In this document: piece by piece, positions 1-64,000 of the stretch
Position numbering within the stretch: position 1 is the first letter of the stretch
How the letters are laid out: each line of letters starts with the position of its first letter
Assembly: GCA_002700365.1 (NCBI GenBank)
Contig: PADB01000010.1
Span: forward strand, 730,504 to 794,503
Direction of reading: 5' to 3'
Origin: Kordiimonas sp.
GTDB taxonomy: Bacteria > Pseudomonadota > Alphaproteobacteria > Sphingomonadales > Emcibacteraceae
DNA length: 64,000 bases
Notes under the pieces: generated by a model
What the model was told of the DNA's origin: nothing
What the model saw: only the letters and a program-made list of their open reading frames with translations
The model's database searches: none
Program-made: the position numbers and the translations under genes

Positions 1-1148
1 ACTGGTCACATAAGGGTATTACCGCGCGCCGTAAACGCAATATGGGCCGCATGCGCCGCCTGTGGGAATTACGCGCCACCCGGGCCGAACTCATCACGCC
101 CACCGGACAGGCAAAGCTAAGCACCGATAGCGGCGATATTTCCGGCAAGAAAGTCATCGAAGCCAAGTCTATTTGCAAGGCCTTTGATAAGCACGTCATC
201 CTGAAAGACTTTTCCACACGCATCCTGCGCGGTGACCGGGTCGGCATTATCGGCCCGAATGGGGCCGGGAAATCCACTTTGCTGAAAATTCTCACCGGGG
301 ACATGGCCCCTGACAGCGGTCATGTGCGTATTGGCACCAATCTCACACCCACTTATCTGGATCAGGCCCGCAGTCTACTGAAAGACGACAACACCGTCTG
401 GGAGACCTTATCTGACGGATCAGATCACATTATGGTTCGGGGTCAACAACGCCATATTATTTCCTACCTAAAAGATTTTCTGTTTGATCCGGCCATGGCC
501 AAAACCAATATTGGTGCTCTGTCGGGTGGTGAACGCAATCGCTTATTGCTGGCCAAAACACTGGCCCAGCCCACTAATTTCCTCATCCTGGACGAACCCA
601 CCAATGATCTGGATATGGATACCCTTGATTTATTACAGGAAATGCTGGCGGATTATGATGGTACTTTACTGTTGGTCAGTCATGATCGGGACTTTCTGGA
701 CCGGATCGTTACAACGACCATTGTCATGGAAGGCGATGGCCGGGTCACTGAATATGCGGGCGGCTATAGTGATTATCTGACCCAACGCGACAAAGGACAG
801 GCCGCGCAGGACGATGCCCCTTCCTTAAAGGTTTCTGGCAACACAACCAAAAAGTCTGCACCACCAGCGGCACAGACACCCGGCACTGCGACCACACAGC
901 CGCGCAAAAAGCTCAGCTATAAACATCAGCGCGCATTGGATATTCTACCCAAAGAAATAGATGCCCTGGAGGAAAAAATCCAAAAAGGCGAAGCCAAACT
1001 CAGTGAACCCGATTTTTACAACCGCGACCCAGACGGCTTCGCCCGCCTCAACACCCTTCTGGAAACCCTGCGCACCGAAAAAGATGCCAAGGAAGAAGAG
1101 TGGCTCGAAGCTGAAATGCTCCGCGAAGAAATTGAAAAGGGCGATTAA
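1..1148 (+). CDS. uup: ABC-F family ATPase, Uup type (5' part missing)
   Basis: C-terminal part of a soluble two-ATPase-domain ABC-F protein; family members act on ribosomes and Uup is also linked to branched DNA intermediates. The frame is open from base 3 to the window edge, so the start and first ATPase domain lie outside. The ATG at 42 is internal: the codons before it encode a basic TARRKRN linker that belongs to the family. Visible are Walker A GPNGAGKST, signature LSGGERN, Walker B LILDEPTNDLD and the switch SHDRDFLD, then an Ala/Pro/Thr-rich linker and a Lys/Glu-rich C-terminal coiled coil, the DNA-binding tail that marks Uup within ABC-F. ATPase residues look intact. The substrate cannot be read from sequence. 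Confidence 0.88.
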   Translation, partial: WSHKGITARRKRNMGRMRRLWELRATRAELITPTGQAKLSTDSGDISGKKVIEAKSICKAFDKHVILKDFSTRILRGDRVGIIGPNGAGKSTLLKILTGDMAPDSGHVRIGTNLTPTYLDQARSLLKDDNTVWETLSDGSDHIMVRGQQRHIISYLKDFLFDPAMAKTNIGALSGGERNRLLLAKTLAQPTNFLILDEPTNDLDMDTLDLLQEMLADYDGTLLLVSHDRDFLDRIVTTTIVMEGDGRVTEYAGGYSDYLTQRDKGQAAQDDAPSLKVSGNTTKKSAPPAAQTPGTATTQPRKKLSYKHQRALDILPKEIDALEEKIQKGEAKLSEPDFYNRDPDGFARLNTLLETLRTEKDAKEEEWLEAEMLREEIEKGD

Positions 1149-1188
1149 TCTCTCAACCGCCCCTCACTTAATCAATCAAAACCGTGGC

Positions 1189-1785
1189 TTACTGCACTGC
1201 ATCTACAACCGGTTGCGCATCTTCGGTCACAACCTCAGCGGCTTTTTCTTCCGCAGCATCCGCATCAGCATCGGCGACAACAGCCTCGGTCGTTTTATCC
1301 TCTGCAATCTCTTCTGTGCTGGAAACTTCCTCAGCCGCTTGTTCTGTAACTTCTTCTTGCTGTGCTGCCACGGGCTGGCTCAAGCCCGGCTTGTCCTGTC
1401 CCAATGGCACCATAGTAATGGTCAGGTAGCTGTCATATTTGTTGTCGGCACCGCTGGCAGAATCAATGGCCCAGCCAATGCCGCCACCCAGAACAATATT
1501 GCCCCAGGTAGAATCTTGCGTCTTAGATTTCAGAAAAGCTGTCGACTCATAAAAGCCATCCATGGTGCAGGACACATTGATATTATGCTTTGTCTTCTTG
1601 ATCGTAATGGTGTCTGGCGTAGTGACACGGGCCAGCAGTTTATCATTACGATTCAGCATACATTCCGCACCCTTTGGGTTAGAATCAATTGTCAGTTCCT
1701 GACTTGTGCCATCCACGACAGAGGCACACGCACTCAACAATATAAGTGATGAAAAAACAGAAAAAAAGCGGATGAATAATGTCAT
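1189..1785 (-). CDS. Predicted lipoprotein with PEGA-like region and acidic Ala/Glu tail
   Basis: About 198 residues. The ATG at 1785 is preferred because GGGGG lies just upstream; an in-frame ATG at 1788 and one at 1824 are alternatives. The N-terminus is a signal peptide ending in a lipobox (LLSAC), so the mature protein should be lipid-anchored, most likely to the outer membrane. The middle, with TIDSNPKGAEC and a repeated Thr/Ile beta pattern, resembles surface PEGA-like domains, followed by a Gly-rich stretch (LGGGIGWAID). The last 60 residues are Ala/Glu/Asp-rich and low complexity. Function is unknown. Convergent with uup. Confidence 0.75.
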   Translation of the reverse strand: MTLFIRFFSVFSSLILLSACASVVDGTSQELTIDSNPKGAECMLNRNDKLLARVTTPDTITIKKTKHNINVSCTMDGFYESTAFLKSKTQDSTWGNIVLGGGIGWAIDSASGADNKYDSYLTITMVPLGQDKPGLSQPVAAQQEEVTEQAAEEVSSTEEIAEDKTTEAVVADADADAAEEKAAEVVTEDAQPVVDAVQ

Positions 1786-1919
1786 CATTTCCCCCAATAT
1801 ATTTTTATAACACCTCTCCCCCATGAAGAAGCATCACTGCACATTATGCTGCCCCCCATACCCCTGCAATGAATTTTTAATATATCTGTAAATTTTTATC
1901 TCAATGCAGTGTCGCACAT

Positions 1920-1954
1920 AAAAAATGCTGCACTTATTGTGCGCAGCATTTTTT
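1920..1954 (-). terminator. Rho-independent terminator after the peptide transporter gene
   Basis: Perfect 12-base inverted repeat (AAAAAATGCTGC / GCAGCATTTTTT) with an 11-base loop, 36 bases after the stop of the minus-strand transporter gene. The T-run follows the stem on either strand, so it could also act in the plus direction. Confidence 0.75.
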
Positions 1955-1989
1955 GCAACATAAATGACCTAATGCCTTGCGCAGCCTTC

Positions 1990-3516
1990 TTATTTAATCC
2001 CGGCCATGCCCCGCTTTAACAACGGCGTCAGCAGGAGTAACGCCGCCGCCATAACCATGGACACCCAAAAGATCGTGGCAAAGGTATCCGTATAAACACC
2101 TAACTGATCCACGCCTTCTATACGGCCATTGGCGCTGGTCATCGCTGCAATTTTGGCACCGACAAAACCGGCCGCTGCATTCGATAAGAACCACACCCCC
2201 ATCAGCAAACTAGCAATATGCGCCAATGACAATTTTGTCACGGCTGACAATCCCACTGGGGATAAGCATAGCTCACCCGTTGTTTGTAAAAAATACACCA
2301 ACACCAGCCAGATCAGCGCTACTTGCCCCTCAGGCCCTGTGAATTGCGCGGATAAGACCAGCACCCCAAAGCTGCTCCCCATTAACAACAAGGCCAATAC
2401 AAATTTCATTGGTGTAGACGGGTCACGCCCCGCCCGTGCCAATGCCAGCCACAAACCACTAAAGACAGGGGCAAATAAAATAATAATCAATGGGTTGAGA
2501 AATGGCACTGTTGCCGCCGGGACGGTCAAACCCCACAGCTCCCGGTCGACCACCCGGTCGGTAAACAGGGTCATGGATGTGGCCTGCTGTTCAAATAATG
2601 ACCAAAACAGCACTGAAAAAAATGTCAGCGTCAACAGGACAAACAACCGGTTGCGGTCCACGGCGTTACATTTCAGCACGGCGTAAAATATCACAGCCAG
2701 CACGACCCCGCCGCCACCATATTGCAAGATATCGCCGACCAATTCGGCCCTTTGCACCAATTGCCAGATCACAATAACGGCCGCTACACCGCCTGCATAA
2801 ATGGCATGTTCAACAGACACAATACCCATTACTTTTTGTCGCAAAAGCTCTGGCTTTTTTGGTTCGGCACGGCCTTCCAGTGCCTGCTGTCCACGACTAA
2901 AGACAATCATTCCCATCAACATGCCAAATCCAGCAAGACCAAACCCGTAAGCCCAACCATAGGCTTCTCCCAGCCAGCCACACAATAACATGGCCATCAG
3001 CGCACCAATGTTAATACCCATATAATACAGCGTGAAACCGGCATCGCGACGCGGGTCGTTTTCTTCATAAAGGGTACCGACAATCGTGGAAATATTCGAT
3101 TTAAGAAACCCGACCCCGGTTATAATCAACGCCAGAGACAAATAAAGAATCTGTTCATGCTGTGAAGAGCGTACAATCACGTCCACGCCTTGTGTGGTGG
3201 TAACTTTTTGTGCAATTGGTCCTTCAAACGCCATCCCAAAATGGCCACAGACCAGCAGGACAGCCCCGAATAACACCGCTTTGCGGTAACCCAGATAACG
3301 GTCTGCAATGGCCCCGCCTAAAATGGGCATGCCATAAACCAACGCGACATAGGAGCCATAAAGCCCATAGGCCGCCTCGTCACTGAATAGGAAATGCTTT
3401 GTCAGGTAGAGAACCAGCAAGGCCCGCATGCCGTAGTAACTGAACCGTTCCCACATTTCTGTCATGAACAGTACCGGCAACCCGGCAGGATGGTCTTTAA
3501 ATAATGGACGAAGCAT
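1990..3516 (-). CDS. POT/PTR2 family proton-dependent oligopeptide transporter
   Basis: 508-residue inner-membrane transporter of the proton-coupled oligopeptide (POT, major facilitator) family, importing di- and tripeptides. Diagnostic features are the EMWERFSYYG motif in the first helix (ExxERFxYYG, proton coupling) and YYMGINIGA in the fifth-helix region, with about 12 to 14 hydrophobic segments across the length. Length is normal for the family. The ATG is preceded by GGGGG at good distance. It is a single-gene unit with a strong terminator downstream. Specific peptide preference is not visible. Confidence 0.9.
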   Translation of the reverse strand: MLRPLFKDHPAGLPVLFMTEMWERFSYYGMRALLVLYLTKHFLFSDEAAYGLYGSYVALVYGMPILGGAIADRYLGYRKAVLFGAVLLVCGHFGMAFEGPIAQKVTTTQGVDVIVRSSQHEQILYLSLALIITGVGFLKSNISTIVGTLYEENDPRRDAGFTLYYMGINIGALMAMLLCGWLGEAYGWAYGFGLAGFGMLMGMIVFSRGQQALEGRAEPKKPELLRQKVMGIVSVEHAIYAGGVAAVIVIWQLVQRAELVGDILQYGGGGVVLAVIFYAVLKCNAVDRNRLFVLLTLTFFSVLFWSLFEQQATSMTLFTDRVVDRELWGLTVPAATVPFLNPLIIILFAPVFSGLWLALARAGRDPSTPMKFVLALLLMGSSFGVLVLSAQFTGPEGQVALIWLVLVYFLQTTGELCLSPVGLSAVTKLSLAHIASLLMGVWFLSNAAAGFVGAKIAAMTSANGRIEGVDQLGVYTDTFATIFWVSMVMAAALLLLTPLLKRGMAGIK

Positions 3517-3665
3517 ATTGCCCCCTGTAGCCCTGTTGATTTTTATATGTCATTTGCCGCGTTAAGCGTTACTATTTCGCCATACTTTGACAAGCATTAC
3601 TTCAATACCCATATAAATGCCAGCCAGACGCATAAAAAACTGACCTCAGAACAGGCCTATAAAAC

Positions 3666-4793
3666 ATGTTTCAAATCAGCAGCCAGTTTGATGGGGGCAA
3701 TATAAACGTCATCGACGCCACAAGCCCGAGCAATATCCGTCTTTCTATTCACAAAGATCACCAATCTGATTTCTATCAATGGTTCTATTTCCGTCTGAGC
3801 AATGCCAAAGGACAGCTTTGTGTATTGCATATTGAAAACGCTGGCGGGGCGGCGTATCCCAAAGGTTGGGACAATTATCAGGTAGCCGCTTCTTATGATC
3901 GTGAACATTGGTTTCGTGTCGGCACCCATTACAAAGATGAACGGTTGACCATCCAACATATCCCAGAGACCGATTGTATATATTTTGCTTATTTTGCCCC
4001 GTATTCGCTGGAGCGTCATCACGACCTCATTGCCCGCGTCACCCAGCACGACGATGTTAACCTGCACGTCCCTGGCCTGACGCTGGATGGACGCGATATT
4101 GACTTATTGACGATTGGGCAGGCCGCAGCAGATAAAAAAAACATCTGGGTCATTGCCCGTCAACATCCGGGGGAGACGATGGCGGAATGGCTAGTAGAAG
4201 GCATGCTCGACCGCCTACTGGATAGTACAGATGCCCTAAGCCGTAGCCTGCGTGAACGCGCCGTCTTTCACATCGTGCCCAATATGAATCCCGATGGCAG
4301 TTATCGCGGGCATTTACGCACCAACGCCGCGGGCATCAACCTTAACCGTCAATGGGATAACCCAACGGTAGACACCAGTCCCGAAGTCTTTTTTATCCGC
4401 CATCGCATGATCGAAACCGGTGTAGATATGGTGCTGGATGTCCATGGGGACGAGGCCCTGCCCTATAATTTCATCGCGGGCACCGAAGGCATACCTGATT
4501 TTTCAGACCGCCAACGACAATTGCTGTTCCGATTTAAAAATACATTAGAAAAAACCAATCCTGATTTCCAAACGCAATATGGCTACCCTGTAAATCCGGC
4601 GGGTAAAGCCAATCTAAGCTTCTGTTCTAACCAGCTGGCGGCGCGTTTTGATTGTTTGGCCATGACACTGGAACAACCCTTCAAAGACACGGCCAATACC
4701 CCGCAACCAGAGACCGGGTGGTCACCCCCCCGGGCAAAAAAATTGGGTGCGTCGCTCTTGGAGGCCACGGCTGATATCATAGATGTTCTATAA
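3666..4793 (+). CDS. M14 family zinc carboxypeptidase, cytosolic carboxypeptidase-like
   Basis: 375 residues, no signal peptide, so cytoplasmic. An N-terminal beta-rich domain (1 to about 145) precedes the M14 catalytic domain, the layout of cytosolic carboxypeptidase-like M14 proteins. Zinc ligands are H167 and E170 (RQHPGE) and H260 (DVHGDE). Substrate-binding NPDG (208-211) and NLNRQW (225-230) are present, and the catalytic Glu is E336 (TLEQPF). It should remove C-terminal amino acids, in eukaryotic relatives from tubulin tails; the bacterial substrate is unknown. It stands alone, divergent from the peptide transporter, so a shared role in peptide use is possible but inferred. Confidence 0.85.
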   Translation: MFQISSQFDGGNINVIDATSPSNIRLSIHKDHQSDFYQWFYFRLSNAKGQLCVLHIENAGGAAYPKGWDNYQVAASYDREHWFRVGTHYKDERLTIQHIPETDCIYFAYFAPYSLERHHDLIARVTQHDDVNLHVPGLTLDGRDIDLLTIGQAAADKKNIWVIARQHPGETMAEWLVEGMLDRLLDSTDALSRSLRERAVFHIVPNMNPDGSYRGHLRTNAAGINLNRQWDNPTVDTSPEVFFIRHRMIETGVDMVLDVHGDEALPYNFIAGTEGIPDFSDRQRQLLFRFKNTLEKTNPDFQTQYGYPVNPAGKANLSFCSNQLAARFDCLAMTLEQPFKDTANTPQPETGWSPPRAKKLGASLLEATADIIDVL

Positions 4794-4817
4794 ATAAGTA
4801 CGGACATACTCATTTAT
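4790..4817. terminator. Possible AT-rich hairpin between convergent genes
   Basis: Arms ATAAATAAGTA and TACTCATTTAT pair with one mismatch around a 6-base loop, overlapping the carboxypeptidase stop codon. No clear T-run follows, so terminator function is only suggested by the position. Confidence 0.3.
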
Positions 4818-4969
4818 ACTTTCGCGGGTGCTATACTTTATCCGGAATAAAAAATTTATTCTCACGCCAATCCCTTGCCTGTGAAAGACTGCGATAACCT
4901 CCACACGATCATGATCGCTCAGCCGTCAAAGGCAATGGTTTCAGTAACGCTGTCTCCCCCCAGGCTAAC

Positions 4970-5629
4970 TCAACGTTCCTGCGTGAACTTTTCCCGATTA
5001 ACACGTGCCTGCCAGCCAACTTTTTCCAGCGTCGGGATATTGGTTTCTTGCTGTGGATAGCCAATGCATAAATAAGAAATAAAGTCCCAATGGGGCGGCA
5101 CGTCCACAATCGTCTTCACCCGTTCAGGATTTAATATGGACACCCAGCCGATCCCCACATGTCGCGCCCGCGCGTAAAGCCACATCTGCATTAATGCCGT
5201 GACTGTAGAATAGTGCAGCATTTCCGGCATGGTTTTACGTCCCAGCCCCAATCCTTCTTCAGGTGCAGTATTCACAAACACCGCTAAATGCTCCGGCGCA
5301 TCCTGTAAGCCGGCCAGTTTCAAACTAGCATAGAGTTTTGCTGTCTCTCCGGCATAATCATGTAACGCGGCGTCATTACATTCCATGAAATCTTCAATAA
5401 TCTGTGTTCGCAATGCCGGGCTGTTAATCTTGACAAAGCGCCACGGCTGACTATTTCCCACGGACGGTGCTAAATAGGCCCGATCTAAAATGTCATCCAA
5501 CATTCCCGGGGCCAACGGATCAGTCTTAAAATGCCGCACATCCCGCCGCCAGACCATAAGGTCATCTAAACGCTGTATAAAATGTTCGTCAAATTCAGGG
5601 GGCGATATGCCACGATTATCATCAGACAA
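4970..5629 (-). CDS. bluB: 5,6-dimethylbenzimidazole synthase BluB
   Basis: 219-residue flavin enzyme of the nitroreductase fold that breaks down FMN with oxygen to make 5,6-dimethylbenzimidazole, the lower ligand of vitamin B12. Family motifs are RRDVR near residue 28, APSVGNSQPWRF, GRKTMPEMLHYS and a GIGWVSILNP segment; together they separate BluB from general nitroreductases. The likely start is a TTG at 5629 with AAGGA seven bases upstream; no Met precedes the conserved RRDVR block. It lies downstream of cobQ on the same strand with 115 bases between, consistent with a B12 gene pair. Confidence 0.9.
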   Translation of the reverse strand: MSDDNRGISPPEFDEHFIQRLDDLMVWRRDVRHFKTDPLAPGMLDDILDRAYLAPSVGNSQPWRFVKINSPALRTQIIEDFMECNDAALHDYAGETAKLYASLKLAGLQDAPEHLAVFVNTAPEEGLGLGRKTMPEMLHYSTVTALMQMWLYARARHVGIGWVSILNPERVKTIVDVPPHWDFISYLCIGYPQQETNIPTLEKVGWQARVNREKFTQER

Positions 5630-5744
5630 GATCTATTCCTTATCGTCTTTCGGGTCAGGAAAACTGCTTCTATCGCTGCCGATAGTATAATATTGCATCA
5701 TGTGAACCAATTTCCCCCGTGGGCAACCTGTTATCCTGAACACG

Positions 5745-7217
5745 TTACCTCTCATGCACAGGACCTGCCATAGCCATTAAGGCCTCAACATCAACATGGT
5801 CTTCCAAATGGTTTGCCAACGCCTCAAGGGCCGCCTCTACCTGCGCAGTATATTGCTGCGCCGCAAAATGCTTTCCCGACAGGGCGGACAAGAAATCATG
5901 ACGAAAATCATCCGCAGCAAATAAGCCATGCAGATAGGTTCCCCACACCAGACCATCAGCAGATTGTGCCCCTTCTGGCCCTTCCGACAACCTAAACAGC
6001 GGGCGGGCACGATCGGGTCCTGTGGTCTCTCCCATATGAATTTCATATCCGGTCACAGGACGGTCAAACCCGATCGCCTTGCCCGTTTCCATCGCCAATC
6101 TTTTCTGTGGTGTCAGCACCGTTTCCACATCCAGAAGACCTAAACCAGCAGCCTCGCCATGATCGCTTTCGATGCCCAACGGATCACGCACAACCCGGCC
6201 CAGCATTTGATAGCCGCCACACACGCCGATCACTGGTCGTCCCCGCCGATAATGGCGGATAATATCCGTATCCCATCCCTGACGACGCAAAAAAACTAAA
6301 TCCGCTAGTGTTGATTTCGTCCCCGGTATGATTATCAGGTCCGCAGATTCAGGTATGATCTGCCCCGGTGGGCAAAAATCCACATGCACCCCCTCCATAA
6401 CCTTTAAGGGATCAAAATCATCAAAATTAGAAATACGTGACAGCATGGGCACGACAATATGTAAGGGGGCATCGGCTTTCTGTGACGTATCTTCTAACAC
6501 CACGGCATCTTCCGCAGGTAATTGTGCAATTGCCGGAAGATAGGGGATCACGCCCAAACCACGCCAACCCGTTCGCTGTTCTATTTCCTGATATCCTTCA
6601 TCAAACAGGCTGACATCACCACGAAATTTGTTAATTAAAAACCCGCGCACCATCGCCCGGTCATCCACTGCCATCACGACATCGGTCCCGACTATGGAGG
6701 CAATCACGCCGCCGCGGTCGATATCGCCAATCAGTATCACCGGACAGTCAGCTTCCCGCGCAAAACCCATATTGGCAATATCCCCTTGGCGCAAGTTAAC
6801 TTCTGCTGGACTGCCAGCTCCTTCGACTAAGATAAGGTCTGCCTCTGCAGACAAATGGTGAAAACTTTCCATGACCGCCGCCAATAAATTAGGCTTATCC
6901 TGTTGATAGCCACGCGCCTGAAATGACCCGCGAACCTGCCCTTGCACCACAACCTGTGCGCCGGTATCCGATTGCGGTTTTAATAAGACTGGGTTCATGT
7001 GTACTGTCGGCGGAACTTTTGCCGCCAGCGCCTGCACCCACTGCGCTCGACCGATTTCCCCGCCATCAACTGTCACGGCTGCATTATTGGACATGTTCTG
7101 TGGCTTAAACGGCACGACACGAATACCACGGCGGGCGCATAGACGGCAAAACCCTGCCACCAAAACAGACTTCCCTACGTCCGATCCGGTTCCTTGAAAC
7201 ATTAACGCTTTTGCCAT
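5745..7217 (-). CDS. cobQ: Cobyric acid synthase CobQ
   Basis: 490 residues. Uses glutamine and ATP to amidate adenosylcobyrinic a,c-diamide at four carboxylates in B12 synthesis. The N-terminal half is a dethiobiotin-synthase-like ATPase with P-loop GTGSDVGKS (residues 9-17) and the KPQNMSNN motif. The C-terminal half is a class I glutamine amidotransferase with nucleophile C333 (GVCGGYQMLG) and the conserved GYEIHMGET block. Length is normal. Upstream of bluB on the same strand. No cobalamin riboswitch was seen in the short leader, and a plus-strand gene begins about 200 bases away. Confidence 0.94.
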   Translation of the reverse strand: MAKALMFQGTGSDVGKSVLVAGFCRLCARRGIRVVPFKPQNMSNNAAVTVDGGEIGRAQWVQALAAKVPPTVHMNPVLLKPQSDTGAQVVVQGQVRGSFQARGYQQDKPNLLAAVMESFHHLSAEADLILVEGAGSPAEVNLRQGDIANMGFAREADCPVILIGDIDRGGVIASIVGTDVVMAVDDRAMVRGFLINKFRGDVSLFDEGYQEIEQRTGWRGLGVIPYLPAIAQLPAEDAVVLEDTSQKADAPLHIVVPMLSRISNFDDFDPLKVMEGVHVDFCPPGQIIPESADLIIIPGTKSTLADLVFLRRQGWDTDIIRHYRRGRPVIGVCGGYQMLGRVVRDPLGIESDHGEAAGLGLLDVETVLTPQKRLAMETGKAIGFDRPVTGYEIHMGETTGPDRARPLFRLSEGPEGAQSADGLVWGTYLHGLFAADDFRHDFLSALSGKHFAAQQYTAQVEAALEALANHLEDHVDVEALMAMAGPVHER

Positions 7218-7415
7218 GAACGCACGCCTACTCTACTGTCCGTCAGTATTTTCTATCATATGATCTATCTATGCCCGAATTTACCCAACCATAAAAGTCA
7301 TATTTCTACAATGCGGGGCGGCAGTCATACGCGCTTTCATCTCCGACTTCTGGCTAACTTGCGCCTTGATCTTCCAGCCGATAATCTGACCTCTCCAACA
7401 AGAACAGGGATCATA

Positions 7416-7868
7416 ATGTCCGCCTTTACATGTCAGATCAAAACCCGTTTTAATCATACGGATCCTGCCGGCATCGTATTCTACCCGCGATACTATGAGA
7501 TGCTTAACCATGTCATTGAAGACTGGTTCGAAGACGGCCTGCACTGGCCATTTCATCATATAAGCAATGGAAAGCACTTTGCCTTTCCTATGGTCAAATT
7601 AGAAACGCAATTTATCCGTCCCACGCCTTTGGGGGAAAGGCTGACATTTGCGCTTCTGGTCACAGAAATCGGCCAAAGCAGCTTAAAATTACACGTCACC
7701 GCCACAGGAGAAGACCAAACAATGCGCATCATATTTTATGCTGTCATGGTTATGGCGGAAATAACCGATGGCAAAGACCGAACAACAAAGGCCGTATCAT
7801 TACCTGCCGCCTTACAGAAAAAGGCCCGTTCTTTTCTGAAGCCCGACTCCACCAACCATAACCGTTAA
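7416..7868 (+). CDS. 4-hydroxybenzoyl-CoA thioesterase family protein
   Basis: 150 residues, single hotdog domain. The ATG at 7416 has AGGGA just upstream; the longer reading from 7260 adds about 52 unconserved residues. The N-terminal block TDPAGIVFYPRYY with D16 is the catalytic signature of the Pseudomonas-type 4-hydroxybenzoyl-CoA thioesterase group. It should hydrolyse an aryl- or acyl-CoA, relieving CoA trapping. It converges on the end of the aromatic-CoA operon (ACAD stop 50 bases away), and thioesterases of this type occur in 2-aminobenzoyl-CoA clusters, so that substrate group is a reasonable inference. Confidence 0.82.
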   Translation: MSAFTCQIKTRFNHTDPAGIVFYPRYYEMLNHVIEDWFEDGLHWPFHHISNGKHFAFPMVKLETQFIRPTPLGERLTFALLVTEIGQSSLKLHVTATGEDQTMRIIFYAVMVMAEITDGKDRTTKAVSLPAALQKKARSFLKPDSTNHNR

Positions 7869-7917
7869 GCCACCATCATCGCTTCACGGCCGCGGTCTCC
7901 AAAAGCCATAAAGCCCA

Positions 7918-9093
7918 CTAAGATGTTAAAGCAGATAATGTAGATCGTCCGGTAATGATCCTTTGTATTTCTGTGGCCCCCTCATAAATACGCAAAGGTC
8001 GTACCTCACGATATAATCGTTCGATCACATGGCCATATTCAACACCGGCGGCCCCAAAAATCTGTACGGCGTCATCCACAATTTGCTGCGCCGCTTCCGT
8101 GGCGAACGCTTTCGCCATAGCTGCCTCACGGGTGATGCGCTCATGGGTCTGGTCCCACTGCCAGGCCGCCCGGTAAATCAGTAACGCACTGGCATCTATC
8201 TGCGTTGCCATATCGCCAATTTTAGCTTGTATCATCTGTAACGCTGACATTTTATCGCCCTGAATATGCCGTTCCGTCACCCGGCCCAACACTTCATGCT
8301 GTGCGCGGCGGGCAAAACCCAACGCCGCAGCACCCACACTGCTTCTGAAAATATCCAGTGTTGCCATGGCATATTTAAACCCTTGTCCCGCTTCACCGAT
8401 CAGCTGTTGTTGCCCGATGCGACAATTGCTCAATGTTATTTCTGCCATCGGGTGAGGGGCGCTTATATCAATCCGTTGGGACGTATCATCCAGTCCCGGG
8501 CCATCAGCCTCTACAATAAACGCGGAAAGGCCCGCCGTCCCGCGGCTTCCCTCTTCACGGGCAAAAATAATATAAACGTCGGCGATCCCTCCGTTGGAAA
8601 TCCATGTTTTGCGCCCATTCAGCACAAAGTGGTCGTCCTCACGCCGATAAAATGTCGTCAACGCCCCCACGTCAGACCCCGCACCCGGCTCCGACAGGGC
8701 AAAAGCGGCAATACGCTTGCCTTGGCCGATGGCCTGAAGATAAAGGTCTTTTTGCTTATCGCTGCCAAATAAAGTGATGGGGGCACTTCCCAATGCCTGC
8801 ATGGCAAAGGCTAAATCAGCCCGTCCATCATAACGGGCCAGTATTTCCCGCATCAGGCAAAATGATCGCAGATCAAAATCTGCCATATCCCCCGTTGCTG
8901 CGGGCACCGCATAATCCAGCCAGCCCGCGGCACCCAGTTGACCTACCAAAGTCCGACATATCTTATCCGTGTCAGCGCGGTCATATGGGACATTTTGTAT
9001 GTATTGCGTGGCCCATATCTCTATATCACGGGCCAGTTTTTGATGTGCTTTAGTGAAATACGGCCATTGTAAATATGTCTGATCTGTCTTCAT
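7918..9093 (-). CDS. Acyl-CoA dehydrogenase
   Basis: 391-residue FAD enzyme oxidising acyl-CoA to enoyl-CoA. The fold is complete: an N-terminal helical domain, the flavin-binding LSEPGAGSDVGAL segment, the WISNG motif and the C-terminal YEGATEIQRIITG block that holds the adenine-binding and active-site region. Last gene of a five-gene minus-strand operon; its start is 8 bases past the enoyl-CoA hydratase stop. In 2-aminobenzoyl-CoA clusters such a dehydrogenase is thought to act on the ring-reduced or ring-opened intermediate; which bond it oxidises here is not shown. Confidence 0.88.
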   Translation of the reverse strand: MKTDQTYLQWPYFTKAHQKLARDIEIWATQYIQNVPYDRADTDKICRTLVGQLGAAGWLDYAVPAATGDMADFDLRSFCLMREILARYDGRADLAFAMQALGSAPITLFGSDKQKDLYLQAIGQGKRIAAFALSEPGAGSDVGALTTFYRREDDHFVLNGRKTWISNGGIADVYIIFAREEGSRGTAGLSAFIVEADGPGLDDTSQRIDISAPHPMAEITLSNCRIGQQQLIGEAGQGFKYAMATLDIFRSSVGAAALGFARRAQHEVLGRVTERHIQGDKMSALQMIQAKIGDMATQIDASALLIYRAAWQWDQTHERITREAAMAKAFATEAAQQIVDDAVQIFGAAGVEYGHVIERLYREVRPLRIYEGATEIQRIITGRSTLSALTS

Positions 9094-9101
9094 GATTACG
9101 T

Positions 9102-9911
9102 CTAATCACCCTGAAAGTCTGGCGTTTCACCGGCTAAGAACGCCTGATAAGCCCGGCGAAAATCTTTTGTTTGCATGCAACGGGCCTGGGCCCGGGCCTC
9201 GGCTTCCAAGGCCTCTGCCAACGTCATCGTCCATTCCCGATTTAACGTTTCTTTCGTCACTTTATGGGCAAAGGTTGGCCCGGCGGCAAGTTCTTGTGCA
9301 TACTCTATTGCTGTTGAAAGAAGTTCCTCTGCGGGCAGGACGCGGTTATAAAACCCCCATGACAGACCTTCCTCTATGGATAGGGTGCGGCCTGAAAATA
9401 ACAGCTCCCGCGCACGACCTTCGCCGATAAGCCGGGGTAGCAACGCCCCCGCCCCCATATCACATCCCGACAACCCCATCCGGGCAAACAAAAAGGCTGT
9501 GCGCGCCGATAGGCTGGCAAATCGAATGTCCGCCGCCAAGGCCAGTACCGCCCCGGCACCAACACAGACCCCCTCAACGGCCGCAATCACCGGGCGACCG
9601 CACTCTCGTATGGCCTGCACAACATCACCTGTCATCCGCGTAAAAGCCAATAATTCATCATGGTTCTTTTGCAACAAAGGCCCGATTATGTCACGGACAT
9701 CTCCCCCGGAACAAAAGTTTCCTGCATGGCTGGCAAAGACAACCGCCTTGACGTCCTCTGCCTGCGCGATATCCCGAAAACAATCTCGTAATTGGGCATA
9801 AGAAGCAAACGTCAGCGGATTTTTACGCGCAGCGCCTTTCAAACTGATAATCGCAACACGACCGTTCATCTGCCAATTAAAATGATCTGGGGCATATGAT
9901 GCCATCTGCAT
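9102..9911 (-). CDS. Enoyl-CoA hydratase/isomerase family protein
   Basis: 269-residue crotonase-fold protein. Oxyanion-hole segments are visible: GNFCSGGDVRDI in the first half and GVCVGAGAVLALAADIRFA in the middle. Crotonase enzymes hydrate, isomerise or hydrolyse CoA esters, and catalytic residues vary, so the exact reaction cannot be assigned. Fourth gene of the operon, 3 bases after the MarR stop and 8 bases before the dehydrogenase start. The context argues for a step in ring opening or side-chain oxidation of an aromatic-derived CoA ester. Confidence 0.86.
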   Translation of the reverse strand: MQMASYAPDHFNWQMNGRVAIISLKGAARKNPLTFASYAQLRDCFRDIAQAEDVKAVVFASHAGNFCSGGDVRDIIGPLLQKNHDELLAFTRMTGDVVQAIRECGRPVIAAVEGVCVGAGAVLALAADIRFASLSARTAFLFARMGLSGCDMGAGALLPRLIGEGRARELLFSGRTLSIEEGLSWGFYNRVLPAEELLSTAIEYAQELAAGPTFAHKVTKETLNREWTMTLAEALEAEARAQARCMQTKDFRRAYQAFLAGETPDFQGD

Positions 9912-9914
9912 AGA

Positions 9915-10454
9915 TTATTCTCCCTCATCATGTGGAGTAGCGTGTCTTCGTTTCTGTGGTTTTAACACGGAACGTAACCGGTCCATCCGGCTAATCATAT
10001 CCTCAACTTCATCCACGTTTAAACCGGCCAACCGTTCGTCCACCCAGCTTTCATGCGCCCGGGCCAATTCCTCAAACTTGGCACGTCCTACTGCGGTCAA
10101 TGTCACATGGTGTACCCGCTTGTCATCAGGACATACGACCCGATGAACGATGTCTTCTTTTTGCAATCGGTCAACAATACCCGTCACATTACCATTGGAC
10201 ACCAATAATTGCTGCGATAATTCCCCCATGGTAAGGGCTTTTTCCGCACGATAAAGGGCCGCCATCACATCGAACTGTGGCAACGTCACGGCGAAATGTT
10301 CACGAAATCGTTGCCGTATATACTTCTCAATCTCCGCCGCGTTCATAAATAAACGTAACCACAGTCCCAATCGGCGTGTGGACACATTGGGGACAGGCGG
10401 CCCTGCGGGGCTTTGTCCACAGACGTCCCCGCTGTCTTTAGCTCCCATTTTCAT
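9915..10454 (-). CDS. MarR family transcriptional regulator
   Basis: About 179 residues. The ATG at 10454 overlaps the upstream SDR stop as ATGA; longer readings run into the SDR gene. The winged helix-turn-helix is clear: LTMGELSQQLLVSNGNVTGIVDRL with the wing ending DDKRVHHVTLT. MarR proteins are dimers that release DNA when a phenolic or CoA-linked ligand binds. Embedded inside the catabolic operon, it most likely controls that operon in response to the aromatic substrate or its CoA ester, probably from the gap at 13634-13939; no operator could be proven. Confidence 0.9.
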   Translation of the reverse strand: MKMGAKDSGDVCGQSPAGPPVPNVSTRRLGLWLRLFMNAAEIEKYIRQRFREHFAVTLPQFDVMAALYRAEKALTMGELSQQLLVSNGNVTGIVDRLQKEDIVHRVVCPDDKRVHHVTLTAVGRAKFEELARAHESWVDERLAGLNVDEVEDMISRMDRLRSVLKPQKRRHATPHDEGE

Positions 10455-11236
10455 TGAGATACCCCTTGATAAGCGACGCGAGGAATCTCGATAACCTCCC
10501 CATGTCGTTGATGCGCGTCCGGACGACAAAAGGCCATGACTTCCATGGCGACGTCCTGTGGCTGTAACAGTGTGCCCCCGGTATTTTTCGCTGCAAATGC
10601 CTGCCGCAATTGTGCAGCACTTTGTCCGGTTTTTTTCTGTAATTGCGCAATTGTTCTGTCTAACAGCCCTGTCTGTACAAAACCGGGGCAAATTGTATTG
10701 ATCGTCACCCCCGATCCCGCAAGCTCCAAAGCCGCCACACGTGACAATCCCAACAAGCCATGTTTGGCCGCCGTATACGCCGCCGTATAATCATATCCCC
10801 GAAGGGCAGCAGTGCTCGCAACGTTAATAATGCGCCCGTATCCCTGTGTTTGCATTTCTGTCATGGTGGCCTGCATCACCAAGAAAGGACCTGTAACATG
10901 CACCTCCATCATCTCACGCAAGAGTGACGGACTGGTCTTCGCAATAGACGCAGATTTGACCTCGCCCGCCGCATTAATCACCCCGTGCAACGGTCCACAG
11001 TGCTTGCGGGCCTCCTCAACAGCATTTTGAACCTGGGCTTCATCGGTTATATCGCAAACGATCGCCACAGCCTGCGGCAGACTCTGGGCCTTAAGGCGTA
11101 GATTCTCTGCCGTCCTCCCCATGAGGCTTAAACGTGCCCCTGCCGCTGCCAATTGATCGGCAACGGCCCCGCCAATACCACCCGCGCCGCCGGTAATGAT
11201 AAAATGATGATCTGTAATGCTTCGCTCGGCTTCCAT
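10451..11236 (-). CDS. SDR family NAD(P)-dependent oxidoreductase
   Basis: 261 residues, classical short-chain dehydrogenase/reductase. Cofactor motif TGGAGGIG near residue 15, NAAG near 88, Ser in NVASTAA and catalytic Tyr-Lys in the YTAAK block. Such enzymes interconvert hydroxy and keto groups on CoA intermediates. Six bases after the monooxygenase/reductase stop and overlapping the MarR start, so co-transcribed. The substrate is inferred from the cluster as a hydroxyacyl-CoA derived from an aromatic acid. Confidence 0.9.
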   Translation of the reverse strand: MEAERSITDHHFIITGGAGGIGGAVADQLAAAGARLSLMGRTAENLRLKAQSLPQAVAIVCDITDEAQVQNAVEEARKHCGPLHGVINAAGEVKSASIAKTSPSLLREMMEVHVTGPFLVMQATMTEMQTQGYGRIINVASTAALRGYDYTAAYTAAKHGLLGLSRVAALELAGSGVTINTICPGFVQTGLLDRTIAQLQKKTGQSAAQLRQAFAAKNTGGTLLQPQDVAMEVMAFCRPDAHQRHGEVIEIPRVAYQGVSQ

Positions 11237-11242
11237 ATCCTG

Positions 11243-13633
11243 CTAGACCCTCGTCACCATATCGGCCTCACGCTTCAGGATCGTTTCCAACTGATCAAAA
11301 CCAGGCTGATACTGTTTTGGAATAGTAATACCCGCCCCGCTATAGCCCGCAGCCGCAGCCGCCCGCAGCGTCCAATACGGGTCCAGCAAATGAGGACGAC
11401 CAATCAGCACAAGATCGGCCCGGCCCGCCGCGAGAATACTATTGACGTGATCCGCCTCATAAATGTTGCCCACTGCCATGGTTGCGACCCCGGCTTCATT
11501 GCGTATCTGGTCTGACAACGGTGTTTGATACATCCGCCCATAAACGGGAGACGTCTGCGATAACGGCACTGTGTGTCCAGCGGACACATCAATGATATCG
11601 GCCCCTGCCTCAACAAAAGCACGGGATATCAAGCAAGCCTCCTGTGGACCCAGACCTTCTTTATGCCAATCCGTTGCAGATAGGCGTACAGACATCGGCT
11701 TATGGGACGGCCACACATCCCGTACCGCATGGAAAATACGCAATGGAAAACGCAATCTGTTTTCCAACGATCCCCCATATTCATCATCACGTTTATTGCT
11801 CAGCGGCGTGAGGAATGAAGACAGCAAATATCCGTGGGCCGCATGTAATTCAATCATGTCAAAACCCGCCGCGTCCGCCCGCAGTGTCGCCGCGACAAAC
11901 GCCTCACAAACATAATCCATGTCCGCCATGGTCATCGCCCGCGGTGTCTGACTACCCTTATCCCAGGGAAGGGCTGACGGCGCGATCAACGCCCAGTTTT
12001 CCTGCGCTAACGGTTGGTCATGGCCATCCCAGATCACCCGGGTTGACCCCTTGCGTCCTGCATGTCCTAACTGGACCGCAATTTTAGCGCGGGTATAACG
12101 ATGCACATAATCCACAATCCGTTTCCAGGGGGCAATGTGTTCATCCTTATACAATCCGGCACAGCCAGGCGTGATGCGCCCTTCACGTGACACATCGGTC
12201 ATTTCTGTAAAGACAAGGCCCGCACCACCTGAAGCCCGGGCCCCATAATGCACCAAATGCCAATCCCCCACCGCACCATCATCAGCACTATACATAGACA
12301 TAGGGGACACAGCGACACGGTTTTCCACGACCATGTCACGCAGCCGATACGGGGTAAACATCGGTAAAACAGTGCTTACGCCATCACGCTCCCTCTGCGC
12401 GGCACGCGTACGATCTGACTTATCATCAGCCCGCTGATGTACAGCTTTGGGATCAACCGCTCTTGCCGCATGATCTGCAAAATCGCTTTCCATAGCCGCA
12501 ACCCCCTTTGGATCACGTAACCGCAAATTTTCATGACTGACCCGTTGTGATCGTGTCAGGCAGGAATAGACAAATTGCAGGGGGGGTAATTGCTGATAAT
12601 AACGTTTTTCTACATTTTCAAACCATTCCATGGCATTACGTGCAGCGGACTGCAGTCGCAAGGCATCTAATTGGCGAACTTGCTGATAACCTTGCAAGGC
12701 ATCGCTCATGGCCTCGTAACCGGACCCGGCAATCTTCTCCGCCAAACACACAGCATCTTCGAAGGCCATGCGCGTCCCCGACCCAATGGAAAAATGGGCA
12801 CTGTGGGCGGCATCCCCGATCAATACCACTTTACCCTGCGCCCAACGACCACAATAGACCCGTGGAAAACTCCTCCACCGCGCCTCCGTCCCGCCGGATT
12901 GAGCCTGTAATCGCTGCCCTTGTAAATGTTTGGCAAAAATCTCCGTACATTGTTCCACCGTTTCTGCCACCGGCCGCGTGCCAAAACCAGTGCGCGCAAA
13001 AACGTCTTCTGTGCATTCAATAATAAATGTTGATTTGCCCGGTGCATATTGATAGCCGTGCGCCATCATTAAACCATTGCTGGTCTCTTCAAAAATAAAA
13101 CGAAAGGCTTCATCAAAACGTGCTGCGGTCCCTAACCAAATAAATTTATTCGGTCTTACGTCGATATCACATTGAAACCCTTCACGATCACGGTCACGCA
13201 ATGCACTATGTAGGCCATCGGCCGCAACAATAAGGTCCGCTGCCGGAAATTGCTGTTCTAAGTTCTGCGGGGAAATCTTTTTACCAAAACAAATATTCAC
13301 GCCTAATTCCCGGGCGCGTTGATAAAGACTTTGCAGCATGATCGTCCGATCAATTCCGACAAAGCCATGTCCGCTGCTGCGATAATCGCGACCGCGTAAA
13401 GATATATTGATATCATCCCACCTGACCAAAGCCTCTTGTATAGCTTTTGCGCTTACCGGGTCATTGGATGTCAGCATTTCCATCGTCTGGTCAGAAAGAA
13501 CAATGCCCCAGCCCTGCTGCCCGGCTTCCGCCCGGGCCTCAAAAACGCTGACATGATGCTCCGGGGCCCGTAATTTCAGGGAAATCGCCAGATAAATCCC
13601 GGCAGGGCCGCCACCAATACAGATAATATTCAT
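11243..13633 (-). CDS. Fused FAD monooxygenase / old-yellow-enzyme reductase, 2-aminobenzoyl-CoA monooxygenase/reductase or salicylyl-CoA 5-hydroxylase type
   Basis: 796 residues from the ATG at 13633 (AGG six bases upstream); the reading from 13771 adds an unconserved leader. Residues 1 to about 400 form a flavoprotein hydroxylase: GGGPAG (7-12) and the FAD motif [10 protein letters not shown] (271-280). From about 422 to the end is an old-yellow-enzyme FMN barrel with [18 protein letters not shown] and [17 protein letters not shown] blocks. This fusion is the hallmark of the enzyme that hydroxylates and then reduces 2-aminobenzoyl-CoA in Azoarcus evansii, and of related salicylyl-CoA 5-hydroxylases. 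It leads the operon. Anthranilate versus salicylate specificity cannot be read from sequence. Confidence 0.88.
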
Positions 13634-13939
13634 TGTCATCCTGTCTATTACATTCAATCCGCCTTTGACACGCGTAAAGACAATGTCATGTATTTTCTCT
13701 CGGCACAGTGCAGCGGTTAACCTTGGGGATTTACGCTGGGGCATATCTGCGAACATATGGGGCTCTATCAACCCCCAAGGCCCTGCTTAAGGCCCGCCCC
13801 GAAGGCCGCTACTGGCTCCCTCCCGCAAGGAAGGGCGCGTTCTGTCACTTGCTTATCCGGCTTTTGAAGATAGCATATATTGCTTTTTTATTTTAAGCAT
13901 GAAATATTATTTGCAGTCGAAATATAGAAATGCCTCTCT
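13634..13939. other. Divergent regulatory gap between the aromatic operon and ridA-like gene
   Basis: 306 bases holding the promoters of the minus-strand operon and the plus-strand RidA gene. The part nearest RidA is AT-rich (about 13860-13935) and the part nearest the operon is GC-rich. A MarR operator is expected here, but no palindrome strong enough to name was found. Confidence 0.5.
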
Positions 13940-14335
13940 ATGGATATACTGCACCCCGCCGACTGGCCACGTCCGAAAGGATATAGCAACGCTGTTATAG
14001 CAGAAGGGCGGTTTATTTTTCTCGCCGGCATCATCGGCTGGACGGTACAGGAAGAATTACCTGATCATACGCTGACAGGACAACTCCGGCAGGCCTTGCA
14101 GAACATTAAAACGATCCTTGCAGAAGCCGATTGCACACCGTATCACATCGTACGCATGACATGGTATGTCAAAGATATGGACTGTTACCGACAGCAACGC
14201 GAAAAGATCGGGCGAATCTACCGGGCGGAATTCGGTAAAGTGTTCCCTGCAATGACCTGTGTCGCCGTCACAGAGTTGGTTGAGCCGGACGCCCAGATCG
14301 AAATTGAAGTCACTGCCGCATACCCCAACGCGTAA
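13940..14335 (+). CDS. RidA/YjgF family protein lacking the usual catalytic arginine
   Basis: 131 residues, single Rid domain, normal length. Canonical RidA deaminates reactive 2-aminoacrylate imines using an Arg in the FPARS-type block. Here the matching block reads FPAMTCVAV, with Met where the Arg sits, while the rest (IEIEVTAAYP) is well kept. It probably belongs to a Rid subgroup without imine deaminase activity. It is divergent from the aromatic-CoA operon, and Rid proteins of this kind recur in 2-aminobenzoyl-CoA clusters, where handling an enamine or imine intermediate is plausible but inferred. Confidence 0.85.
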   Translation: MDILHPADWPRPKGYSNAVIAEGRFIFLAGIIGWTVQEELPDHTLTGQLRQALQNIKTILAEADCTPYHIVRMTWYVKDMDCYRQQREKIGRIYRAEFGKVFPAMTCVAVTELVEPDAQIEIEVTAAYPNA

Positions 14336-14387
14336 ACAATGCGAAGCCCATCAGCCATGCTATCGCCAGCGGGAAAAATATTTTGCC

Positions 14388-15437
14388 TTAAAAGCCGTAA
14401 GCCGCACCTCTGACCGGATCCTTCTGTGCAACAAGCCTCGCCAGATCAACAATAACTTTCGCCTGCTTCCAGGTTGCATCATCCTGCATCTTGCCATCCA
14501 GCATAACTGCCCCTGAGCCATCCGGCATCGCATCTAAAATCCGCTTTGCAAACAGAACTTCGTCCACATCGGGACTAAAGACTTCTTTCGCCAAATCAAT
14601 CTGTTGTGGATGTAATGACCATGCACCGACACATCCCATCAGAAAGGCATTGCGGAATTGCGCTTTACAGGCCGCACTATCCGCGAAATCGCCAAAGGGG
14701 CCATAAAAGGCTTTAATTCCGTTCGACACACAAGCATCAACCATTTTCGCAACTGTATAATGCCATAGATCCTGTTGATACAGCACACGCGTTGCATCAT
14801 CTTCACCGTCCTTGACATCGGCCAGCACACCGTAGAACGGATGGCCACCGCCCACACGGGTTGTTTTCATCCCGCGTGACGCCGCAAGGTCAGCCGGCCC
14901 CAAACTCATCCCATGCATGCGTGGACTGGCAGCGGCAATGTCTTCCACATTTTTTACCCCCTGCGCTGTCTCTAAAATGGCATGAATCATAATCGGTTTC
15001 TGTACCCCGTGACGGGCCTCCAACTGGGCCAATAACTGATCCAGGTAATGAATATCCCATGGCCCTTCTACCTTCGGCACCATCACCACATCCAGCTTAT
15101 TGCCCACGGCCCCGACAACTTCCGTCACATCATCCAGGATCCAGGGGCTATTCAAACAATTGATACGGGTCCACAACCCTGTCTGGCCAAAGTCCGTTGC
15201 CTTTGCCACGTCAATAAACCCCTGGCGCGCCGCATCCTTGGCATCAACGGGAATGGCATCTTCCAGATTACCCAGCAGCACATCCACATTTTCTATCATC
15301 GCGGGCACTTTGGCGCGCATTTTTTCAATATGAGGTGGGAAAAAATGGATCATCCGCTCTAGGGCAACCGGCAAATCACGATACGGCTCCGGTGCCCCGA
15401 TGGCCAAGGGTTTGAAAAAATCTTTCGGCTGTTTCAT
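14388..15437 (-). CDS. HpcH/HpaI or CitE-like CoA-ester lyase
   Basis: 349 residues of the citrate-lyase-beta/malyl-CoA lyase superfamily of Mg-dependent aldolases that cleave or form C-C bonds in acids bound to CoA. Supporting segments are [15 protein letters not shown] (Glu/Asp metal-binding region), [10 protein letters not shown] (Arg), [10 protein letters not shown] and [14 protein letters not shown], plus SLHPQQ near the C-terminus. It is longer than common malyl-CoA lyases (about 320). Malyl-CoA or beta-methylmalyl-CoA cleavage is the best guess. Transcribed away from the MocR regulator across a 494-base gap, so MocR may control it; convergent with the RidA gene. Confidence 0.78.
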
Positions 15438-15609
15438 AGCAAATAACTGCCCTTAATGCGTTGCGCTTACCAAAAAAACTACCATTAAAGTGAGCGTATT
15501 CGCCCCAAAATGCAAGATTTTTTTGCACCGCAGCATCAGACGGCCTGATTAATGGTCCCCGGGATCAGAAGCAAAGAATAGTCGATCATTACGCGCTAAA
15601 AACACCTTA

Positions 15610-15629
15610 GGCCCATACTATATTGGGCC
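15610..15629. repeat. Short perfect hairpin GGCCCA / TGGGCC
   Basis: Six-base perfect GC-rich arms with an 8-base AT-rich loop, in the gap between the CoA-ester lyase and the MocR gene. Could be a regulatory site or an RNA hairpin; no T-run follows. Confidence 0.5.
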
Positions 15630-15680
15630 GCATATTAGGCTGTGAACGTCTCTTATGATGTCATGGGGAAAGCGAAAAGG

Positions 15681-15762
15681 GTTATGGTGGGAGGCTATAT
15701 TGATCCTCTGGACGAAGGGGCGTGACACTTTGCATATGTCGAATATAACCTCCCCACATAAA
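15681..15762. repeat. Long imperfect inverted repeat
   Basis: Left arm around 15681-15701 (GTTATGGTGGGAGGCTATAT) pairs with the right arm around 15742-15762, whose reverse complement reads GTTTATGTGGGGAGGTTATA. Arms of about 21 bases differ by a few single-base changes or gaps, with about 40 bases between. It could form a long RNA stem or mark an old element end. Confidence 0.5.
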
Positions 15763-15931
15763 CTGTCAGGAAAGAATGTAGGGATTCTTGACCTGATGAA
15801 CTAATTTTATACCTCAATGCCCTCCGCCAAAAGGTCCAGTTTTGGCAAATATTACAGTCCACTTCGCCCTTTACATAGTTAAGGCATTGATTTATAAACA
15901 TAATATTATATTATAATGATATTAAAATAGT

Positions 15932-17436
15932 ATGGGGGCACTGGCTGTGGAAGAACATTCGCTTGCTGAATTATTGTTGATGAAGCAATTCGATCAGCAA
16001 GGATTATCTAAACACCGCGGTTTATACTTTGCGATCCGCAGTGCGATTCAGGAAGGCCTCTTACCGCCAGGCCGTAAGTTACCGTCCTCACGTGCCCTGG
16101 CGCAAGATCTGACTTTATCACGTAACACCGTCACCAATGCCTTCGATCAGCTAATGGCTGATGGCTTTTTAGAAACCCGCCAAGGCACAGGGACCTATAT
16201 TGCTGCGGACTTGCCCGCTGCATTGCTCACCTCTCTACAACAACACGATGACGATGATGCGCAACCGCCAACGCTTTCACGGCGTGGGCAGCGACTTTGT
16301 GACATTGGTCGGTTAACACCGGATTTTGCCGGCCTGCTATTTACACCCGGCCCCCCGGATACTCAGAATTTCCCCTATACCCTCTGGAGCCGCATATACA
16401 ATAAACACAGCAAACAAGAAGAGGTCCAATTAGCTGATCTGGGCGCAGGAGGCGGATATGGACCATTACGTCAGGCCATCGCAGATTACGTGCGCGGGGC
16501 ACGGGCGATTTCGTGCACACCGGAACAAGTCTTTATTACCAGCGGCACCTATCAGTCGCTACATCTGATTATACAATTGATGACAAACCCCGGGGACGAT
16601 GCGTGGATTGAAGATCCCGGCTATCAGGTGGCGCAGGGGGCTTTCGCGGCGGCGGAACTGAATAGTCACCCTGTACCCGTTGATTATCAAGGGTTGTCCC
16701 TGGATGATGGTCTTCGTCTTGCCCCGCGTCCGAAAATATGTTTCTTACGCCATCCTATCAGTTCCCTACGGGCGACAGCATGACATTAAACCGCCGTGCT
16801 GAAATTCTTAACTTTACCGCCGATCATGACTGTTGGGTCATCGAGGATGATTACGATAATGAATTCCGCTTTGATGACAGGCCCTTATCGTCACTCTACA
16901 GTATGGATCAGGGACACCGCACTTTTTACCTTGGCACGTTTAACAAGGTTCTGACGTCCACATTACGGGTCGGTTATATTATTGTGCCGCCACAGCTTAT
17001 GGAACCTTTTACTCAGGCCTATTCGGTTTTAGGTAATGAAAGCCTGTTGCTGACGCAAGCGGCACTGGCAGAATTTATGACAGAAGGACATTTAGGCAAA
17101 CATATCCGGCGTATGCGTAAAGTCTATACGGAACGTCGCCATGCTTTAATGTCAGCACTGAATAGTCATTTTAATAACCCTGATAGCCTAAAACGGCGTG
17201 AAGCTGGCGGCATGCATCTGGTATTGGATATAGAAGGTCCCGCCAGTGACCAACAGTTACGACAGCAGGCCAATCATCAGGGATTGGGAGGGCGGGCCTT
17301 GACAGATCTGCGAATGGGTAGCTCCAATCGCCAGGGGCTGGTGTTAGGCTTTACCGCAGCACCCGTGCCCTACCTGCAACAGGGCGCAGAAACTATCGCC
17401 CGCATTGTGCGTGAAAATAACTGTCAGGTGCTATAA
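15932..17436 (+). pseudogene. MocR-type (GntR helix-turn-helix plus aminotransferase) regulator, split by a frameshift
   Basis: Two overlapping frames (15932-16783 and 16738-17436) together encode one MocR/PdxR-like regulator of about 500 residues: a GntR winged helix (about residues 25-95, LPSSRALAQDLTLSRNTVTNA) and a fold-type I aminotransferase domain. Frame 1 reads PKICF then leaves the family; frame 3 carries LTPSYQFPTGDSM. Restoring one T in the TTT at 16741-16743 rejoins them as ICFLTPSYQFPTG, exactly the family pattern. The later half keeps DDYDNEFRFDD and the PLP lysine region GTFNKVL. Either a recent null mutation or a homopolymer sequencing error. Its neighbour across the gap, the CoA-ester lyase, is the natural target. 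Confidence 0.82.
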
Positions 17437-17486
17437 AGACTTAAGCAAAAATTTTCAGGGCAGGGAGGCGGCAGAGCACGGCACAA

Positions 17487-18875
17487 TCAGGTCGCATCTT
17501 CAGCCAATGCCGCCGCCGCAACCCCATGGCGTTGGGCCACCAGTACAGAGGCAACCGCGCATGACGCCAGATAAGACCGCATCATGGCATATCTGCAGCC
17601 GACAATAATCGGCACCTGTGCGCCTACAATGATCCCGGCGACATCCGCTTTGCCGAAAGATGATAATTGCTGCACCAGCATATCCCCGGCTTCTAGGTCC
17701 GGGGCCAACAGAATATTGGCCTGCCCCACAACGGCTGACTGCACACGTCCTCCCGTCTTTGCTGCATCGGGATTAATCGCCATATCAAAGGTCAACGGGC
17801 CATCCAACACCCCCCCTTTGATCTGTCCACGGTCTGCCATTTTGCACAAGGCAGCTGCCTCCAGCGTCGAGTCCAGTTCAGGCGTGATGGTATTTGATGC
17901 AGACAAAATCGCAAGTTTGGGTGTCTCTATTCCTAACGCCAATGCCAAATCAATGGCATTCTGACAAATGCCCTGCTTTTCATCCAGATGGGGGCGAATA
18001 TTTATCAGGCTATCGGTCAGCATTAACCACCCGGGATAGGACGGGATATCCATCAAAGCCACATGACTAATCCGGTGCCCTGTTTGCAGGCCGGAACGCC
18101 GGTCCATCACCTCATGCAATAATTCTTTGATTTCCAGACTGCCCTGCATCAGGGCATCCACCTTCCCTGCACGGGCCAATTCCACTGCCATTTCGGCAGA
18201 TTCATGACTATGGGCCGTGTCATGTTGCTCATAAGCTGTGATATCTATTTCCGCCGTTGCCGCAATATCCTGTATGCGGCCCATCGGGGCAATTAACACC
18301 GGAATGATGATGTTTTCGTAAGCCGCCTCTACGGCACTTGTCAGCGTCATCACATCACAAGGATGCACAATGCCGACACGGATAGGGGGCAGGTCTTGCC
18401 CTTTATGGATCAATCTTTGATAACGGTCATGTCGCCACAACAGTACTTCCGGAATATCTTCGGCTTCAAAGGTAATTCTTTCACGGGGGGCGATCACTTC
18501 GGCTGTGCCTGTTGCCACAGCCAAACCTGCCTCATTTTCACAAAGAAAAGACAGCCGCACATGATGATTTTCTGGGTCTTTCTCTTCAACCCGTACCGTA
18601 ATAGTAGCCGCCTCACCTATACGCAAAGGGTGACGGAATCTTATGCTCTCGCCCACATATGACGTTCCCGGTCCCGGCAATACATTGCTTAAAACATATG
18701 ACAATTGCACCCCAACCCAAAGGCCCAGGCTATTGTCCGCTTTATAATCTCCATCTGGATCCTGCTTAACCAGCGGACTGATGTCATCGGTGGTCAGGAC
18801 CCGGCTATAGGAGGCTGTCTCCCCAATTTCCAACTCGTCAAAAATGCGATTTTGCAATGTTCTCTCTATCATCAT
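17487..18875 (-). CDS. MaoC-like / phosphate acyltransferase fusion with degenerate hydratase domain
   Basis: 462 residues, the layout of bifunctional enoyl-CoA hydratase/phosphate acetyltransferases. Residues 1 to about 140 are a MaoC-like hotdog (LPGPGTSYVGESIRFRHPLRIGE), but the usual hydratase block with D-x4-H (as in SGDVNPAHVD) is replaced by KQDPDGDYK and is shortened, so hydration is probably lost. Residues 160-455 are a Pta/Ptb domain with GSLEIKELLHEVMD, STLEAAALCKMADRGQI, DGPLTFDMAI and ANILLAPDLEAGD, moving acyl groups between CoA and phosphate. Downstream of phaC on the same strand. It is a paralogue of the pta at 22046. Confidence 0.85.
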   Translation of the reverse strand: MMIERTLQNRIFDELEIGETASYSRVLTTDDISPLVKQDPDGDYKADNSLGLWVGVQLSYVLSNVLPGPGTSYVGESIRFRHPLRIGEAATITVRVEEKDPENHHVRLSFLCENEAGLAVATGTAEVIAPRERITFEAEDIPEVLLWRHDRYQRLIHKGQDLPPIRVGIVHPCDVMTLTSAVEAAYENIIIPVLIAPMGRIQDIAATAEIDITAYEQHDTAHSHESAEMAVELARAGKVDALMQGSLEIKELLHEVMDRRSGLQTGHRISHVALMDIPSYPGWLMLTDSLINIRPHLDEKQGICQNAIDLALALGIETPKLAILSASNTITPELDSTLEAAALCKMADRGQIKGGVLDGPLTFDMAINPDAAKTGGRVQSAVVGQANILLAPDLEAGDMLVQQLSSFGKADVAGIIVGAQVPIIVGCRYAMMRSYLASCAVASVLVAQRHGVAAAALAEDAT

Positions 18876-18945
18876 GCCCCCTTAACCATTCCCGTATCGA
18901 CATGTCACGACAAAGTTCACTGACATACCAGCACCAGGTTTCATA

Positions 18946-18963
18946 CTGATATTATAATATCAG
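18946..18963. repeat. Perfect 18-bp palindrome overlapping the phaC stop
   Basis: CTGATATTATAATATCAG is a perfect palindrome. It covers the phaC stop codon and lies 71 bases upstream of the MaoC-Pta start, where an operator or promoter element could act. It lacks a T-run, so it is not a typical terminator. Confidence 0.5.
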
Positions 18964-20978
18964 CGCTGGAAAACATATTCACCAGGCGCATCTCCAATGA
19001 TCTTTCCTTTGCGGGGGGGCAGTCCCATTTTTGGTAAGTCGCCTTTTTTGCCGGAATGTTTGGAAAGCCACGACTGCCAGGCCTCCCACCATGACCCTTC
19101 CTGCTTTTCAGTGGTGGCCGCCCAATCTTCTGGCGGCAGGTAATGATCGCCGTCCTGATGTTCGCCGATCTGATAGGACCGGTGACGGTGGCCCGGCTCA
19201 CTGACAATGCCGGCATTATGCCCACCGGATGTCAGCACAAATGTCAAATGCGTATTCAGGCTCAAATGTAATTTATATACTGACTTCCATGGAGCAACAT
19301 GATCTTTCACCGTTCCGACCGCAAAAACCGGCACGGTTAAGTCCTGTAAGGCGATACTGCGCCCATGCACCTGATAGCGGCCTTCGGCCAGATCATTATT
19401 CAGGAACATGCTGCGTAAATACTCTTTATGCATGCGATAAGGCAGCCGTGTCTGGTCCGCATTCCACGCCATTAAGTCGTTAGCGACGTCTTTCTCACCC
19501 ATCATATATTTACGGACGCCCTGCGACCAGATCAGGTCATTCGACCGCAATAGCTGAAAAGTTCCGGCCATTTGACTGGTTTCCAGATATTTCTGGTTCC
19601 ACATCATATCTTCCAACAGATCGACCTGACTATCATCAATGAAGAGAGTCAATTCCCCCGCCTCGCGGAAATCTGTCTGTGCTGCCAGCAACGTCATACT
19701 GGCAAGGCGGTCATCACCATCACGGGCCATTGTGCAAGCCGCAATGCTTAATAACGTACCGCCCAGACAATAACCCGCTGTGTGAATTTTCTGTTCCGGA
19801 ATTATGCCCGAAATCGTATCCAGCGCATCCATAACCCCCATCTCCAGATAATCTTTCATATCTAGGTCACGGTCCTGGAATGTAGGGTTGCGCCACGAAA
19901 TCACAAATACCGTATGACCCTTGTCTACCAAATATTTAATCAGCGAATTATGTGGCGACAGGTCTAAAATATAATATTTCATGATCCAGGCCGGTACGAT
20001 CAAAATGGGCTCTGGGTGGACTGTCTCTGTTGTCGGGCTGTATTGAATAAGTTCAATAAGGCGATTGCGATAAACAACTTTACCAGGGGTTGCTGCCACA
20101 GCTTTACCCGGCACATACTCTTTCGACAGCTCTGGCCCGCTATTCGACAAAGAGCGTTCAATATCCTCAAAATAGTTCAATGCGCCGCGATACAGATTGC
20201 GCCCGCCTTCTTCCAAAGTTCTTTTGAGAATTTCCGGGTTCGTCCAGAAATAATTTGACGGGGAGAGCATGTCCAACATTTGTCGCTGACTAAATTTAAC
20301 CACGTCCAGGTGATGCTTCTGCACGCCCTTTACATCGGTTGCCGCATTATGCCACCACTGCTGCGTTAACAGGAAGCCTTGCTCCACAATATTAAATGGC
20401 CATTTGCGCCATTCTGGAGCCATAAAACGGTGGTCATCTTTGAGTGGCTCAATGCAGGGTTCCGCTGCCGGATCCACCGCGGCCCGCATCATATAAACCC
20501 GCAGACGTAATATTTTCCGCAGCAATTTATTGGCCAATTCCAATTGTTTGCCCGGGGAGATCGCCAAATGCGTCAGCCAATCTGAATAAGCCTGCATGAC
20601 AGATCCCGGTGAAATCCCCATTGTCATCCGCCCAAGCACAGCATGCGCCAAACGGTCCATAATCACGGGATTCAGTAGCATTTTAAAGGATTCCGGTGCT
20701 TCCGGATCTGATGTCCATGCTTCGGATACCCGCTGCAGGTAGCCCAGGAATTCTTCATCCATGAGGGCCGTACTATCCGCAGACCACAATTTTTCCATTT
20801 CTTGTTTTGAAAAGAACGGCAATTTCTCCAGATCTATGTCATCGGTATGTTTCTGCAGCAGTTGCGGCAACCCAAAAAACTTATCAAAGGCGTTCCATGG
20901 CGCATTTGCCCACGGGGCATCTTCAACGCCATTTTTTGTTCCATTTTGGCTATCTTCTGCAACAGTAACGGCGCCCAT
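18960..20978 (-). CDS. phaC: Polyhydroxyalkanoate synthase, class I
   Basis: About 672 residues from the ATG at 20978 (GAGAAGG eight bases upstream); an ATG at 21053 would add 25 residues. Polymerises (R)-3-hydroxyacyl-CoA into storage polyester on granules. An N-terminal poly-beta-hydroxybutyrate polymerase domain is followed by an alpha/beta-hydrolase domain with the lipase-like box GYCLGG (nucleophile Cys near residue 404), catalytic Asp in VKDHVAPW and His in SGGHNAGI. It is longer than typical class I synthases (about 590), mostly at the N-terminus. Divergent from fabI-pta-ackA; phaA and phaB are not in the window. Confidence 0.93.
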   Translation of the reverse strand: MGAVTVAEDSQNGTKNGVEDAPWANAPWNAFDKFFGLPQLLQKHTDDIDLEKLPFFSKQEMEKLWSADSTALMDEEFLGYLQRVSEAWTSDPEAPESFKMLLNPVIMDRLAHAVLGRMTMGISPGSVMQAYSDWLTHLAISPGKQLELANKLLRKILRLRVYMMRAAVDPAAEPCIEPLKDDHRFMAPEWRKWPFNIVEQGFLLTQQWWHNAATDVKGVQKHHLDVVKFSQRQMLDMLSPSNYFWTNPEILKRTLEEGGRNLYRGALNYFEDIERSLSNSGPELSKEYVPGKAVAATPGKVVYRNRLIELIQYSPTTETVHPEPILIVPAWIMKYYILDLSPHNSLIKYLVDKGHTVFVISWRNPTFQDRDLDMKDYLEMGVMDALDTISGIIPEQKIHTAGYCLGGTLLSIAACTMARDGDDRLASMTLLAAQTDFREAGELTLFIDDSQVDLLEDMMWNQKYLETSQMAGTFQLLRSNDLIWSQGVRKYMMGEKDVANDLMAWNADQTRLPYRMHKEYLRSMFLNNDLAEGRYQVHGRSIALQDLTVPVFAVGTVKDHVAPWKSVYKLHLSLNTHLTFVLTSGGHNAGIVSEPGHRHRSYQIGEHQDGDHYLPPEDWAATTEKQEGSWWEAWQSWLSKHSGKKGDLPKMGLPPRKGKIIGDAPGEYVFQR

Positions 20979-21131
20979 GAGTTTGACCTTCTCTAAAGTA
21001 TGCGTATCTAAACAAAACACCTGCCCCAACAAAAAAATGTTGCAGCACAGCATTTTATTCTATTCGAAGAATAAGTCAGAAAATCTACAAAAATGTGACA
21101 TTTACAGGTTGCAGGCTCTTATGTGCCCTAA

Positions 21132-21154
21132 AAAATATCGCACTGCAATATTTT
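21132..21154. promoter_or_regulatory. 23-bp palindrome in the phaC/fabI divergent region, candidate operator
   Basis: Two 11-base arms, AAAATATCGCA and its partner TGCAATATTTT, flank a central C with a single mismatched pair. It lies 153 bases upstream of the phaC start and 87 bases upstream of the fabI start. The GCA-C-TGC core resembles the TGC-rich sites bound by PHA regulators of the PhaR type, but that link is inference. Confidence 0.6.
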
Positions 21155-21241
21155 GGTCACATCCAAAGGACATAATTAAGTCATATATACGCCTATCGGC
21201 ATTCACCACCTATCCCCTTTCCCATAATGCAGGAGGTCATC

Positions 21242-22006
21242 GTGTTTGATCTAAAAGGAAAAAAAGGCCTCATTCTTGGCATCGCCAATACCCATAGTAT
21301 CGCTTACGGCTGTGCGAAGGCCTTCACACAGGCGGGCGCAGAAATCGGCATGACATATGGCCGTGACAAAACACGCACTTATGTTGAACCGATCGCAGAA
21401 GAACTCAATGCGGATTTCTTGAAACAATGTGACGTGTCCAACGACGATGCCATGGAAGACCTGTTCGCCTATATCCGCGATAGCTGGGGGCGGATTGATT
21501 TTGTTTTGCATTCTATTGCCTTTGCCCCCCGGGATGACCTGCATGGTCCCGTTATTAATTCTAGCCGCGAAGGCTTTACAATGGCCATGGACATTTCCTG
21601 CCATTCCTTTGCCCGTACCGCGCGCCTTGCCCGCCCTCTTATGACCGATGGCGGCAGCCTGCTGACAGTGAGTTATTATGGTGGTGAAAAGGTCGTCGAC
21701 CATTATAGCATCATGGGACCTGTTAAAGCCGCTCTTGAATCTACCACACGTTATCTTGCGGCAGAACTCGGCGAAGATGGAATCAGCGTAAATGCCTTAT
21801 CCCCCGGCCCCATCCTCACCAGGGCCTCTTCCGGCATTAAAGAGTTTGACCATTTAGCGGATGAAGCCATTGAACATTCCCCTGAGCATCGCTTAGTGAC
21901 CATTGAAGAAGTCGGGGCCTATGCGGCCTTCCTTGTCAGCGATGGGGCCCGTTCAATTACCGGCGATGTTTGCTATGTGGATGCTGGCCGGCATATCATG
22001 CTGTAA
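21242..22006 (+). CDS. fabI: Enoyl-[acyl-carrier-protein] reductase FabI family
   Basis: 254 residues from a GTG at 21242, chosen because AGGAGG (21231-21236) sits five bases before it; the ATG at 21227 overlaps that site. NADH-dependent enoyl-thioester reductase: GIANTHSIAYG cofactor motif, the two active-site tyrosines in SYYGG and DHYSIMG, and the Lys in GPVKAALES. HSIAFAP carries Ala at the position of E. coli Gly93. It heads the operon fabI-pta-ackA. In that setting it may be a second FabI serving acyl-phosphate or PHA metabolism instead of the housekeeping enzyme. Confidence 0.88.
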   Translation: MFDLKGKKGLILGIANTHSIAYGCAKAFTQAGAEIGMTYGRDKTRTYVEPIAEELNADFLKQCDVSNDDAMEDLFAYIRDSWGRIDFVLHSIAFAPRDDLHGPVINSSREGFTMAMDISCHSFARTARLARPLMTDGGSLLTVSYYGGEKVVDHYSIMGPVKAALESTTRYLAAELGEDGISVNALSPGPILTRASSGIKEFDHLADEAIEHSPEHRLVTIEEVGAYAAFLVSDGARSITGDVCYVDAGRHIML

Positions 22007-22045
22007 GGTGAAACTGAGCATATATTTTGTTTCACAGGAAATACG

Positions 22046-23044
22046 ATGACCACTCTAACCGAAACGATTGACCCGGATAATGACGCCTCCACTGCATCTG
22101 AAGAAAACGCTGAACATCGTTTTTTTGCAGATGTGCTCAAAAAGGCGCAGTCGTTGGGGCCGCTGCCCACAGCCGTCGTCTATCCTTTAAGCGATGTCGC
22201 CCTTCTCGGTGCTGTGGAAGCAGCGCAAATAGGTCTCTTGCAGCCGGTATTGATCGGCCCCACAACGGCCATACAGACCAAGGCGGATACCCTTGGCCTG
22301 GACCTTGGCGGTTGCACATTTCATGACATTGAAAATGACGTGGCGGCCGCCCAACAGGCCACAAAACTCGCCCGTGAAGGGCAGGTCAAAGCCTTAATGA
22401 AAGGCAGCCTGCATACAGACCATTTCATGGGGGCCATTGTATCGCGTCAAGAGGGGCTTCGCACCGAAAGGCGGCTCAGCCATGTCTATGTCATGGACGT
22501 TCCCACTTATCCCAAACCGCTGTTTATTTCAGATGCCGCCATTAATATTTATCCGGATCTGATGGTGAAAAGAGATATCGTACAAAACGCTATTGATCTC
22601 GCGATCGCCTGTGGGACACCAAACCCGAAAGTCGCCATACTTTCGGCTTTTGAAACGGTCAAATCAAAACTGCCTTCCACGCTGGAAGCAGCTGCCCTGT
22701 GCAAAATGGCAGACCGCGGACAGATCACAGGGGGCGAATTAGATGGCCCTCTTGCCTTTGATAATGCCATCTCCGTAGACGCCGCCCGGACCAAGGGCAT
22801 TGTCTCTAATGTTGCTGGCAATGCAGACATCCTCATTGCACCTGATTTAGAAGCCGGCAATATTCTGGCCAAGCAACTTTCCTTTTTGGCAAACGCCAAA
22901 GCAGCAGGAATCGTCCTTGGTGCACGTGTCCCGGTCATCCTCACCAGCCGCGCTGATACGAAAGCCACACGTCTGGCGTCCTGTGCCTTAGCCTGCCTGC
23001 TTAATGCCTATCAACAGCAACAACTGGACGGTGACCATGTCTAA
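22046..23044 (+). CDS. pta: Phosphate acetyl/butyryltransferase
   Basis: 332-residue single-domain phosphotransacylase converting acyl-CoA and phosphate to acyl-phosphate and CoA. Shared blocks with the MaoC-Pta fusion are KGSLHTDHFMGAI, RLSHVYVMDVP, STLEAAALCKMADRGQI, DGPLAFDNAIS and ADILIAPDLEAGN. The first 25 residues are acidic and unconserved. Middle gene of fabI-pta-ackA, 39 bases after fabI, overlapping ackA by 8 bases, so products are probably made in fixed ratio. Whether it prefers acetyl or longer acyl groups is not visible. Confidence 0.9.
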   Translation: MTTLTETIDPDNDASTASEENAEHRFFADVLKKAQSLGPLPTAVVYPLSDVALLGAVEAAQIGLLQPVLIGPTTAIQTKADTLGLDLGGCTFHDIENDVAAAQQATKLAREGQVKALMKGSLHTDHFMGAIVSRQEGLRTERRLSHVYVMDVPTYPKPLFISDAAINIYPDLMVKRDIVQNAIDLAIACGTPNPKVAILSAFETVKSKLPSTLEAAALCKMADRGQITGGELDGPLAFDNAISVDAARTKGIVSNVAGNADILIAPDLEAGNILAKQLSFLANAKAAGIVLGARVPVILTSRADTKATRLASCALACLLNAYQQQQLDGDHV

Positions 23045-24227
23045 TGCTCTCCTGGTACTCAACGCCGGCTCTTCCAGTCTGAAGGCCAGCCTTTTCCGGC
23101 TTGAAAGTGGAAAAGATAATCTGCCGTTACATTGCCGCGCACTCGCAGAACGTTTAGGGGGCGAAGGCCAGCTTACCTTAACAGCAGCGGACGGTACGGC
23201 ACTGCGCCGTCTCCCGCTACCAACACCATCCCGCCATGCCGATGCCGTTGCTCTTTTGATGGGCTGGATAGAAGAGCTCTATCCTGATTTAACCATCAGA
23301 GCTATTGGTCACCGCGTTGTGCATGGAGGCGATCTTTATACCGGGCCAACTCTTCTGGATGAACAGACCCTCAAAACATTGCGCAGTTTCATACCGCTCG
23401 CCCCCTTACACCAACCGCATAACCTTCAGGCACCTGAATTTCTCCACGACCATGCCCCCGGTATCCCCCAGGTCGCCTGTTTTGATACATCCTTCCATCG
23501 CACCATGCCTGCGGTCGCAGAACAATTTGCCCTGCCGCGACAATGGTCCGCCAAAGGGATAAAACGTTACGGTTTTCATGGTCTGTCCTATGAATATATA
23601 GCCGAGACATTACCTGACTATGTGGATTTACCCCCACAATCGCGTGTTATTGTTGCCCATCTGGGCCACGGCGTCAGTATGGCTGCACTCAAAGACCTGA
23701 AAAGCATCGCGACAACGATGGGTTTTACGGCTTTAGACGGACTGCCTATGGGCAAACGCTGCGGTAATATCGACCCTGGGGTATTATTGCACCTGATGAT
23801 GTCTGAAGGACTGCGTGTCGAAGAGGTAAATGATATCCTTTATAAACAATCCGGCTTGCTTGGCGTATCAGGACTGAGTGACGATGTCCGTGATTTGCTC
23901 GCCAGCCCATCACCACATGCCGCAGAAGCCATTGACTTGCTAGTATACCGCATTGTTCGTGAAATAGGGGCACTTGCGGCCTGTCTCGAAGGATTGGACG
24001 CCATCGTCTTTACAGCTGGCGTTGGTGAACATGCCGCACCTATTCGCCATGCTGTTTGCGAAAAACTGAAATGGATGGGTTTAGACTTTGACCCTGTGGC
24101 AAATAAAACACATGGTCCTTGCCTGACCACAAAAGAGAGCCGCATCTCCGCATGGGTCATTCCCACGAACGAAGAACTGATGATCGCACGTCATAGCTAT
24201 CAGCAGATAAAAGATACATTGTCATAA
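23037..24227 (+). CDS. ackA: Acetate/propionate family kinase AckA
   Basis: 396 residues from the ATG at 23037, which overlaps the pta end; the reading from 23004 adds residues before the conserved N-terminus. Converts acyl-phosphate and ADP to the acid and ATP. Family motifs are LVLNAGSSSLK at the N-terminus, GHRVVHGG, DTSFHRTMP, GVSGLSDDVRDL and FTAGVGEHA. Length is normal. Paired with pta it completes substrate-level phosphorylation from acyl-CoA. A strong hairpin follows the gene. Confidence 0.94.
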   Translation: MSNALLVLNAGSSSLKASLFRLESGKDNLPLHCRALAERLGGEGQLTLTAADGTALRRLPLPTPSRHADAVALLMGWIEELYPDLTIRAIGHRVVHGGDLYTGPTLLDEQTLKTLRSFIPLAPLHQPHNLQAPEFLHDHAPGIPQVACFDTSFHRTMPAVAEQFALPRQWSAKGIKRYGFHGLSYEYIAETLPDYVDLPPQSRVIVAHLGHGVSMAALKDLKSIATTMGFTALDGLPMGKRCGNIDPGVLLHLMMSEGLRVEEVNDILYKQSGLLGVSGLSDDVRDLLASPSPHAAEAIDLLVYRIVREIGALAACLEGLDAIVFTAGVGEHAAPIRHAVCEKLKWMGLDFDPVANKTHGPCLTTKESRISAWVIPTNEELMIARHSYQQIKDTLS

Positions 24228-24287
24228 CTATACCATCGGCCACATGGGGCGATAATACCCACCTATTCTTCACACGACAAAATATCA

Positions 24288-24312
24288 AAAGCCGCGATAA
24301 TATCGCGGCTTT
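24288..24312. terminator. Bidirectional hairpin terminator between ackA and the sugar transferase gene
   Basis: Perfect 12-base arms (AAAGCCGCGATA / TATCGCGGCTTT) around one base. Positioned 60 bases after the ackA stop and 55 bases past the stop of the convergent minus-strand gene. The T-run is short on both sides (TTTCTTT plus, TTTTGATATTTT minus). Confidence 0.75.
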
Positions 24313-24367
24313 CTTTACTATGCACAATCGTTAAATGATAACGGGCGGGGACGCCCTTTCAGTGAAC

Positions 24368-25012
24368 TTATTCGGATTGCCCCTGACCCACAGATTCCGT
24401 AGGGCCGGACCATTTTGGCATCGTCACATGATTATCTGCTGCAACGCCGTTACGGCCTAATACAATCGGAATGGTCATCAGCACAATCTTCGCATCAACC
24501 CAGACGCTATAGTGATCCACATACCAAACATCCAGATCAAATTTTTCATCCCAGCTCAGGGAGTTGCGGCCTTTAACCTGTGCCCATCCGGAAATTCCGG
24601 GACGTACTTCATGGCGGCGCATTTGCTGTTCTGTGTAATGTTCCGCATATTCACTAATCAATGGGCGCGGTCCCAAAAGGCTCATCTCACCATTCAGAAT
24701 ATTCAGCAGTTGGGGTAACTCATCTATGCTCCAGCTGCGCAAGAATTGGCCAAACGATGTCAATCGCTGCTCATCCGGAAGCAATTCCCCGTCCTCACCG
24801 CGCGCATCTGTCATCGTACGGAATTTCCAGATACGGAAACTTTTACCGTTCAACCCCAACCGGTCCTGATGGAAAAAAATCGGACTACCCAGTTTTGTCC
24901 GTATCAGTACTGCGACAATCAATAAAAAAGGTAACAAAGCCGCCAGCAGCATTATCGCCGCCAGCAGGTCAATTGCCCGTTTCCAGAAGTTTTGATATGT
25001 CAACCCAAGCAT
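24368..25012 (-). CDS. Undecaprenyl-phosphate phosphoglycosyl transferase, small PglC/WcaJ-like type
   Basis: 214 residues, monotopic bacterial sugar transferase that starts a polysaccharide or glycan on the undecaprenyl lipid carrier. A membrane segment (residues about 12-36) is followed by the catalytic domain: KFRTM, SIDELPQLLNIL with the Asp-Glu pair, SLLGPRPL and RPGISGWAQVKGRN. It lacks the long multi-helix front of full-length WcaJ. No other glycan genes are beside it, so the product is unknown; the GT4 enzyme at 44144 is the only other candidate in the window. Confidence 0.88.
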   Translation of the reverse strand: MLGLTYQNFWKRAIDLLAAIMLLAALLPFLLIVAVLIRTKLGSPIFFHQDRLGLNGKSFRIWKFRTMTDARGEDGELLPDEQRLTSFGQFLRSWSIDELPQLLNILNGEMSLLGPRPLISEYAEHYTEQQMRRHEVRPGISGWAQVKGRNSLSWDEKFDLDVWYVDHYSVWVDAKIVLMTIPIVLGRNGVAADNHVTMPKWSGPTESVGQGQSE

Positions 25013-25245
25013 TTTAATTGCCTTTCAACCATCACCGCGCACAATCTATACAGATTTGGTTAACCTAACATTAACAATTGCGATGCGCCCCATTGCCTCT
25101 GCTTACTTAACGATGCCCCATCGTATTTAGCCCCCAAAAATGGCAATTACATGACAGGCATTTATTCTATTCGTCAGAAATCTGCGCATAGTTAACATAT
25201 CATGACCGACTTCAACAAGGTTTTTTGCGCTTGCGAACATCGCGC

Positions 25246-26844
25246 TTAGGACAACACATCCCCGGCGAGCACTTTATCAATCAGATCAATGGTCGCCTGA
25301 CGCCCGTAAAGCGCAATGAAAGATCCCATACGTGGCCCCTGCGCCTGGCCCAATAATATTTCATATAACGCCTTAAACCACTCACGCAGATTTTCATAAT
25401 GATGCGCCTTCCCAGTGGAAAAAACCAATGTTTGCAATTCTTCCGCCGTTGCACCCTCATCCGTACTCTTAAGCGCATCACTCAGGTCCCGCAATGCCGC
25501 CTGCTCAGCCTCGGTCGGCACGCGATATTTTTTGTGAGGACGCACAAAATTCTCATAATATTCCAGTGCATAACCCGCCAGATGGTCTAAAAACGGATTA
25601 TTTTCCGGAGTCGCCCCTTCAGCATATTGGCTGATATAGCCCCACAGGGTTTCTTTATCCTCACAATGGCTGGCACTTACCAAATTCAACAGGAGGGCAA
25701 AACTGACCGGAACATTTTCTGCAGGGGGCTCACCATTATGGATGTGCCACACCGGGTTCGCAAATGACTTCTTGCCGTCTTGGTCTGGATAGGCATTTAA
25801 ATGCTGGATATATTCATCCACTGCCTTTGGAATGACATCAAAATATAGTCGCTTGGCCTTACGGGGGGCTTGAAACATATATAACGATAAGCTTTCCTGC
25901 GGACCGTATTGCAGCCACTCTTCAATGCTCAGGCCATTCCCTTTTGATTTGGAAATCTTTTCGGCGTTTTCATCTAAGAATAGTTCATAAATATAATTTT
26001 CCGGTGGGCGGTTCCCCATAATCCGGCTGATCGCGCTGGACAGTCTCACAGATTCGTCCAGGTCCTTACCGGCCATTTCATAATCAACACCCAACGCCAC
26101 CCAGCGCATAGCCCAATCCGCTTTCCACTGCATTTTGCAATGCCCCCCCGTGACGGGCACTTCAACCAATTGTCCTGTCTCTTCATCCTTGTAGACAATT
26201 GTCCCTGCCTCTACATCGCGTTCCACAACAGGCACCTGCAATACGACACCCGTCCGCGGGCAGACCGGTAAAAAGGGGCTATAGGTTTTGCGGCGTTCTT
26301 CCCCCAAAGTCGGCAAGATCACACCCATAATTTTATCAAAATTCGCCAGCATCGCACGCAGCGTCTCGTCAAAATCACCATTTTTATAGCAGGTCGTGGC
26401 ACTTTTGAATTCATAGTCAAAACCGAACTGATCCAAAAAACGGCATAGCCGGGCATTATTGTGATGGGCAAAACTTTCATGCGTCCCAAATGGGTCCGGC
26501 ACGGACGTCAATGGCTTCCCCAAATGTTGAGATAGCATCTCCTGCTGCGGCAGATTTAAAGGCACCTTACGAAAACCGTCCATATCATCTGAAAACGCGA
26601 TCAGTTTTGTGGGATGGTCGCTTATCAACTCAAACGCCTGCCGCACCATAGTGGTTCTTGCCACTTCCCCGAATGTACCGATATGTGGCAGGCCACTAGG
26701 ACCATAACCTGTTTCAAAAAGCACATATCCCTTGTCATTTTTCGACTGCTTAAGTCGTTTAACAAGCTTCTCAGCTTCTTGGAAAGGCCATGCCTTACTG
26801 GAAAGAGCCGTTGAAATAATGTCCATATCTGTTGCAGATGACAT
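25246..26844 (-). CDS. lysK: Lysine--tRNA ligase, class I
   Basis: About 532 residues from the ATG at 26844; ATGs at 26898 and 26826 are possible and none has a strong ribosome site. Class I LysRS, typical of Alphaproteobacteria and Archaea in place of the class II enzyme. The HIGH-type motif is GLPHIGTFGEVAR, the KMSKS-type motif is KISKSKGN, and the C-terminal helical anticodon-binding region is complete. Attaches lysine to tRNA-Lys in the cytoplasm. Transcribed away from the DinG-like helicase gene, 125 bases away. Confidence 0.92.
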   Translation of the reverse strand: MSSATDMDIISTALSSKAWPFQEAEKLVKRLKQSKNDKGYVLFETGYGPSGLPHIGTFGEVARTTMVRQAFELISDHPTKLIAFSDDMDGFRKVPLNLPQQEMLSQHLGKPLTSVPDPFGTHESFAHHNNARLCRFLDQFGFDYEFKSATTCYKNGDFDETLRAMLANFDKIMGVILPTLGEERRKTYSPFLPVCPRTGVVLQVPVVERDVEAGTIVYKDEETGQLVEVPVTGGHCKMQWKADWAMRWVALGVDYEMAGKDLDESVRLSSAISRIMGNRPPENYIYELFLDENAEKISKSKGNGLSIEEWLQYGPQESLSLYMFQAPRKAKRLYFDVIPKAVDEYIQHLNAYPDQDGKKSFANPVWHIHNGEPPAENVPVSFALLLNLVSASHCEDKETLWGYISQYAEGATPENNPFLDHLAGYALEYYENFVRPHKKYRVPTEAEQAALRDLSDALKSTDEGATAEELQTLVFSTGKAHHYENLREWFKALYEILLGQAQGPRMGSFIALYGRQATIDLIDKVLAGDVLS

Positions 26845-26969
26845 AATGGTATGCTTTCTTATCTGACAATGCGCGATGACGTATTTGGCGGCGGACATTA
26901 GGCTGTCTTCACCGCCACGTCAACCACCGCACCAGCCTAATACCAAAATGCCGGAAAAACTATACCTCA

Positions 26970-29810
26970 ATGACCACCGACAACCGCAATAAGGCGGGTT
27001 TTTATCCCCATCCGGATAATGTATTATCCACCTTACCTGCCTTAGTGGTTGGCGCACAGAACGCTGTGATTGTCAGCCCGGAAGGTGAAGTCGATCTTTT
27101 CCCTCTCGAACAGGCCGGAAGGAAGCTAAAACGCGGTCGCTTCCTCATTTGTAATCTGCCGCTGACACTACGCCGCCTCAACCTTGACAACAGCCGCGAC
27201 CACCTCTTTTTTGATGTGATGGAATTGTTTGTGTTCCTGCGGCCTGCCGAAAGCTGTCTGCCCCTGCCCGCAGGCCTTGGCACGGCGCTTAATCTGCACC
27301 CCCCGGGGCTGGCACTTGAAAATCAGGCAATTACACTGATGCAGGCGGCACAAGTCCTTTGTGAAGACTGCCAACGCCCCGATTATCCTTATCTGTTGGG
27401 GGCCAGCCCCCTCGCCCGGGAACTGGATCCTGCGGGCTGGCCATGGGCCCCGGTTATTCTGGGGGCCCTGTCGCATCGGGATAACAGCCTGCAACAATCA
27501 ACAGAGGCCCCCTATCATCTTTATGATCACCTGCAAGAATGGGAAGAGCCCCCCCCGACACCGCCAGCCGGCATATCCCCTATTGACCCGGACGTTGCCG
27601 TGGCCCGGCTTGACACGCTTTTAGATCCCGATGCCGAAGATCGCCCAACACAAAAAGAATACGCCCGCACAGTCACGCAGGCTTTTCAGCCACCACAAGA
27701 TGAAGGCATGCCCTCTTTAGTCTTGGCGGAGGCCGGGACGGGCGTGGGCAAAACATTGGGGTATATCGCCCCTGCCAGCAGTTGGGCTGACCTCAATGAC
27801 GGGACTGTCTGGCTCTCTACATATACACGTAACCTGCAACGCCAGTTAGATCAGGAACTCTCGCAACTCTATCCAGACCCTAAAGAAAAGGCCCGCAAAG
27901 CCGTCATCCGCAAGGGGCGTGAAAATTATCTTTGTTTACTTAATCTGGAAGATGTTTCTCAACAGACCGCCCGTACCGAAAGTCGCCTTTTACAAGTTTT
28001 TATCACCCGGTGGGCACAATACAGCCGCGATGGTGATATGATCGGGGGCGATTTTCCATCATGGTTAGCCGCCTGGCCAGGAGGCGGCCGCATCGCACAA
28101 GTCACCGACAGACGGGGCGAATGTATATACGCGGCTTGCGCCCATTACCGAAAATGCTTCATAGAACGCAGCCGACGGCAGCATCGTCAGGCCCGGCTTG
28201 TCATTGCCAATCATGCGTTGGTTATGATTCAGGCCGCTTTATCCACAGATGATGCCGAATTGCCAAGCCATTATATTTTTGATGAAGGCCATCATTTATT
28301 CGATGCCGCTGATAGCACCTTTGCCGTGGCCCTCACGGGTCAGGAAGGCGCGGAATTACGCCGCTGGCTGCGGGGGGCAGAAAACAGCCGCAGCCGCGCC
28401 CGTGGTCTGCAAAAACGTGTTGAGGAATTAATTGGCGACGATGAAGAGGCCAAGGGATATCTAAGGTCCGCCCTACAGGCCGCAGGTTGCCTGCCCGGCG
28501 ATAATTGGCCGGGACGGCTTCGTGACGGGGCCCCATTCGGCGAATTTGAAACATTCCTGTCAGAAATTCGCCGCCAGGTTTTGGCCCGCAGCCTGACGCC
28601 CGATAGCCCTCATAGTATTGAAACACCCGTCATTGCCTTGATCGATGGATTGGCGGACGCTGCAGAAAACCTCAACAGTAAATTGCAGACCCTTGCCCAA
28701 CCGCTCAGGCAATTATCCGTTTGGCTATTACAGAAAATGGACCAGGACGCCGATACGCTGGATTCGTCGACACGTGCCCGGATCGACGCCATTGTCACCA
28801 GCCTGACACAACGGAGTGAAATGATCCGCAGTGGTTGGTGCAACATGTTAACAGAACTGGCCGACCTGGACACAGCGGACATCGCACCGTCGCCGAAAAA
28901 GGCCCATGATCACGATGACCTTTTTGTAAATTGGTTCGAAATAAAACGCATTGGCGGGCGTGATATCGATATGGGACTGCACCGACATTGGCTTGACCCC
29001 AGCCTGCCGTTCAGCAGGGCTGTTCTGGAAAAAGCCAAAGGTGCCGTCATTACGTCAGCCACATTGCGCGACCGTGACATGGCCAGCAACAATGTTGATA
29101 TCGACTGGCATAGCGCGGAAATGCGCACCGGTGCGGCCCATATGCCGCTTCCGCCTGTGCGCCGGAGTTTGTTATCCCCCTTCGATTATGCCGCACAAAC
29201 CAAAATTTTTATCATCACCGATGTAAACCGCAATAATGCCGACCAGTTAGCCGCCGCCTACAGGGAATTCTTTCGTGTCAGCAACGGTGGCGCACTAGGT
29301 CTGTTTACGGCCATTGCCCGTCTCCGTGCTGTTTACGAACGAATTATACGGCCGCTGGAAAAGGAAGATATCCCCCTTTATGCCCAACATGTAGACCCCA
29401 TCGATACCGGCACATTAGTGGATATTTTCCGCGCCGAAACCCATAGCTGCCTCTTGGGCACCGATGCGGTCCGTGACGGTGTTGACGTGCCCGGGCAGGC
29501 CCTGCGCCTCCTGGTTTATGACCGTGTGCCGTGGCCCCGGCCAACAATCTTGCACAAGGCCCGCAAAAAAGCCTTTGGCAATCAGAACTACGATGATCTT
29601 ATTACGCGGCTACGCCTGAAACAGGCTTACGGCCGTCTGATCCGGCAACAAAACGATTATGGTGTGTTCGTCATGCTGGATAAGGCGATGCCCTCACGCC
29701 TGCTCAGTGCTTTTCCCGAAAATGTGGATATTAAGCGGGTAGGACTGGCCGAAGCACTGGCCGAAACACGTGACTTCCTCGAAGCAAAGGCCGCGAAAGA
29801 AAACCTCTAA
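26970..29810 (+). CDS. DinG/Rad3-type ATP-dependent DNA helicase
   Basis: 946-residue superfamily 2 helicase of the XPD/DinG group. Residues 1 to about 225 are an alphaproteobacterial N-terminal extension with no motif I recognise. Then Walker A AEAGTGVGKT (253-262), motif Ia STYTRNLQ, and four cysteines that should hold the iron-sulphur cluster (C322, C385, C390, C396), followed by the DEGH box (438-441) and C-terminal motifs including GTDAVRDGVDVPG and a QAYGRLIR motif VI. Expected to unwind 5'-tailed DNA or R-loops. It converges with the hydrolase gene, stop codons overlapping by three bases. Confidence 0.88.
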   Translation: MTTDNRNKAGFYPHPDNVLSTLPALVVGAQNAVIVSPEGEVDLFPLEQAGRKLKRGRFLICNLPLTLRRLNLDNSRDHLFFDVMELFVFLRPAESCLPLPAGLGTALNLHPPGLALENQAITLMQAAQVLCEDCQRPDYPYLLGASPLARELDPAGWPWAPVILGALSHRDNSLQQSTEAPYHLYDHLQEWEEPPPTPPAGISPIDPDVAVARLDTLLDPDAEDRPTQKEYARTVTQAFQPPQDEGMPSLVLAEAGTGVGKTLGYIAPASSWADLNDGTVWLSTYTRNLQRQLDQELSQLYPDPKEKARKAVIRKGRENYLCLLNLEDVSQQTARTESRLLQVFITRWAQYSRDGDMIGGDFPSWLAAWPGGGRIAQVTDRRGECIYAACAHYRKCFIERSRRQHRQARLVIANHALVMIQAALSTDDAELPSHYIFDEGHHLFDAADSTFAVALTGQEGAELRRWLRGAENSRSRARGLQKRVEELIGDDEEAKGYLRSALQAAGCLPGDNWPGRLRDGAPFGEFETFLSEIRRQVLARSLTPDSPHSIETPVIALIDGLADAAENLNSKLQTLAQPLRQLSVWLLQKMDQDADTLDSSTRARIDAIVTSLTQRSEMIRSGWCNMLTELADLDTADIAPSPKKAHDHDDLFVNWFEIKRIGGRDIDMGLHRHWLDPSLPFSRAVLEKAKGAVITSATLRDRDMASNNVDIDWHSAEMRTGAAHMPLPPVRRSLLSPFDYAAQTKIFIITDVNRNNADQLAAAYREFFRVSNGGALGLFTAIARLRAVYERIIRPLEKEDIPLYAQHVDPIDTGTLVDIFRAETHSCLLGTDAVRDGVDVPGQALRLLVYDRVPWPRPTILHKARKKAFGNQNYDDLITRLRLKQAYGRLIRQQNDYGVFVMLDKAMPSRLLSAFPENVDIKRVGLAEALAETRDFLEAKAAKENL

Positions 29811-30460
29811 AGCCCGGCAATAAAGTCTGCGGCTGCGGCGACACCCGACTGCCAGTTACCCTCTTCGGTGAAGCCCGATTTCTTACGTGGTGACAGATCA
29901 TGATTACCGTCATCCGCCCAATGAAAACCGATCTGAGCGGGAAGATTATAGGCCGCAACGGCCTCCTGCGAGCCCATGGCATCACGTGTGCCTTGCACCA
30001 TCAATGTGGGCGTACGCATGACCTGCAACTGTTCAATGCGTGGCTTTTCCGGGCGCCCCGGCGCATAAAATGGATAACCCAGGCAAACCAACCCTGCGAC
30101 CGCCGCCCCATCCGCAATCAGGCTGGCCATACGCCCGCCCATGGACTTACCCCCAATGACCAATTTCTCGGCCGGGCCAAACAGATCGATCACCTCTTGC
30201 CAACAGGCCAGTAACTTCGGTTGGCGGTCCGGCGGCCGCTTTGACCCACCTTTGCGCCGCCCGGCCATATAAGGAAATTCAAACCGCACCACCCGATATC
30301 CGGCACTGGCCAGACCATCGGCAAAATAATTCATAAACGGACTATCCATAGGCGCCCCCGCGCCGTGGGCCAGAATCACGGTCCCCGCGGCCACGTCATC
30401 ACCACTGATCATCAGTGGCAGTTCATCCGTCTGCCAAATAATCTCTGTCATGTTTGTCAA
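29807..30460 (-). CDS. Alpha/beta hydrolase, KANL3/Tex30-like
   Basis: 217 residues, minimal alpha/beta hydrolase without lid. Oxyanion region AHGAGAPMDSPFMN, nucleophile Ser in GGKSMGGR (about residue 105), Asp in QGTRDAMG and His in DGNHDLSPRK complete the triad. This pattern matches the dienelactone-hydrolase-like KANL3/Tex30 family, whose bacterial substrates are not known. Last gene of the gpsA-yciI-Rieske-GST run, 11 bases after the GST stop. Confidence 0.83.
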   Translation of the reverse strand: MTNMTEIIWQTDELPLMISGDDVAAGTVILAHGAGAPMDSPFMNYFADGLASAGYRVVRFEFPYMAGRRKGGSKRPPDRQPKLLACWQEVIDLFGPAEKLVIGGKSMGGRMASLIADGAAVAGLVCLGYPFYAPGRPEKPRIEQLQVMRTPTLMVQGTRDAMGSQEAVAAYNLPAQIGFHWADDGNHDLSPRKKSGFTEEGNWQSGVAAAADFIAGL

Positions 30461-30471
30461 TTCTCGCTGGC

Positions 30472-31149
30472 CTAACGCAGCACCATTTTATCGCGGGTTT
30501 CTTTGACAAACTTTTCGTTGTCACCATCCAATGTGCGCAGATACGGCACCGCCACACCTCGCTGGCAGGCCGGGCGTTCTTCAATCCGGTCCAGCCATTT
30601 CTTCAGGTTATCAAGCCCCTCAACCGGCACCCCGGCCCATTCATAGGTGCGGATCCAGCTCCAATTGGCAATATCGGCAATGGTGAATTGGTCGGCCGCC
30701 AGATAATCCTTACCCTCCAGCGCCGTGTCTAGCACTTCATAAAGACGGCGAGTTTCTTTCTGGTAACGGTCAATGGCCACCTGCACTCTTTCTTCAAAGA
30801 AGCGATGGAATACAATCGCCTGGCCCTGCATCGGCCCCACGCCGCCCATCTGGAACATCAGCCACTGAATAACCTGATAACGCTCCTTCTGATCTTCGGG
30901 TAACAACGCACCGGCTTTTTCCGCCAGATACATCATAATCGCGCCGGATTCGAACAGGGCATAATCATCATTATCGCGATCGACAATCGCCGGGATGCGT
31001 CCATTGGGATTGATCTTCAGAAACTCGGGCTTGCGCTGATCACCTTCTGTCAGTTCCAGAGAATGCACTTCATAAGGCAACCCCAGCTCTTCCAGTGTGA
31101 CTGACACTTTCCAGCCATTAGGCGTTGGTGCGGTATATAGATCAATCAT
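30472..31149 (-). CDS. Glutathione S-transferase, YfcG/YghU-like
   Basis: 225 residues. N-terminal thioredoxin fold with [19 protein letters not shown], the cis-Pro segment NGRIPAI and the glutathione-binding FESGAIM, followed by an all-helical C-terminal domain. The TxNGxKV start matches the nu-class disulfide-bond reductase GSTs (YfcG, YghU), which reduce disulfides with glutathione bound without a catalytic Tyr or Cys. Between the Rieske gene (102 bases upstream) and the hydrolase, suggesting a detoxification or redox role. Confidence 0.88.
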
Positions 31150-31251
31150 ATTCTGCTCCTTGAACTTTAGATCGGGAACTTATGGTCAGGCGTTCTTATA
31201 AGCAGCCGTCCCAAATACCCTGAATTTATTGTGACGCAAAAACCCTGAATG

Positions 31252-31644
31252 CTATAGCGCCATAACCTTGCCTGCGTCTGTCACCTCAATAGCCACTGAT
31301 TGCAAAAACTGTCCCTCGCACGGGCCAGACACACAATGGCCCGTCATCACGTCAAATACTGCCCCATGGGTCGCACATAACAGATGCTCCTTGTTAGCAT
31401 CTAGGAACCGGTCCGGTTGCCAGTCCAGCGGACTACCCACATGGGGGCAACGATTAACATAAGCCACGATATGACCGCGCCATCGTTGCACAAAAATTTC
31501 GACCTGCGTTTCCCCAGACCCGAACCGGAAACAGCGCGCCCCCGTCGGGGGTATATCATTGACCTCACAAAGCTCCTTGCCCGCCGTTGGGCCGTCTGAT
31601 AATTCGCTTAATAAAAGTGGTTCCGGGGCAAAAGTAGGGGGCAT
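31252..31644 (-). CDS. Small Rieske [2Fe-2S] protein
   Basis: 130 residues from the ATG at 31644, which follows the yciI stop by four bases with AGGG upstream; a start at 31698 would overlap yciI. A single Rieske domain with both cluster-binding boxes: CPHVGSPLDW and CATHGAVFD (C-x-H and C-x2-H). No membrane anchor or oxygenase catalytic domain is attached, so it is probably a soluble electron carrier of the NirD/ferredoxin-component kind. The partner is unknown. Confidence 0.87.
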   Translation of the reverse strand: MPPTFAPEPLLLSELSDGPTAGKELCEVNDIPPTGARCFRFGSGETQVEIFVQRWRGHIVAYVNRCPHVGSPLDWQPDRFLDANKEHLLCATHGAVFDVMTGHCVSGPCEGQFLQSVAIEVTDAGKVMAL

Positions 31645-31648
31645 CTTC

Positions 31649-31951
31649 TTACCCTGCGGGGGGAGCCCATTGCCCAATGACGGCCGTCCACGGTTCAATA
31701 ATTACCGATTCAAACAGCCCGGCCTTGGCATAGGGGTCATTATTCGCAAAGGATTCTGCCTCCGCACGGTCCTGAAAATCCAAAATAGCCAAAGTGCCAT
31801 AGGGTTTCGGGTCTTCGCTCCCATCCATTAAGGGACCGCCGACCAATAATTTGTCACCAAAACTTTTTAAATATTCTATGTGCTGCGTGCGGGTCTCTAA
31901 ACGTAAATGCAAATGACCCGGTTTGTCCTTACACATAATCGCAAATGCCAT
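31649..31951 (-). CDS. yciI: YciI family protein
   Basis: 100 residues, single ferredoxin-like YciI domain. Family features are the N-terminal beta strand FAIMCKDKPGH, the HIEYLKSFGDKLLVGGPL block with conserved His, and DPYAKAGLFESVIIEPW. Biochemical role of most family members is unclear. Position after gpsA is conserved in Alphaproteobacteria; here it is also tightly followed by the Rieske gene, four bases apart. Confidence 0.9.
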   Translation of the reverse strand: MAFAIMCKDKPGHLHLRLETRTQHIEYLKSFGDKLLVGGPLMDGSEDPKPYGTLAILDFQDRAEAESFANNDPYAKAGLFESVIIEPWTAVIGQWAPPAG

Positions 31952-32050
31952 AAGTTATCCTTCTTACACTTCTACTGCTTTAAGCTATATCACCAACAAT
32001 CGTTTCTATCGTCCCGAGGCCGCATGTAGACCGACCCCCGAAACAAATTG

Positions 32051-33061
32051 TCAGTCTTCATATTCCATACCGACAGGGCGGTGCAACAGGTCGTCAATCA
32101 CCCGGTCTAATGCTTTACCCTCATGAAGTACCGCATTGACCGCCGCACAAATCGGCATATCAATATTTTTCTCTATGGCAATTTCATGCAGAATACGCGC
32201 CGTATGCACACCCTCCGCAACAGTGCGCCGCGTTGACATAATATCGTCTAAGGTCTCGCCATGGGCTAATGCCATTCCTAACGACATATTCCGCGATTGT
32301 GGCGAAGAGCAAGTAAGGATCAAATCCCCCAACCCGCATAACCCCATCATGGTTTCCGTTTCTGCCCCTAGTGCATGACCAAAACGCACAACTTCTGCAA
32401 AACCACGCGTTATCAGGGCGGAACGGGCATTTTCCCCTAATTTTAATCCTTCGACAATGCCGCACGCAATCGCCAATACATTTTTAACCGCCCCGCCGAT
32501 TTCGGCACCGATGAGATCATGACTTAAATACATGCGGAATTTCGGTTGCGCCATGGCTGCGACAATTTTTTGCCCCAGAACATGGTCTGCACAGGCCAGT
32601 GTCACAGCCGATGGCATCCCTTTGGCCGCCTCAATAGCAAACGTCGGGCCGGAAAGGACCGCCACTGCATTATACGGCAATGACTGCGCCAATACATCGG
32701 TCATCAATCGACCACTGCTTTGTTCAATGCCCTTCGCGCACAACACCACCGGTACTGTCTTTGGTAAATGTTTGGCTAATTCCTGTGATACCTGTCCGAC
32801 AAATTGGGCGGGCGCGACCATGAGAACCACATCCACATTCGCCATGTCTTGCAACTTTTCCGTCGCGCGAATCCGCGGGTCTAACGTCACACCCGGTAAA
32901 AATAACGTGTTTTCATGTTGCTGGTTAATGTGATTAACAACGTCCTCTTCACGGGCCCATATCACGACTTCACGCCCTGCACGGGCCGCAACACAGGCCA
33001 ATGCCGTCCCCCAGGCCCCTGCACCAATTACACCAACTCTTTTCAAATCATCGCCTCTCAA
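32051..33061 (-). CDS. gpsA: NAD(P)-dependent glycerol-3-phosphate dehydrogenase
   Basis: 336 residues. Reduces dihydroxyacetone phosphate to sn-glycerol-3-phosphate for phospholipid synthesis. Dinucleotide motif GVIGAGAWGTALA at residues about 9-21, the catalytic lysine region in AVKNVLAIACG and substrate loop GENARSALITRG. Full length. In most Alphaproteobacteria gpsA directly follows tsaD; here a plus-strand tetR gene separates them. Confidence 0.94.
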   Translation of the reverse strand: MRGDDLKRVGVIGAGAWGTALACVAARAGREVVIWAREEDVVNHINQQHENTLFLPGVTLDPRIRATEKLQDMANVDVVLMVAPAQFVGQVSQELAKHLPKTVPVVLCAKGIEQSSGRLMTDVLAQSLPYNAVAVLSGPTFAIEAAKGMPSAVTLACADHVLGQKIVAAMAQPKFRMYLSHDLIGAEIGGAVKNVLAIACGIVEGLKLGENARSALITRGFAEVVRFGHALGAETETMMGLCGLGDLILTCSSPQSRNMSLGMALAHGETLDDIMSTRRTVAEGVHTARILHEIAIEKNIDMPICAAVNAVLHEGKALDRVIDDLLHRPVGMEYED

Positions 33062-33140
33062 CTATAATGAAGATTAAATGCAGTCCTCAGAATTTATTAC
33101 AGTGCTCAACCGCCCTTAATCCTCTTTATAAGGATTTTAC

Positions 33141-33728
33141 ATGAACGATACAGCTGAAGATATCCGAAAACGCATAATAGAAGCCGCAAAGGTCCGTTTC
33201 GAACATTTTGGGTACAACAAAACCAGTATGGCCGAAATTGCCGAAGACTGTGATATGTCCCCGGGTAACCTCTACCGCTATTTCCGTAATAAATTAAATA
33301 TCGCGGAAAGTCTCATGCGGATAGTACACGATGAACTTAATGATACCCTGACAAAGGCTGTCGAACAAGACGGTCTCTCCGCGTCACAACAATTGGAAAC
33401 CTTAATCATCGCCGAACTGAAGGAAACCTGGCGGTTGATCCATCGTTTTCCCACCTTACGCGAACCCGCCCATCAAATCACAGCTCAGCGGCCAATGCTT
33501 TGGTATGAACTGAAGAATACTGTCCTTGAATTAAAAGCGCGCATTATTCGCAAGGGTAATGAAAATGGCGAATTTAATGTCCCGGACCCCTTAAAAGCCG
33601 CAGCACTCATTCGCGCCGCCACTTTTAAATATTTCTTCCCTCAAACCAATACACCGACCAGCCTGGAAGAATTAGTCACCGAAGCCCGCGGAGTCGTCAA
33701 TTTGCTGATTACAGGACTGCGACGTTAA
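33141..33728 (+). CDS. TetR/AcrR family transcriptional regulator
   Basis: 195 residues. N-terminal helix-turn-helix: RIIEAAKVRFEHFGYNKTSMAEIAEDCDMSPGNLYRYFRNK, with the YRYF recognition helix. The C-terminal ligand domain is helical and not assignable to a ligand. It sits between gpsA and tsaD on the opposite strand, 79 bases from gpsA, so it may regulate gpsA-yciI-Rieske-GST or simply itself. A small inverted repeat (AATCCT / AGGATT, 33118-33136) covers its ribosome-binding region. Confidence 0.9.
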   Translation: MNDTAEDIRKRIIEAAKVRFEHFGYNKTSMAEIAEDCDMSPGNLYRYFRNKLNIAESLMRIVHDELNDTLTKAVEQDGLSASQQLETLIIAELKETWRLIHRFPTLREPAHQITAQRPMLWYELKNTVLELKARIIRKGNENGEFNVPDPLKAAALIRAATFKYFFPQTNTPTSLEELVTEARGVVNLLITGLRR

Positions 33729-33776
33729 GCTCATAGGGCCCCCCTACTACTTTCTACCTGTGCCTGCACGACATCT

Positions 33777-34853
33777 TTAGGCTTTAACGCCAGCCCCAAT
33801 AACGGCAGGCGCGTCCGGATCCAAAGGCCAACGGGCGCGCGCACCTGTATCTAACGGCGCAAAACGTCCTTCCCGTGCATATTCCACCCCCGCCCAAGCG
33901 ATCATCGCCCCATTATCTGTACATAAGGCTGGCGGCGGCACCACAAGACGAAAATCATGGGCATGGGCTACGTCTTGCAATTTTTGCTTCAGATAATGAT
34001 TGGCTGCCACCCCCCCCGCAACAACACATGTCATATTTTCACCCCCCACATGATCGGCAAAATACGCCATCGCACGGGCAAGACGGTCTTCAATCGCACT
34101 GGCCAGGGCCCATTGGAACGATGCAGATAAATCTGCGATATCCTGCGCAGTGATAGATGTGGAAAGTTTCTCAATCTCCCGCCGCACTGCCGTTTTCAGG
34201 CCTGAAAACGAAAAATTATAATCCGGGCGGCCCTTCATCGGTTGCGGCAGGGAAAAACGTAGCGCATCACCATTAAGGGCTGCTTTTTCCAGTGCGGGTC
34301 CCCCGGGATACCCCAATCCCATCATTTTTGCCGTTTTGTCAAAGGCTTCACCCGCAGCATCATCAATCGTTGTGCCCAATCGTTGGTAATGCCCGACCCC
34401 TTTCACCACCAACAACTGACAATGCCCACCTGAAATCAGCAATAACAAATACGGAAACGCAACATCTTCCGTCAGCCGGGCGGTCAACGCATGGCCTTCT
34501 AAATGATTAATCGCCACAAACGGCTTTTCCGCCGCCACTGCAATAGCCTTCGCGGTCATTAATCCCACCATAACCCCACCAATAAGGCCTGGCCCCGCTG
34601 TTGCGGCCACTGCATCCAGATCGTCATATGTTAACCCGGCGGTTTGCATCGCCTGTGCAATCAAACTGTCCAGATGATCTATATGTGAACGTGCCGCAAT
34701 TTCCGGCACCACCCCTCCATAGGGACGATGCTCATCCAACTGGCTTAAAACGATATTGGATAAAACCTGTCGATCACTACTGACCACTGCCGCCGCTGTT
34801 TCATCACAGCTCGTCTCTATTCCTAAAACCCGCAATGGTCGCTCTACTTGCAT
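33777..34853 (-). CDS. tsaD: tRNA N6-adenosine threonylcarbamoyltransferase TsaD
   Basis: 358 residues, ASKHA-fold enzyme that puts the threonylcarbamoyl group on A37 of ANN-decoding tRNAs, with TsaB, TsaC and TsaE. Seen: [13 protein letters not shown] at the N-terminus, metal-binding [27 protein letters not shown], and the ATP-binding [13 protein letters not shown]. Full length. Divergent from hemC across 217 bases, the usual alphaproteobacterial order. Confidence 0.95.
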
Positions 34854-35070
34854 TTTACTGATCGTTTAGTCTGCTTGATTGAAAAACAACGTTCTTATGA
34901 CAACAGTTATGACGTGATTATGACTGGCGTCTATCATCTTTTTGCTCTACAACGCCCAATCTGAACGATACAACATATGTTATAGTCTAGCGTCACTGCT
35001 TAACGTAAATTAGCCCGACTTACAACGGTCACATCATGATCCGGTTGGGCCAGGACCCAGGATAAGGCTT

Positions 35071-36012
35071 GTGCAGCAAAAAATCCGCATCGGCACCAGA
35101 GGTAGTCAATTGGCCCTCGCGCAAACCGCTGAGGTAAAGTCCCGCCTGTGCGCCGCCCATTCTCATTTGCACCCGGATGATATTGAAATTGTCGTTATGT
35201 CAACACAAGGGGACCGCATACTTGACCGGCCCTTAGCAGAAATCGGCGGCAAAGGGTTATTTACAGAAGAAATTGAAGATGCCCTGCGCGCCGGGAGTAT
35301 TGATCTGGCGGTCCATTCTCTAAAGGATATGCCGACCCAACTCCCTCCCGGTTTAGAACTTGCCTGTATGCTGCCACGCGAAGATGCGCGTGATGCCTTT
35401 ATTTGCAACCATGCGGCCTCGCTCTCGGCCCTGCCGCCGGGCGCTGTGATCGGCACGGCATCCCTCCGCCGTCAGGCCCAAACGCTGCAAACCCGGCCCG
35501 ACCTGAAAGTCGTCACTTTCCGTGGTAATATACAAAGCCGACTGCGAAAACTGGAAGAAGGGGTTGTTGATGCGACCTTTCTGGCAATGGCGGGCCTAAA
35601 CCGGTTAGGTGTCAAAGGTCATAATATTCATCCCATGGGTGAAGATATCATGCTACCAGCCGTGGCCCAGGGGGCCATCACCATTGAAATCGCCACTGAC
35701 CGTGAAGACATTCGCGCTTTGCTGCGTCCCCTCAATGATGAAAAGACCGCCGTCTGCGTAACAGCGGAACGCGCTTTACTGGCTACGTTGGATGGGTCCT
35801 GCCGCACCCCCATTGCTGCCTATGCCACGTTGCAAGCGGATCAAACACTCTCTATGACAGGCCGGGTCTTGTCCCCGGACGGCCGACAGGTCTATAATAT
35901 AACACGCCGCGCCCCTGCCGCGATGGCAGAGCGTCTAGGGCATGAGATGGGCAACCACCTCAAAGAACAAGCCGGAGACGCCTTTTTTGCGGCCTTACAC
36001 GCAGGACAATAA
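35071..36012 (+). CDS. hemC: Hydroxymethylbilane synthase (porphobilinogen deaminase)
   Basis: 313 residues from a GTG at 35071 (AAGG upstream). Polymerises four porphobilinogens to the linear tetrapyrrole for haem and B12. N-terminal IRIGTRGSQLALAQ, catalytic Asp region HSLKDMPTQ, phosphate/propionate arginines in GTASLRRQAQ and FRGNIQSRLRKL, and dipyrromethane-binding C244 (DGSCRTPIAA). Starts hemC-hemD-mitofilin-hemY, three bases before hemD. Its product feeds the same B12 route as the cobQ/bluB pair earlier in the window. Confidence 0.96.
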   Translation: MQQKIRIGTRGSQLALAQTAEVKSRLCAAHSHLHPDDIEIVVMSTQGDRILDRPLAEIGGKGLFTEEIEDALRAGSIDLAVHSLKDMPTQLPPGLELACMLPREDARDAFICNHAASLSALPPGAVIGTASLRRQAQTLQTRPDLKVVTFRGNIQSRLRKLEEGVVDATFLAMAGLNRLGVKGHNIHPMGEDIMLPAVAQGAITIEIATDREDIRALLRPLNDEKTAVCVTAERALLATLDGSCRTPIAAYATLQADQTLSMTGRVLSPDGRQVYNITRRAPAAMAERLGHEMGNHLKEQAGDAFFAALHAGQ

Positions 36013-36015
36013 ATC

Positions 36016-36729
36016 ATGCGCTTTTTACTCACCCGCCCTCGGGAAGATAGTGAAAAGTTGGCCCGGAACCTTACCCGTCTGGGCCATAGCAGTTTAATTG
36101 ACCCGTTAATCACCATTGAGCCCTGTGGTCCCGGCAAAATTAATCTTTCTTTATACGAAGCCGTCTTGCTGACCAGCGCCAATGGAGCCCGGGCCCTTGC
36201 CCGCACCACGGACAAACGTGACATTCCGCTCTTTGCTGTGGGAGAGGCGACCGCAAACGCCGCCCGTGCCGCAGGCTTTACCACCATTCAGACTGCAGGG
36301 GGTGATGTCCACACCTTAACCCAGTTAGTCAGCCACAGCCTGTCACCGCAAAGCGGTCCTTTGTTGCATGTCGCGGGCAAAACCATTGCCGGTGATTTGC
36401 AGGGCCAATTAAAAAAATGGCACTTTCAGGTCGACCGCATTGTCCTGTATACCGCCCGGCCAGCAGACAGCTTTTCCACCGCGACAATTGATGAATTACA
36501 CAAAGGCAGCCTCAACAGCATTGTATTTTATTCGCCCCGCACAGCACGAATTTTTAAAAAACTTATCACTCAATATGACTTGGGTCATAGACTGGCCACA
36601 ATTTCCGCCTTATGCTTAAGCCATGCCGTTGTGGAACAATTAAAGCCATTAACTTTTAAGGACGTTATTACCGCCGACAATCCCACCACCCAAGCCCTAT
36701 TTGCACCGTTGGGCATAGACATGTCATAA
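36016..36729 (+). CDS. hemD: Uroporphyrinogen-III synthase
   Basis: 237 residues. Closes and flips the last ring of hydroxymethylbilane to uroporphyrinogen III. The family is poorly conserved; support comes from the N-terminal LLTRPREDSEKLARNL, the TSANGARAL block, VGEATANAARAAGF, and YTARPADSF, plus the position right after hemC. Two-domain length is normal. Confidence 0.9.
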   Translation: MRFLLTRPREDSEKLARNLTRLGHSSLIDPLITIEPCGPGKINLSLYEAVLLTSANGARALARTTDKRDIPLFAVGEATANAARAAGFTTIQTAGGDVHTLTQLVSHSLSPQSGPLLHVAGKTIAGDLQGQLKKWHFQVDRIVLYTARPADSFSTATIDELHKGSLNSIVFYSPRTARIFKKLITQYDLGHRLATISALCLSHAVVEQLKPLTFKDVITADNPTTQALFAPLGIDMS

Positions 36730-36769
36730 GAATGATGCACAAAGCATCGCAAAGAAGAGAGAAAACGCT

Positions 36770-38038
36770 GTGGCCGTGACAAAAGTAGATAAAACAACCT
36801 CTCAGCCGGACGACTCCCCCACATCAGGCACAAAAGAAGACACCACATCTACGGCGAAAACCACACCGCCCAAACCACAATCCACCGGTAAGAAATCCCG
36901 CTGGCCTTGGATCATGCTACTGATGATCGTCATGCTTTGCGCTGGGGCCGCATTGGCATTGTATAACCTTAATACACTGGCCGCACGTTATCCCTTACTG
37001 GCCAGTTGGTTACCCACCGCCCATTTGACCGAAACAATTAACAACCGTTTTGACGATGTTGAAACCACGCTCACACAACATGATCGCCAACTCCCCGTCC
37101 TTGAAGACCGCCTCAGCCAACTGGAACAACAAGTCGCGGCTCTGAATGCCCAGACCGCGATGAGCCCCGATATTGCCGCACAATTGGCAGAATTGCGCGA
37201 ACGCATTACAACCCTGTCCCCCGTCGAAGACGATAATTCCCAATCGGCACGGATAGACATGCTTATCAGCCGTATGACTCAGTTAGAAGGGGCCTTTATA
37301 CCGCTGAGCCGTAATTTGATCGAAGCCGAGGAAGCCCGCCTTGACCGTGAAGCCTTACGGCAGAACAACGCCGCATTACGTGAACAGGTAGATGCTCTTG
37401 CCGCTCGCCTCACACGTCTTGAGGCCTTTGCTGCACAGGATAACCATGCTGCGATCCTCGCCTGGCAAGCCAGCACATTACGCCGCGCCCTGTTATCAGG
37501 CAGCCCCTTTGTTTCGGAATTTAAACAATTACAAATAGCCGCAACAGAATTGGGCCAGAACCGTTTTCTGGAAGATCTCTTACAACAACTTACGCCCTTG
37601 GCAGAAACGGGCATTGTCCCCCGTGAAACCCTGCAGCAGCGTCTCCATAAGGCCCTCCCGGATATACATCAGGCCGCTGCGCAGCGTGCCGATGCAAACT
37701 GGTGGCAATCCACTCTGGATAAACTGAGCAGCCTCATTGTGGTCCGCAATCGTGATAATCAAACTGGCAATGATATAGATAGCGTCCTCAACCGCATGCA
37801 TCAGGCCATTTCCCGTGACGATTTTGAATCACTTTTGGCAGAACAGGATCATTTAGGTTCTGCCCCACGTGCCTCTCTGGAACCGTGGTGGCAGGATGTC
37901 AACGATCATGCCACGGCTGTGAAAATTCTGACACAACTTGAACATCGCCTTCAAGGTCAGCTCATGCCCGCAACCCCTGTGGCAAGGCAGGTAGAGACGA
38001 CACCACAGACAAATCCTATGACAGAGGAGGCTCCATGA
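36770..38038 (+). CDS. Mitofilin/Mic60-like inner-membrane protein (COG4223)
   Basis: 422 residues from a GTG at 36770. A Thr/Ser/Lys-rich cytoplasmic head (1-43), one membrane helix (about 44-66, WPWIMLLMIVMLCAGAALAL), a long heptad-rich coiled coil (85-225) and a C-terminal mitofilin-type helical domain. Alphaproteobacterial homologues of mitochondrial Mic60 lie in exactly this place between hemD and hemY and shape inner-membrane invaginations. Overlaps hemY by ATGA. Whether this lineage forms intracellular membranes is unknown. Confidence 0.85.
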   Translation: MAVTKVDKTTSQPDDSPTSGTKEDTTSTAKTTPPKPQSTGKKSRWPWIMLLMIVMLCAGAALALYNLNTLAARYPLLASWLPTAHLTETINNRFDDVETTLTQHDRQLPVLEDRLSQLEQQVAALNAQTAMSPDIAAQLAELRERITTLSPVEDDNSQSARIDMLISRMTQLEGAFIPLSRNLIEAEEARLDREALRQNNAALREQVDALAARLTRLEAFAAQDNHAAILAWQASTLRRALLSGSPFVSEFKQLQIAATELGQNRFLEDLLQQLTPLAETGIVPRETLQQRLHKALPDIHQAAAQRADANWWQSTLDKLSSLIVVRNRDNQTGNDIDSVLNRMHQAISRDDFESLLAEQDHLGSAPRASLEPWWQDVNDHATAVKILTQLEHRLQGQLMPATPVARQVETTPQTNPMTEEAP

Positions 38039-39390
38039 TCCGCCTGTTCTTTTATAGTCTGATCGGTTTAGCAATAGCCGTTGGGGCCGTATGGATTGCT
38101 GAAAAGGGGGGTAGCCTGACATTCTCATGGCAATCCTGGGAAATACATATGTCTGTCGGTGTTATGCTGGCATTGCTGTTAATCACGATCATAGCACTTG
38201 CCCTCATCCGCCGAGTTTTTTCCTTCTTGCTGCACCCCCCGGCCTTACGCAGCGAGAAAAGGATAGAAAACCGCCGACACAAAGGGCACACTGCCTTGGA
38301 TCAGGGCTTTAGCGCACTGGCCGCAGGCAATCCCACACTGGCCCTGCAGCAGGCACGTAAAGCCCAACGCCTCCTGCCCGGGGAAACCCCCGCCCTGTTG
38401 TTAGAAGCACAGGCCAATCGACAACTACCAGCAGACAAACAAAATCTGAAACGGCAGGACAGCCTTTATCTCAAACTTGCCGATAAGACAGACACAAAGC
38501 TATTGGGGTTGCGCGGCCAAGTCGAAGCCGCCATCGCCGCCCAAGAATGGCATAATGCCCTGCATCTTGCGAAACAGGCTGTAGAGGCCGACGCCAAAAG
38601 CCCGTGGGCCTGTCAGGCATTACTCAATATTCAAATTCGCCTCGAAGATTGGCAAGACGCCTTAAACACACTCAAATCCGCCACCAAATTACATATCCTG
38701 CCGGGGGATAAATTAATCCGCATGCGGTCTGTGTTAAATTATTGTCTGGCGCGTGAAGAAAGCCTTTCTGGTCACAAAGCCGCCGCCATTAAACGCGTGG
38801 AACTTGCACTTAAGGAAAGCCCAGCCTTGCTTCCCGCAGTGATGTTGGCTGTTGAATTAAAAGCCGGCAATACTGCTGCATTGCGAAAAATAATTGAAAC
38901 GGCCTGGCGACATCAGCCCCATCCACATTTAGCGGATGCGTATCTGGAATTGCAGCCCATGGAAACCGCAACAGAACAATTACGTCATGGGGAAAAATTA
39001 ACACGTAGCAATGCCGATCATGTTGACAGTCATCACTTATTGGCCCGCTTAAACCTGGATGCCCAGCATTGGCCCGATGCCCGTCAACATCTTGACCGGA
39101 TACTGTCAACACAGAGGGCCACAACGCAAACATACGAACTTTTGGCCGAACTCGAAGAATTACAAAAAAACGACCAGACATCAGCAGACATCTTACGTCA
39201 AAAGGGCAAAGACGCGCCGGCCCCTGCGCAATGGACCTGTCAGCATTGTGCTGAAACGGCCCCGGGCTGGGCGGCCCCCCATTGTCCTCATTGCGGTAGC
39301 TTTGACAGCCTTCAGTGGACAACAGCGGCACATCACCATACAAAGGAACGGGCCCTTCCCCATAACGACGGCTTGCTGCTACCGTCCTAG
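38035..39390 (+). CDS. hemY: HemY-type membrane protein with C-terminal zinc ribbon
   Basis: 451 residues; the HemY N-terminal domain with two membrane segments (about 2-20 and 37-60), then TPR-like helical repeats (ALAAGNPTLALQQARKAQRLLPG). At the end is a rubredoxin-like zinc ribbon: CQHCAE then CPHCGS, found in the alphaproteobacterial version. This is the HemY of the hemCDXY cluster, not the Bacillus protoporphyrinogen oxidase of the same name; its exact role in haem synthesis is not settled. Start overlaps the mitofilin stop (ATGA). Confidence 0.9.
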   Translation: MIRLFFYSLIGLAIAVGAVWIAEKGGSLTFSWQSWEIHMSVGVMLALLLITIIALALIRRVFSFLLHPPALRSEKRIENRRHKGHTALDQGFSALAAGNPTLALQQARKAQRLLPGETPALLLEAQANRQLPADKQNLKRQDSLYLKLADKTDTKLLGLRGQVEAAIAAQEWHNALHLAKQAVEADAKSPWACQALLNIQIRLEDWQDALNTLKSATKLHILPGDKLIRMRSVLNYCLAREESLSGHKAAAIKRVELALKESPALLPAVMLAVELKAGNTAALRKIIETAWRHQPHPHLADAYLELQPMETATEQLRHGEKLTRSNADHVDSHHLLARLNLDAQHWPDARQHLDRILSTQRATTQTYELLAELEELQKNDQTSADILRQKGKDAPAPAQWTCQHCAETAPGWAAPHCPHCGSFDSLQWTTAAHHHTKERALPHNDGLLLPS

Positions 39391-39460
39391 AAACTCTTGC
39401 GCTTCCCAAAAGTTGCGCTTTAACAGCTGGGAATTTCTGCGACCGCCTTTGTAATTCCTC

Positions 39461-39489
39461 TTGGCAGAATAACGATCAGCACATATTCT
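39461..39489 (+). promoter_or_regulatory. Promoter of tRNA-Thr
   Basis: TTGGCA (39461-39466) and TATTCT (39484-39489) separated by 17 bases, close to sigma-70-type elements, ending 28 bases before the tRNA. An inverted repeat GCAGAATA / TATTCTGC (39464-39491) overlaps both boxes. Confidence 0.55.
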
Positions 39490-39517
39490 GCATCCACGTT
39501 CCCGTTGGCGTCATAAA

Positions 39518-39593
<76 letters not shown>

Positions 39594-39621
39594 CCACCGC
39601 CAGAACTGACCACACCCTCTT

Positions 39622-40311
39622 TTAAATCACAGGGTTTAATCTATCCCTTATGTCCCACAGAAGGTTAACCGTCTGATAGTGTGTAATTGGCTGTCCGGTA
39701 CACCAATCGACAGTGGATTCGGGTACAGCTACATCATCAGGAAAGTCATACCTTCCCACACGGGTCAACGCTTTGGGAAACCAATTACCTGTAAAAAAGT
39801 CATCCAACGCGGTAATGTCATCTGTAATCTTTAGAGCCTCTTCTCCGATATCCGTCTCATAGCCATTTGGAATAACAACATGAAGGCTAACAATGGGCAA
39901 TATTCCGAAAGGGGCTGTGAACCTTATGAGGCTCAGGATTTTCCCGATAGTTTCGCGCAATAACTGACGGTCTGCACTATAAAGGCACACAAAAAGCCAC
40001 GTTGGATAACGCTCTCTTTCATAAAGGACCGTCCCATATCGGTACTCTTTTAAGTCAGCCCATTTTTCTTCTAAGCCAGCAAAATTATCTGTCTGTCTCC
40101 CCGTATACGACGAAATGATATCTTGCCCGGTCTGGTATCCTTTTAGCTTCATACTGCGCGAGGCGAACGTCCAAGCAGAGAGGGAATATAAAAAAGAACT
40201 ACGTAGTATAGTTGTGGCATCCGATGCAGATAAAATACCGCGACTTCCAGCCGCCTGAAAAACAACCGCATGACATAAATGCGATCCTATGTCTTCTAAA
40301 ACATCTTCCAT
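39622..40311 (-). CDS. Hypothetical protein beside tRNA-Thr
   Basis: 229 residues from the ATG at 40311, which has GAGGG at good distance; the frame is open 30 bases further. I do not recognise the family. It is rich in Trp, Tyr and Phe and looks cytoplasmic, without signal peptide or long membrane helix; a moderately hydrophobic segment (IGKILSLIRFTAPFGILPIVSLHVV, middle of the protein) may form a buried beta/helix core. The gene looks more AT-rich than its neighbours and lies next to a tRNA, so arrival by transfer is possible. No integrase or attachment repeat was found. Confidence 0.6.
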   Translation of the reverse strand: MEDVLEDIGSHLCHAVVFQAAGSRGILSASDATTILRSSFLYSLSAWTFASRSMKLKGYQTGQDIISSYTGRQTDNFAGLEEKWADLKEYRYGTVLYERERYPTWLFVCLYSADRQLLRETIGKILSLIRFTAPFGILPIVSLHVVIPNGYETDIGEEALKITDDITALDDFFTGNWFPKALTRVGRYDFPDDVAVPESTVDWCTGQPITHYQTVNLLWDIRDRLNPVI

Positions 40312-40480
40312 ATGTACCCTCAATCTACATAGGTCATTCACGGTACTGGCATTAAAACAGGCCCGTCATATTACAACGCGTCTTGACACAACGACCGTCA
40401 TTAGGGCGTAGCTCTTCCATGCGAACCCGCACCATCATGGCGGGTCCAGACGATATTACAGCGCATAAGGTCCGTATCGT

Positions 40481-41866
40481 CTACGCTGCCCGCCGGCGGC
40501 GGCGTAAATTCCTTTCAATACATTCGATCATCATGCCCGCCACATCCTTGTGCGTGATATCCTCAATCCCCTCTAACCCTGGTGATGAATTAATCTCCAG
40601 AACTTTCGGGCCATCCTTAGAACGGATAATATCAACGCCCGCGACTTTCAGGCCCATTGCCTTTGCCGCCTGCACAGCAATGCGCCGTTCTTCGGCGGTA
40701 ATTTTAACCGCGCTTGCAGTGCCGCCTAAATGCAAATTCGCGCGAAAATCACCCGCGGCCGCTTCACGTTGGATAGAGCCCACAACTTTACCATCAATAA
40801 CAAAGCAACGTATGTCTTTACCTTGGGCTTCTTTGATAAATTCCTGCACCAAAATATTTGCCTGCAGGCTTTTAAAAGCATTAATCACACTTTCTGCCGC
40901 CTTATTCGTTTCTGCCAAGACCACACCCTTGCCCTGTGTCCCTTCCAGCAACTTAATCACCAGTGGCGCACCGCCCACCATTTTGATAATTTCCGACGTA
41001 TCCACCGGGGAATTAGCAAATCCTGTTGTCGGCATGGGAATGCCGTGTTCCGACAACAGTTGTAATGATCGCAGCTTATCGCGTGAGCTGGTCACAGATG
41101 TAGAATCGTTTAGACAAAAAGCACCGATAGACTGAAATTGGCGGGCAACAGCACAGCCGTAAAATGTCATAGACGGTTTAATGCGTGGAATGACTGCATC
41201 AATATTTTCCAATAACTCACCGCCGCGGTAATGCACTTCGGGACTAAGCGCACTGATATTCATATACGACTGCCGAATGTTAATAAAGCGCATCTCATGG
41301 CCACGCTCTTCCCCCGCTTCCATAATCCGCTTATTGGAATAAAGTGCAGGGTTGCTCGCCAATAATGCAATTTTGAGCCCGCTCTTATCGGCAGGCCTGA
41401 CGCTATAATATTTTTCGGCGTCGCGATCCTCTAGTGTACCCAAACAAAAAGAGGCATCCGGGTCAATCAACACCCGCCCCTTCATCGCCTCGCGCCCCAA
41501 TAGCATACGATACCCCATAGCATCGCGATTCGTCAGGGTGACTTCGATTTCCCAAACATCTTCACCGATCTTGACGGGTGTTTTAATCACATGGCGGCGT
41601 TCTTTTTCGCCACTGGAACTGCGCACATCACGCCTATCAACAACAAGACCCCGACAGCTTTGAATGATTTTACGGTTATTCTGGATAGGGTGGATATCAA
41701 AATGGACATATTTGCGGCCTTCCTCTTCAAAACTATGAATATTAAAGGCGTGTAATGATGACGTTTTAGCCCCGGAATCAATCCGGGCTTTAATGGCGGG
41801 CAACCCCAACTCCGGCAATCCACACCATTCTTCCTTACCGATTATTGTTTTCGCAGACATATCCAT
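40481..41866 (-). CDS. Fusion of RimB-like aspartic protease domain and RimK ATP-grasp ligase
   Basis: About 461 residues from the ATG at 41866, overlapping the zntB stop as TGATG. Residues 1 to about 155 are the retropepsin-like 'ATP-dependent zinc protease'/RimB domain with [11 protein letters not shown] as active-site motif and [11 protein letters not shown]. Residues 165-455 are RimK: an N-terminal ligase domain, then ATP-grasp blocks [46 protein letters not shown] and [13 protein letters not shown]. RimK adds glutamates to the C-terminus of ribosomal protein S6, and separate RimB modulates this in Pseudomonas. The fusion puts both activities in one chain. Third gene of mscS-zntB-rimBK. 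Confidence 0.87.
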
Positions 41867-42837
41867 CAAAACCATTTCATTATTTTAAAAATATACACCT
41901 GTAAGCCGACCACCACAGCCAACAACACACAGAAAATAACAAAGGCATCACTATTATCTGCCCCCGGAATGCCCCCAACATTTATACCCAAAAGACCAGT
42001 AAGAAAGCCCAATGGCAGGAAAATAGCTGCAATTATGGACAGCACATACATATTCTTATTCAATTTGTCAGCCAGAATATTTGCCAATTCGTCTTTAACA
42101 ATCTGCGCCCGTTCACGGACAGCGTCCAAATCCTCAATATAGCGGGTTACGTGGTTATAACTTTCCTGCAAAGAGCGGCGGTTCTTTTCCGTCAGCCACG
42201 CTAACTCTGCCAGCCGCAACTGGCCCACCGCGTCTCGTTGTGGTGCCATATAACGGCGAAACATGATCGCCTGCTTTCGTACATGCACAATGGCTTCACG
42301 CTGGCTGGAAACCGCCTCTTCCAGGACGTTTTCTTCTATATCATCGGTGTTTTCATCTAACGTCGTAAGCACTGGTTCCATACGGGCAAATAGCCCGGCA
42401 GCCAACATCGCAATAAAATCCCCCGCTTCTTTGGGGCCGCGCCCCTCCTGAATCTTTTGTTCTATGTCCCACACCACTTTAAGGCGGCGGCGGCGAACGC
42501 TTATGATACGATGGCGATCAACCCATAACCGGATGGAAACCATGTCTTCTGGATCGGCATTTTCATTCAAATTTACGCCCCGTAAAATAATCAGGGCCCC
42601 ATCCCCAATTTGCATCATACGCGGGCGGGTTTCCTCTTCCAGCAACGCCTCAAGAATAAACGGGTCCAAATAATCGACTTCCCGCTCTAACCATCCTTTC
42701 GTATCTTCATGGCAGACATCCAGATGCACCCATGCCAGCTCTTCGCTTTTAATGCGTGCGCTGATCTGGTCTCCATGCAGGGGCTCTCCCCCCCCTTTGC
42801 CATCAAGTCCGTAAGCTAATAACACTGCCTCACTCAT
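41866..42837 (-). CDS. zntB: ZntB/CorA-family metal ion transporter
   Basis: 323 residues. A large cytoplasmic domain (1-260) precedes two C-terminal membrane helices, the CorA/ZntB pentamer layout. The pore signature reads [15 protein letters not shown] with the GGIPG tail typical of ZntB, not GMN of Mg-transporting CorA, so zinc transport (proton-coupled uptake in recent models) is the likely role. The start overlaps mscS by ATGA and the stop overlaps the RimB-RimK start, implying translational coupling across three genes. Confidence 0.88.
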
Positions 42838-43862
42838 TTATCATCCCCTGGCACGGTGTTAGAAAGGGAGGAAGGCGTCATATCACTGGTTGCCATAGCA
42901 CCCGAAAGAGGCAGGGACGTTTTTACATGTATGTCACGCTGCGGGAACGGAATTTCTATTCCTGCCTCTTTAAATTTCCGCCATATAGAAAATAAAACAT
43001 CGCTCCGGGGCCGACGACGACCCGCAATAATGTCATCTACCCAAAAGTGTAAAACAAAGTTTATCGAACTATCCCCGAAATCCATCAAAAAGCATTCAGG
43101 CCCCGGCTTCTCACTACAGCGGGGGTGCTCGCGCGCGGCTTCGACGATTAATTGATGCGCCTTGTCTAAATCCGCCCCGTAAGAAACACCGATGTTAATA
43201 TCAATGCGCCCCTGACTATTACTAAAGGTCCAATTGGTCACGCGGTTGGTGATAAAATCTTCATTCGGGACCATAATATCCCGGCTTTCAAAAGTTTCGA
43301 TCAGTGTATAACGCGCGCCCGTATGACGCACAAAACCCGCAGTTCCATCACTCAGTTCAACCAAATCTCCTTCTTCCACGGATTTTTCAAATAACAATAT
43401 CAAGCCGCTAATGAAGTTAGAGGTGATTTTTTGCAGGCCAAAGCCCACACCGATACCAATAGCCCCGCCAACAACTGCGAAGGCCGTCAGGTCCGTTCCC
43501 AACACATCCAGGACCAGCAGAAACGCCAGCATGTATGTCCCGATCTGAAAGCCTTTAATCAACAGAGCCTTATTACTGGGACCAAGTCGGTTGAGGTTGC
43601 GTAGCCATTTTTCGCCTGCACTGACCACCAAATTGGCAAGCCAGAAAAAAACAAACACAACAAACAGCCCTTTAAGTGCCCCGTACAGGGACAACTCATA
43701 GCTCCCTAAGGTAAACACAAAGGGAGCAGTATCAATTTGCTGACGTAAGGGATCAAAGGAACTATGCATCGCCCCGGCGGCGATAGCCACGATCAGCACA
43801 ATGCCGGCCCAGCGACCCCATTGGGATTGTGGCCTGAATAGCGAACGGAAGATTTTTTTCAT
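42834..43862 (-). CDS. MscS-type mechanosensitive ion channel
   Basis: 342 residues from the ATG at 43862 (AAGGG upstream); the open frame from 43940 is unlikely. Three to four membrane helices (from about 22, 57 and 97 onward), then the pore helix with small-residue packing (AFAVVGGAIGIGVGFGLQKITSNFISGLILL) and the cytoplasmic beta and alpha/beta cage domains (VEEGDLVEL, PNEDFITNRVTNWTF). It releases solutes on hypo-osmotic shock. First gene of the coupled operon with zntB and the RimB-RimK fusion. Confidence 0.9.
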   Translation of the reverse strand: MKKIFRSLFRPQSQWGRWAGIVLIVAIAAGAMHSSFDPLRQQIDTAPFVFTLGSYELSLYGALKGLFVVFVFFWLANLVVSAGEKWLRNLNRLGPSNKALLIKGFQIGTYMLAFLLVLDVLGTDLTAFAVVGGAIGIGVGFGLQKITSNFISGLILLFEKSVEEGDLVELSDGTAGFVRHTGARYTLIETFESRDIMVPNEDFITNRVTNWTFSNSQGRIDINIGVSYGADLDKAHQLIVEAAREHPRCSEKPGPECFLMDFGDSSINFVLHFWVDDIIAGRRRPRSDVLFSIWRKFKEAGIEIPFPQRDIHVKTSLPLSGAMATSDMTPSSLSNTVPGDDK

Positions 43863-44143
43863 TCTAAGCCCTTTTGCCTTCAGTATAAGTATAGCACGAT
43901 ACCTTACGCCCATTAACTCTCTGCGCCCGCCAAAAAGCAAACATTATTAACGGCGGCTGGCTCATTTTCGTTTCTTTTCACGAAAACAAGGCTTGCCAAT
44001 AACAACCTTTAACACCGCTGACCGGACAACACGCCACACACGCATCAGAATTTTGATAAATAATTAAGTTTCCCGTGCAAAAATAATCTGCAGATACAAT
44101 TACTTTCTTGCCATGCAAGACGGAAATAGAAATTATACGCTTA

Positions 44144-45370
44144 ATGAAGAAAACAATAAATTCACAGGCAGATGATAATATAAACGTGCTGTTCACGCTG
44201 ACTGGCCACCCCGATCGGGCAACAGAAGGCATTACCATGTCCACGGCACGGCTTGCGAAAAGTTTATCGCAGCATCCGAATATGAAGTGTTGTTTCGTCA
44301 ATGCCGACCTTACCGCGCCGCTACGTGGACGGATCGAGGCGGATAGCAGCCTGCCCTGCTTATCAATAAAACTCCCCACCAACAGCGGCCAGGCTAATGT
44401 ACTGTGGCGCATGATGGTGTGGTTGCCAAAATTTATAATTGTTATCTTGCGGCTTTATGTCTTCTGCCGGCGGCATCGTATCCACTATATCGTAACCTAT
44501 CTGCATGCCCGCCATTTGTATTTCTACTGGCTGTCCAAAATCAGTTCCGTCCGTTACATCAGCATTCTGCGGGGCAGTGAAACATTTTATTTTGACCAGC
44601 TTCCGCCTCCTATCCAAAAAGATCTGCGGCGGCTGGCCCGCGGATCGACAGAACTGTTGGCCGTAAGCGATAGTCTCGCCCGGAAGGGCGCAGAAATTTT
44701 CAATAACGGCCACCCTATCGGCGCCATCCATAACGGTGTCAACCTGCATCAAACGCAGGAAAACGAAAACAGCGCCACGACAAAAACGACCACAGCCTTA
44801 ATCACTGGCAGCTTACCCGCGCAGTATATGGTGTCTGTGGGGCGATTGCATCCGGTCAAGGGCTTTGACGTGGCCTTGCAATCTTTTAAAGAAATCTCCC
44901 GGCATTACCCTGAATTGTATTATGTCATCATTGGTGAAGGGGAAGAACGCCACAATCTGCAACAACAAATCTCGGACCTGGGTCTGGATGATCGCGTGAT
45001 TTTATATGGCCAGCAGCCCGCCGACCATATCCCCGTTTTGCTAAAAGGGGCAACTGTATGTCTTGTGCCGTCACATTCGGAAGGCCTGAGCAACATTGTA
45101 TTGGAGGCAGCCTTTATGGGGACTGCGGTAATCGCCAGCAAAGTAGGTGGTATCCCGGAAATTATTCCCGATGACAGCCATGGCCTTTTGGTCCACCCTG
45201 GCGATGCCGCTGCCTTGGCCGCCGCTATAAGAAAAAGTCTGGATAATCCAGCGTTAAAACGTCAACGCGCACAGCGATTGAAAAAACGTGTCCGTAAAGA
45301 ATTTTCGCTCCAGTCAATGCAGCAAAACTATCTGGAGCTTTTCCAGAAACTAAAGGCCGCCACTGAATAA
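44144..45370 (+). CDS. Glycosyltransferase family 4
   Basis: About 408 residues from the ATG at 44144; a TTG at 44108 is possible and no start has a clear ribosome site. GT-B fold retaining transferase: N-terminal acceptor domain, then SVGRLHPVKGFDVAL opening the nucleotide-sugar domain, IIGEGEERHNLQQQ, and the signature EGLSNIVLEAAFMGTAVIASKVGGIPEII with its catalytic Glu. Probably builds an extracellular or lipid-linked glycan. No glycan operon is present; divergent from mscS. Confidence 0.88.
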   Translation: MKKTINSQADDNINVLFTLTGHPDRATEGITMSTARLAKSLSQHPNMKCCFVNADLTAPLRGRIEADSSLPCLSIKLPTNSGQANVLWRMMVWLPKFIIVILRLYVFCRRHRIHYIVTYLHARHLYFYWLSKISSVRYISILRGSETFYFDQLPPPIQKDLRRLARGSTELLAVSDSLARKGAEIFNNGHPIGAIHNGVNLHQTQENENSATTKTTTALITGSLPAQYMVSVGRLHPVKGFDVALQSFKEISRHYPELYYVIIGEGEERHNLQQQISDLGLDDRVILYGQQPADHIPVLLKGATVCLVPSHSEGLSNIVLEAAFMGTAVIASKVGGIPEIIPDDSHGLLVHPGDAAALAAAIRKSLDNPALKRQRAQRLKKRVRKEFSLQSMQQNYLELFQKLKAATE

Positions 45371-45476
45371 TACGTTGCCAGCCCCTCTATCAACAGGGGG
45401 CGGTGAGAACCCTGCCCTTGCACATTTCATTCTATGGGCAGCTTACCCGCTGCTCCGGCGCAAAAAGAATAACCCA

Positions 45477-46289
45477 TCAATAGGTCGCGTCTCCACGCCG
45501 CCAAGGCACCAAAAAGTGTTCACCTTCACGCTGCCATTCTGCCGCACGGATATTATATGCTTTTTCTAAATTATCTGCCGTCAGGACATCTTCTGGCGAC
45601 CCATAGGCCAAGACCTGACCCTTATTCAGCAATAATAACTCATCACAAAATCGCCGGGCCAGTGATAAATCGTGCAAGACAATCAAGACACCCTGCCCCA
45701 TATCGGCACGCTGGCGGAGAATATCCATCACCTGTAATTGATGATACGGATCCAAAGCAGCCACAGGCTCATCCGCCAGTAAATATGGGGCCGCCGTGAC
45801 AATCGCGCGGGCCAGTAAGACACAGGCACGCTCACCGCCCGATAATGTCGTCACAACCCGATCACGAAGATGAAGACTGTCTGTCTCTTTCATGGCCGAC
45901 TCTATAGCGGCCATATCGGCACTGGAAATTTTCTGCCACGGGTCTAAATGCGGAATACGACCCAGCGCAACAATATGTTCCGCCGTTAGGGGCCAGTGTA
46001 CCGGGGCCCCTTGCGCCGCATACGCCATAAGATGTGCCCGCGCCCGCGCGCTTAATTGATCCAGCAATTGACCATCAATTGTCACTTTACCCTGATCTAT
46101 GGAACGTAAGCCCAATACGGCTTTCAACAAGGTGGACTTCCCCGCTCCATTCGGACCAATCAGCCCCAGAAGCTTCCCTTTGGGCAACGTCAAGTCCACC
46201 CCTTGCAAGATTGGGGCAGTACCCGCCGTAACCGTCAGCCCCCGACCGCAAAGAGCATTCTGAACATCATAAGAGGGCAAGGTGGTCAT
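45477..46289 (-). CDS. ABC importer ATP-binding protein, FecE/BtuD/HmuV type
   Basis: 270 residues from the ATG at 46289, overlapping the permease stop as ATGA; the open frame upstream is the shadow of the permease. Walker A GPNGAGKST, Q-loop AAQGAPVHWPLT, signature LSGGERACV, Walker B LLADEPVAALDP and switch His in VLHDLSLARRF. Energises import of a corrinoid, haem or iron-siderophore complex with the next two genes. Last gene of the set. Confidence 0.92.
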   Translation of the reverse strand: MTTLPSYDVQNALCGRGLTVTAGTAPILQGVDLTLPKGKLLGLIGPNGAGKSTLLKAVLGLRSIDQGKVTIDGQLLDQLSARARAHLMAYAAQGAPVHWPLTAEHIVALGRIPHLDPWQKISSADMAAIESAMKETDSLHLRDRVVTTLSGGERACVLLARAIVTAAPYLLADEPVAALDPYHQLQVMDILRQRADMGQGVLIVLHDLSLARRFCDELLLLNKGQVLAYGSPEDVLTADNLEKAYNIRAAEWQREGEHFLVPWRRGDATY

Positions 46290-47287
46290 CGCATCGTCTC
46301 CCGTGTGCGGTAGATGATGTATAAAAATAGGGGCGCCCCGATAAAGGCCGTGACCACACCAAGCCGTAATTGCGCCTGCCCCACAGGAATGCGTGTCAGC
46401 AGATCTGCAACAGTCAACAAAATAGCCCCCCCCAGGGCACTGGGCCATAGGAGTCTGCCTGGCGCCGCCCCCACCAGTCCACGCATCACATGCGGCACGA
46501 CCAAACCGACAAAACCAATGGCACCGCAAGCCGCCACCGTTGCCCCCACCGCAAAGGCCGACCCGATCACCACTTGCAACCGCAATCGCCTCAGGTTAAT
46601 GCCCAGACTTTGTGCCGTCTCTTCACCCAAGGTTGTGGCATTTAATCCCTGCCCTACACCCAACAAACAAAGTGCTCCCAAAAGCATAAACGGTGCCGAA
46701 AAGGCCAGGTCAGCAGAGGTACGATTGTCCAGAGATCCTAACATCCACATGACCATATCCTGCAGGTTCATCGGCGTTGGGGCAAAGTTCATGACCAATG
46801 ATAATGCCGCACCAGCCAAAGCACTAATGCCCACACCCGCTAATATCAGCGTCAAGATGGAGCTATCCCGCAAAGACAAATAAAATAATATCAACGTCGC
46901 CACCAATGCCCCGGCCATGGCCATGAGTTGTACGGACAGGGGAAAGACTTGTGCCAGACCGAAATAAATTGCAATAACGGCCCCGAGGCCCGCGCTGGAA
47001 GACACGCCGATAACGCCGGGATCGGCCAATGGGTTACGCAGTAATCCCTGCAGTGCCGCGCCGGACAGACCCAAACTCGCCCCTGCGAAAAGACCCAGAG
47101 CCACACGCGGCAAGCGTAATTCCTGTACGATGAGCACATGGGCAGGATCCCCCATACCCAAGGCCGCCGCCAAAACCTCTGTCGCCGTTAATCCCGCCGG
47201 GCCGATCATCAATGACCAAAGGGACAACCCCAGAACGATAACCGCCATAGCGGACAACACAATATACCGATTTACAGTACTCATCAC
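46286..47287 (-). CDS. ABC importer permease, FecCD/BtuC family
   Basis: 333 residues with about ten hydrophobic segments. Family blocks: LRLPRVALGLFAGASLGLSGAALQGLLRNPLADPGVIGVSSSAGLGAV, then GAIGFVGLVVPHVMRGLVGAAPGRLLWPSALGGA, the coupling helix that meets the ATPase. Overlaps the binding-protein gene by ATGA upstream and the ATPase by ATGA downstream. Transports a B12- or siderophore-like ligand across the inner membrane. Confidence 0.92.
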   Translation of the reverse strand: MMSTVNRYIVLSAMAVIVLGLSLWSLMIGPAGLTATEVLAAALGMGDPAHVLIVQELRLPRVALGLFAGASLGLSGAALQGLLRNPLADPGVIGVSSSAGLGAVIAIYFGLAQVFPLSVQLMAMAGALVATLILFYLSLRDSSILTLILAGVGISALAGAALSLVMNFAPTPMNLQDMVMWMLGSLDNRTSADLAFSAPFMLLGALCLLGVGQGLNATTLGEETAQSLGINLRRLRLQVVIGSAFAVGATVAACGAIGFVGLVVPHVMRGLVGAAPGRLLWPSALGGAILLTVADLLTRIPVGQAQLRLGVVTAFIGAPLFLYIIYRTRETMR

Positions 47288-48231
47288 GATGATGTCCGCC
47301 CTTCTTGAATATTCTGCGGGTTTTGCGGGATCTTGCCCCGCAACAGCTTTTTCTGCGGTTCAGTGACAGACCGGTTCCGGACAGTCAGGGCCTTTTCCGC
47401 TTCCTGGCGCAAATACCACCCCGCCTCCACCGCAAATATCCCATTACAGGATACCAACCGGCCGGGAATAAGAACGCTGGGCCGGGTGCTGATCCATTGT
47501 GCCAATTCAGGGTGGCGTTGTGGTCCCCAGTAGGCTGTCGGTACGGTGGCCAGATCAAAAAAACTGCCAATTAATAAATCTGGCGGATCCAGCGTTAATT
47601 GCTCGAGCGACAGCGGGGCCCAGCCCACAACACCATATTCTTCCGCCCAGGACTGATATCCTGCCTGTTTGATGATCGTATTGACAAAAGTACCTGCCCC
47701 GGCCGTAAAACCGCTGGCCGTCAGATAAGCCGCGCGAACCGGCTGCCGTGATGTCTGGCCCAGCGTCTGCCAATCCGCCGCCAACGTTTGTTGATACTTG
47801 GCAGCGGCGGCCGGTTGCCCCAATAAATCACCAACCCGTTTTACTTCTGCCAATAAGGCCTGCATATCCGGTCCGGGATCCACAACATCGACATGGATAT
47901 TGACCTTATTCAGCAATGCTGTTCTGCGCGCCGCCCCCCAAGAGCGCAAGACAATGTCCGGCTGTAACCCTAATAAATCTTCCGTGCTACCATATGTTTG
48001 GCGAATGCCCTGCGCCCGGTCCGCATAGTAAGAATGACTGGCCGTCGCGTATTTTGATAATGCCAGAATTTGTGATCGCGCTGCCAACGCCAACACAAAT
48101 TGGTCTGCACAGTAGTCCGTTGACACCACCCGCGGCAGATCGGCCGCCACCGCTGCTTTGGGAAGCGAGAACAATAGTAATAGTGTCAGGCAGATCATAT
48201 ATCGCAAGCGATAGTACACTTTATTTTCCAT
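47284..48231 (-). CDS. Periplasmic binding protein, BtuF/helical-backbone metal receptor type
   Basis: About 315 residues from the ATG at 48231 (alternatives 48264 and 48198). Signal peptide ending near AAVAADLP. Opens with RVVSTDYCADQFVLALAARSQILALSKYA, then LLGLQPDIVL and later APLSLEQLTLDPPDLLIGS, the two-lobed single-helix-backbone receptor fold. The ligand is not fixed: corrinoid is attractive because bluB and cobQ are elsewhere in the window, but haem or siderophore fits equally. No TonB-dependent receptor and no cobalamin riboswitch is adjacent. Confidence 0.86.
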   Translation of the reverse strand: MENKVYYRLRYMICLTLLLLFSLPKAAVAADLPRVVSTDYCADQFVLALAARSQILALSKYATASHSYYADRAQGIRQTYGSTEDLLGLQPDIVLRSWGAARRTALLNKVNIHVDVVDPGPDMQALLAEVKRVGDLLGQPAAAAKYQQTLAADWQTLGQTSRQPVRAAYLTASGFTAGAGTFVNTIIKQAGYQSWAEEYGVVGWAPLSLEQLTLDPPDLLIGSFFDLATVPTAYWGPQRHPELAQWISTRPSVLIPGRLVSCNGIFAVEAGWYLRQEAEKALTVRNRSVTEPQKKLLRGKIPQNPQNIQEGRTSS

Positions 48232-48254
48232 CAATGCATAGACGCCGTTTTCAT
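48231..48254 (-). CDS. Possible 7-codon leader before the binding-protein gene
   Basis: Reads MKTASMH then TGA, with GAGG four bases upstream of its ATG. Its stop overlaps the downstream ATG at 48231 as TGATG, the arrangement of a coupled leader. Very short, so chance is likely unless conserved. Confidence 0.25.
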   Translation of the reverse strand: MKTASMH

Positions 48255-48400
48255 GGATCCTCATAGGCTATAAACAATATACCCGCCCCAGACAAGCAAC
48301 AAGCCTGCCACACGGCTCTTCAAAATTGCCATATTCTTCCCATATTCCATACGCATGATAGTCCCATGATAGTTTATGGAGGGACCGCAAGGAGAAAAAA

Positions 48401-48745
48401 ATGTATCGCCGTTACATCACTGCATCGTTGATTACGTCATTCCTTCTCTTCACGGGAAATTTTTCTGCACCCGGTCGGGCAGAAAGTCCCGATGATCAGA
48501 CTACACCCAAGACAGAGCAAAAATGCGGCATATGGGATCTGCCCTGCTGGTTAGATAAAATCTGGCCTGAAGAAAAAGACGTCGACATTATGGAAAAGCA
48601 GCTTGATAATTTTATGGATGAAAGTCAGAAAAAATTAAAAGACCTGAAAGAAGGGTTGGAGCAACAGACCGAAAAGTGGAAACGCGAATACGAAGAAAGA
48701 CGCAACACACCTCCTGCCACAGAGGACGAGGTCACAGAGATATAG
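48401..48745 (+). CDS. Small secreted protein with amphipathic coiled coil
   Basis: 114 residues with AAGGAG before the ATG. Signal peptide (about 1-28, cleaved near GRAES), a short Cys-containing segment CGIWDLPCW that could form a disulfide, then a highly charged Lys/Glu helix (about 55-103) predicted as coiled coil, and an acidic tail. Family not recognised. Divergent from the ABC importer. Likely periplasmic. Confidence 0.65.
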   Translation: MYRRYITASLITSFLLFTGNFSAPGRAESPDDQTTPKTEQKCGIWDLPCWLDKIWPEEKDVDIMEKQLDNFMDESQKKLKDLKEGLEQQTEKWKREYEERRNTPPATEDEVTEI

Positions 48746-48964
48746 CCCCTTAACACCAAGACGCCCAATACAGACCAGCACCAGAAACCTAAAGCTATAC
48801 TGCCGAGTCCTTTTGACTAATTAAGACCTGCTCGCAATAGGGTTAATAAAAGGTTAAGAAAAAACAAGCCCTTATAAGAGTCCCTCTTACCCATTGTGAA
48901 ATTCTGTTAATATGTTTGCCTTGAAGTCTGTCGCAACATATCCATAACAGAAAGGGGGACTGTC

Positions 48965-49048
48965 ATGAAAACGATAGCATGGGGTGTATTCCTCAGTGGT
49001 TTTTTGGTCAGCTACCTTGGATCAATTATCATCCTGACAGAATTCTAA
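48965..49048 (+). CDS. 27-residue single-span membrane protein
   Basis: Reads MKTIAWGVFLSGFLVSYLGS then IIILTEF and stops at TAA. GGGGG (48954-48958) lies six bases before the ATG and a clean terminator follows 25 bases after the stop, so this has every sign of a real monocistronic gene. A positively charged start, a continuous hydrophobic stretch of about 22 residues and an acidic end predict one helix with the N-terminus inside. Function unknown; small hydrophobic proteins of this kind usually modulate a larger membrane complex. Confidence 0.62.
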   Translation: MKTIAWGVFLSGFLVSYLGSIIILTEF

Positions 49049-49072
49049 TCTAATCGTAAATCACAAATCATT

Positions 49073-49095
49073 ACAGGGCCTCTGGCCCTGTTTTG
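49073..49095 (+). terminator. Rho-independent terminator after the small membrane protein gene
   Basis: Perfect 8-base arms ACAGGGCC / GGCCCTGT with a TCT loop, followed by TTTTGTG. It serves the plus-strand small gene; it lies only 10 bases beyond the stop of the convergent phosphatase gene. Confidence 0.8.
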
Positions 49096-49104
49096 TGTTC
49101 AGGC

Positions 49105-50340
49105 TTAAAGCCGCTGAAAACTGACCGCCGTCAGGTCATCTGGCAATGGGCGAGGAACACGCGCATCAAAAGCGGCCATCAGATCATCCAGAAATTCTAC
49201 CTTACCGTTACGGCCATCCTGAGAACGTAACGCGTTTGTCATTAATGACTGCAACCCTTCATCCATTAAGGCCACACCATCCTTATCCGGACTTTCAGTT
49301 AAGGCGTCACTGTAAAGGAACAACATATGGCCCGGCAGGAAAGGAAGGCTACGATCTTCATAAACAGCATCTTCTATAACCCCTAACGGCACACCGGACG
49401 GGTCACCGCACTGTATATTCCCAGTAGACAACTGCCCTAATAAGGGCGTCGTAGAGGCCGCAGAAGCATAGGTTATGCTATTCTGTCTGATATCAATAAC
49501 GCCGCATAACATGGTCGCAAATTGACCGGGATTCAAAAGACGACAGAGATGTTTATTTAGCTGCGCCAGATAATTCGCCGGACTCTTCATGCTATGGTCT
49601 TGTTGCATCAATGTCGAATGCAGCCGAAAGGTGTTCAAAGCCGCCGTGATGCCATGTCCGGCGAAATCCGTAATATGAAAAAACAAACGGTCATCATCTA
49701 TTTCCTGCACCCCCCAGAAATCACCCCCTAATTCATCAGAGCTGACATAGGCATGTTGAAGACGCACGCCATAACGGGCCTCTATGATGTCTAATTGATG
49801 TGCCGTCGGCAATAAGCCTTCCTGCATTTGACGGGCCAGTAAAAGATCACGATTCAATCTTTCATGGTAAGAACGGAGGCCATGCAGCAAAAAACGATTT
49901 TCAAGGTGTAGCCGCGTTCGGGCCTTCAACTCAACTGGCGTGATTGGTTTGGTGACAAGATCCGTTGCCCCCATTTCAAAAACACGCACCCTTTCATCCT
50001 GTTCGGATAATGCAGTTTGCACAATCACAGCCGGGGAATGAGGCAGGCTCATATCTGATAAGCGTTCTAAGACCTCAAACCCATCCACCTTAGGCATGAG
50101 AAGATCTAAAATTACTAAATCCGGGTGTAGCCGTTTAATTTTATCCAGTGCATCAGCACCATCAACGGCGAAATGAATCTGGCGAAAGCCCTCTTCGATC
50201 AAATGTACCTGTATCAGCAAACGATTGAGTTCAATGTCATCGACAACCAGAATGCAAGCATCGCTTACATCCGGCGTACCAGTAAAATTTTGCACATCCG
50301 CAACGGTGGCAAAGGGTTGTCCAGACACCCTGGTATCCAT
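49105..50340 (-). CDS. Response regulator with PP2C/SpoIIE-type serine phosphatase output
   Basis: 411 residues. Receiver domain (27-145): acidic pair D34/D35, phospho-acceptor D79, T109 and K131. A coiled-coil linker (150-180) leads to a PPM/SpoIIE phosphatase (190-411) with metal aspartates in DELGGDFW (D207), DFAGHG (D225) and the final DDLTAV (D401-D402). All catalytic residues are present. RsbU-like: when phosphorylated it should dephosphorylate an anti-sigma antagonist, here the STAS protein encoded 142 bases upstream. The sensor kinase is not nearby. Confidence 0.9.
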   Translation of the reverse strand: MDTRVSGQPFATVADVQNFTGTPDVSDACILVVDDIELNRLLIQVHLIEEGFRQIHFAVDGADALDKIKRLHPDLVILDLLMPKVDGFEVLERLSDMSLPHSPAVIVQTALSEQDERVRVFEMGATDLVTKPITPVELKARTRLHLENRFLLHGLRSYHERLNRDLLLARQMQEGLLPTAHQLDIIEARYGVRLQHAYVSSDELGGDFWGVQEIDDDRLFFHITDFAGHGITAALNTFRLHSTLMQQDHSMKSPANYLAQLNKHLCRLLNPGQFATMLCGVIDIRQNSITYASAASTTPLLGQLSTGNIQCGDPSGVPLGVIEDAVYEDRSLPFLPGHMLFLYSDALTESPDKDGVALMDEGLQSLMTNALRSQDGRNGKVEFLDDLMAAFDARVPRPLPDDLTAVSFQRL

Positions 50341-50482
50341 GGCACTCTCTTTATTACACGCGATTACTATAATGTATTGCGATCCCTACATGCCGCAATA
50401 CACCTTTCTAGCATCTACGGCCTTTTCACCGCAGGCGGGCCTATGCCCGAATTAAGACGCTTCAGTGTTTACGAACAGTATT

Positions 50483-50788
50483 CTAATGTTCGATTGTAAA
50501 CATCGTATCAAAGCGGGCCACATCAAACATGCGTTTGACCTGGCCTTGAGGCGCTTTCAATACTAACGTCTTATTCGTTTTGGAAATCTCATCACGGGCC
50601 AGTAACAACATCCCAAGACCTGCAGAATCAATGAAGTCCACGGCTGACAGGTCAATCACCTGCTGCGCCGTTTGATCGTTCAGCATAGTGCTAATCATTT
50701 CACGAAAGATGTCATGATCGGAAAACGTGATTTTTTCGCTCAAAGTTGCCTGCAAGCTCTCACCACCGTTATTGATTTCATAATGCAT
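50483..50788 (-). CDS. STAS-domain anti-anti-sigma factor-like protein
   Basis: 101 residues, single STAS domain of the RsbV/SpoIIAA kind. The phosphorylatable serine is S55 in DFIDSAGLGML, the classical site. Dephosphorylated STAS proteins bind and occupy a HATPase kinase, freeing its target. Both predicted partners are here: the phosphatase downstream on the same strand and the HATPase protein divergent from it. AAGGTGAG precedes the ATG. Confidence 0.92.
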   Translation of the reverse strand: MHYEINNGGESLQATLSEKITFSDHDIFREMISTMLNDQTAQQVIDLSAVDFIDSAGLGMLLLARDEISKTNKTLVLKAPQGQVKRMFDVARFDTMFTIEH

Positions 50789-51013
50789 AATTTATACTCA
50801 CCTTGGGATATTTAATCTGTGTCGTATTTTGTTCTTCTCTGCATTTAAGGCACCACCTAAACAAGCAGACCTCACAACGCAGTCTTTTCACACACAGTTA
50901 TCGTACAAATTAGTTACGGAAACCTTTACCTTGGACACATATTGAACTTTTTTCGCTCATTCCGGCCATTAAGAGAGTCGTAAGCTTTAATCTGTAAAGT
51001 CCGTGCATATACC

Positions 51014-51043
51014 ACTTGAATTCCATAAACTTGAATTCCATGA
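51014..51043. repeat. Tandem 15-bp direct repeat upstream of the HATPase gene
   Basis: ACTTGAATTCCAT occurs at 51014-51026 and again at 51029-51041 with two bases (AA, then GA) after each copy, ending 30 bases before the start codon of the HATPase gene. Each copy contains GAATTC. It may be a repeated regulator site or a local slippage duplication. Confidence 0.6.
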
Positions 51044-51072
51044 AACGGCTACACAGATAGGACTTTCACGCT

Positions 51073-52005
51073 ATGGCGTCACAGGCCACGCTTTATCACT
51101 TTGCACACTCAAACCAGAGTGCACAGGGATTTTTATCTCACCTCAGCGAAAATAATTTCGCACTGCAATCTTTTTCCGACATGTCCTGCCTGTTGGCGGG
51201 CATGCAAGATGATGCTGACTTTGACATCCCTGACGCCGTGTTAATTGATGGGACCTATTTGGAAGAACATGCTACCCAAATGTTGGACCATGGCCGCCAA
51301 CATGACCACTTTAAGAGTCTTCCGCTTATCATTTTCCAGGATGGAAATGTGGCCGATAACCTAGCGCCTTTTATCGCCGCTTTTTCATGCTTTTTTCTGC
51401 ACCCCCCCTATTCAGAAAAAATGCTCACATCCGTACTCAAGGCCGCTATTAGTGATTATCGCCGTTGGCAAAAACTACGGCGGGATATCGAAACCCGCAC
51501 CTCCGCAATCGGGCTTATTCAGTCCGGCATCTTTCACCTCAAAACGCATAGCGAAGCACGAAATCTGACAACAATGCTGTCACTGGCTTGCCCCGAACCC
51601 GATAGAGTAGCCATCGGCTTGTTAGAATTAATTGCCAATGGCATAGAACATGGCAATTTGGGCATCAGTTTTGATGAAAAAACCCAACTCATGCAATCGG
51701 GTGACTGGATGACGGAAATTGACCGCCGTCAGCAAACCATGCCTTATGCGGACCGTCAGGTTGAGGTGATATTCGCCCGAGAAGATAATTTGGTACGGTT
51801 CCGCATCACCGATATGGGGGATGGGTTTAACCCCGATAGCTATATGGAAATTGATCCGTCCCGCATGCACTTACCCCATGGTCGCGGCATTGCCATGGCA
51901 AAGGCTGCCAGCTTTGATCACGTCACCTATATCGGTAAAGGTAATTGTGTCGAAGCCATCGCTTACGACCCTGAATATCGCGAAACCCTCACAACATCGC
52001 CCTAA
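51073..52005 (+). CDS. Receiver-like/HATPase protein, RsbW-type switch kinase candidate
   Basis: 310 residues. Residues 1-130 look like a degenerate receiver: D59 sits where the phospho-acceptor would (VLIDG), but the N-terminal acidic pair is absent and the conserved Lys region reads HPPY. A helical linker (130-165) precedes a GHKL ATPase domain: N box ELIANGIEHGN (E185, N189), G1 DMGDGF (D247), G2 HGRGIA (269-273). No histidine kinase dimerisation site is seen, so this is an anti-sigma/serine-kinase type ATPase. Divergent from the STAS gene. Its target, sigma factor or other, is not in the window. Confidence 0.83.
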   Translation: MASQATLYHFAHSNQSAQGFLSHLSENNFALQSFSDMSCLLAGMQDDADFDIPDAVLIDGTYLEEHATQMLDHGRQHDHFKSLPLIIFQDGNVADNLAPFIAAFSCFFLHPPYSEKMLTSVLKAAISDYRRWQKLRRDIETRTSAIGLIQSGIFHLKTHSEARNLTTMLSLACPEPDRVAIGLLELIANGIEHGNLGISFDEKTQLMQSGDWMTEIDRRQQTMPYADRQVEVIFAREDNLVRFRITDMGDGFNPDSYMEIDPSRMHLPHGRGIAMAKAASFDHVTYIGKGNCVEAIAYDPEYRETLTTSP

Positions 52006-52037
52006 CGCATCTGTTGCAGGATTATCCGAACAACAGG

Positions 52038-53075
52038 TTATCGCCGTGCCGCATTCGCAATACGCAAACAGGCCCGTGCACATATGGATTCTGCAGGAAG
52101 CCCGGTGGTTTTACAGTCTATTTCCGCCCCAATCAAAATATCCATCGCCCGTGACAACTGTGTAGTAGACCATCTATTAACATGGGCCTTGAAAGCAGGC
52201 ACTTCTTTGAAAAACACAGGGGGGCGCAGCCCTTTTAAGGCCTGTTCTATGGGTGCTCCTTGTGCCATTTCCCCGACAACCAACTGTATGCGTTGTAACC
52301 TGCGTGATACAGCACGGAGCACGGCAACGGGGTTCTCCCCGCGCGTAAAGGCCTTAAACAAGGCATCGTCTAACTGCCGCAGATCCCCGCCCGAAGTCGC
52401 AATAGCAATTGTTTCCAGAGTCAATGTGCCGCTATCTCCAACACAGGCTTGTGCATCCGCCAAGGTGACGATCTGCGGGTCCCCACCGGGCGGCACCGGA
52501 CCTTTATACAAGGCCAGCTTCTCCAATTCACTGCGTGAAATCGCCCGATCACTGCCCAGCTGCGTTAGAACCCAGCTCATTGCTTCAGGTTCAATGCGTA
52601 AGCCATTTTCTTGCATAACTTCCCGCACCAGACCTTCCAATGCCCGCGCATCATCAAGATAGCACGGCAGCACCACAGCGTTCTTGGCAGTCTCCACCAT
52701 CTTGCGCAGGCCCGACCGCGGCGGCAGATCTCCGGCAGAAATAACGATGACCCCATCGCCGGGGCTGTCCTCCAGAAAAAGTTTTACAGCTGGCACAATA
52801 ATGTCTGATGCCGCTTCTATCCGCACTAAACGGCGTCCCCCCATCATCGATATCGCCGCAGCCTCATCAGATAAAATAGACGGGTCTTCTTTTAACTTTG
52901 ACGGCTCCAGAATCGCGACATTAAACGCATCTTTCAGATCATCAACAATCTGTCGGCCAATCTTTTCCGCCCGTTCACGGACCAAACCCTCATCCGGACC
53001 ATAAATCAACACTAAACGATAGGCGGGGTCTAATGACGCCAACTGTTGATTAATCTGGTTCGCCTTGAGTTTCAT
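52038..53075 (-). CDS. holA: DNA polymerase III subunit delta
   Basis: 345 residues. Opens the beta clamp within the clamp loader. N-terminal YRLVLIYGPDEGLVRERAEKIGRQ, middle DLPPRSGLRKMVETAKNAVVLPCY, and C-terminal collar domain with LLRAVSRRLQRIQL-like helices. Length normal. Follows lptE by 46 bases, the usual leuS-lptE-holA order in Alphaproteobacteria; its 3' end converges with the HATPase gene. Confidence 0.92.
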   Translation of the reverse strand: MKLKANQINQQLASLDPAYRLVLIYGPDEGLVRERAEKIGRQIVDDLKDAFNVAILEPSKLKEDPSILSDEAAAISMMGGRRLVRIEAASDIIVPAVKLFLEDSPGDGVIVISAGDLPPRSGLRKMVETAKNAVVLPCYLDDARALEGLVREVMQENGLRIEPEAMSWVLTQLGSDRAISRSELEKLALYKGPVPPGGDPQIVTLADAQACVGDSGTLTLETIAIATSGGDLRQLDDALFKAFTRGENPVAVLRAVSRRLQRIQLVVGEMAQGAPIEQALKGLRPPVFFKEVPAFKAHVNRWSTTQLSRAMDILIGAEIDCKTTGLPAESICARACLRIANAARR

Positions 53076-53121
53076 GCGTTAAAGGCCTACATCGTCCTGT
53101 AAGTTTATTGTATCAACCGGG

Positions 53122-53700
53122 TCAGGGCATTTGACTTAAGAACATCCCTAATCGCGTCACGACCTGCCGGGCAACTTCCGCCGCCAGTCTTTTATGTGCA
53201 TCTTGCTGTGCCGCAAGATTAGCATAATCAGATTGTACAAGATCATAAGTCACTAAAGAACGGCTAGATCCCGTAAACAAGAGTTTATCCGTCTCTATAT
53301 CGATCAGGTCATAATGGGCCACTAATTTCACATTGACCAATGTGATGGCGTCATCTTCACGGACGCCAAGACCCGTTTCTTCCAGATCATAACGCATTGA
53401 TAAGCGATAGGCTGTCGGCGCAGCTCCATTACTTTGCAGCTCACGCAGAACCTGACCACGCAAAATTTGTCCCAAACGACTTTTTAAGCCGGCATCGCCA
53501 ATAATTTCATCGACTTTAATCGCCGCCAGACGGGCCGAAATTACGCCCCGCTGTGTCGATGATGCTGACGTTGCTGATGACGACGTATGCATGGGCTGAA
53601 AACCGCACCCTTGCAAGCCCACGGCGGATACGATGACAAACGTGACCGCCATCACGCCCCGTTTCACAAATCCCGCCAGCACCGGCCTACGCTCTCTCAT
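53122..53700 (-). CDS. lptE: LPS-assembly lipoprotein LptE
   Basis: 192 residues. Signal peptide with lipobox VGLQGC (Cys at 32), so outer-membrane lipoprotein, then the GFQPM start typical of LptE and a short Ser/Thr linker. LptE plugs the LptD barrel and helps deliver lipopolysaccharide to the cell surface. Low sequence conservation, but position between leuS and holA makes the call secure. Confidence 0.9.
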   Translation of the reverse strand: MRERRPVLAGFVKRGVMAVTFVIVSAVGLQGCGFQPMHTSSSATSASSTQRGVISARLAAIKVDEIIGDAGLKSRLGQILRGQVLRELQSNGAAPTAYRLSMRYDLEETGLGVREDDAITLVNVKLVAHYDLIDIETDKLLFTGSSRSLVTYDLVQSDYANLAAQQDAHKRLAAEVARQVVTRLGMFLSQMP

Positions 53701-53749
53701 CTTAACCCCATTTACAATACATCGCCTTTTATGTCAGGCCGCAATACCA

Positions 53750-56317
53750 TCAGATCACGATATTAACAATCTTACCCGGCACGACAATCACTTTACGGAT
53801 TTCCGCACCGTCTATCAGCGATTTAATTTTTGGCAAATTCAGTGCCATGTTTTCAATTTCGTCTTTACCCATATCCACAGGTACATCCAGTGTGTCGCGC
53901 AATTTTCCTTTGATTTGCACGGCCATTGTCACGGTATCAGCTGCCAACCATTGTTGCTTCAGTTCAGGCCACGGGCTCTCGGCCGCCAATGTATTATGTC
54001 CCAAAGCCACCCATAATTCTTCGGCCAAATGTGGCATCATCGGGCTGACCAACATCACCAATGTCTCTATCGCCTCCCTCAGCGCCCAGCGGTCCCCCGC
54101 TGCCGCGGTCTCTTTGAACCCGTTCACCGCATTATTAAATTTATACAGCTGCGCCACGGCGGCATTGAAATGGAAATTTTCGATATCCCGGCTGACGCTT
54201 TCGATGCTCTGGTGCGTCATACGGCGCAAATCCGACGATACTGGCGAAAACTCCGTTGGCTCTTCGGCTCCAAGTTCTGCGATATGTTGCAAATTCTGGG
54301 TCACGGTCCGCCATAATCGTTGCGTAAAACGCCATGCCCCTTCGATACCATCCACGGTCCATTCCAGGTCACGTTCCGGCGGGCTATCTGATAACATAAA
54401 CCAGCGGGCCGTATCTGCACCATATTGATCTATGATCGCATCTGGATCGACGACATTCTTTTTCGACTTTGACATTTTCTCGGAACGACCGACCGTGACC
54501 GCACCACCTGTTGCAGCAACAATCAACTGTCCTTCTTCATCGTGGGCTAAGGCTTCTGGATTCACCCATTTGCCTTCCCCGTCTTTATAGGTCTCATGAC
54601 AGACCATTCCCTGGGTAAACAGGCCTGAAAAAGGCTCTTTAATATCCAACAGCCCCACATCCTGCATGGCCCGCGTGAAGAAGCGTGAATATAACAAATG
54701 CAGAATCGCATGTTCCACACCCCCCACATACTGGTCCACCGGCAGCCAGTAATCCGCTTCCTCCCGTATAAAAGGCATAGTCGCCTGCGGGCTACAAAAA
54801 CGGGCAAAATACCAAGAGCTGTCTATAAACGTATCAAAGGTATCTGTCTCACGGGTGGCCGCCTTACCGCAACGCGGACAGGCAACATGCTTCCAGCTAG
54901 GATGGCGGTCTAACGGATTGCCCGGTTTATCAAAGGTGACATCATCGGGCAAACGTACGGGCAAATCTTCTTTAGGTACGGGCACCACACCACAATCTTT
55001 GCAATGCACCACAGGGATCGGTGCGCCCCAATAACGCTGGCGACTGACCCCCCAATCACGTAGGCGATAATTAACCGTGGCTGTGCCCAGGCCCTTTTCT
55101 TCCGCGCGGGCAATAATGGTCGCCTTTGCCTGCTCAACCGGTAATCCATCCAGAAATTCTGAATTGGCTAATTTCCCTGGGCCTGTATAGGCCTCATCCT
55201 CCACCGCAAAGGTTGTAGGGTCTTCACCTTCCGGTACAACCACCGCCTGTACAGGCAGCTCATATTTTCGGGCAAAGTCCAAATCGCGCTGGTCATGGGC
55301 AGGACAGCCAAAAACCGCCCCCGTGCCATATTCCATCAATACAAAATTGGCCACATAGACCGGGAGCTCCCACCCCTCCACAAAGGGGTGCTGAACTTTC
55401 AGCCCCGTATCAAACCCTCTTTTTTCCGCTTTTTCGATGTCTTCTTCGCTGGTCCCCATTTGACGGCATTCTGCAATAAAGTCCTGCAGATCATGGTGTT
55501 GTTTTGCAAGGCGTGCCGCCAGCGGGTGATCCGCGGCAATCGCACAGAAGCTCGCGCCGAATAATGTATCTGGTCGGGTCGTATAAACTTCTATATTTTC
55601 ATCTTGGCCCACCACATCAAAGAAAAGCCGCAAACCTTCAGATCGACCAATCCAGTTTTCTTGCATCAGCCGCACTTTTTCCGGCCATCTGTCCAAACTT
55701 TTCAAGCCTGCCAGCAAATCATCCGCAAAATCTGTGATTTTCAGAAACCACTGGCTCAGCAAGCGGCGCTCAACCGGGGCCCCGGAACGCCATCCGCAGC
55801 CATCGACAACCTGTTCGTTGGCCAGCACCGTATGATCCACGGGGTCCCAGTTAACCCAGCTTTCCTTACGATAAACCAGCCCCGCCTCCAGAAAGTCCAG
55901 AAACATCGCCTGTTCCTGACCGTAATATTCCGGATCGCAGGTCGCAAATTCACGTGACCAGTCAAGCGAAAGCCCCATTTTCTTGAGCTGGCCACGCATA
56001 TTGTCAATATTCTCGTAGGTCCATTTGGCCGGATGAACCTGATTTTCCATAGCCGCATTTTCTGCTGGCATGCCAAAAGCATCCCACCCCATAGGGTGTA
56101 ATACGTTATCGCCTTTGGCACGACGATAACGGGCGACCACGTCACCCTGGGTGTAATTACGCACATGGCCCATATGAATGCGCCCGGACGGATAAGGAAA
56201 CATTTCTAGCACGTAATATTTAGGGCGGTTGACATCCATTTCCGCCTGATAAATTTTCTCTGCGTCCCAAATCGATTGCCATTTTTCTTCTGTGGCTTTG
56301 GCATTATAGCGTGTCAT
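53750..56317 (-). CDS. leuS: Leucine--tRNA ligase
   Basis: 855-residue class I synthetase. HIGH-type motif [15 protein letters not shown] (about 44-58), CP1 editing domain with [11 protein letters not shown], zinc-binding CPRCGK region, KMSKS loop in [16 protein letters not shown], and a C-terminal helical anticodon domain. Full length. Starts the leuS-lptE-holA run, 173 bases after the DUF3576 gene. Confidence 0.97.
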
Positions 56318-56490
56318 CTGCGTTTGCTTTCCGGGTCCTTGTGCGCCCTGCCCTTCTCGGCAGGACCCAATACTTAAACATTCACGTCCTGAAATTTCAC
56401 TTTAGAAACAGACAAACCGGACATTCCTGCCCGGCTTTCCTGATGGCATTTACCGTCTTTATGCATCTGCCGTCGTTTTGCTTAAATTTT

Positions 56491-56979
56491 TTACTTAGCC
56501 GTCGGTGCATTATTCCGGTGTAAAATACGCGCTTGCTCTAAAATGGCCTGTGCCAGCTTTATATCCGCCCCTGCACGCGGGGGAATATCCCGCCAGCCAT
56601 CATCCTGTTTTATCTGACGGAAGACATTGACCTTCAACGCATCGGCTCTCAATTGACCATCAATGATATAGACAGTTGCCTTGACCCGCTCATTAGCGAC
56701 CTTTGGATTGTCCGTCCATTCCGTGATAATCACACCATCCGCTGAATCCGCCTGCGCCAACGGCATAAAGGCCAAAGTCTCAAGGCTCGCTTGCCACAAA
56801 TACGCATTAACCCCGATCTGGTATATTTCTTCGGATGCCTGTAGGCGCTCTTCCACCGTTGGCGTGCTACTGCCGCAACCGCTTAAACCTAAGACCGTCA
56901 TGCCTAACATGACAAAGGCACTGATTTTCGCAAAGGCCTTCAAGCCATTCGATGTTACGCTGGTCATTGTGTCGATCAT
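56491..56979 (-). CDS. DUF3576 domain lipoprotein
   Basis: 162 residues from the ATG at 56979 (a second ATG at 56967 is possible). Lipobox LGLSGC gives a lipid-anchored protein after about 34 residues. The mature part with QIGVNAYLWQASLETLAFMPL, GVIITEWTDNP, ANERVKATVYIID and WRDI matches DUF3576, which lies upstream of leuS in many Alphaproteobacteria. Probably outer-membrane; function unknown. Confidence 0.88.
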   Translation of the reverse strand: MIDTMTSVTSNGLKAFAKISAFVMLGMTVLGLSGCGSSTPTVEERLQASEEIYQIGVNAYLWQASLETLAFMPLAQADSADGVIITEWTDNPKVANERVKATVYIIDGQLRADALKVNVFRQIKQDDGWRDIPPRAGADIKLAQAILEQARILHRNNAPTAK

Positions 56980-57471
56980 TCGTCTTTATTCCATATGCGT
57001 TCTTAAAACCGGCCTTACGACCTCCGTCTTCCCAACCCGCAATATTGCACAGCAATGCTCCGCAGGCCAAGGGCGTTTATAACCGTCAAAGGACACCTGA
57101 AACAACTTATTTTACGTTTTCCCCTGCGAACTGACAAATGACAAACCGAATGATCTGCCAGTCCACCCCTTTCAACTTTAGACAAACTCAAGGCCACAAG
57201 GCATAAAGATCGTTAAATAATGGGCTGGCCTTTCCGTATACCGCACAATATAGCGAAATAACGAAGCGATACTTTGATTTATACTTGTTTCACAGTATAG
57301 TAATTGGCATTGCGTGTTTATGGATTGTCTCTTGTTGGATTTCACGTTAATGAGAGGCGCATAAAAGACGACCTGCTGACTATTTAAATCGTTCACCCGG
57401 TTTGTTTCGATATCGAAACAGTTAAGGTGTATCAATAATAAGCATTGAAAAATCAATGCGGAGGAAACAAC
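56980..57471. promoter_or_regulatory. 492-bp regulatory gap before the beta-barrel gene
   Basis: No gene seen. A possible promoter TTGATT (57274-57279), 16 bases, TATAGT (57296-57301) would give a leader of about 165 bases for the barrel gene, and the palindrome at 57403-57420 lies within that leader. The DUF3576/leuS promoter should be near the left end. Confidence 0.45.
57403..57420. promoter_or_regulatory. Perfect 18-bp palindrome upstream of the barrel gene, candidate operator
   Basis: TGTTTCGATATCGAAACA is perfectly self-complementary with a strong dyad, ending 51 bases before the start codon. Symmetric sites of this length are typical for dimeric repressors. It could instead fold as an RNA hairpin in the leader. 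Confidence 0.6.
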
Positions 57472-58281
57472 GTGAAACTGTGGCGACAGGCTATTGCACT
57501 GCTCCTGATCTCCGTCTCTGTTGAGGCGGGGGCGGAAAGTGTGATTCGCATGGACAGCCGCACAGACACCGCCTCACCTCGCAGTGTCGATATCGTTATT
57601 TCCAAACCCACGGGTGAGAATAAGCAGGATTTTGTCTTTCTGTCCCAACAAACGCCTAAACCCTCAATACCGCCGCGTATTGCGGCCCCCGCCAGTGGCA
57701 ATTCACTGTTATTTGATGTTGACCCCGTAACCTTTAGCCATGACTTTCCTGTCGTGATGCAGGATGCGCAGCTGTCGCTCATAACCTACCGTCAACGGCA
57801 TGGGCAAACAAAACGCGGCTTTGAAGTGGGTATTGCCTCCCGCTATGCGCAACGGAATGCGCACCCGCACAAAAGCGTATCCCAGGATTATGCGCCCGTA
57901 GGCCCCCATAGCCAGCTCTATAATTTAGGACTGAACATGGGCTATGCTGGCTTTAAAATCGGGGCTTCTTACAGCCGTCAACAGGACCATTTCAAAACAG
58001 CATACCAGGGATTTGATCTGGGTTTCGGCTATTACGGCAATAGCTGGTCCACCAATATTCAATTTGCGGAATATCACCGGGAACGTGATCTGCTGTTTAG
58101 TTTCGGTGACGCCTTTTACGACCAACTTTATGCTGTCGAAGTAGGTGCAGCCTATTTGCTAGTCCCCGGCGTTACATTCTCCGGTCGGTTTAAATATTAC
58201 GATTACGACCAAAATAATACCGATGAAAGCGGGCCCGAAGACGTGCATATCTTTATGCTCGGCACCAACGTCAACTTTTAA
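57472..58281 (+). CDS. Porin-like outer-membrane beta-barrel protein
   Basis: 269 residues from a GTG at 57472 with GGAGG seven bases upstream; the frame from 57445 is not needed. Signal peptide (1-22, ending VEAGAE). The first 90 mature residues are low in strands. From about 105 on, alternating polar/aromatic beta strands (FEVGIASRYA, LNMGYAGFKIGASYS, FDLGFGYYGNSWSTNIQFAEY, YAVEVGAAYLLVPGVTFSGRFKYYDYD) and the terminal Phe are typical of outer-membrane barrels. No passenger or specific family recognised. Confidence 0.78.
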   Translation: MKLWRQAIALLLISVSVEAGAESVIRMDSRTDTASPRSVDIVISKPTGENKQDFVFLSQQTPKPSIPPRIAAPASGNSLLFDVDPVTFSHDFPVVMQDAQLSLITYRQRHGQTKRGFEVGIASRYAQRNAHPHKSVSQDYAPVGPHSQLYNLGLNMGYAGFKIGASYSRQQDHFKTAYQGFDLGFGYYGNSWSTNIQFAEYHRERDLLFSFGDAFYDQLYAVEVGAAYLLVPGVTFSGRFKYYDYDQNNTDESGPEDVHIFMLGTNVNF

Positions 58282-58345
58282 TCTTTTTGTGCACGCACGA
58301 GACCGTAAAAACCTATAGAGCGTCACACGCCCTGCCGGGCTCGTC

Positions 58346-58978
58346 TCACTCTGCGATAGGGTCCCACCCTCTAATAGCCGCAATGCCGGCCAAAGGTCCC
58401 TTGAGAGCCTGTAACCGGGCAGCATTGCGTGACGTCATGCCACCAAGGGCATAAACAGGTACAGAACTGATCTGTAACAAATTCCCCATCCGCACAACCC
58501 CCAATGTTCGTCCTGCCAAATGCCGTGTTTCGGCGTGACTTTCTGTCGGAAAAACAGGTGATAACAAGGCTGCATCAATACCATGGCGACCTATATTGCG
58601 CAATTCGCGCACCGTATGGGCAGAGGCCGTCATCCAGCCACGCGGCCATTGATAGCGTAAACGTGGCATCTGACTATGTTGCCAGCGAGGAACATGAATA
58701 CCGTCCGCGCCCAATTGACGCGCAAGACCAATATCCCCCGCCACGACAAATCGTAGCCCCATATGTTGACAGACCTGCTGAATATAAATAGCCCAATCAA
58801 CACGGTCTGGTTTGTCGTAATCACGCAATATAACCGCTGAACCGCGCGGTAGGGACTTCATCACCTGCAAAGGATCTGGGAAGACCGCCGCGTCCGTCAT
58901 AAAAATAGCCGCAGGCAACGTCAAAAACCCACTTGTGAAATTGAGCTTTGTTGCAATCTCTGCTAGCGTCATTGTCAC
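58346..58978 (-). CDS. ThiE/TenI-like thiamine phosphate synthase family protein
   Basis: 210 residues (GTG at 58978, with an in-frame ATG at 58972 as alternative; AGAGG upstream). TIM-barrel with LGADGIHVPRW, TASAHTVRELRN and LLSPVFPTESH, the family's phosphate and substrate loops, and ALGGMTSRNAARL near the end. Standing alone without thiamine genes and with weaker N-terminal motifs, it may be a TenI-like homologue and not the main ThiE. Divergent from yggS by 33 bases. Confidence 0.8.
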   Translation of the reverse strand: MTMTLAEIATKLNFTSGFLTLPAAIFMTDAAVFPDPLQVMKSLPRGSAVILRDYDKPDRVDWAIYIQQVCQHMGLRFVVAGDIGLARQLGADGIHVPRWQHSQMPRLRYQWPRGWMTASAHTVRELRNIGRHGIDAALLSPVFPTESHAETRHLAGRTLGVVRMGNLLQISSVPVYALGGMTSRNAARLQALKGPLAGIAAIRGWDPIAE

Positions 58979-59011
58979 TCTGTCCTCTCACGTTTCTAGG
59001 CAACTGTACCC

Positions 59012-59677
59012 GTGACACAAAAATTAACAACCATCAAAACCCAAATACAGAGAGCCGAACAAGAGGCCGGGCGCAAAGCCGGCAGCACGACATTGGTTGC
59101 CGTTTCCAAAGTGCATAATGCGGACACAATTCGCCCGGTATTAGACGCAGGCCATAAAGTCTTCGGTGAAAACCGCGTTCAGGAAGCCCAACGTAAATGG
59201 CCGGCACTAAAAGCTGACTATCCCGATGTCCAGCTGCATCTGATCGGTCCCCTGCAAACAAATAAAGTCAAAGATGCTGTTGCCCTATTCGATGTCATCG
59301 AAACACTTGACCGCCCTAAACTGGCCCACGCCCTCGCCCGACAGTTTACCGCCCAAGGCCTGCATCGTCCGTGCTTTATTCAAGTCAATATCGGTGCTGA
59401 GCCGCAAAAAAGCGGTATTCTACCAGAACAACTACCGGCCTTTCTGACCCTCTGTCGTGACGAGCTAGCTTTGCCAATTATTGGGCTCATGTGCATCCCC
59501 CCCCAGGGACAAGACCCCCGGCCGTATTTCGCGTTATTGCAGAAATTGGCGACTGAAAATGATTTAGGACAACTTTCTATGGGGATGAGCGCAGACTTTC
59601 CTGTGGCCATCGCCGAAGGGGCGACCCATATTCGCGTTGGTACTGCCCTCTTTGGACAACGCCCGGCCAAGACCTGA
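59012..59677 (+). CDS. yggS: YggS/PLPBP family pyridoxal-phosphate homeostasis protein
   Basis: 221 residues from a GTG at 59012. Fold-type III PLP protein with no enzyme activity known, balancing free PLP and amino-acid pools. LVAVSKVHNADTI holds the PLP lysine, then HKVFGENRVQEAQRKW, LHLIGPLQTNKVKDA, GLMCIPPQ, SMGMSADFPVAIAEG and THIRVGTALFG. Complete and typical. Confidence 0.94.
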   Translation: MTQKLTTIKTQIQRAEQEAGRKAGSTTLVAVSKVHNADTIRPVLDAGHKVFGENRVQEAQRKWPALKADYPDVQLHLIGPLQTNKVKDAVALFDVIETLDRPKLAHALARQFTAQGLHRPCFIQVNIGAEPQKSGILPEQLPAFLTLCRDELALPIIGLMCIPPQGQDPRPYFALLQKLATENDLGQLSMGMSADFPVAIAEGATHIRVGTALFGQRPAKT

Positions 59678-59749
59678 AAAGCACGATAAGGATGTGTATG
59701 CTCTGCCCATACCGTGTTCTTGTAAAAGCCAGGCCATGAACTCTACGGC

Positions 59750-60316
59750 CTAGGCATCGTCCACCACACGGACGGTTAACCACGCATCGGCATTGCAATT
59801 CACCAACACTTCCCGCAAATCTGATAGCGACAGGGCAATACAGCCTTCTGTGCCTGAAAAGTCGTTTGGTGCGACATGTAGAAAAATCGCACTGCCCTTT
59901 CCCGGTGTGGACGGCGGCTCATTATAACTTAACACCACCACCAAATCATAAAGATGGTCATCACGCCACATTACTTCATGATGGCCATCATAGGGCCGCG
60001 CAATTCGTTGATTATACAACGGATCGTCTGGATCATCACACCAGCCCCATTCAGGCCGCAGCGGAAATGTTGGTAAGGACAACTTTTTAAGATCCAATAT
60101 TCGATCCGGCCGATAATAAACGGTCCGCAGTGCAAACCGCCCAAGAGGTGTTTTATGGTCGCCCTCAATTTTATCACTGGTCACGCCCCCCCTACCAACA
60201 ACACAAGGGTACGATTTCTCACCGCAATATAATCTTGCCTGATTGCTCGTGACGTCCGCGACCATAACAGTCATTTCAGTCTTTATTGACGACGTAAGCT
60301 GGTCATCTGCCTTCAT
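59750..60316 (-). CDS. L,D-transpeptidase (YkuD) family protein
   Basis: 188 residues. The YkuD signature is present: IFLHVAPNDFSGTEGCIAL, with His and catalytic Cys, and GDHKTPLGRF, the usual substrate-strand segment. Such enzymes form 3-3 crosslinks or attach proteins in peptidoglycan. No export signal is evident at the N-terminus, as in several alphaproteobacterial members, so site of action is uncertain. Follows ribA by 18 bases on the same strand. Confidence 0.87.
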   Translation of the reverse strand: MKADDQLTSSIKTEMTVMVADVTSNQARLYCGEKSYPCVVGRGGVTSDKIEGDHKTPLGRFALRTVYYRPDRILDLKKLSLPTFPLRPEWGWCDDPDDPLYNQRIARPYDGHHEVMWRDDHLYDLVVVLSYNEPPSTPGKGSAIFLHVAPNDFSGTEGCIALSLSDLREVLVNCNADAWLTVRVVDDA

Positions 60317-60334
60317 GACGTCACTCGTTTCAGC

Positions 60335-61504
60335 TTATAAAAGATGGCCGCTGCGCTTTTTCTTGGTCTGCAAATAGTGTGCATTATGGGTATTGGACGG
60401 GAATTTATGGCTCCTCCGTCCCCGCACCTTAATACCGCAGGCCTCAAGACCTACTACCTTGCGAGGATTATTTGTCATCAATTCCACTTCCTGGAAGCCC
60501 AATAGCTTCAACATTTCTGCGGCGGGTTCAAAAATACGTTCATCATCCTGAAAACCAAGACGTTCATTTGAATCCACTGTATCAAAACCTTGCGCCTGCA
60601 GGTGATAGGCCCGCAGCTTATTAATTAAGCCAATGCCCCGACCTTCTTGCGCCAGATATAACAACACCCCTTGGCCATGACGGCTCATTTCCGCAATAGC
60701 ACCGCGTAACTGTTCCCCACAATCACACTTTAACGACCCCAGCAGATCTCCGGTAAAACATTCAGAATGAATACGAGTCAGTACGGGTTCGTGGCGATTG
60801 GGGGCGCCGATGATCACTGCGAAATGTTCCGTCCCGCCATCTTCGGGACGAAACGCAACCAATTGCGCCTGTGGTGCATCTTCTAAAGGCACCGGCGCAG
60901 ATGTCACAATCTTCATTGATAAAGCATCATGATAGAGGTGCTCTTCAATTGCCGTCGTCTTTACCGCCAGCAATCCATGTGCCGCCGCCCAGACCGGCGC
61001 ATCATTACCTTCGGCCGCGATACCGGCTAACGCTAGGGGGCCGGAAAATACCGCGGCAGGCAGCACGCGCGCATGCTTACAAAGTAAAATTCCTGCCATA
61101 TGGACGGCCCCCGCCGGCCGGTCAGACACCTTGAACGGGCCTAACATCGGTTTATCCAGATCATCCGCCGGGTCTGCCATCGCCTGAATAACGCCAGCCG
61201 ACATATGTGACGCAATATGTACCAGTGCCACGGTCTTTTCCCGCGGCAATACCTTTAACACATTCGCCCGGTTGTAGGTCAGGCCCACAACCGCTTTTTC
61301 CACACTGCTCTGATGGAGCATTTCAATACGCTCATCCGTGATAAATTCCGCTGCCAACACCAATATTGCCTGCGTTTCATCATAGATCACAACAGGCAAG
61401 CCGCGTCGCAGATCTGCTGCCGCCCGGTCGACATTAATCAATTCCCGATTAAAATCAGGCAGCACGGTTTGCGTATTGTCAGGTTTCTTATCACGTTCTG
61501 TCAT
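60335..61504 (-). CDS. ribA: GTP cyclohydrolase II with RibB-like N-terminal region
   Basis: 389 residues from the ATG at 61504; an ATG at 61540 is possible. The C-terminal half (about 200-389) is GTP cyclohydrolase II: zinc cysteines in HSECFTGDLLGSLKCDCG, catalytic LYLAQEGRGIGLINKLRAY and TNNPRKV. It opens GTP to start riboflavin synthesis. The first 190 residues resemble DHBP synthase (RibB) in layout but lack its acidic metal-binding signature, as in many alphaproteobacterial RibA proteins, so only the cyclohydrolase step is predicted. FMN from this route is the BluB substrate. Confidence 0.9.
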   Translation of the reverse strand: MTERDKKPDNTQTVLPDFNRELINVDRAAADLRRGLPVVIYDETQAILVLAAEFITDERIEMLHQSSVEKAVVGLTYNRANVLKVLPREKTVALVHIASHMSAGVIQAMADPADDLDKPMLGPFKVSDRPAGAVHMAGILLCKHARVLPAAVFSGPLALAGIAAEGNDAPVWAAAHGLLAVKTTAIEEHLYHDALSMKIVTSAPVPLEDAPQAQLVAFRPEDGGTEHFAVIIGAPNRHEPVLTRIHSECFTGDLLGSLKCDCGEQLRGAIAEMSRHGQGVLLYLAQEGRGIGLINKLRAYHLQAQGFDTVDSNERLGFQDDERIFEPAAEMLKLLGFQEVELMTNNPRKVVGLEACGIKVRGRRSHKFPSNTHNAHYLQTKKKRSGHLL

Positions 61505-61647
61505 AATGGAATGCTTAGTCTTTTGGCCGGAACACGACATAGTATTGAATATAATGAGCTTTTATTATGTAATGCAGCTATATATGTGTCGAGTGTCAAT
61601 TGCAAATGTAATAATATAACATTAAGGCCGAGGCAAAGGAGCATATA

Positions 61648-62340
61648 ATGCGGAGCTATCATATTCTCTTGGTTGACGATGATAACGCCTTGCGCCAAAC
61701 ATTGGCTGACCAGCTCAACCTGCATGAAGAATTCACCACAATGCAGGCCGAAGATGGGGCCAATGCCATCGCCACGGCAAAAAAATATGATTTCGACCTG
61801 ATTTTACTGGATATTGGCCTGCCGGACCTTGATGGTCGCGAAGTCTGCCGCATGTTACGCCGCGCTAATATAAATATTCCCATCCTTATGCTCACGGCCA
61901 ATGACTCAGAAGCGGATACGATCTTGGGCTTGGATGCCGGTGCCAATGATTATGTGACCAAACCCTTTAATTTCGGGGTTCTGCTCGCCCGTATGCGCGC
62001 CCATTTACGTCAATATGCACAATCTGAAGATGCGTCCTTTATGCTAGGGCCCTATATCTTCAAACCAGCAGAAAAAATCTTGTATACGCGCGATGAAGGA
62101 CAAAAAATTCGCCTCACGGAAAAAGAAACTGCTATTCTTAAATTTCTTATCAAAGCTGGCGGCGCGCCTGTTGGACGGGATATTCTTCTCCATGATGTCT
62201 GGGGTTATAACGATACCGTAACAACCCATACTTTAGAGACACACATATACCGGTTACGGCAGAAAATAGAGCAAGATCCCTCAAACGCGCAATTGTTGTT
62301 AACAGATGCTGGCGGCTACCGTCTGGCCGGGCTTGATTAA
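61648..62340 (+). CDS. OmpR/PhoB-family response regulator
   Basis: 230 residues. Receiver domain (1-115) with acidic D10-D12, phospho-acceptor D55, T83 and K105 (VTKPF), then a winged-helix DNA-binding domain (about 130-228) with RLTEKETAILKFLIKAGG and THTLETHIYRLRQKIE. AAAGGAG precedes the ATG. Complete. No sensor kinase is adjacent, so its signal is unknown. Divergent from ribA, converging with xth. Confidence 0.93.
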   Translation: MRSYHILLVDDDNALRQTLADQLNLHEEFTTMQAEDGANAIATAKKYDFDLILLDIGLPDLDGREVCRMLRRANINIPILMLTANDSEADTILGLDAGANDYVTKPFNFGVLLARMRAHLRQYAQSEDASFMLGPYIFKPAEKILYTRDEGQKIRLTEKETAILKFLIKAGGAPVGRDILLHDVWGYNDTVTTHTLETHIYRLRQKIEQDPSNAQLLLTDAGGYRLAGLD

Positions 62341-62408
62341 TATCCGATAAGAAATCTATCCTTAAACCATAACCGCATACAAACACACTGCTCTTTTATC
62401 AGGTAAAA

Positions 62409-63206
62409 TCACAACTCTAATGTTGTGACCACCGGGGCATGGTCCGATGGCTTTTCCCAACTACGGGCAGGCAGAAAAACATCCATATCCACCAAAGATG
62501 ATTTTAATGACGGACTGACCCACACATGATCCAGCCTTCGCCCACGGTTAGCCGCCTGCCAATCGCGGGCGCGATAGCTCCACCAACTAAATAGAGGCTC
62601 AGTTGCCGGTACAAAATGGCGCATGACATCTACCCAGTCATGGGCCTGCAGAATTTCGTCCAATTTATCCGTTTCTACGGGGGTATGGGTAATCACTTTT
62701 CGTAATTGTTTGTGGGACCACACATCTTCCGGCAATGGTGCCACGTTTAAATCACCCACTAATATTGTTTTGCTATCCTGTGCCAATCCCGCTGACCAAT
62801 GCAGCATTTCCTCCAGAAATTGCATTTTATGGGCAAATTTATCATTTAGATCCACATCCGGCACTTCACCGCCAGCCGGTACATAAAAATTATGTAATGC
62901 CACATCACCGGCAAACACAACACTGATATGACGGGCATCACCCTTGTCACACCAATTAATCCGCTCCGTTGTGGTAAATGGTAGGCGGGATAATATTGCA
63001 ACACCATGATAGCCTTTCTGTCCGGCAATTGCCCGGTGGCTATATCCACGCTGTTCAAACCATCCATGTGGAAACATATAATCCTGAATTTTTGTTTCCT
63101 GAAGGCACAAAATATCCGGTGAGTGTTCCGCTATCACCCGGTCCACGTGTTCGATACGGGCCCGTATCGAATTCACATTCCAGCTCACCAACCGCCGCAC
63201 TGGCAT
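62409..63206 (-). CDS. xth: Exodeoxyribonuclease III
   Basis: 265 residues of the exonuclease III/AP endonuclease family in base-excision repair. LVSWNVNSIRAR at the start, CLQETKI with metal Glu, VGDLNVAP with the DLN pair, and SDHAPVV with the terminal Asp-His. The start overlaps the YbjQ stop by one base. Converges with the response-regulator gene. Confidence 0.95.
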   Translation of the reverse strand: MPVRRLVSWNVNSIRARIEHVDRVIAEHSPDILCLQETKIQDYMFPHGWFEQRGYSHRAIAGQKGYHGVAILSRLPFTTTERINWCDKGDARHISVVFAGDVALHNFYVPAGGEVPDVDLNDKFAHKMQFLEEMLHWSAGLAQDSKTILVGDLNVAPLPEDVWSHKQLRKVITHTPVETDKLDEILQAHDWVDVMRHFVPATEPLFSWWSYRARDWQAANRGRRLDHVWVSPSLKSSLVDMDVFLPARSWEKPSDHAPVVTTLEL

Positions 63207-63565
63207 TAAACGGACCGCCCTGCAGACAGCTTCACCGCCGTTCCCGAGGCCACGATCATCAGCATACCGTTCTTATTCCCCCCGGACATTTCATGATAAT
63301 CCAGATCTATGGCAATAACGGCGTCTGCCCCCAAACTCGCCGCTTCATTGCGTAATTCCTGCAATGCGGTTTTGCGTGCATCCCGCAACACATCCTGTGT
63401 TGACCCACTCCGGCCACCGAGAATATCTCGTACCGAATTGAAGAAATCCCGGATGATATTCATACCGAATACACATTCCGCCGTGATAACTTCTATTTCT
63501 CTCTCTATTTCGCGGCCTGCCACGACATAAGACGTTGTCAGGATAACTTCATCTGCCACACTCAT
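63206..63565 (-). CDS. YbjQ/UPF0145 family protein
   Basis: 119 residues, pentamer-forming YbjQ fold. ILTTSYVVAGREIEREIEVITAECVFGMNIIRDFF and ALQELRNEAASLGADAVIAIDLDY are the family's two blocks. Called a heavy-metal-binding domain in databases, but no metal role is established. One base overlaps the xth start, so both are translated together. Confidence 0.9.
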   Translation of the reverse strand: MSVADEVILTTSYVVAGREIEREIEVITAECVFGMNIIRDFFNSVRDILGGRSGSTQDVLRDARKTALQELRNEAASLGADAVIAIDLDYHEMSGGNKNGMLMIVASGTAVKLSAGRSV

Positions 63566-63581
63566 CTCTTTCCCTTACACT

Positions 63582-64000
63582 TTAAAAAATATTCAGGCTA
63601 TTACCGGAAATGGCAATCGGCCATTGGCCAGTTTCATAAATCTGGAATTTACGCGCAAGGGGATGCGCCTCATCTTCCCCCGCAGCCAAAGCCATCGCCA
63701 CCTGATAGCAACATTGGATAGCAGACCCCGCCGCCGCGTTGATTAATGCCTCATCTTCAATGCCCCACCGCCGCGCAGCATCCCAGGCCGCATCGCCGAT
63801 AATTTCTCCGGCCTTTTGTTGCACATAAGACATCACCATGGACAAGAGATCCTCTTCAACAAACTCCAATGCCGTGGCGGTCACACCTGCAAAAAGCTGC
63901 TCTTCCGCTTCCCACGCCGGATTATTAAAATCATTGGCTTCCAGCACAGACGCCGCCTCGGCCCAATCTTCGACCTCTGCGGGCCACACGTCAGGAAAAC
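63582..64000 (-). CDS. Hypothetical protein, possibly incomplete at the right edge
   Basis: At least 135 residues from a possible GTG at 63989, but the frame stays open to the window edge, so the true start may lie outside. Acidic, helical, Ala/Glu/Trp-rich (WDAARRWGIEDEALINAAAGSAIQCCYQVAMALAAGEDEAHPLARK), no signal peptide. The end ARKFQIYETGQWPIAISGNSLNIF is beta-like. Family not recognised. 16 bases upstream of the YbjQ gene, likely one operon with it and xth. Confidence 0.65.
   Translation of the reverse strand, partial: FPDVWPAEVEDWAEAASVLEANDFNNPAWEAEEQLFAGVTATALEFVEEDLLSMVMSYVQQKAGEIIGDAAWDAARRWGIEDEALINAAAGSAIQCCYQVAMALAAGEDEAHPLARKFQIYETGQWPIAISGNSLNIF

Follow-up and report, generated by a model that had tools for sequence, protein, structure and literature searches.

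A complete RsbU/V/W-type partner-switching module in Kordiimonas sp., probably the remaining output arm of a stage 1 F7 chemosensory cluster

Organization of the locus

Within the window analyzed here (the whole 64,000-nucleotide stretch of Kordiimonas sp. DNA, numbered from its first letter), positions 49105-52005 hold a three-gene module encoding a REC-PP2C phosphatase, a STAS protein and a receiver-like/HATPase protein. We confirmed the open reading frames, and located the features within and between them, at the following positions.

49105..50340, minus strand: REC-PP2C phosphatase, RsbU/RbaY-like and equivalent to the N-terminal two domains of CrsR/HsbR (411 aa; PF00072 + PF07228)
49918..50253, minus strand: live receiver domain of the phosphatase (D34, D35, D79 and K131 all present)
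49114..49698, minus strand: SpoIIE/PP2C phosphatase domain (D225, D345, D401 and D402 inside; D207 just before)
50483..50788, minus strand: STAS anti-sigma-factor-antagonist-like switch protein (101 aa; STAS_2; TIGR00377 above cut-off)
50624..50626, minus strand: Ser55 codon, presumed phosphorylation site judging from the sequence (D54-S55-A56-G57)
50789..51072, no strand: divergent intergenic region from the STAS gene to the kinase gene (284 bp)
51073..52005, plus strand: pseudo-receiver/HATPase serine-kinase-like switch protein, RsbW-like, of LvrC architecture (310 aa)
51073..51495, plus strand: degenerate receiver (pseudo-receiver), residues 1-141 (D59 codon at 51247-51249)
51598..51957, plus strand: HATPase_c_2 domain (N box E185-x3-N189-x3-H193; G1 D247-x-G-x-G; G2 G270-R-G)

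The STAS gene lies 142 nt upstream of the phosphatase gene on the same strand, and the kinase gene is divergent from the STAS gene across the 284-bp gap. Two further frames were observed nearby: a hydrophobic small ORF of 27 codons (MKTIAWGVFLSGFLVSYLGSIIILTEF) just downstream of the phosphatase gene (48965-49048, plus strand), and a 114-aa orphan (48401-48745, plus strand) that seems to carry a signal peptide and has a charged coil, for which no match was found in Pfam or NCBIfam.

Pfam searches assigned the phosphatase to Response_reg (E = 9.6e-25) and SpoIIE (E = 4.7e-33), the STAS protein to STAS_2 (E = 3.8e-14) and the rear of the kinase to HATPase_c_2 (E = 5e-7, residues 176-295). To these assignments we added active-site conservation, calculated over 32-34 aligned proteins per family. 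In the phosphatase, which shares 53% identity with its orthologue in genome G003, receiver residues D34, D35, D79 and K131 are invariant in 33/33 aligned homologues, as is each of the PP2C acidic residues D207, D225, D345, D401 and D402 (33/33). The STAS D54-S55-A-G motif with its Ser55 is invariant in all homologues (34/34), and in the kinase N189, H193, D247, G249, G251 and G270 are invariant, with E185 kept in 30/32 aligned proteins. Nothing in this residue conservation suggests decay of the triad, and its recurrence in dozens of genomes with the active-site residues kept indicates that the arrangement is not a product of chance.

A PP2C phosphatase, a single-domain STAS protein with its serine and an RsbW-like HATPase are thus encoded together, and by gene content the locus is a complete RsbU/V/W-type partner-switching module; the initial annotation had proposed such a triad, and the Pfam domains and invariant catalytic residues bear it out. 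Family searches additionally revealed that the phosphatase contains the sole SpoIIE domain in the 2.4-Mb genome, that the STAS protein is its only free-standing STAS (a second STAS match sits within a 544-residue frame), and that the kinase is its single HATPase_c_2 protein above cut-off, so any partner switch in this genome is this triad.

The kinase carries a degenerate front receiver

The front domain of the window kinase gave no match in Pfam. In a profile-profile comparison, a profile of eight such front domains matched a true-receiver profile with 96% probability (E = 1.7e-9, 117 columns). An AlphaFold2 model of the domain follows the (beta-alpha)5 receiver order with modest confidence (pLDDT about 37-75 there), and its residues 2-141 superpose onto many receiver structures with Z about 11-12 (VIA-align), while the rear-domain model superposes onto SpoIIAB/RsbW structures with Z about 14. 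For the whole kinase model, the best structural match is Leptospira LvrC (9qih, Z 17.6). The predicted structure and the profile match thus agree on a receiver rather than an unrelated fold.

By alignment, A11 and H12 replace the acidic pair of a canonical receiver, Gln replaces Thr, and His/Pro replace Lys, so that D59 at the phospho-acceptor position is all that the window copy keeps of the active-site set. The initial annotation had described a receiver lacking its acidic pair and Lys; this stands, with Thr added to the losses, but has to be amended in that the phospho-acceptor aspartate is retained. Across the aligned kinase homologues, the positions of the receiver active site show no conserved residue. 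Because ten homologues outside the taxonomic order hold the full set (acidic pair, phospho-Asp, Thr and Lys) where the window copy has A, H, D, Q and H/P, we consider the front domain a pseudo-receiver, most likely descended from live receivers. This degeneracy is not peculiar to the window locus: all module-linked homologues examined in the order have a degenerate front receiver whose acidic pair is lost, and the Lys is lost as well, with the single exception of G001.

Sigma factors and NepR

We next consider the surrounding genome, for which our statements draw on family searches and limited stretches. A Sigma70_r2 search gave no match on the contig carrying the window and a GGDEF search gave no match inside the window, in agreement with the earlier observation that neither a sigma factor nor a diguanylate cyclase adjoins the module. 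Genome-wide there are eight GGDEF proteins and four sigma-70 factors, namely RpoD, RpoH and two ECF factors, the gene for one of which adjoins a ChrR-like anti-sigma gene; neither RpoS nor FliA is among the four, and none of them resembles EcfG. A NepR profile search of the same genome returned 0 matches, with a match in the positive control. The initial annotation had reasoned that PhyR-NepR-EcfG would normally be in place and that the switch might control something else, a premise not supported here, with NepR undetected and no EcfG-like sigma factor among the four.

Among 121 genomes searched, 42 (own included) contain a kinase match and 32 contain NepR. The latter all belong to family f6; the remaining 89, which include every kinase-match genome, gave no NepR match, and no kinase match was obtained in any of the 32 NepR-bearing f6 genomes. 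Kinase and NepR never co-occur in this sample, a split that follows families and may only reflect ancestry.

In a Kordiimonas-like genome (G048), an ECF-sigma-like gene (L048:14924-16045) lies about 6-6.5 kb downstream of the triad; with unrelated genes in between, we did not use it as a candidate target. It is followed by a membrane-protein gene, and an ABC transporter lies between the triad and the ECF gene.

Chemosensory genes adjoin the module in relatives

A survey of neighborhoods for recurring extra genes, suggested in the initial annotation, revealed a che cluster beside the module in relatives from three families. The family of the window genome includes an Emcibacter MAG, and in Emcibacter-like genomes of this family the gene order is holA-ECH-kinase and then, divergently from the kinase, STAS-cheY-cheA-cheW-mcp-cheR-cheD-cheB-X-STAS-PP2C (domains checked), where X is a protein of about 210 residues, the second STAS protein has the Ser and the phosphatase is a REC-PP2C protein. 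In these relatives the kinase and STAS genes thus precisely bracket the che genes. The window has the order holA-kinase and, divergently, STAS-PP2C, with no ECH (enoyl-CoA hydratase), and in G001 and G003 it is holA-ECH-kinase and, divergently, STAS-PP2C, likewise che-less. A tblastn search for che-gene remnants in the 284-bp gap or nearby found none, the CheY and CheB matches being only to the phosphatase receiver.

A second arrangement occurs in family f5 (eight genomes) and in G033 of f2, where che genes, a soluble MCP-like gene, STAS, REC-PP2C and kinase all run in one direction. Altogether, the split modules of the order comprise 15 that are che-linked (families f1, f2 and f5), 13 that are unlinked, including that of the window, and one at a contig edge; for 4/13 of the unlinked modules the fetched stretch still contains an MCP gene. 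As 13/28 split modules and all six fused modules examined (0/6 linked) are che-less within the fetched stretch, the che link is not obligatory. Its recurrence in relatives points to the origin of the module's input.

Related arrangements were also found further afield, such as a locus in another family of the class (L137) with CheB, an MCP-like protein, REC-PP2C and a kinase without any receiver, and three loci in other classes (L142, L143 and L145) where a che cluster is accompanied by STAS and a REC-PP2C-HATPase fusion. Within the order, REC-PP2C-pREC-HATPase fusions are nested among the split forms in the phosphatase tree, which argues that the parts act together. For three genomes (G013, G015 and G019) no kinase was found and the phosphatase, at about 280 residues, has no receiver, and this joint loss supports the view that the parts belong together. 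In the two of these loci examined, L110 and L111 (G013 and G019), both the che cluster and the STAS gene are still present. We additionally observed, at L072 and L073 (G073 and G083), a STAS protein and a 379-aa MCP-like protein close to a short HATPase protein of about 163 aa, as well as another che cluster in G001 (L097, G001:C18:710000-729000) that has no STAS/PP2C/kinase triad and whose CheA groups with the f5/f2 clusters.

The window genome itself has three CheW-domain matches, and the two examined are a 1044-residue CheA and its CheW neighbor. In the CheA tree this protein falls outside the module-associated CheA clade (support 100/100), and we therefore rejected it as an orthologue of the module's old partner; it could still be a present-day kinase for the module. 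The genome thus yielded no CheA of the module-associated class.

Comparison with described systems

The published stage 1 F7 order is STAS-cheY-cheA-cheW-mcp-cheR-cheD-cheB-mcpA-like-STAS-serine phosphatase (PMC7184735), and the gene order in the window's relatives matches such clusters of Vibrio cholerae and Methylomicrobium, with one cheW in the relatives examined; the F7 class of the relatives' clusters is judged by this gene order and by CheA proteins 41-49% identical to those in clusters from other classes. The window locus does not have this order, keeping only its last two genes plus the kinase. With no che gene or remnant beside the triad, we classify it not as an F7 cluster and only as the former output end of one.

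Among characterized switches, CrsR-CrsA of Shewanella oneidensis, which controls RpoS, has the same REC, PP2C and HATPase domains and a partner STAS protein. Its genes lie in the che1 (F7) locus (PMC9855816), a setting shared by the window's relatives (cheY, A, W, R, D, B and a second MCP-like gene). The window differs in that the regulator is split into two proteins encoded on opposite strands, with an extra pseudo-receiver on the kinase, and in having no che genes at the locus and no RpoS among the sigma factors of the genome. HsbR-HsbA of Pseudomonas aeruginosa (with HsbD and FlgM) likewise combines REC-PP2C-HATPase with STAS and, as in the window, has its live receiver on the phosphatase protein; it has an input of its own, the HptB pathway, and FlgM, HsbD and RpoS as outputs. 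All elements of the CrsR-CrsA/HsbR-HsbA type are thus present here in split form, and fused versions nested among split ones occur in the same order.

Within the class, RbaV/RbaW/RbaY of Rhodobacter capsulatus resembles the window in being a REC-PP2C/STAS/HATPase system with no adjacent sigma factor, so a partner switch of this kind is already known there (PMC3999984). The Rba system differs in that RbaY is encoded away from RbaVW and RbaW is described only as a HATPase protein, and R. capsulatus has a PhyR/EcfG-type pair whereas NepR was not detected in the window genome. Relative to published systems, what differs is that the regulator is split, that the kinase bears a pseudo-receiver and that both the che genes and RpoS are missing. 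Our search of a limited, open-licence literature found nothing on partner switching tied to chemotaxis in Alphaproteobacteria.

Origin of the che-less module

Collectively, we favor the reading, with a probability of roughly 0.7, that the locus is a split, che-orphaned switch of the CrsR/CrsA-HsbR/HsbA kind and represents the output end left over from a stage 1 F7 cluster after this genome lost the che genes. The phosphatase tree follows families, with the window grouping with G001, G003 and the Emcibacter-like genomes, and therefore indicates vertical descent. We infer loss of the che genes from the window lineage, since their later insertion would have had to reproduce the very gene order that is also found in other classes. 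The loss may have been a single event shared by the window, G001 and G003, which was not rejected (p-AU 0.42).

Under an alternative that we regard as unlikely, the module would be a stand-alone RbaV/RbaW/RbaY-like switch that was never tied to chemotaxis in this lineage, with the che genes inserted later in Emcibacter-like relatives. The Rba system itself, with no sigma factor nearby, is a precedent for this, and in the phosphatase tree the window is the basal branch of its family. The same divergent layout, again che-less but with a live kinase receiver, occurs in G182 (L136), which belongs to another alphaproteobacterial family; the absence of che genes could accordingly be an old state and not a derived one. 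What weighs against later insertion is the identical che-STAS-PP2C order in f1, f2, f5, another family of the class and other classes, as well as the CheA tree, which separates the f1 che clusters from those of f5 and f2 much as the phosphatase tree does. The triad could also be a functionless remnant on its way out after the che loss, given that its sensory genes are gone, that the genome is small (2.4 Mb) and that the module is shortened in G013, G015 and G019. We consider this very improbable: none of the three proteins has lost catalytic residues, which are as well conserved as those of che-linked relatives, and the module is whole in the che-less G001 and G003 too.

An equally improbable alternative concerns how the module works rather than where it came from, taking the kinase as an LvrC-type response regulator on whose front domain a hybrid histidine kinase acts, with STAS and PP2C secondary. 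LvrC, a REC-controlled putative anti-sigma factor (PMC13269768), shares the receiver-HATPase architecture (PDB 9qih) and is the best structural match; many homologues elsewhere have live receivers, several of them beside large receiver-bearing (hybrid-kinase-like) proteins and with no PP2C or STAS. The LvrC receiver, however, is canonical and is phosphorylated by LvrB, whereas the losses described above affect the front receiver of the window kinase and of every module-linked homologue in the order; moreover, a live receiver is present on the phosphatase, with STAS and PP2C alongside.

Proposed working and candidate targets

We infer a phosphorylation cycle, by analogy with CrsR-CrsA and HsbR-HsbA (PMC6482189), as well as an input kinase, a role for the pseudo-receiver and a target. 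A histidine kinase would phosphorylate Asp79 of the live receiver and thereby switch the phosphatase; ancestrally this kinase would have been the cluster's CheA, and here it would be some other kinase. The HATPase protein would phosphorylate the STAS protein on Ser55, with the PP2C phosphatase reversing this. Unphosphorylated STAS would bind the HATPase protein and free the target, which would stay held when STAS is phosphorylated; in either state, STAS may have a second binding partner as well. CrsR and HsbR differ in the STAS form that they bind (PMC6482189), and the polarity described, that of RsbW/CrsR, is adopted by choice. The pseudo-receiver would stand outside normal receiver chemistry, most likely serving as a dimerization or docking domain.

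For the target, our leading candidate, at slightly below even odds, is a sigma-70-family factor, with RpoH or RpoD likeliest. A diguanylate cyclase or similar enzyme reached via the STAS protein is a clearly weaker possibility, and a target of some other kind is a little less likely again. Ancestral (stage 1 and 2) F7 systems are described as unclear in function, with evidence for a role in stress. On a broader and rather doubtful reading, the partner switch would serve as the general-stress or lifestyle switch of an alphaproteobacterial branch with no detectable NepR and no RpoS-like sigma factor, rewired in the window species from the lost CheA to another kinase with its output kept.

A lineage in which the switch is found both with and without che genes, one of its receivers being live and the other dead, and in which only four sigma-70 factors come into question, offers a compact place to learn the output of such a switch, and the locus seems to be a case of an output module persisting after its sensory array is gone.
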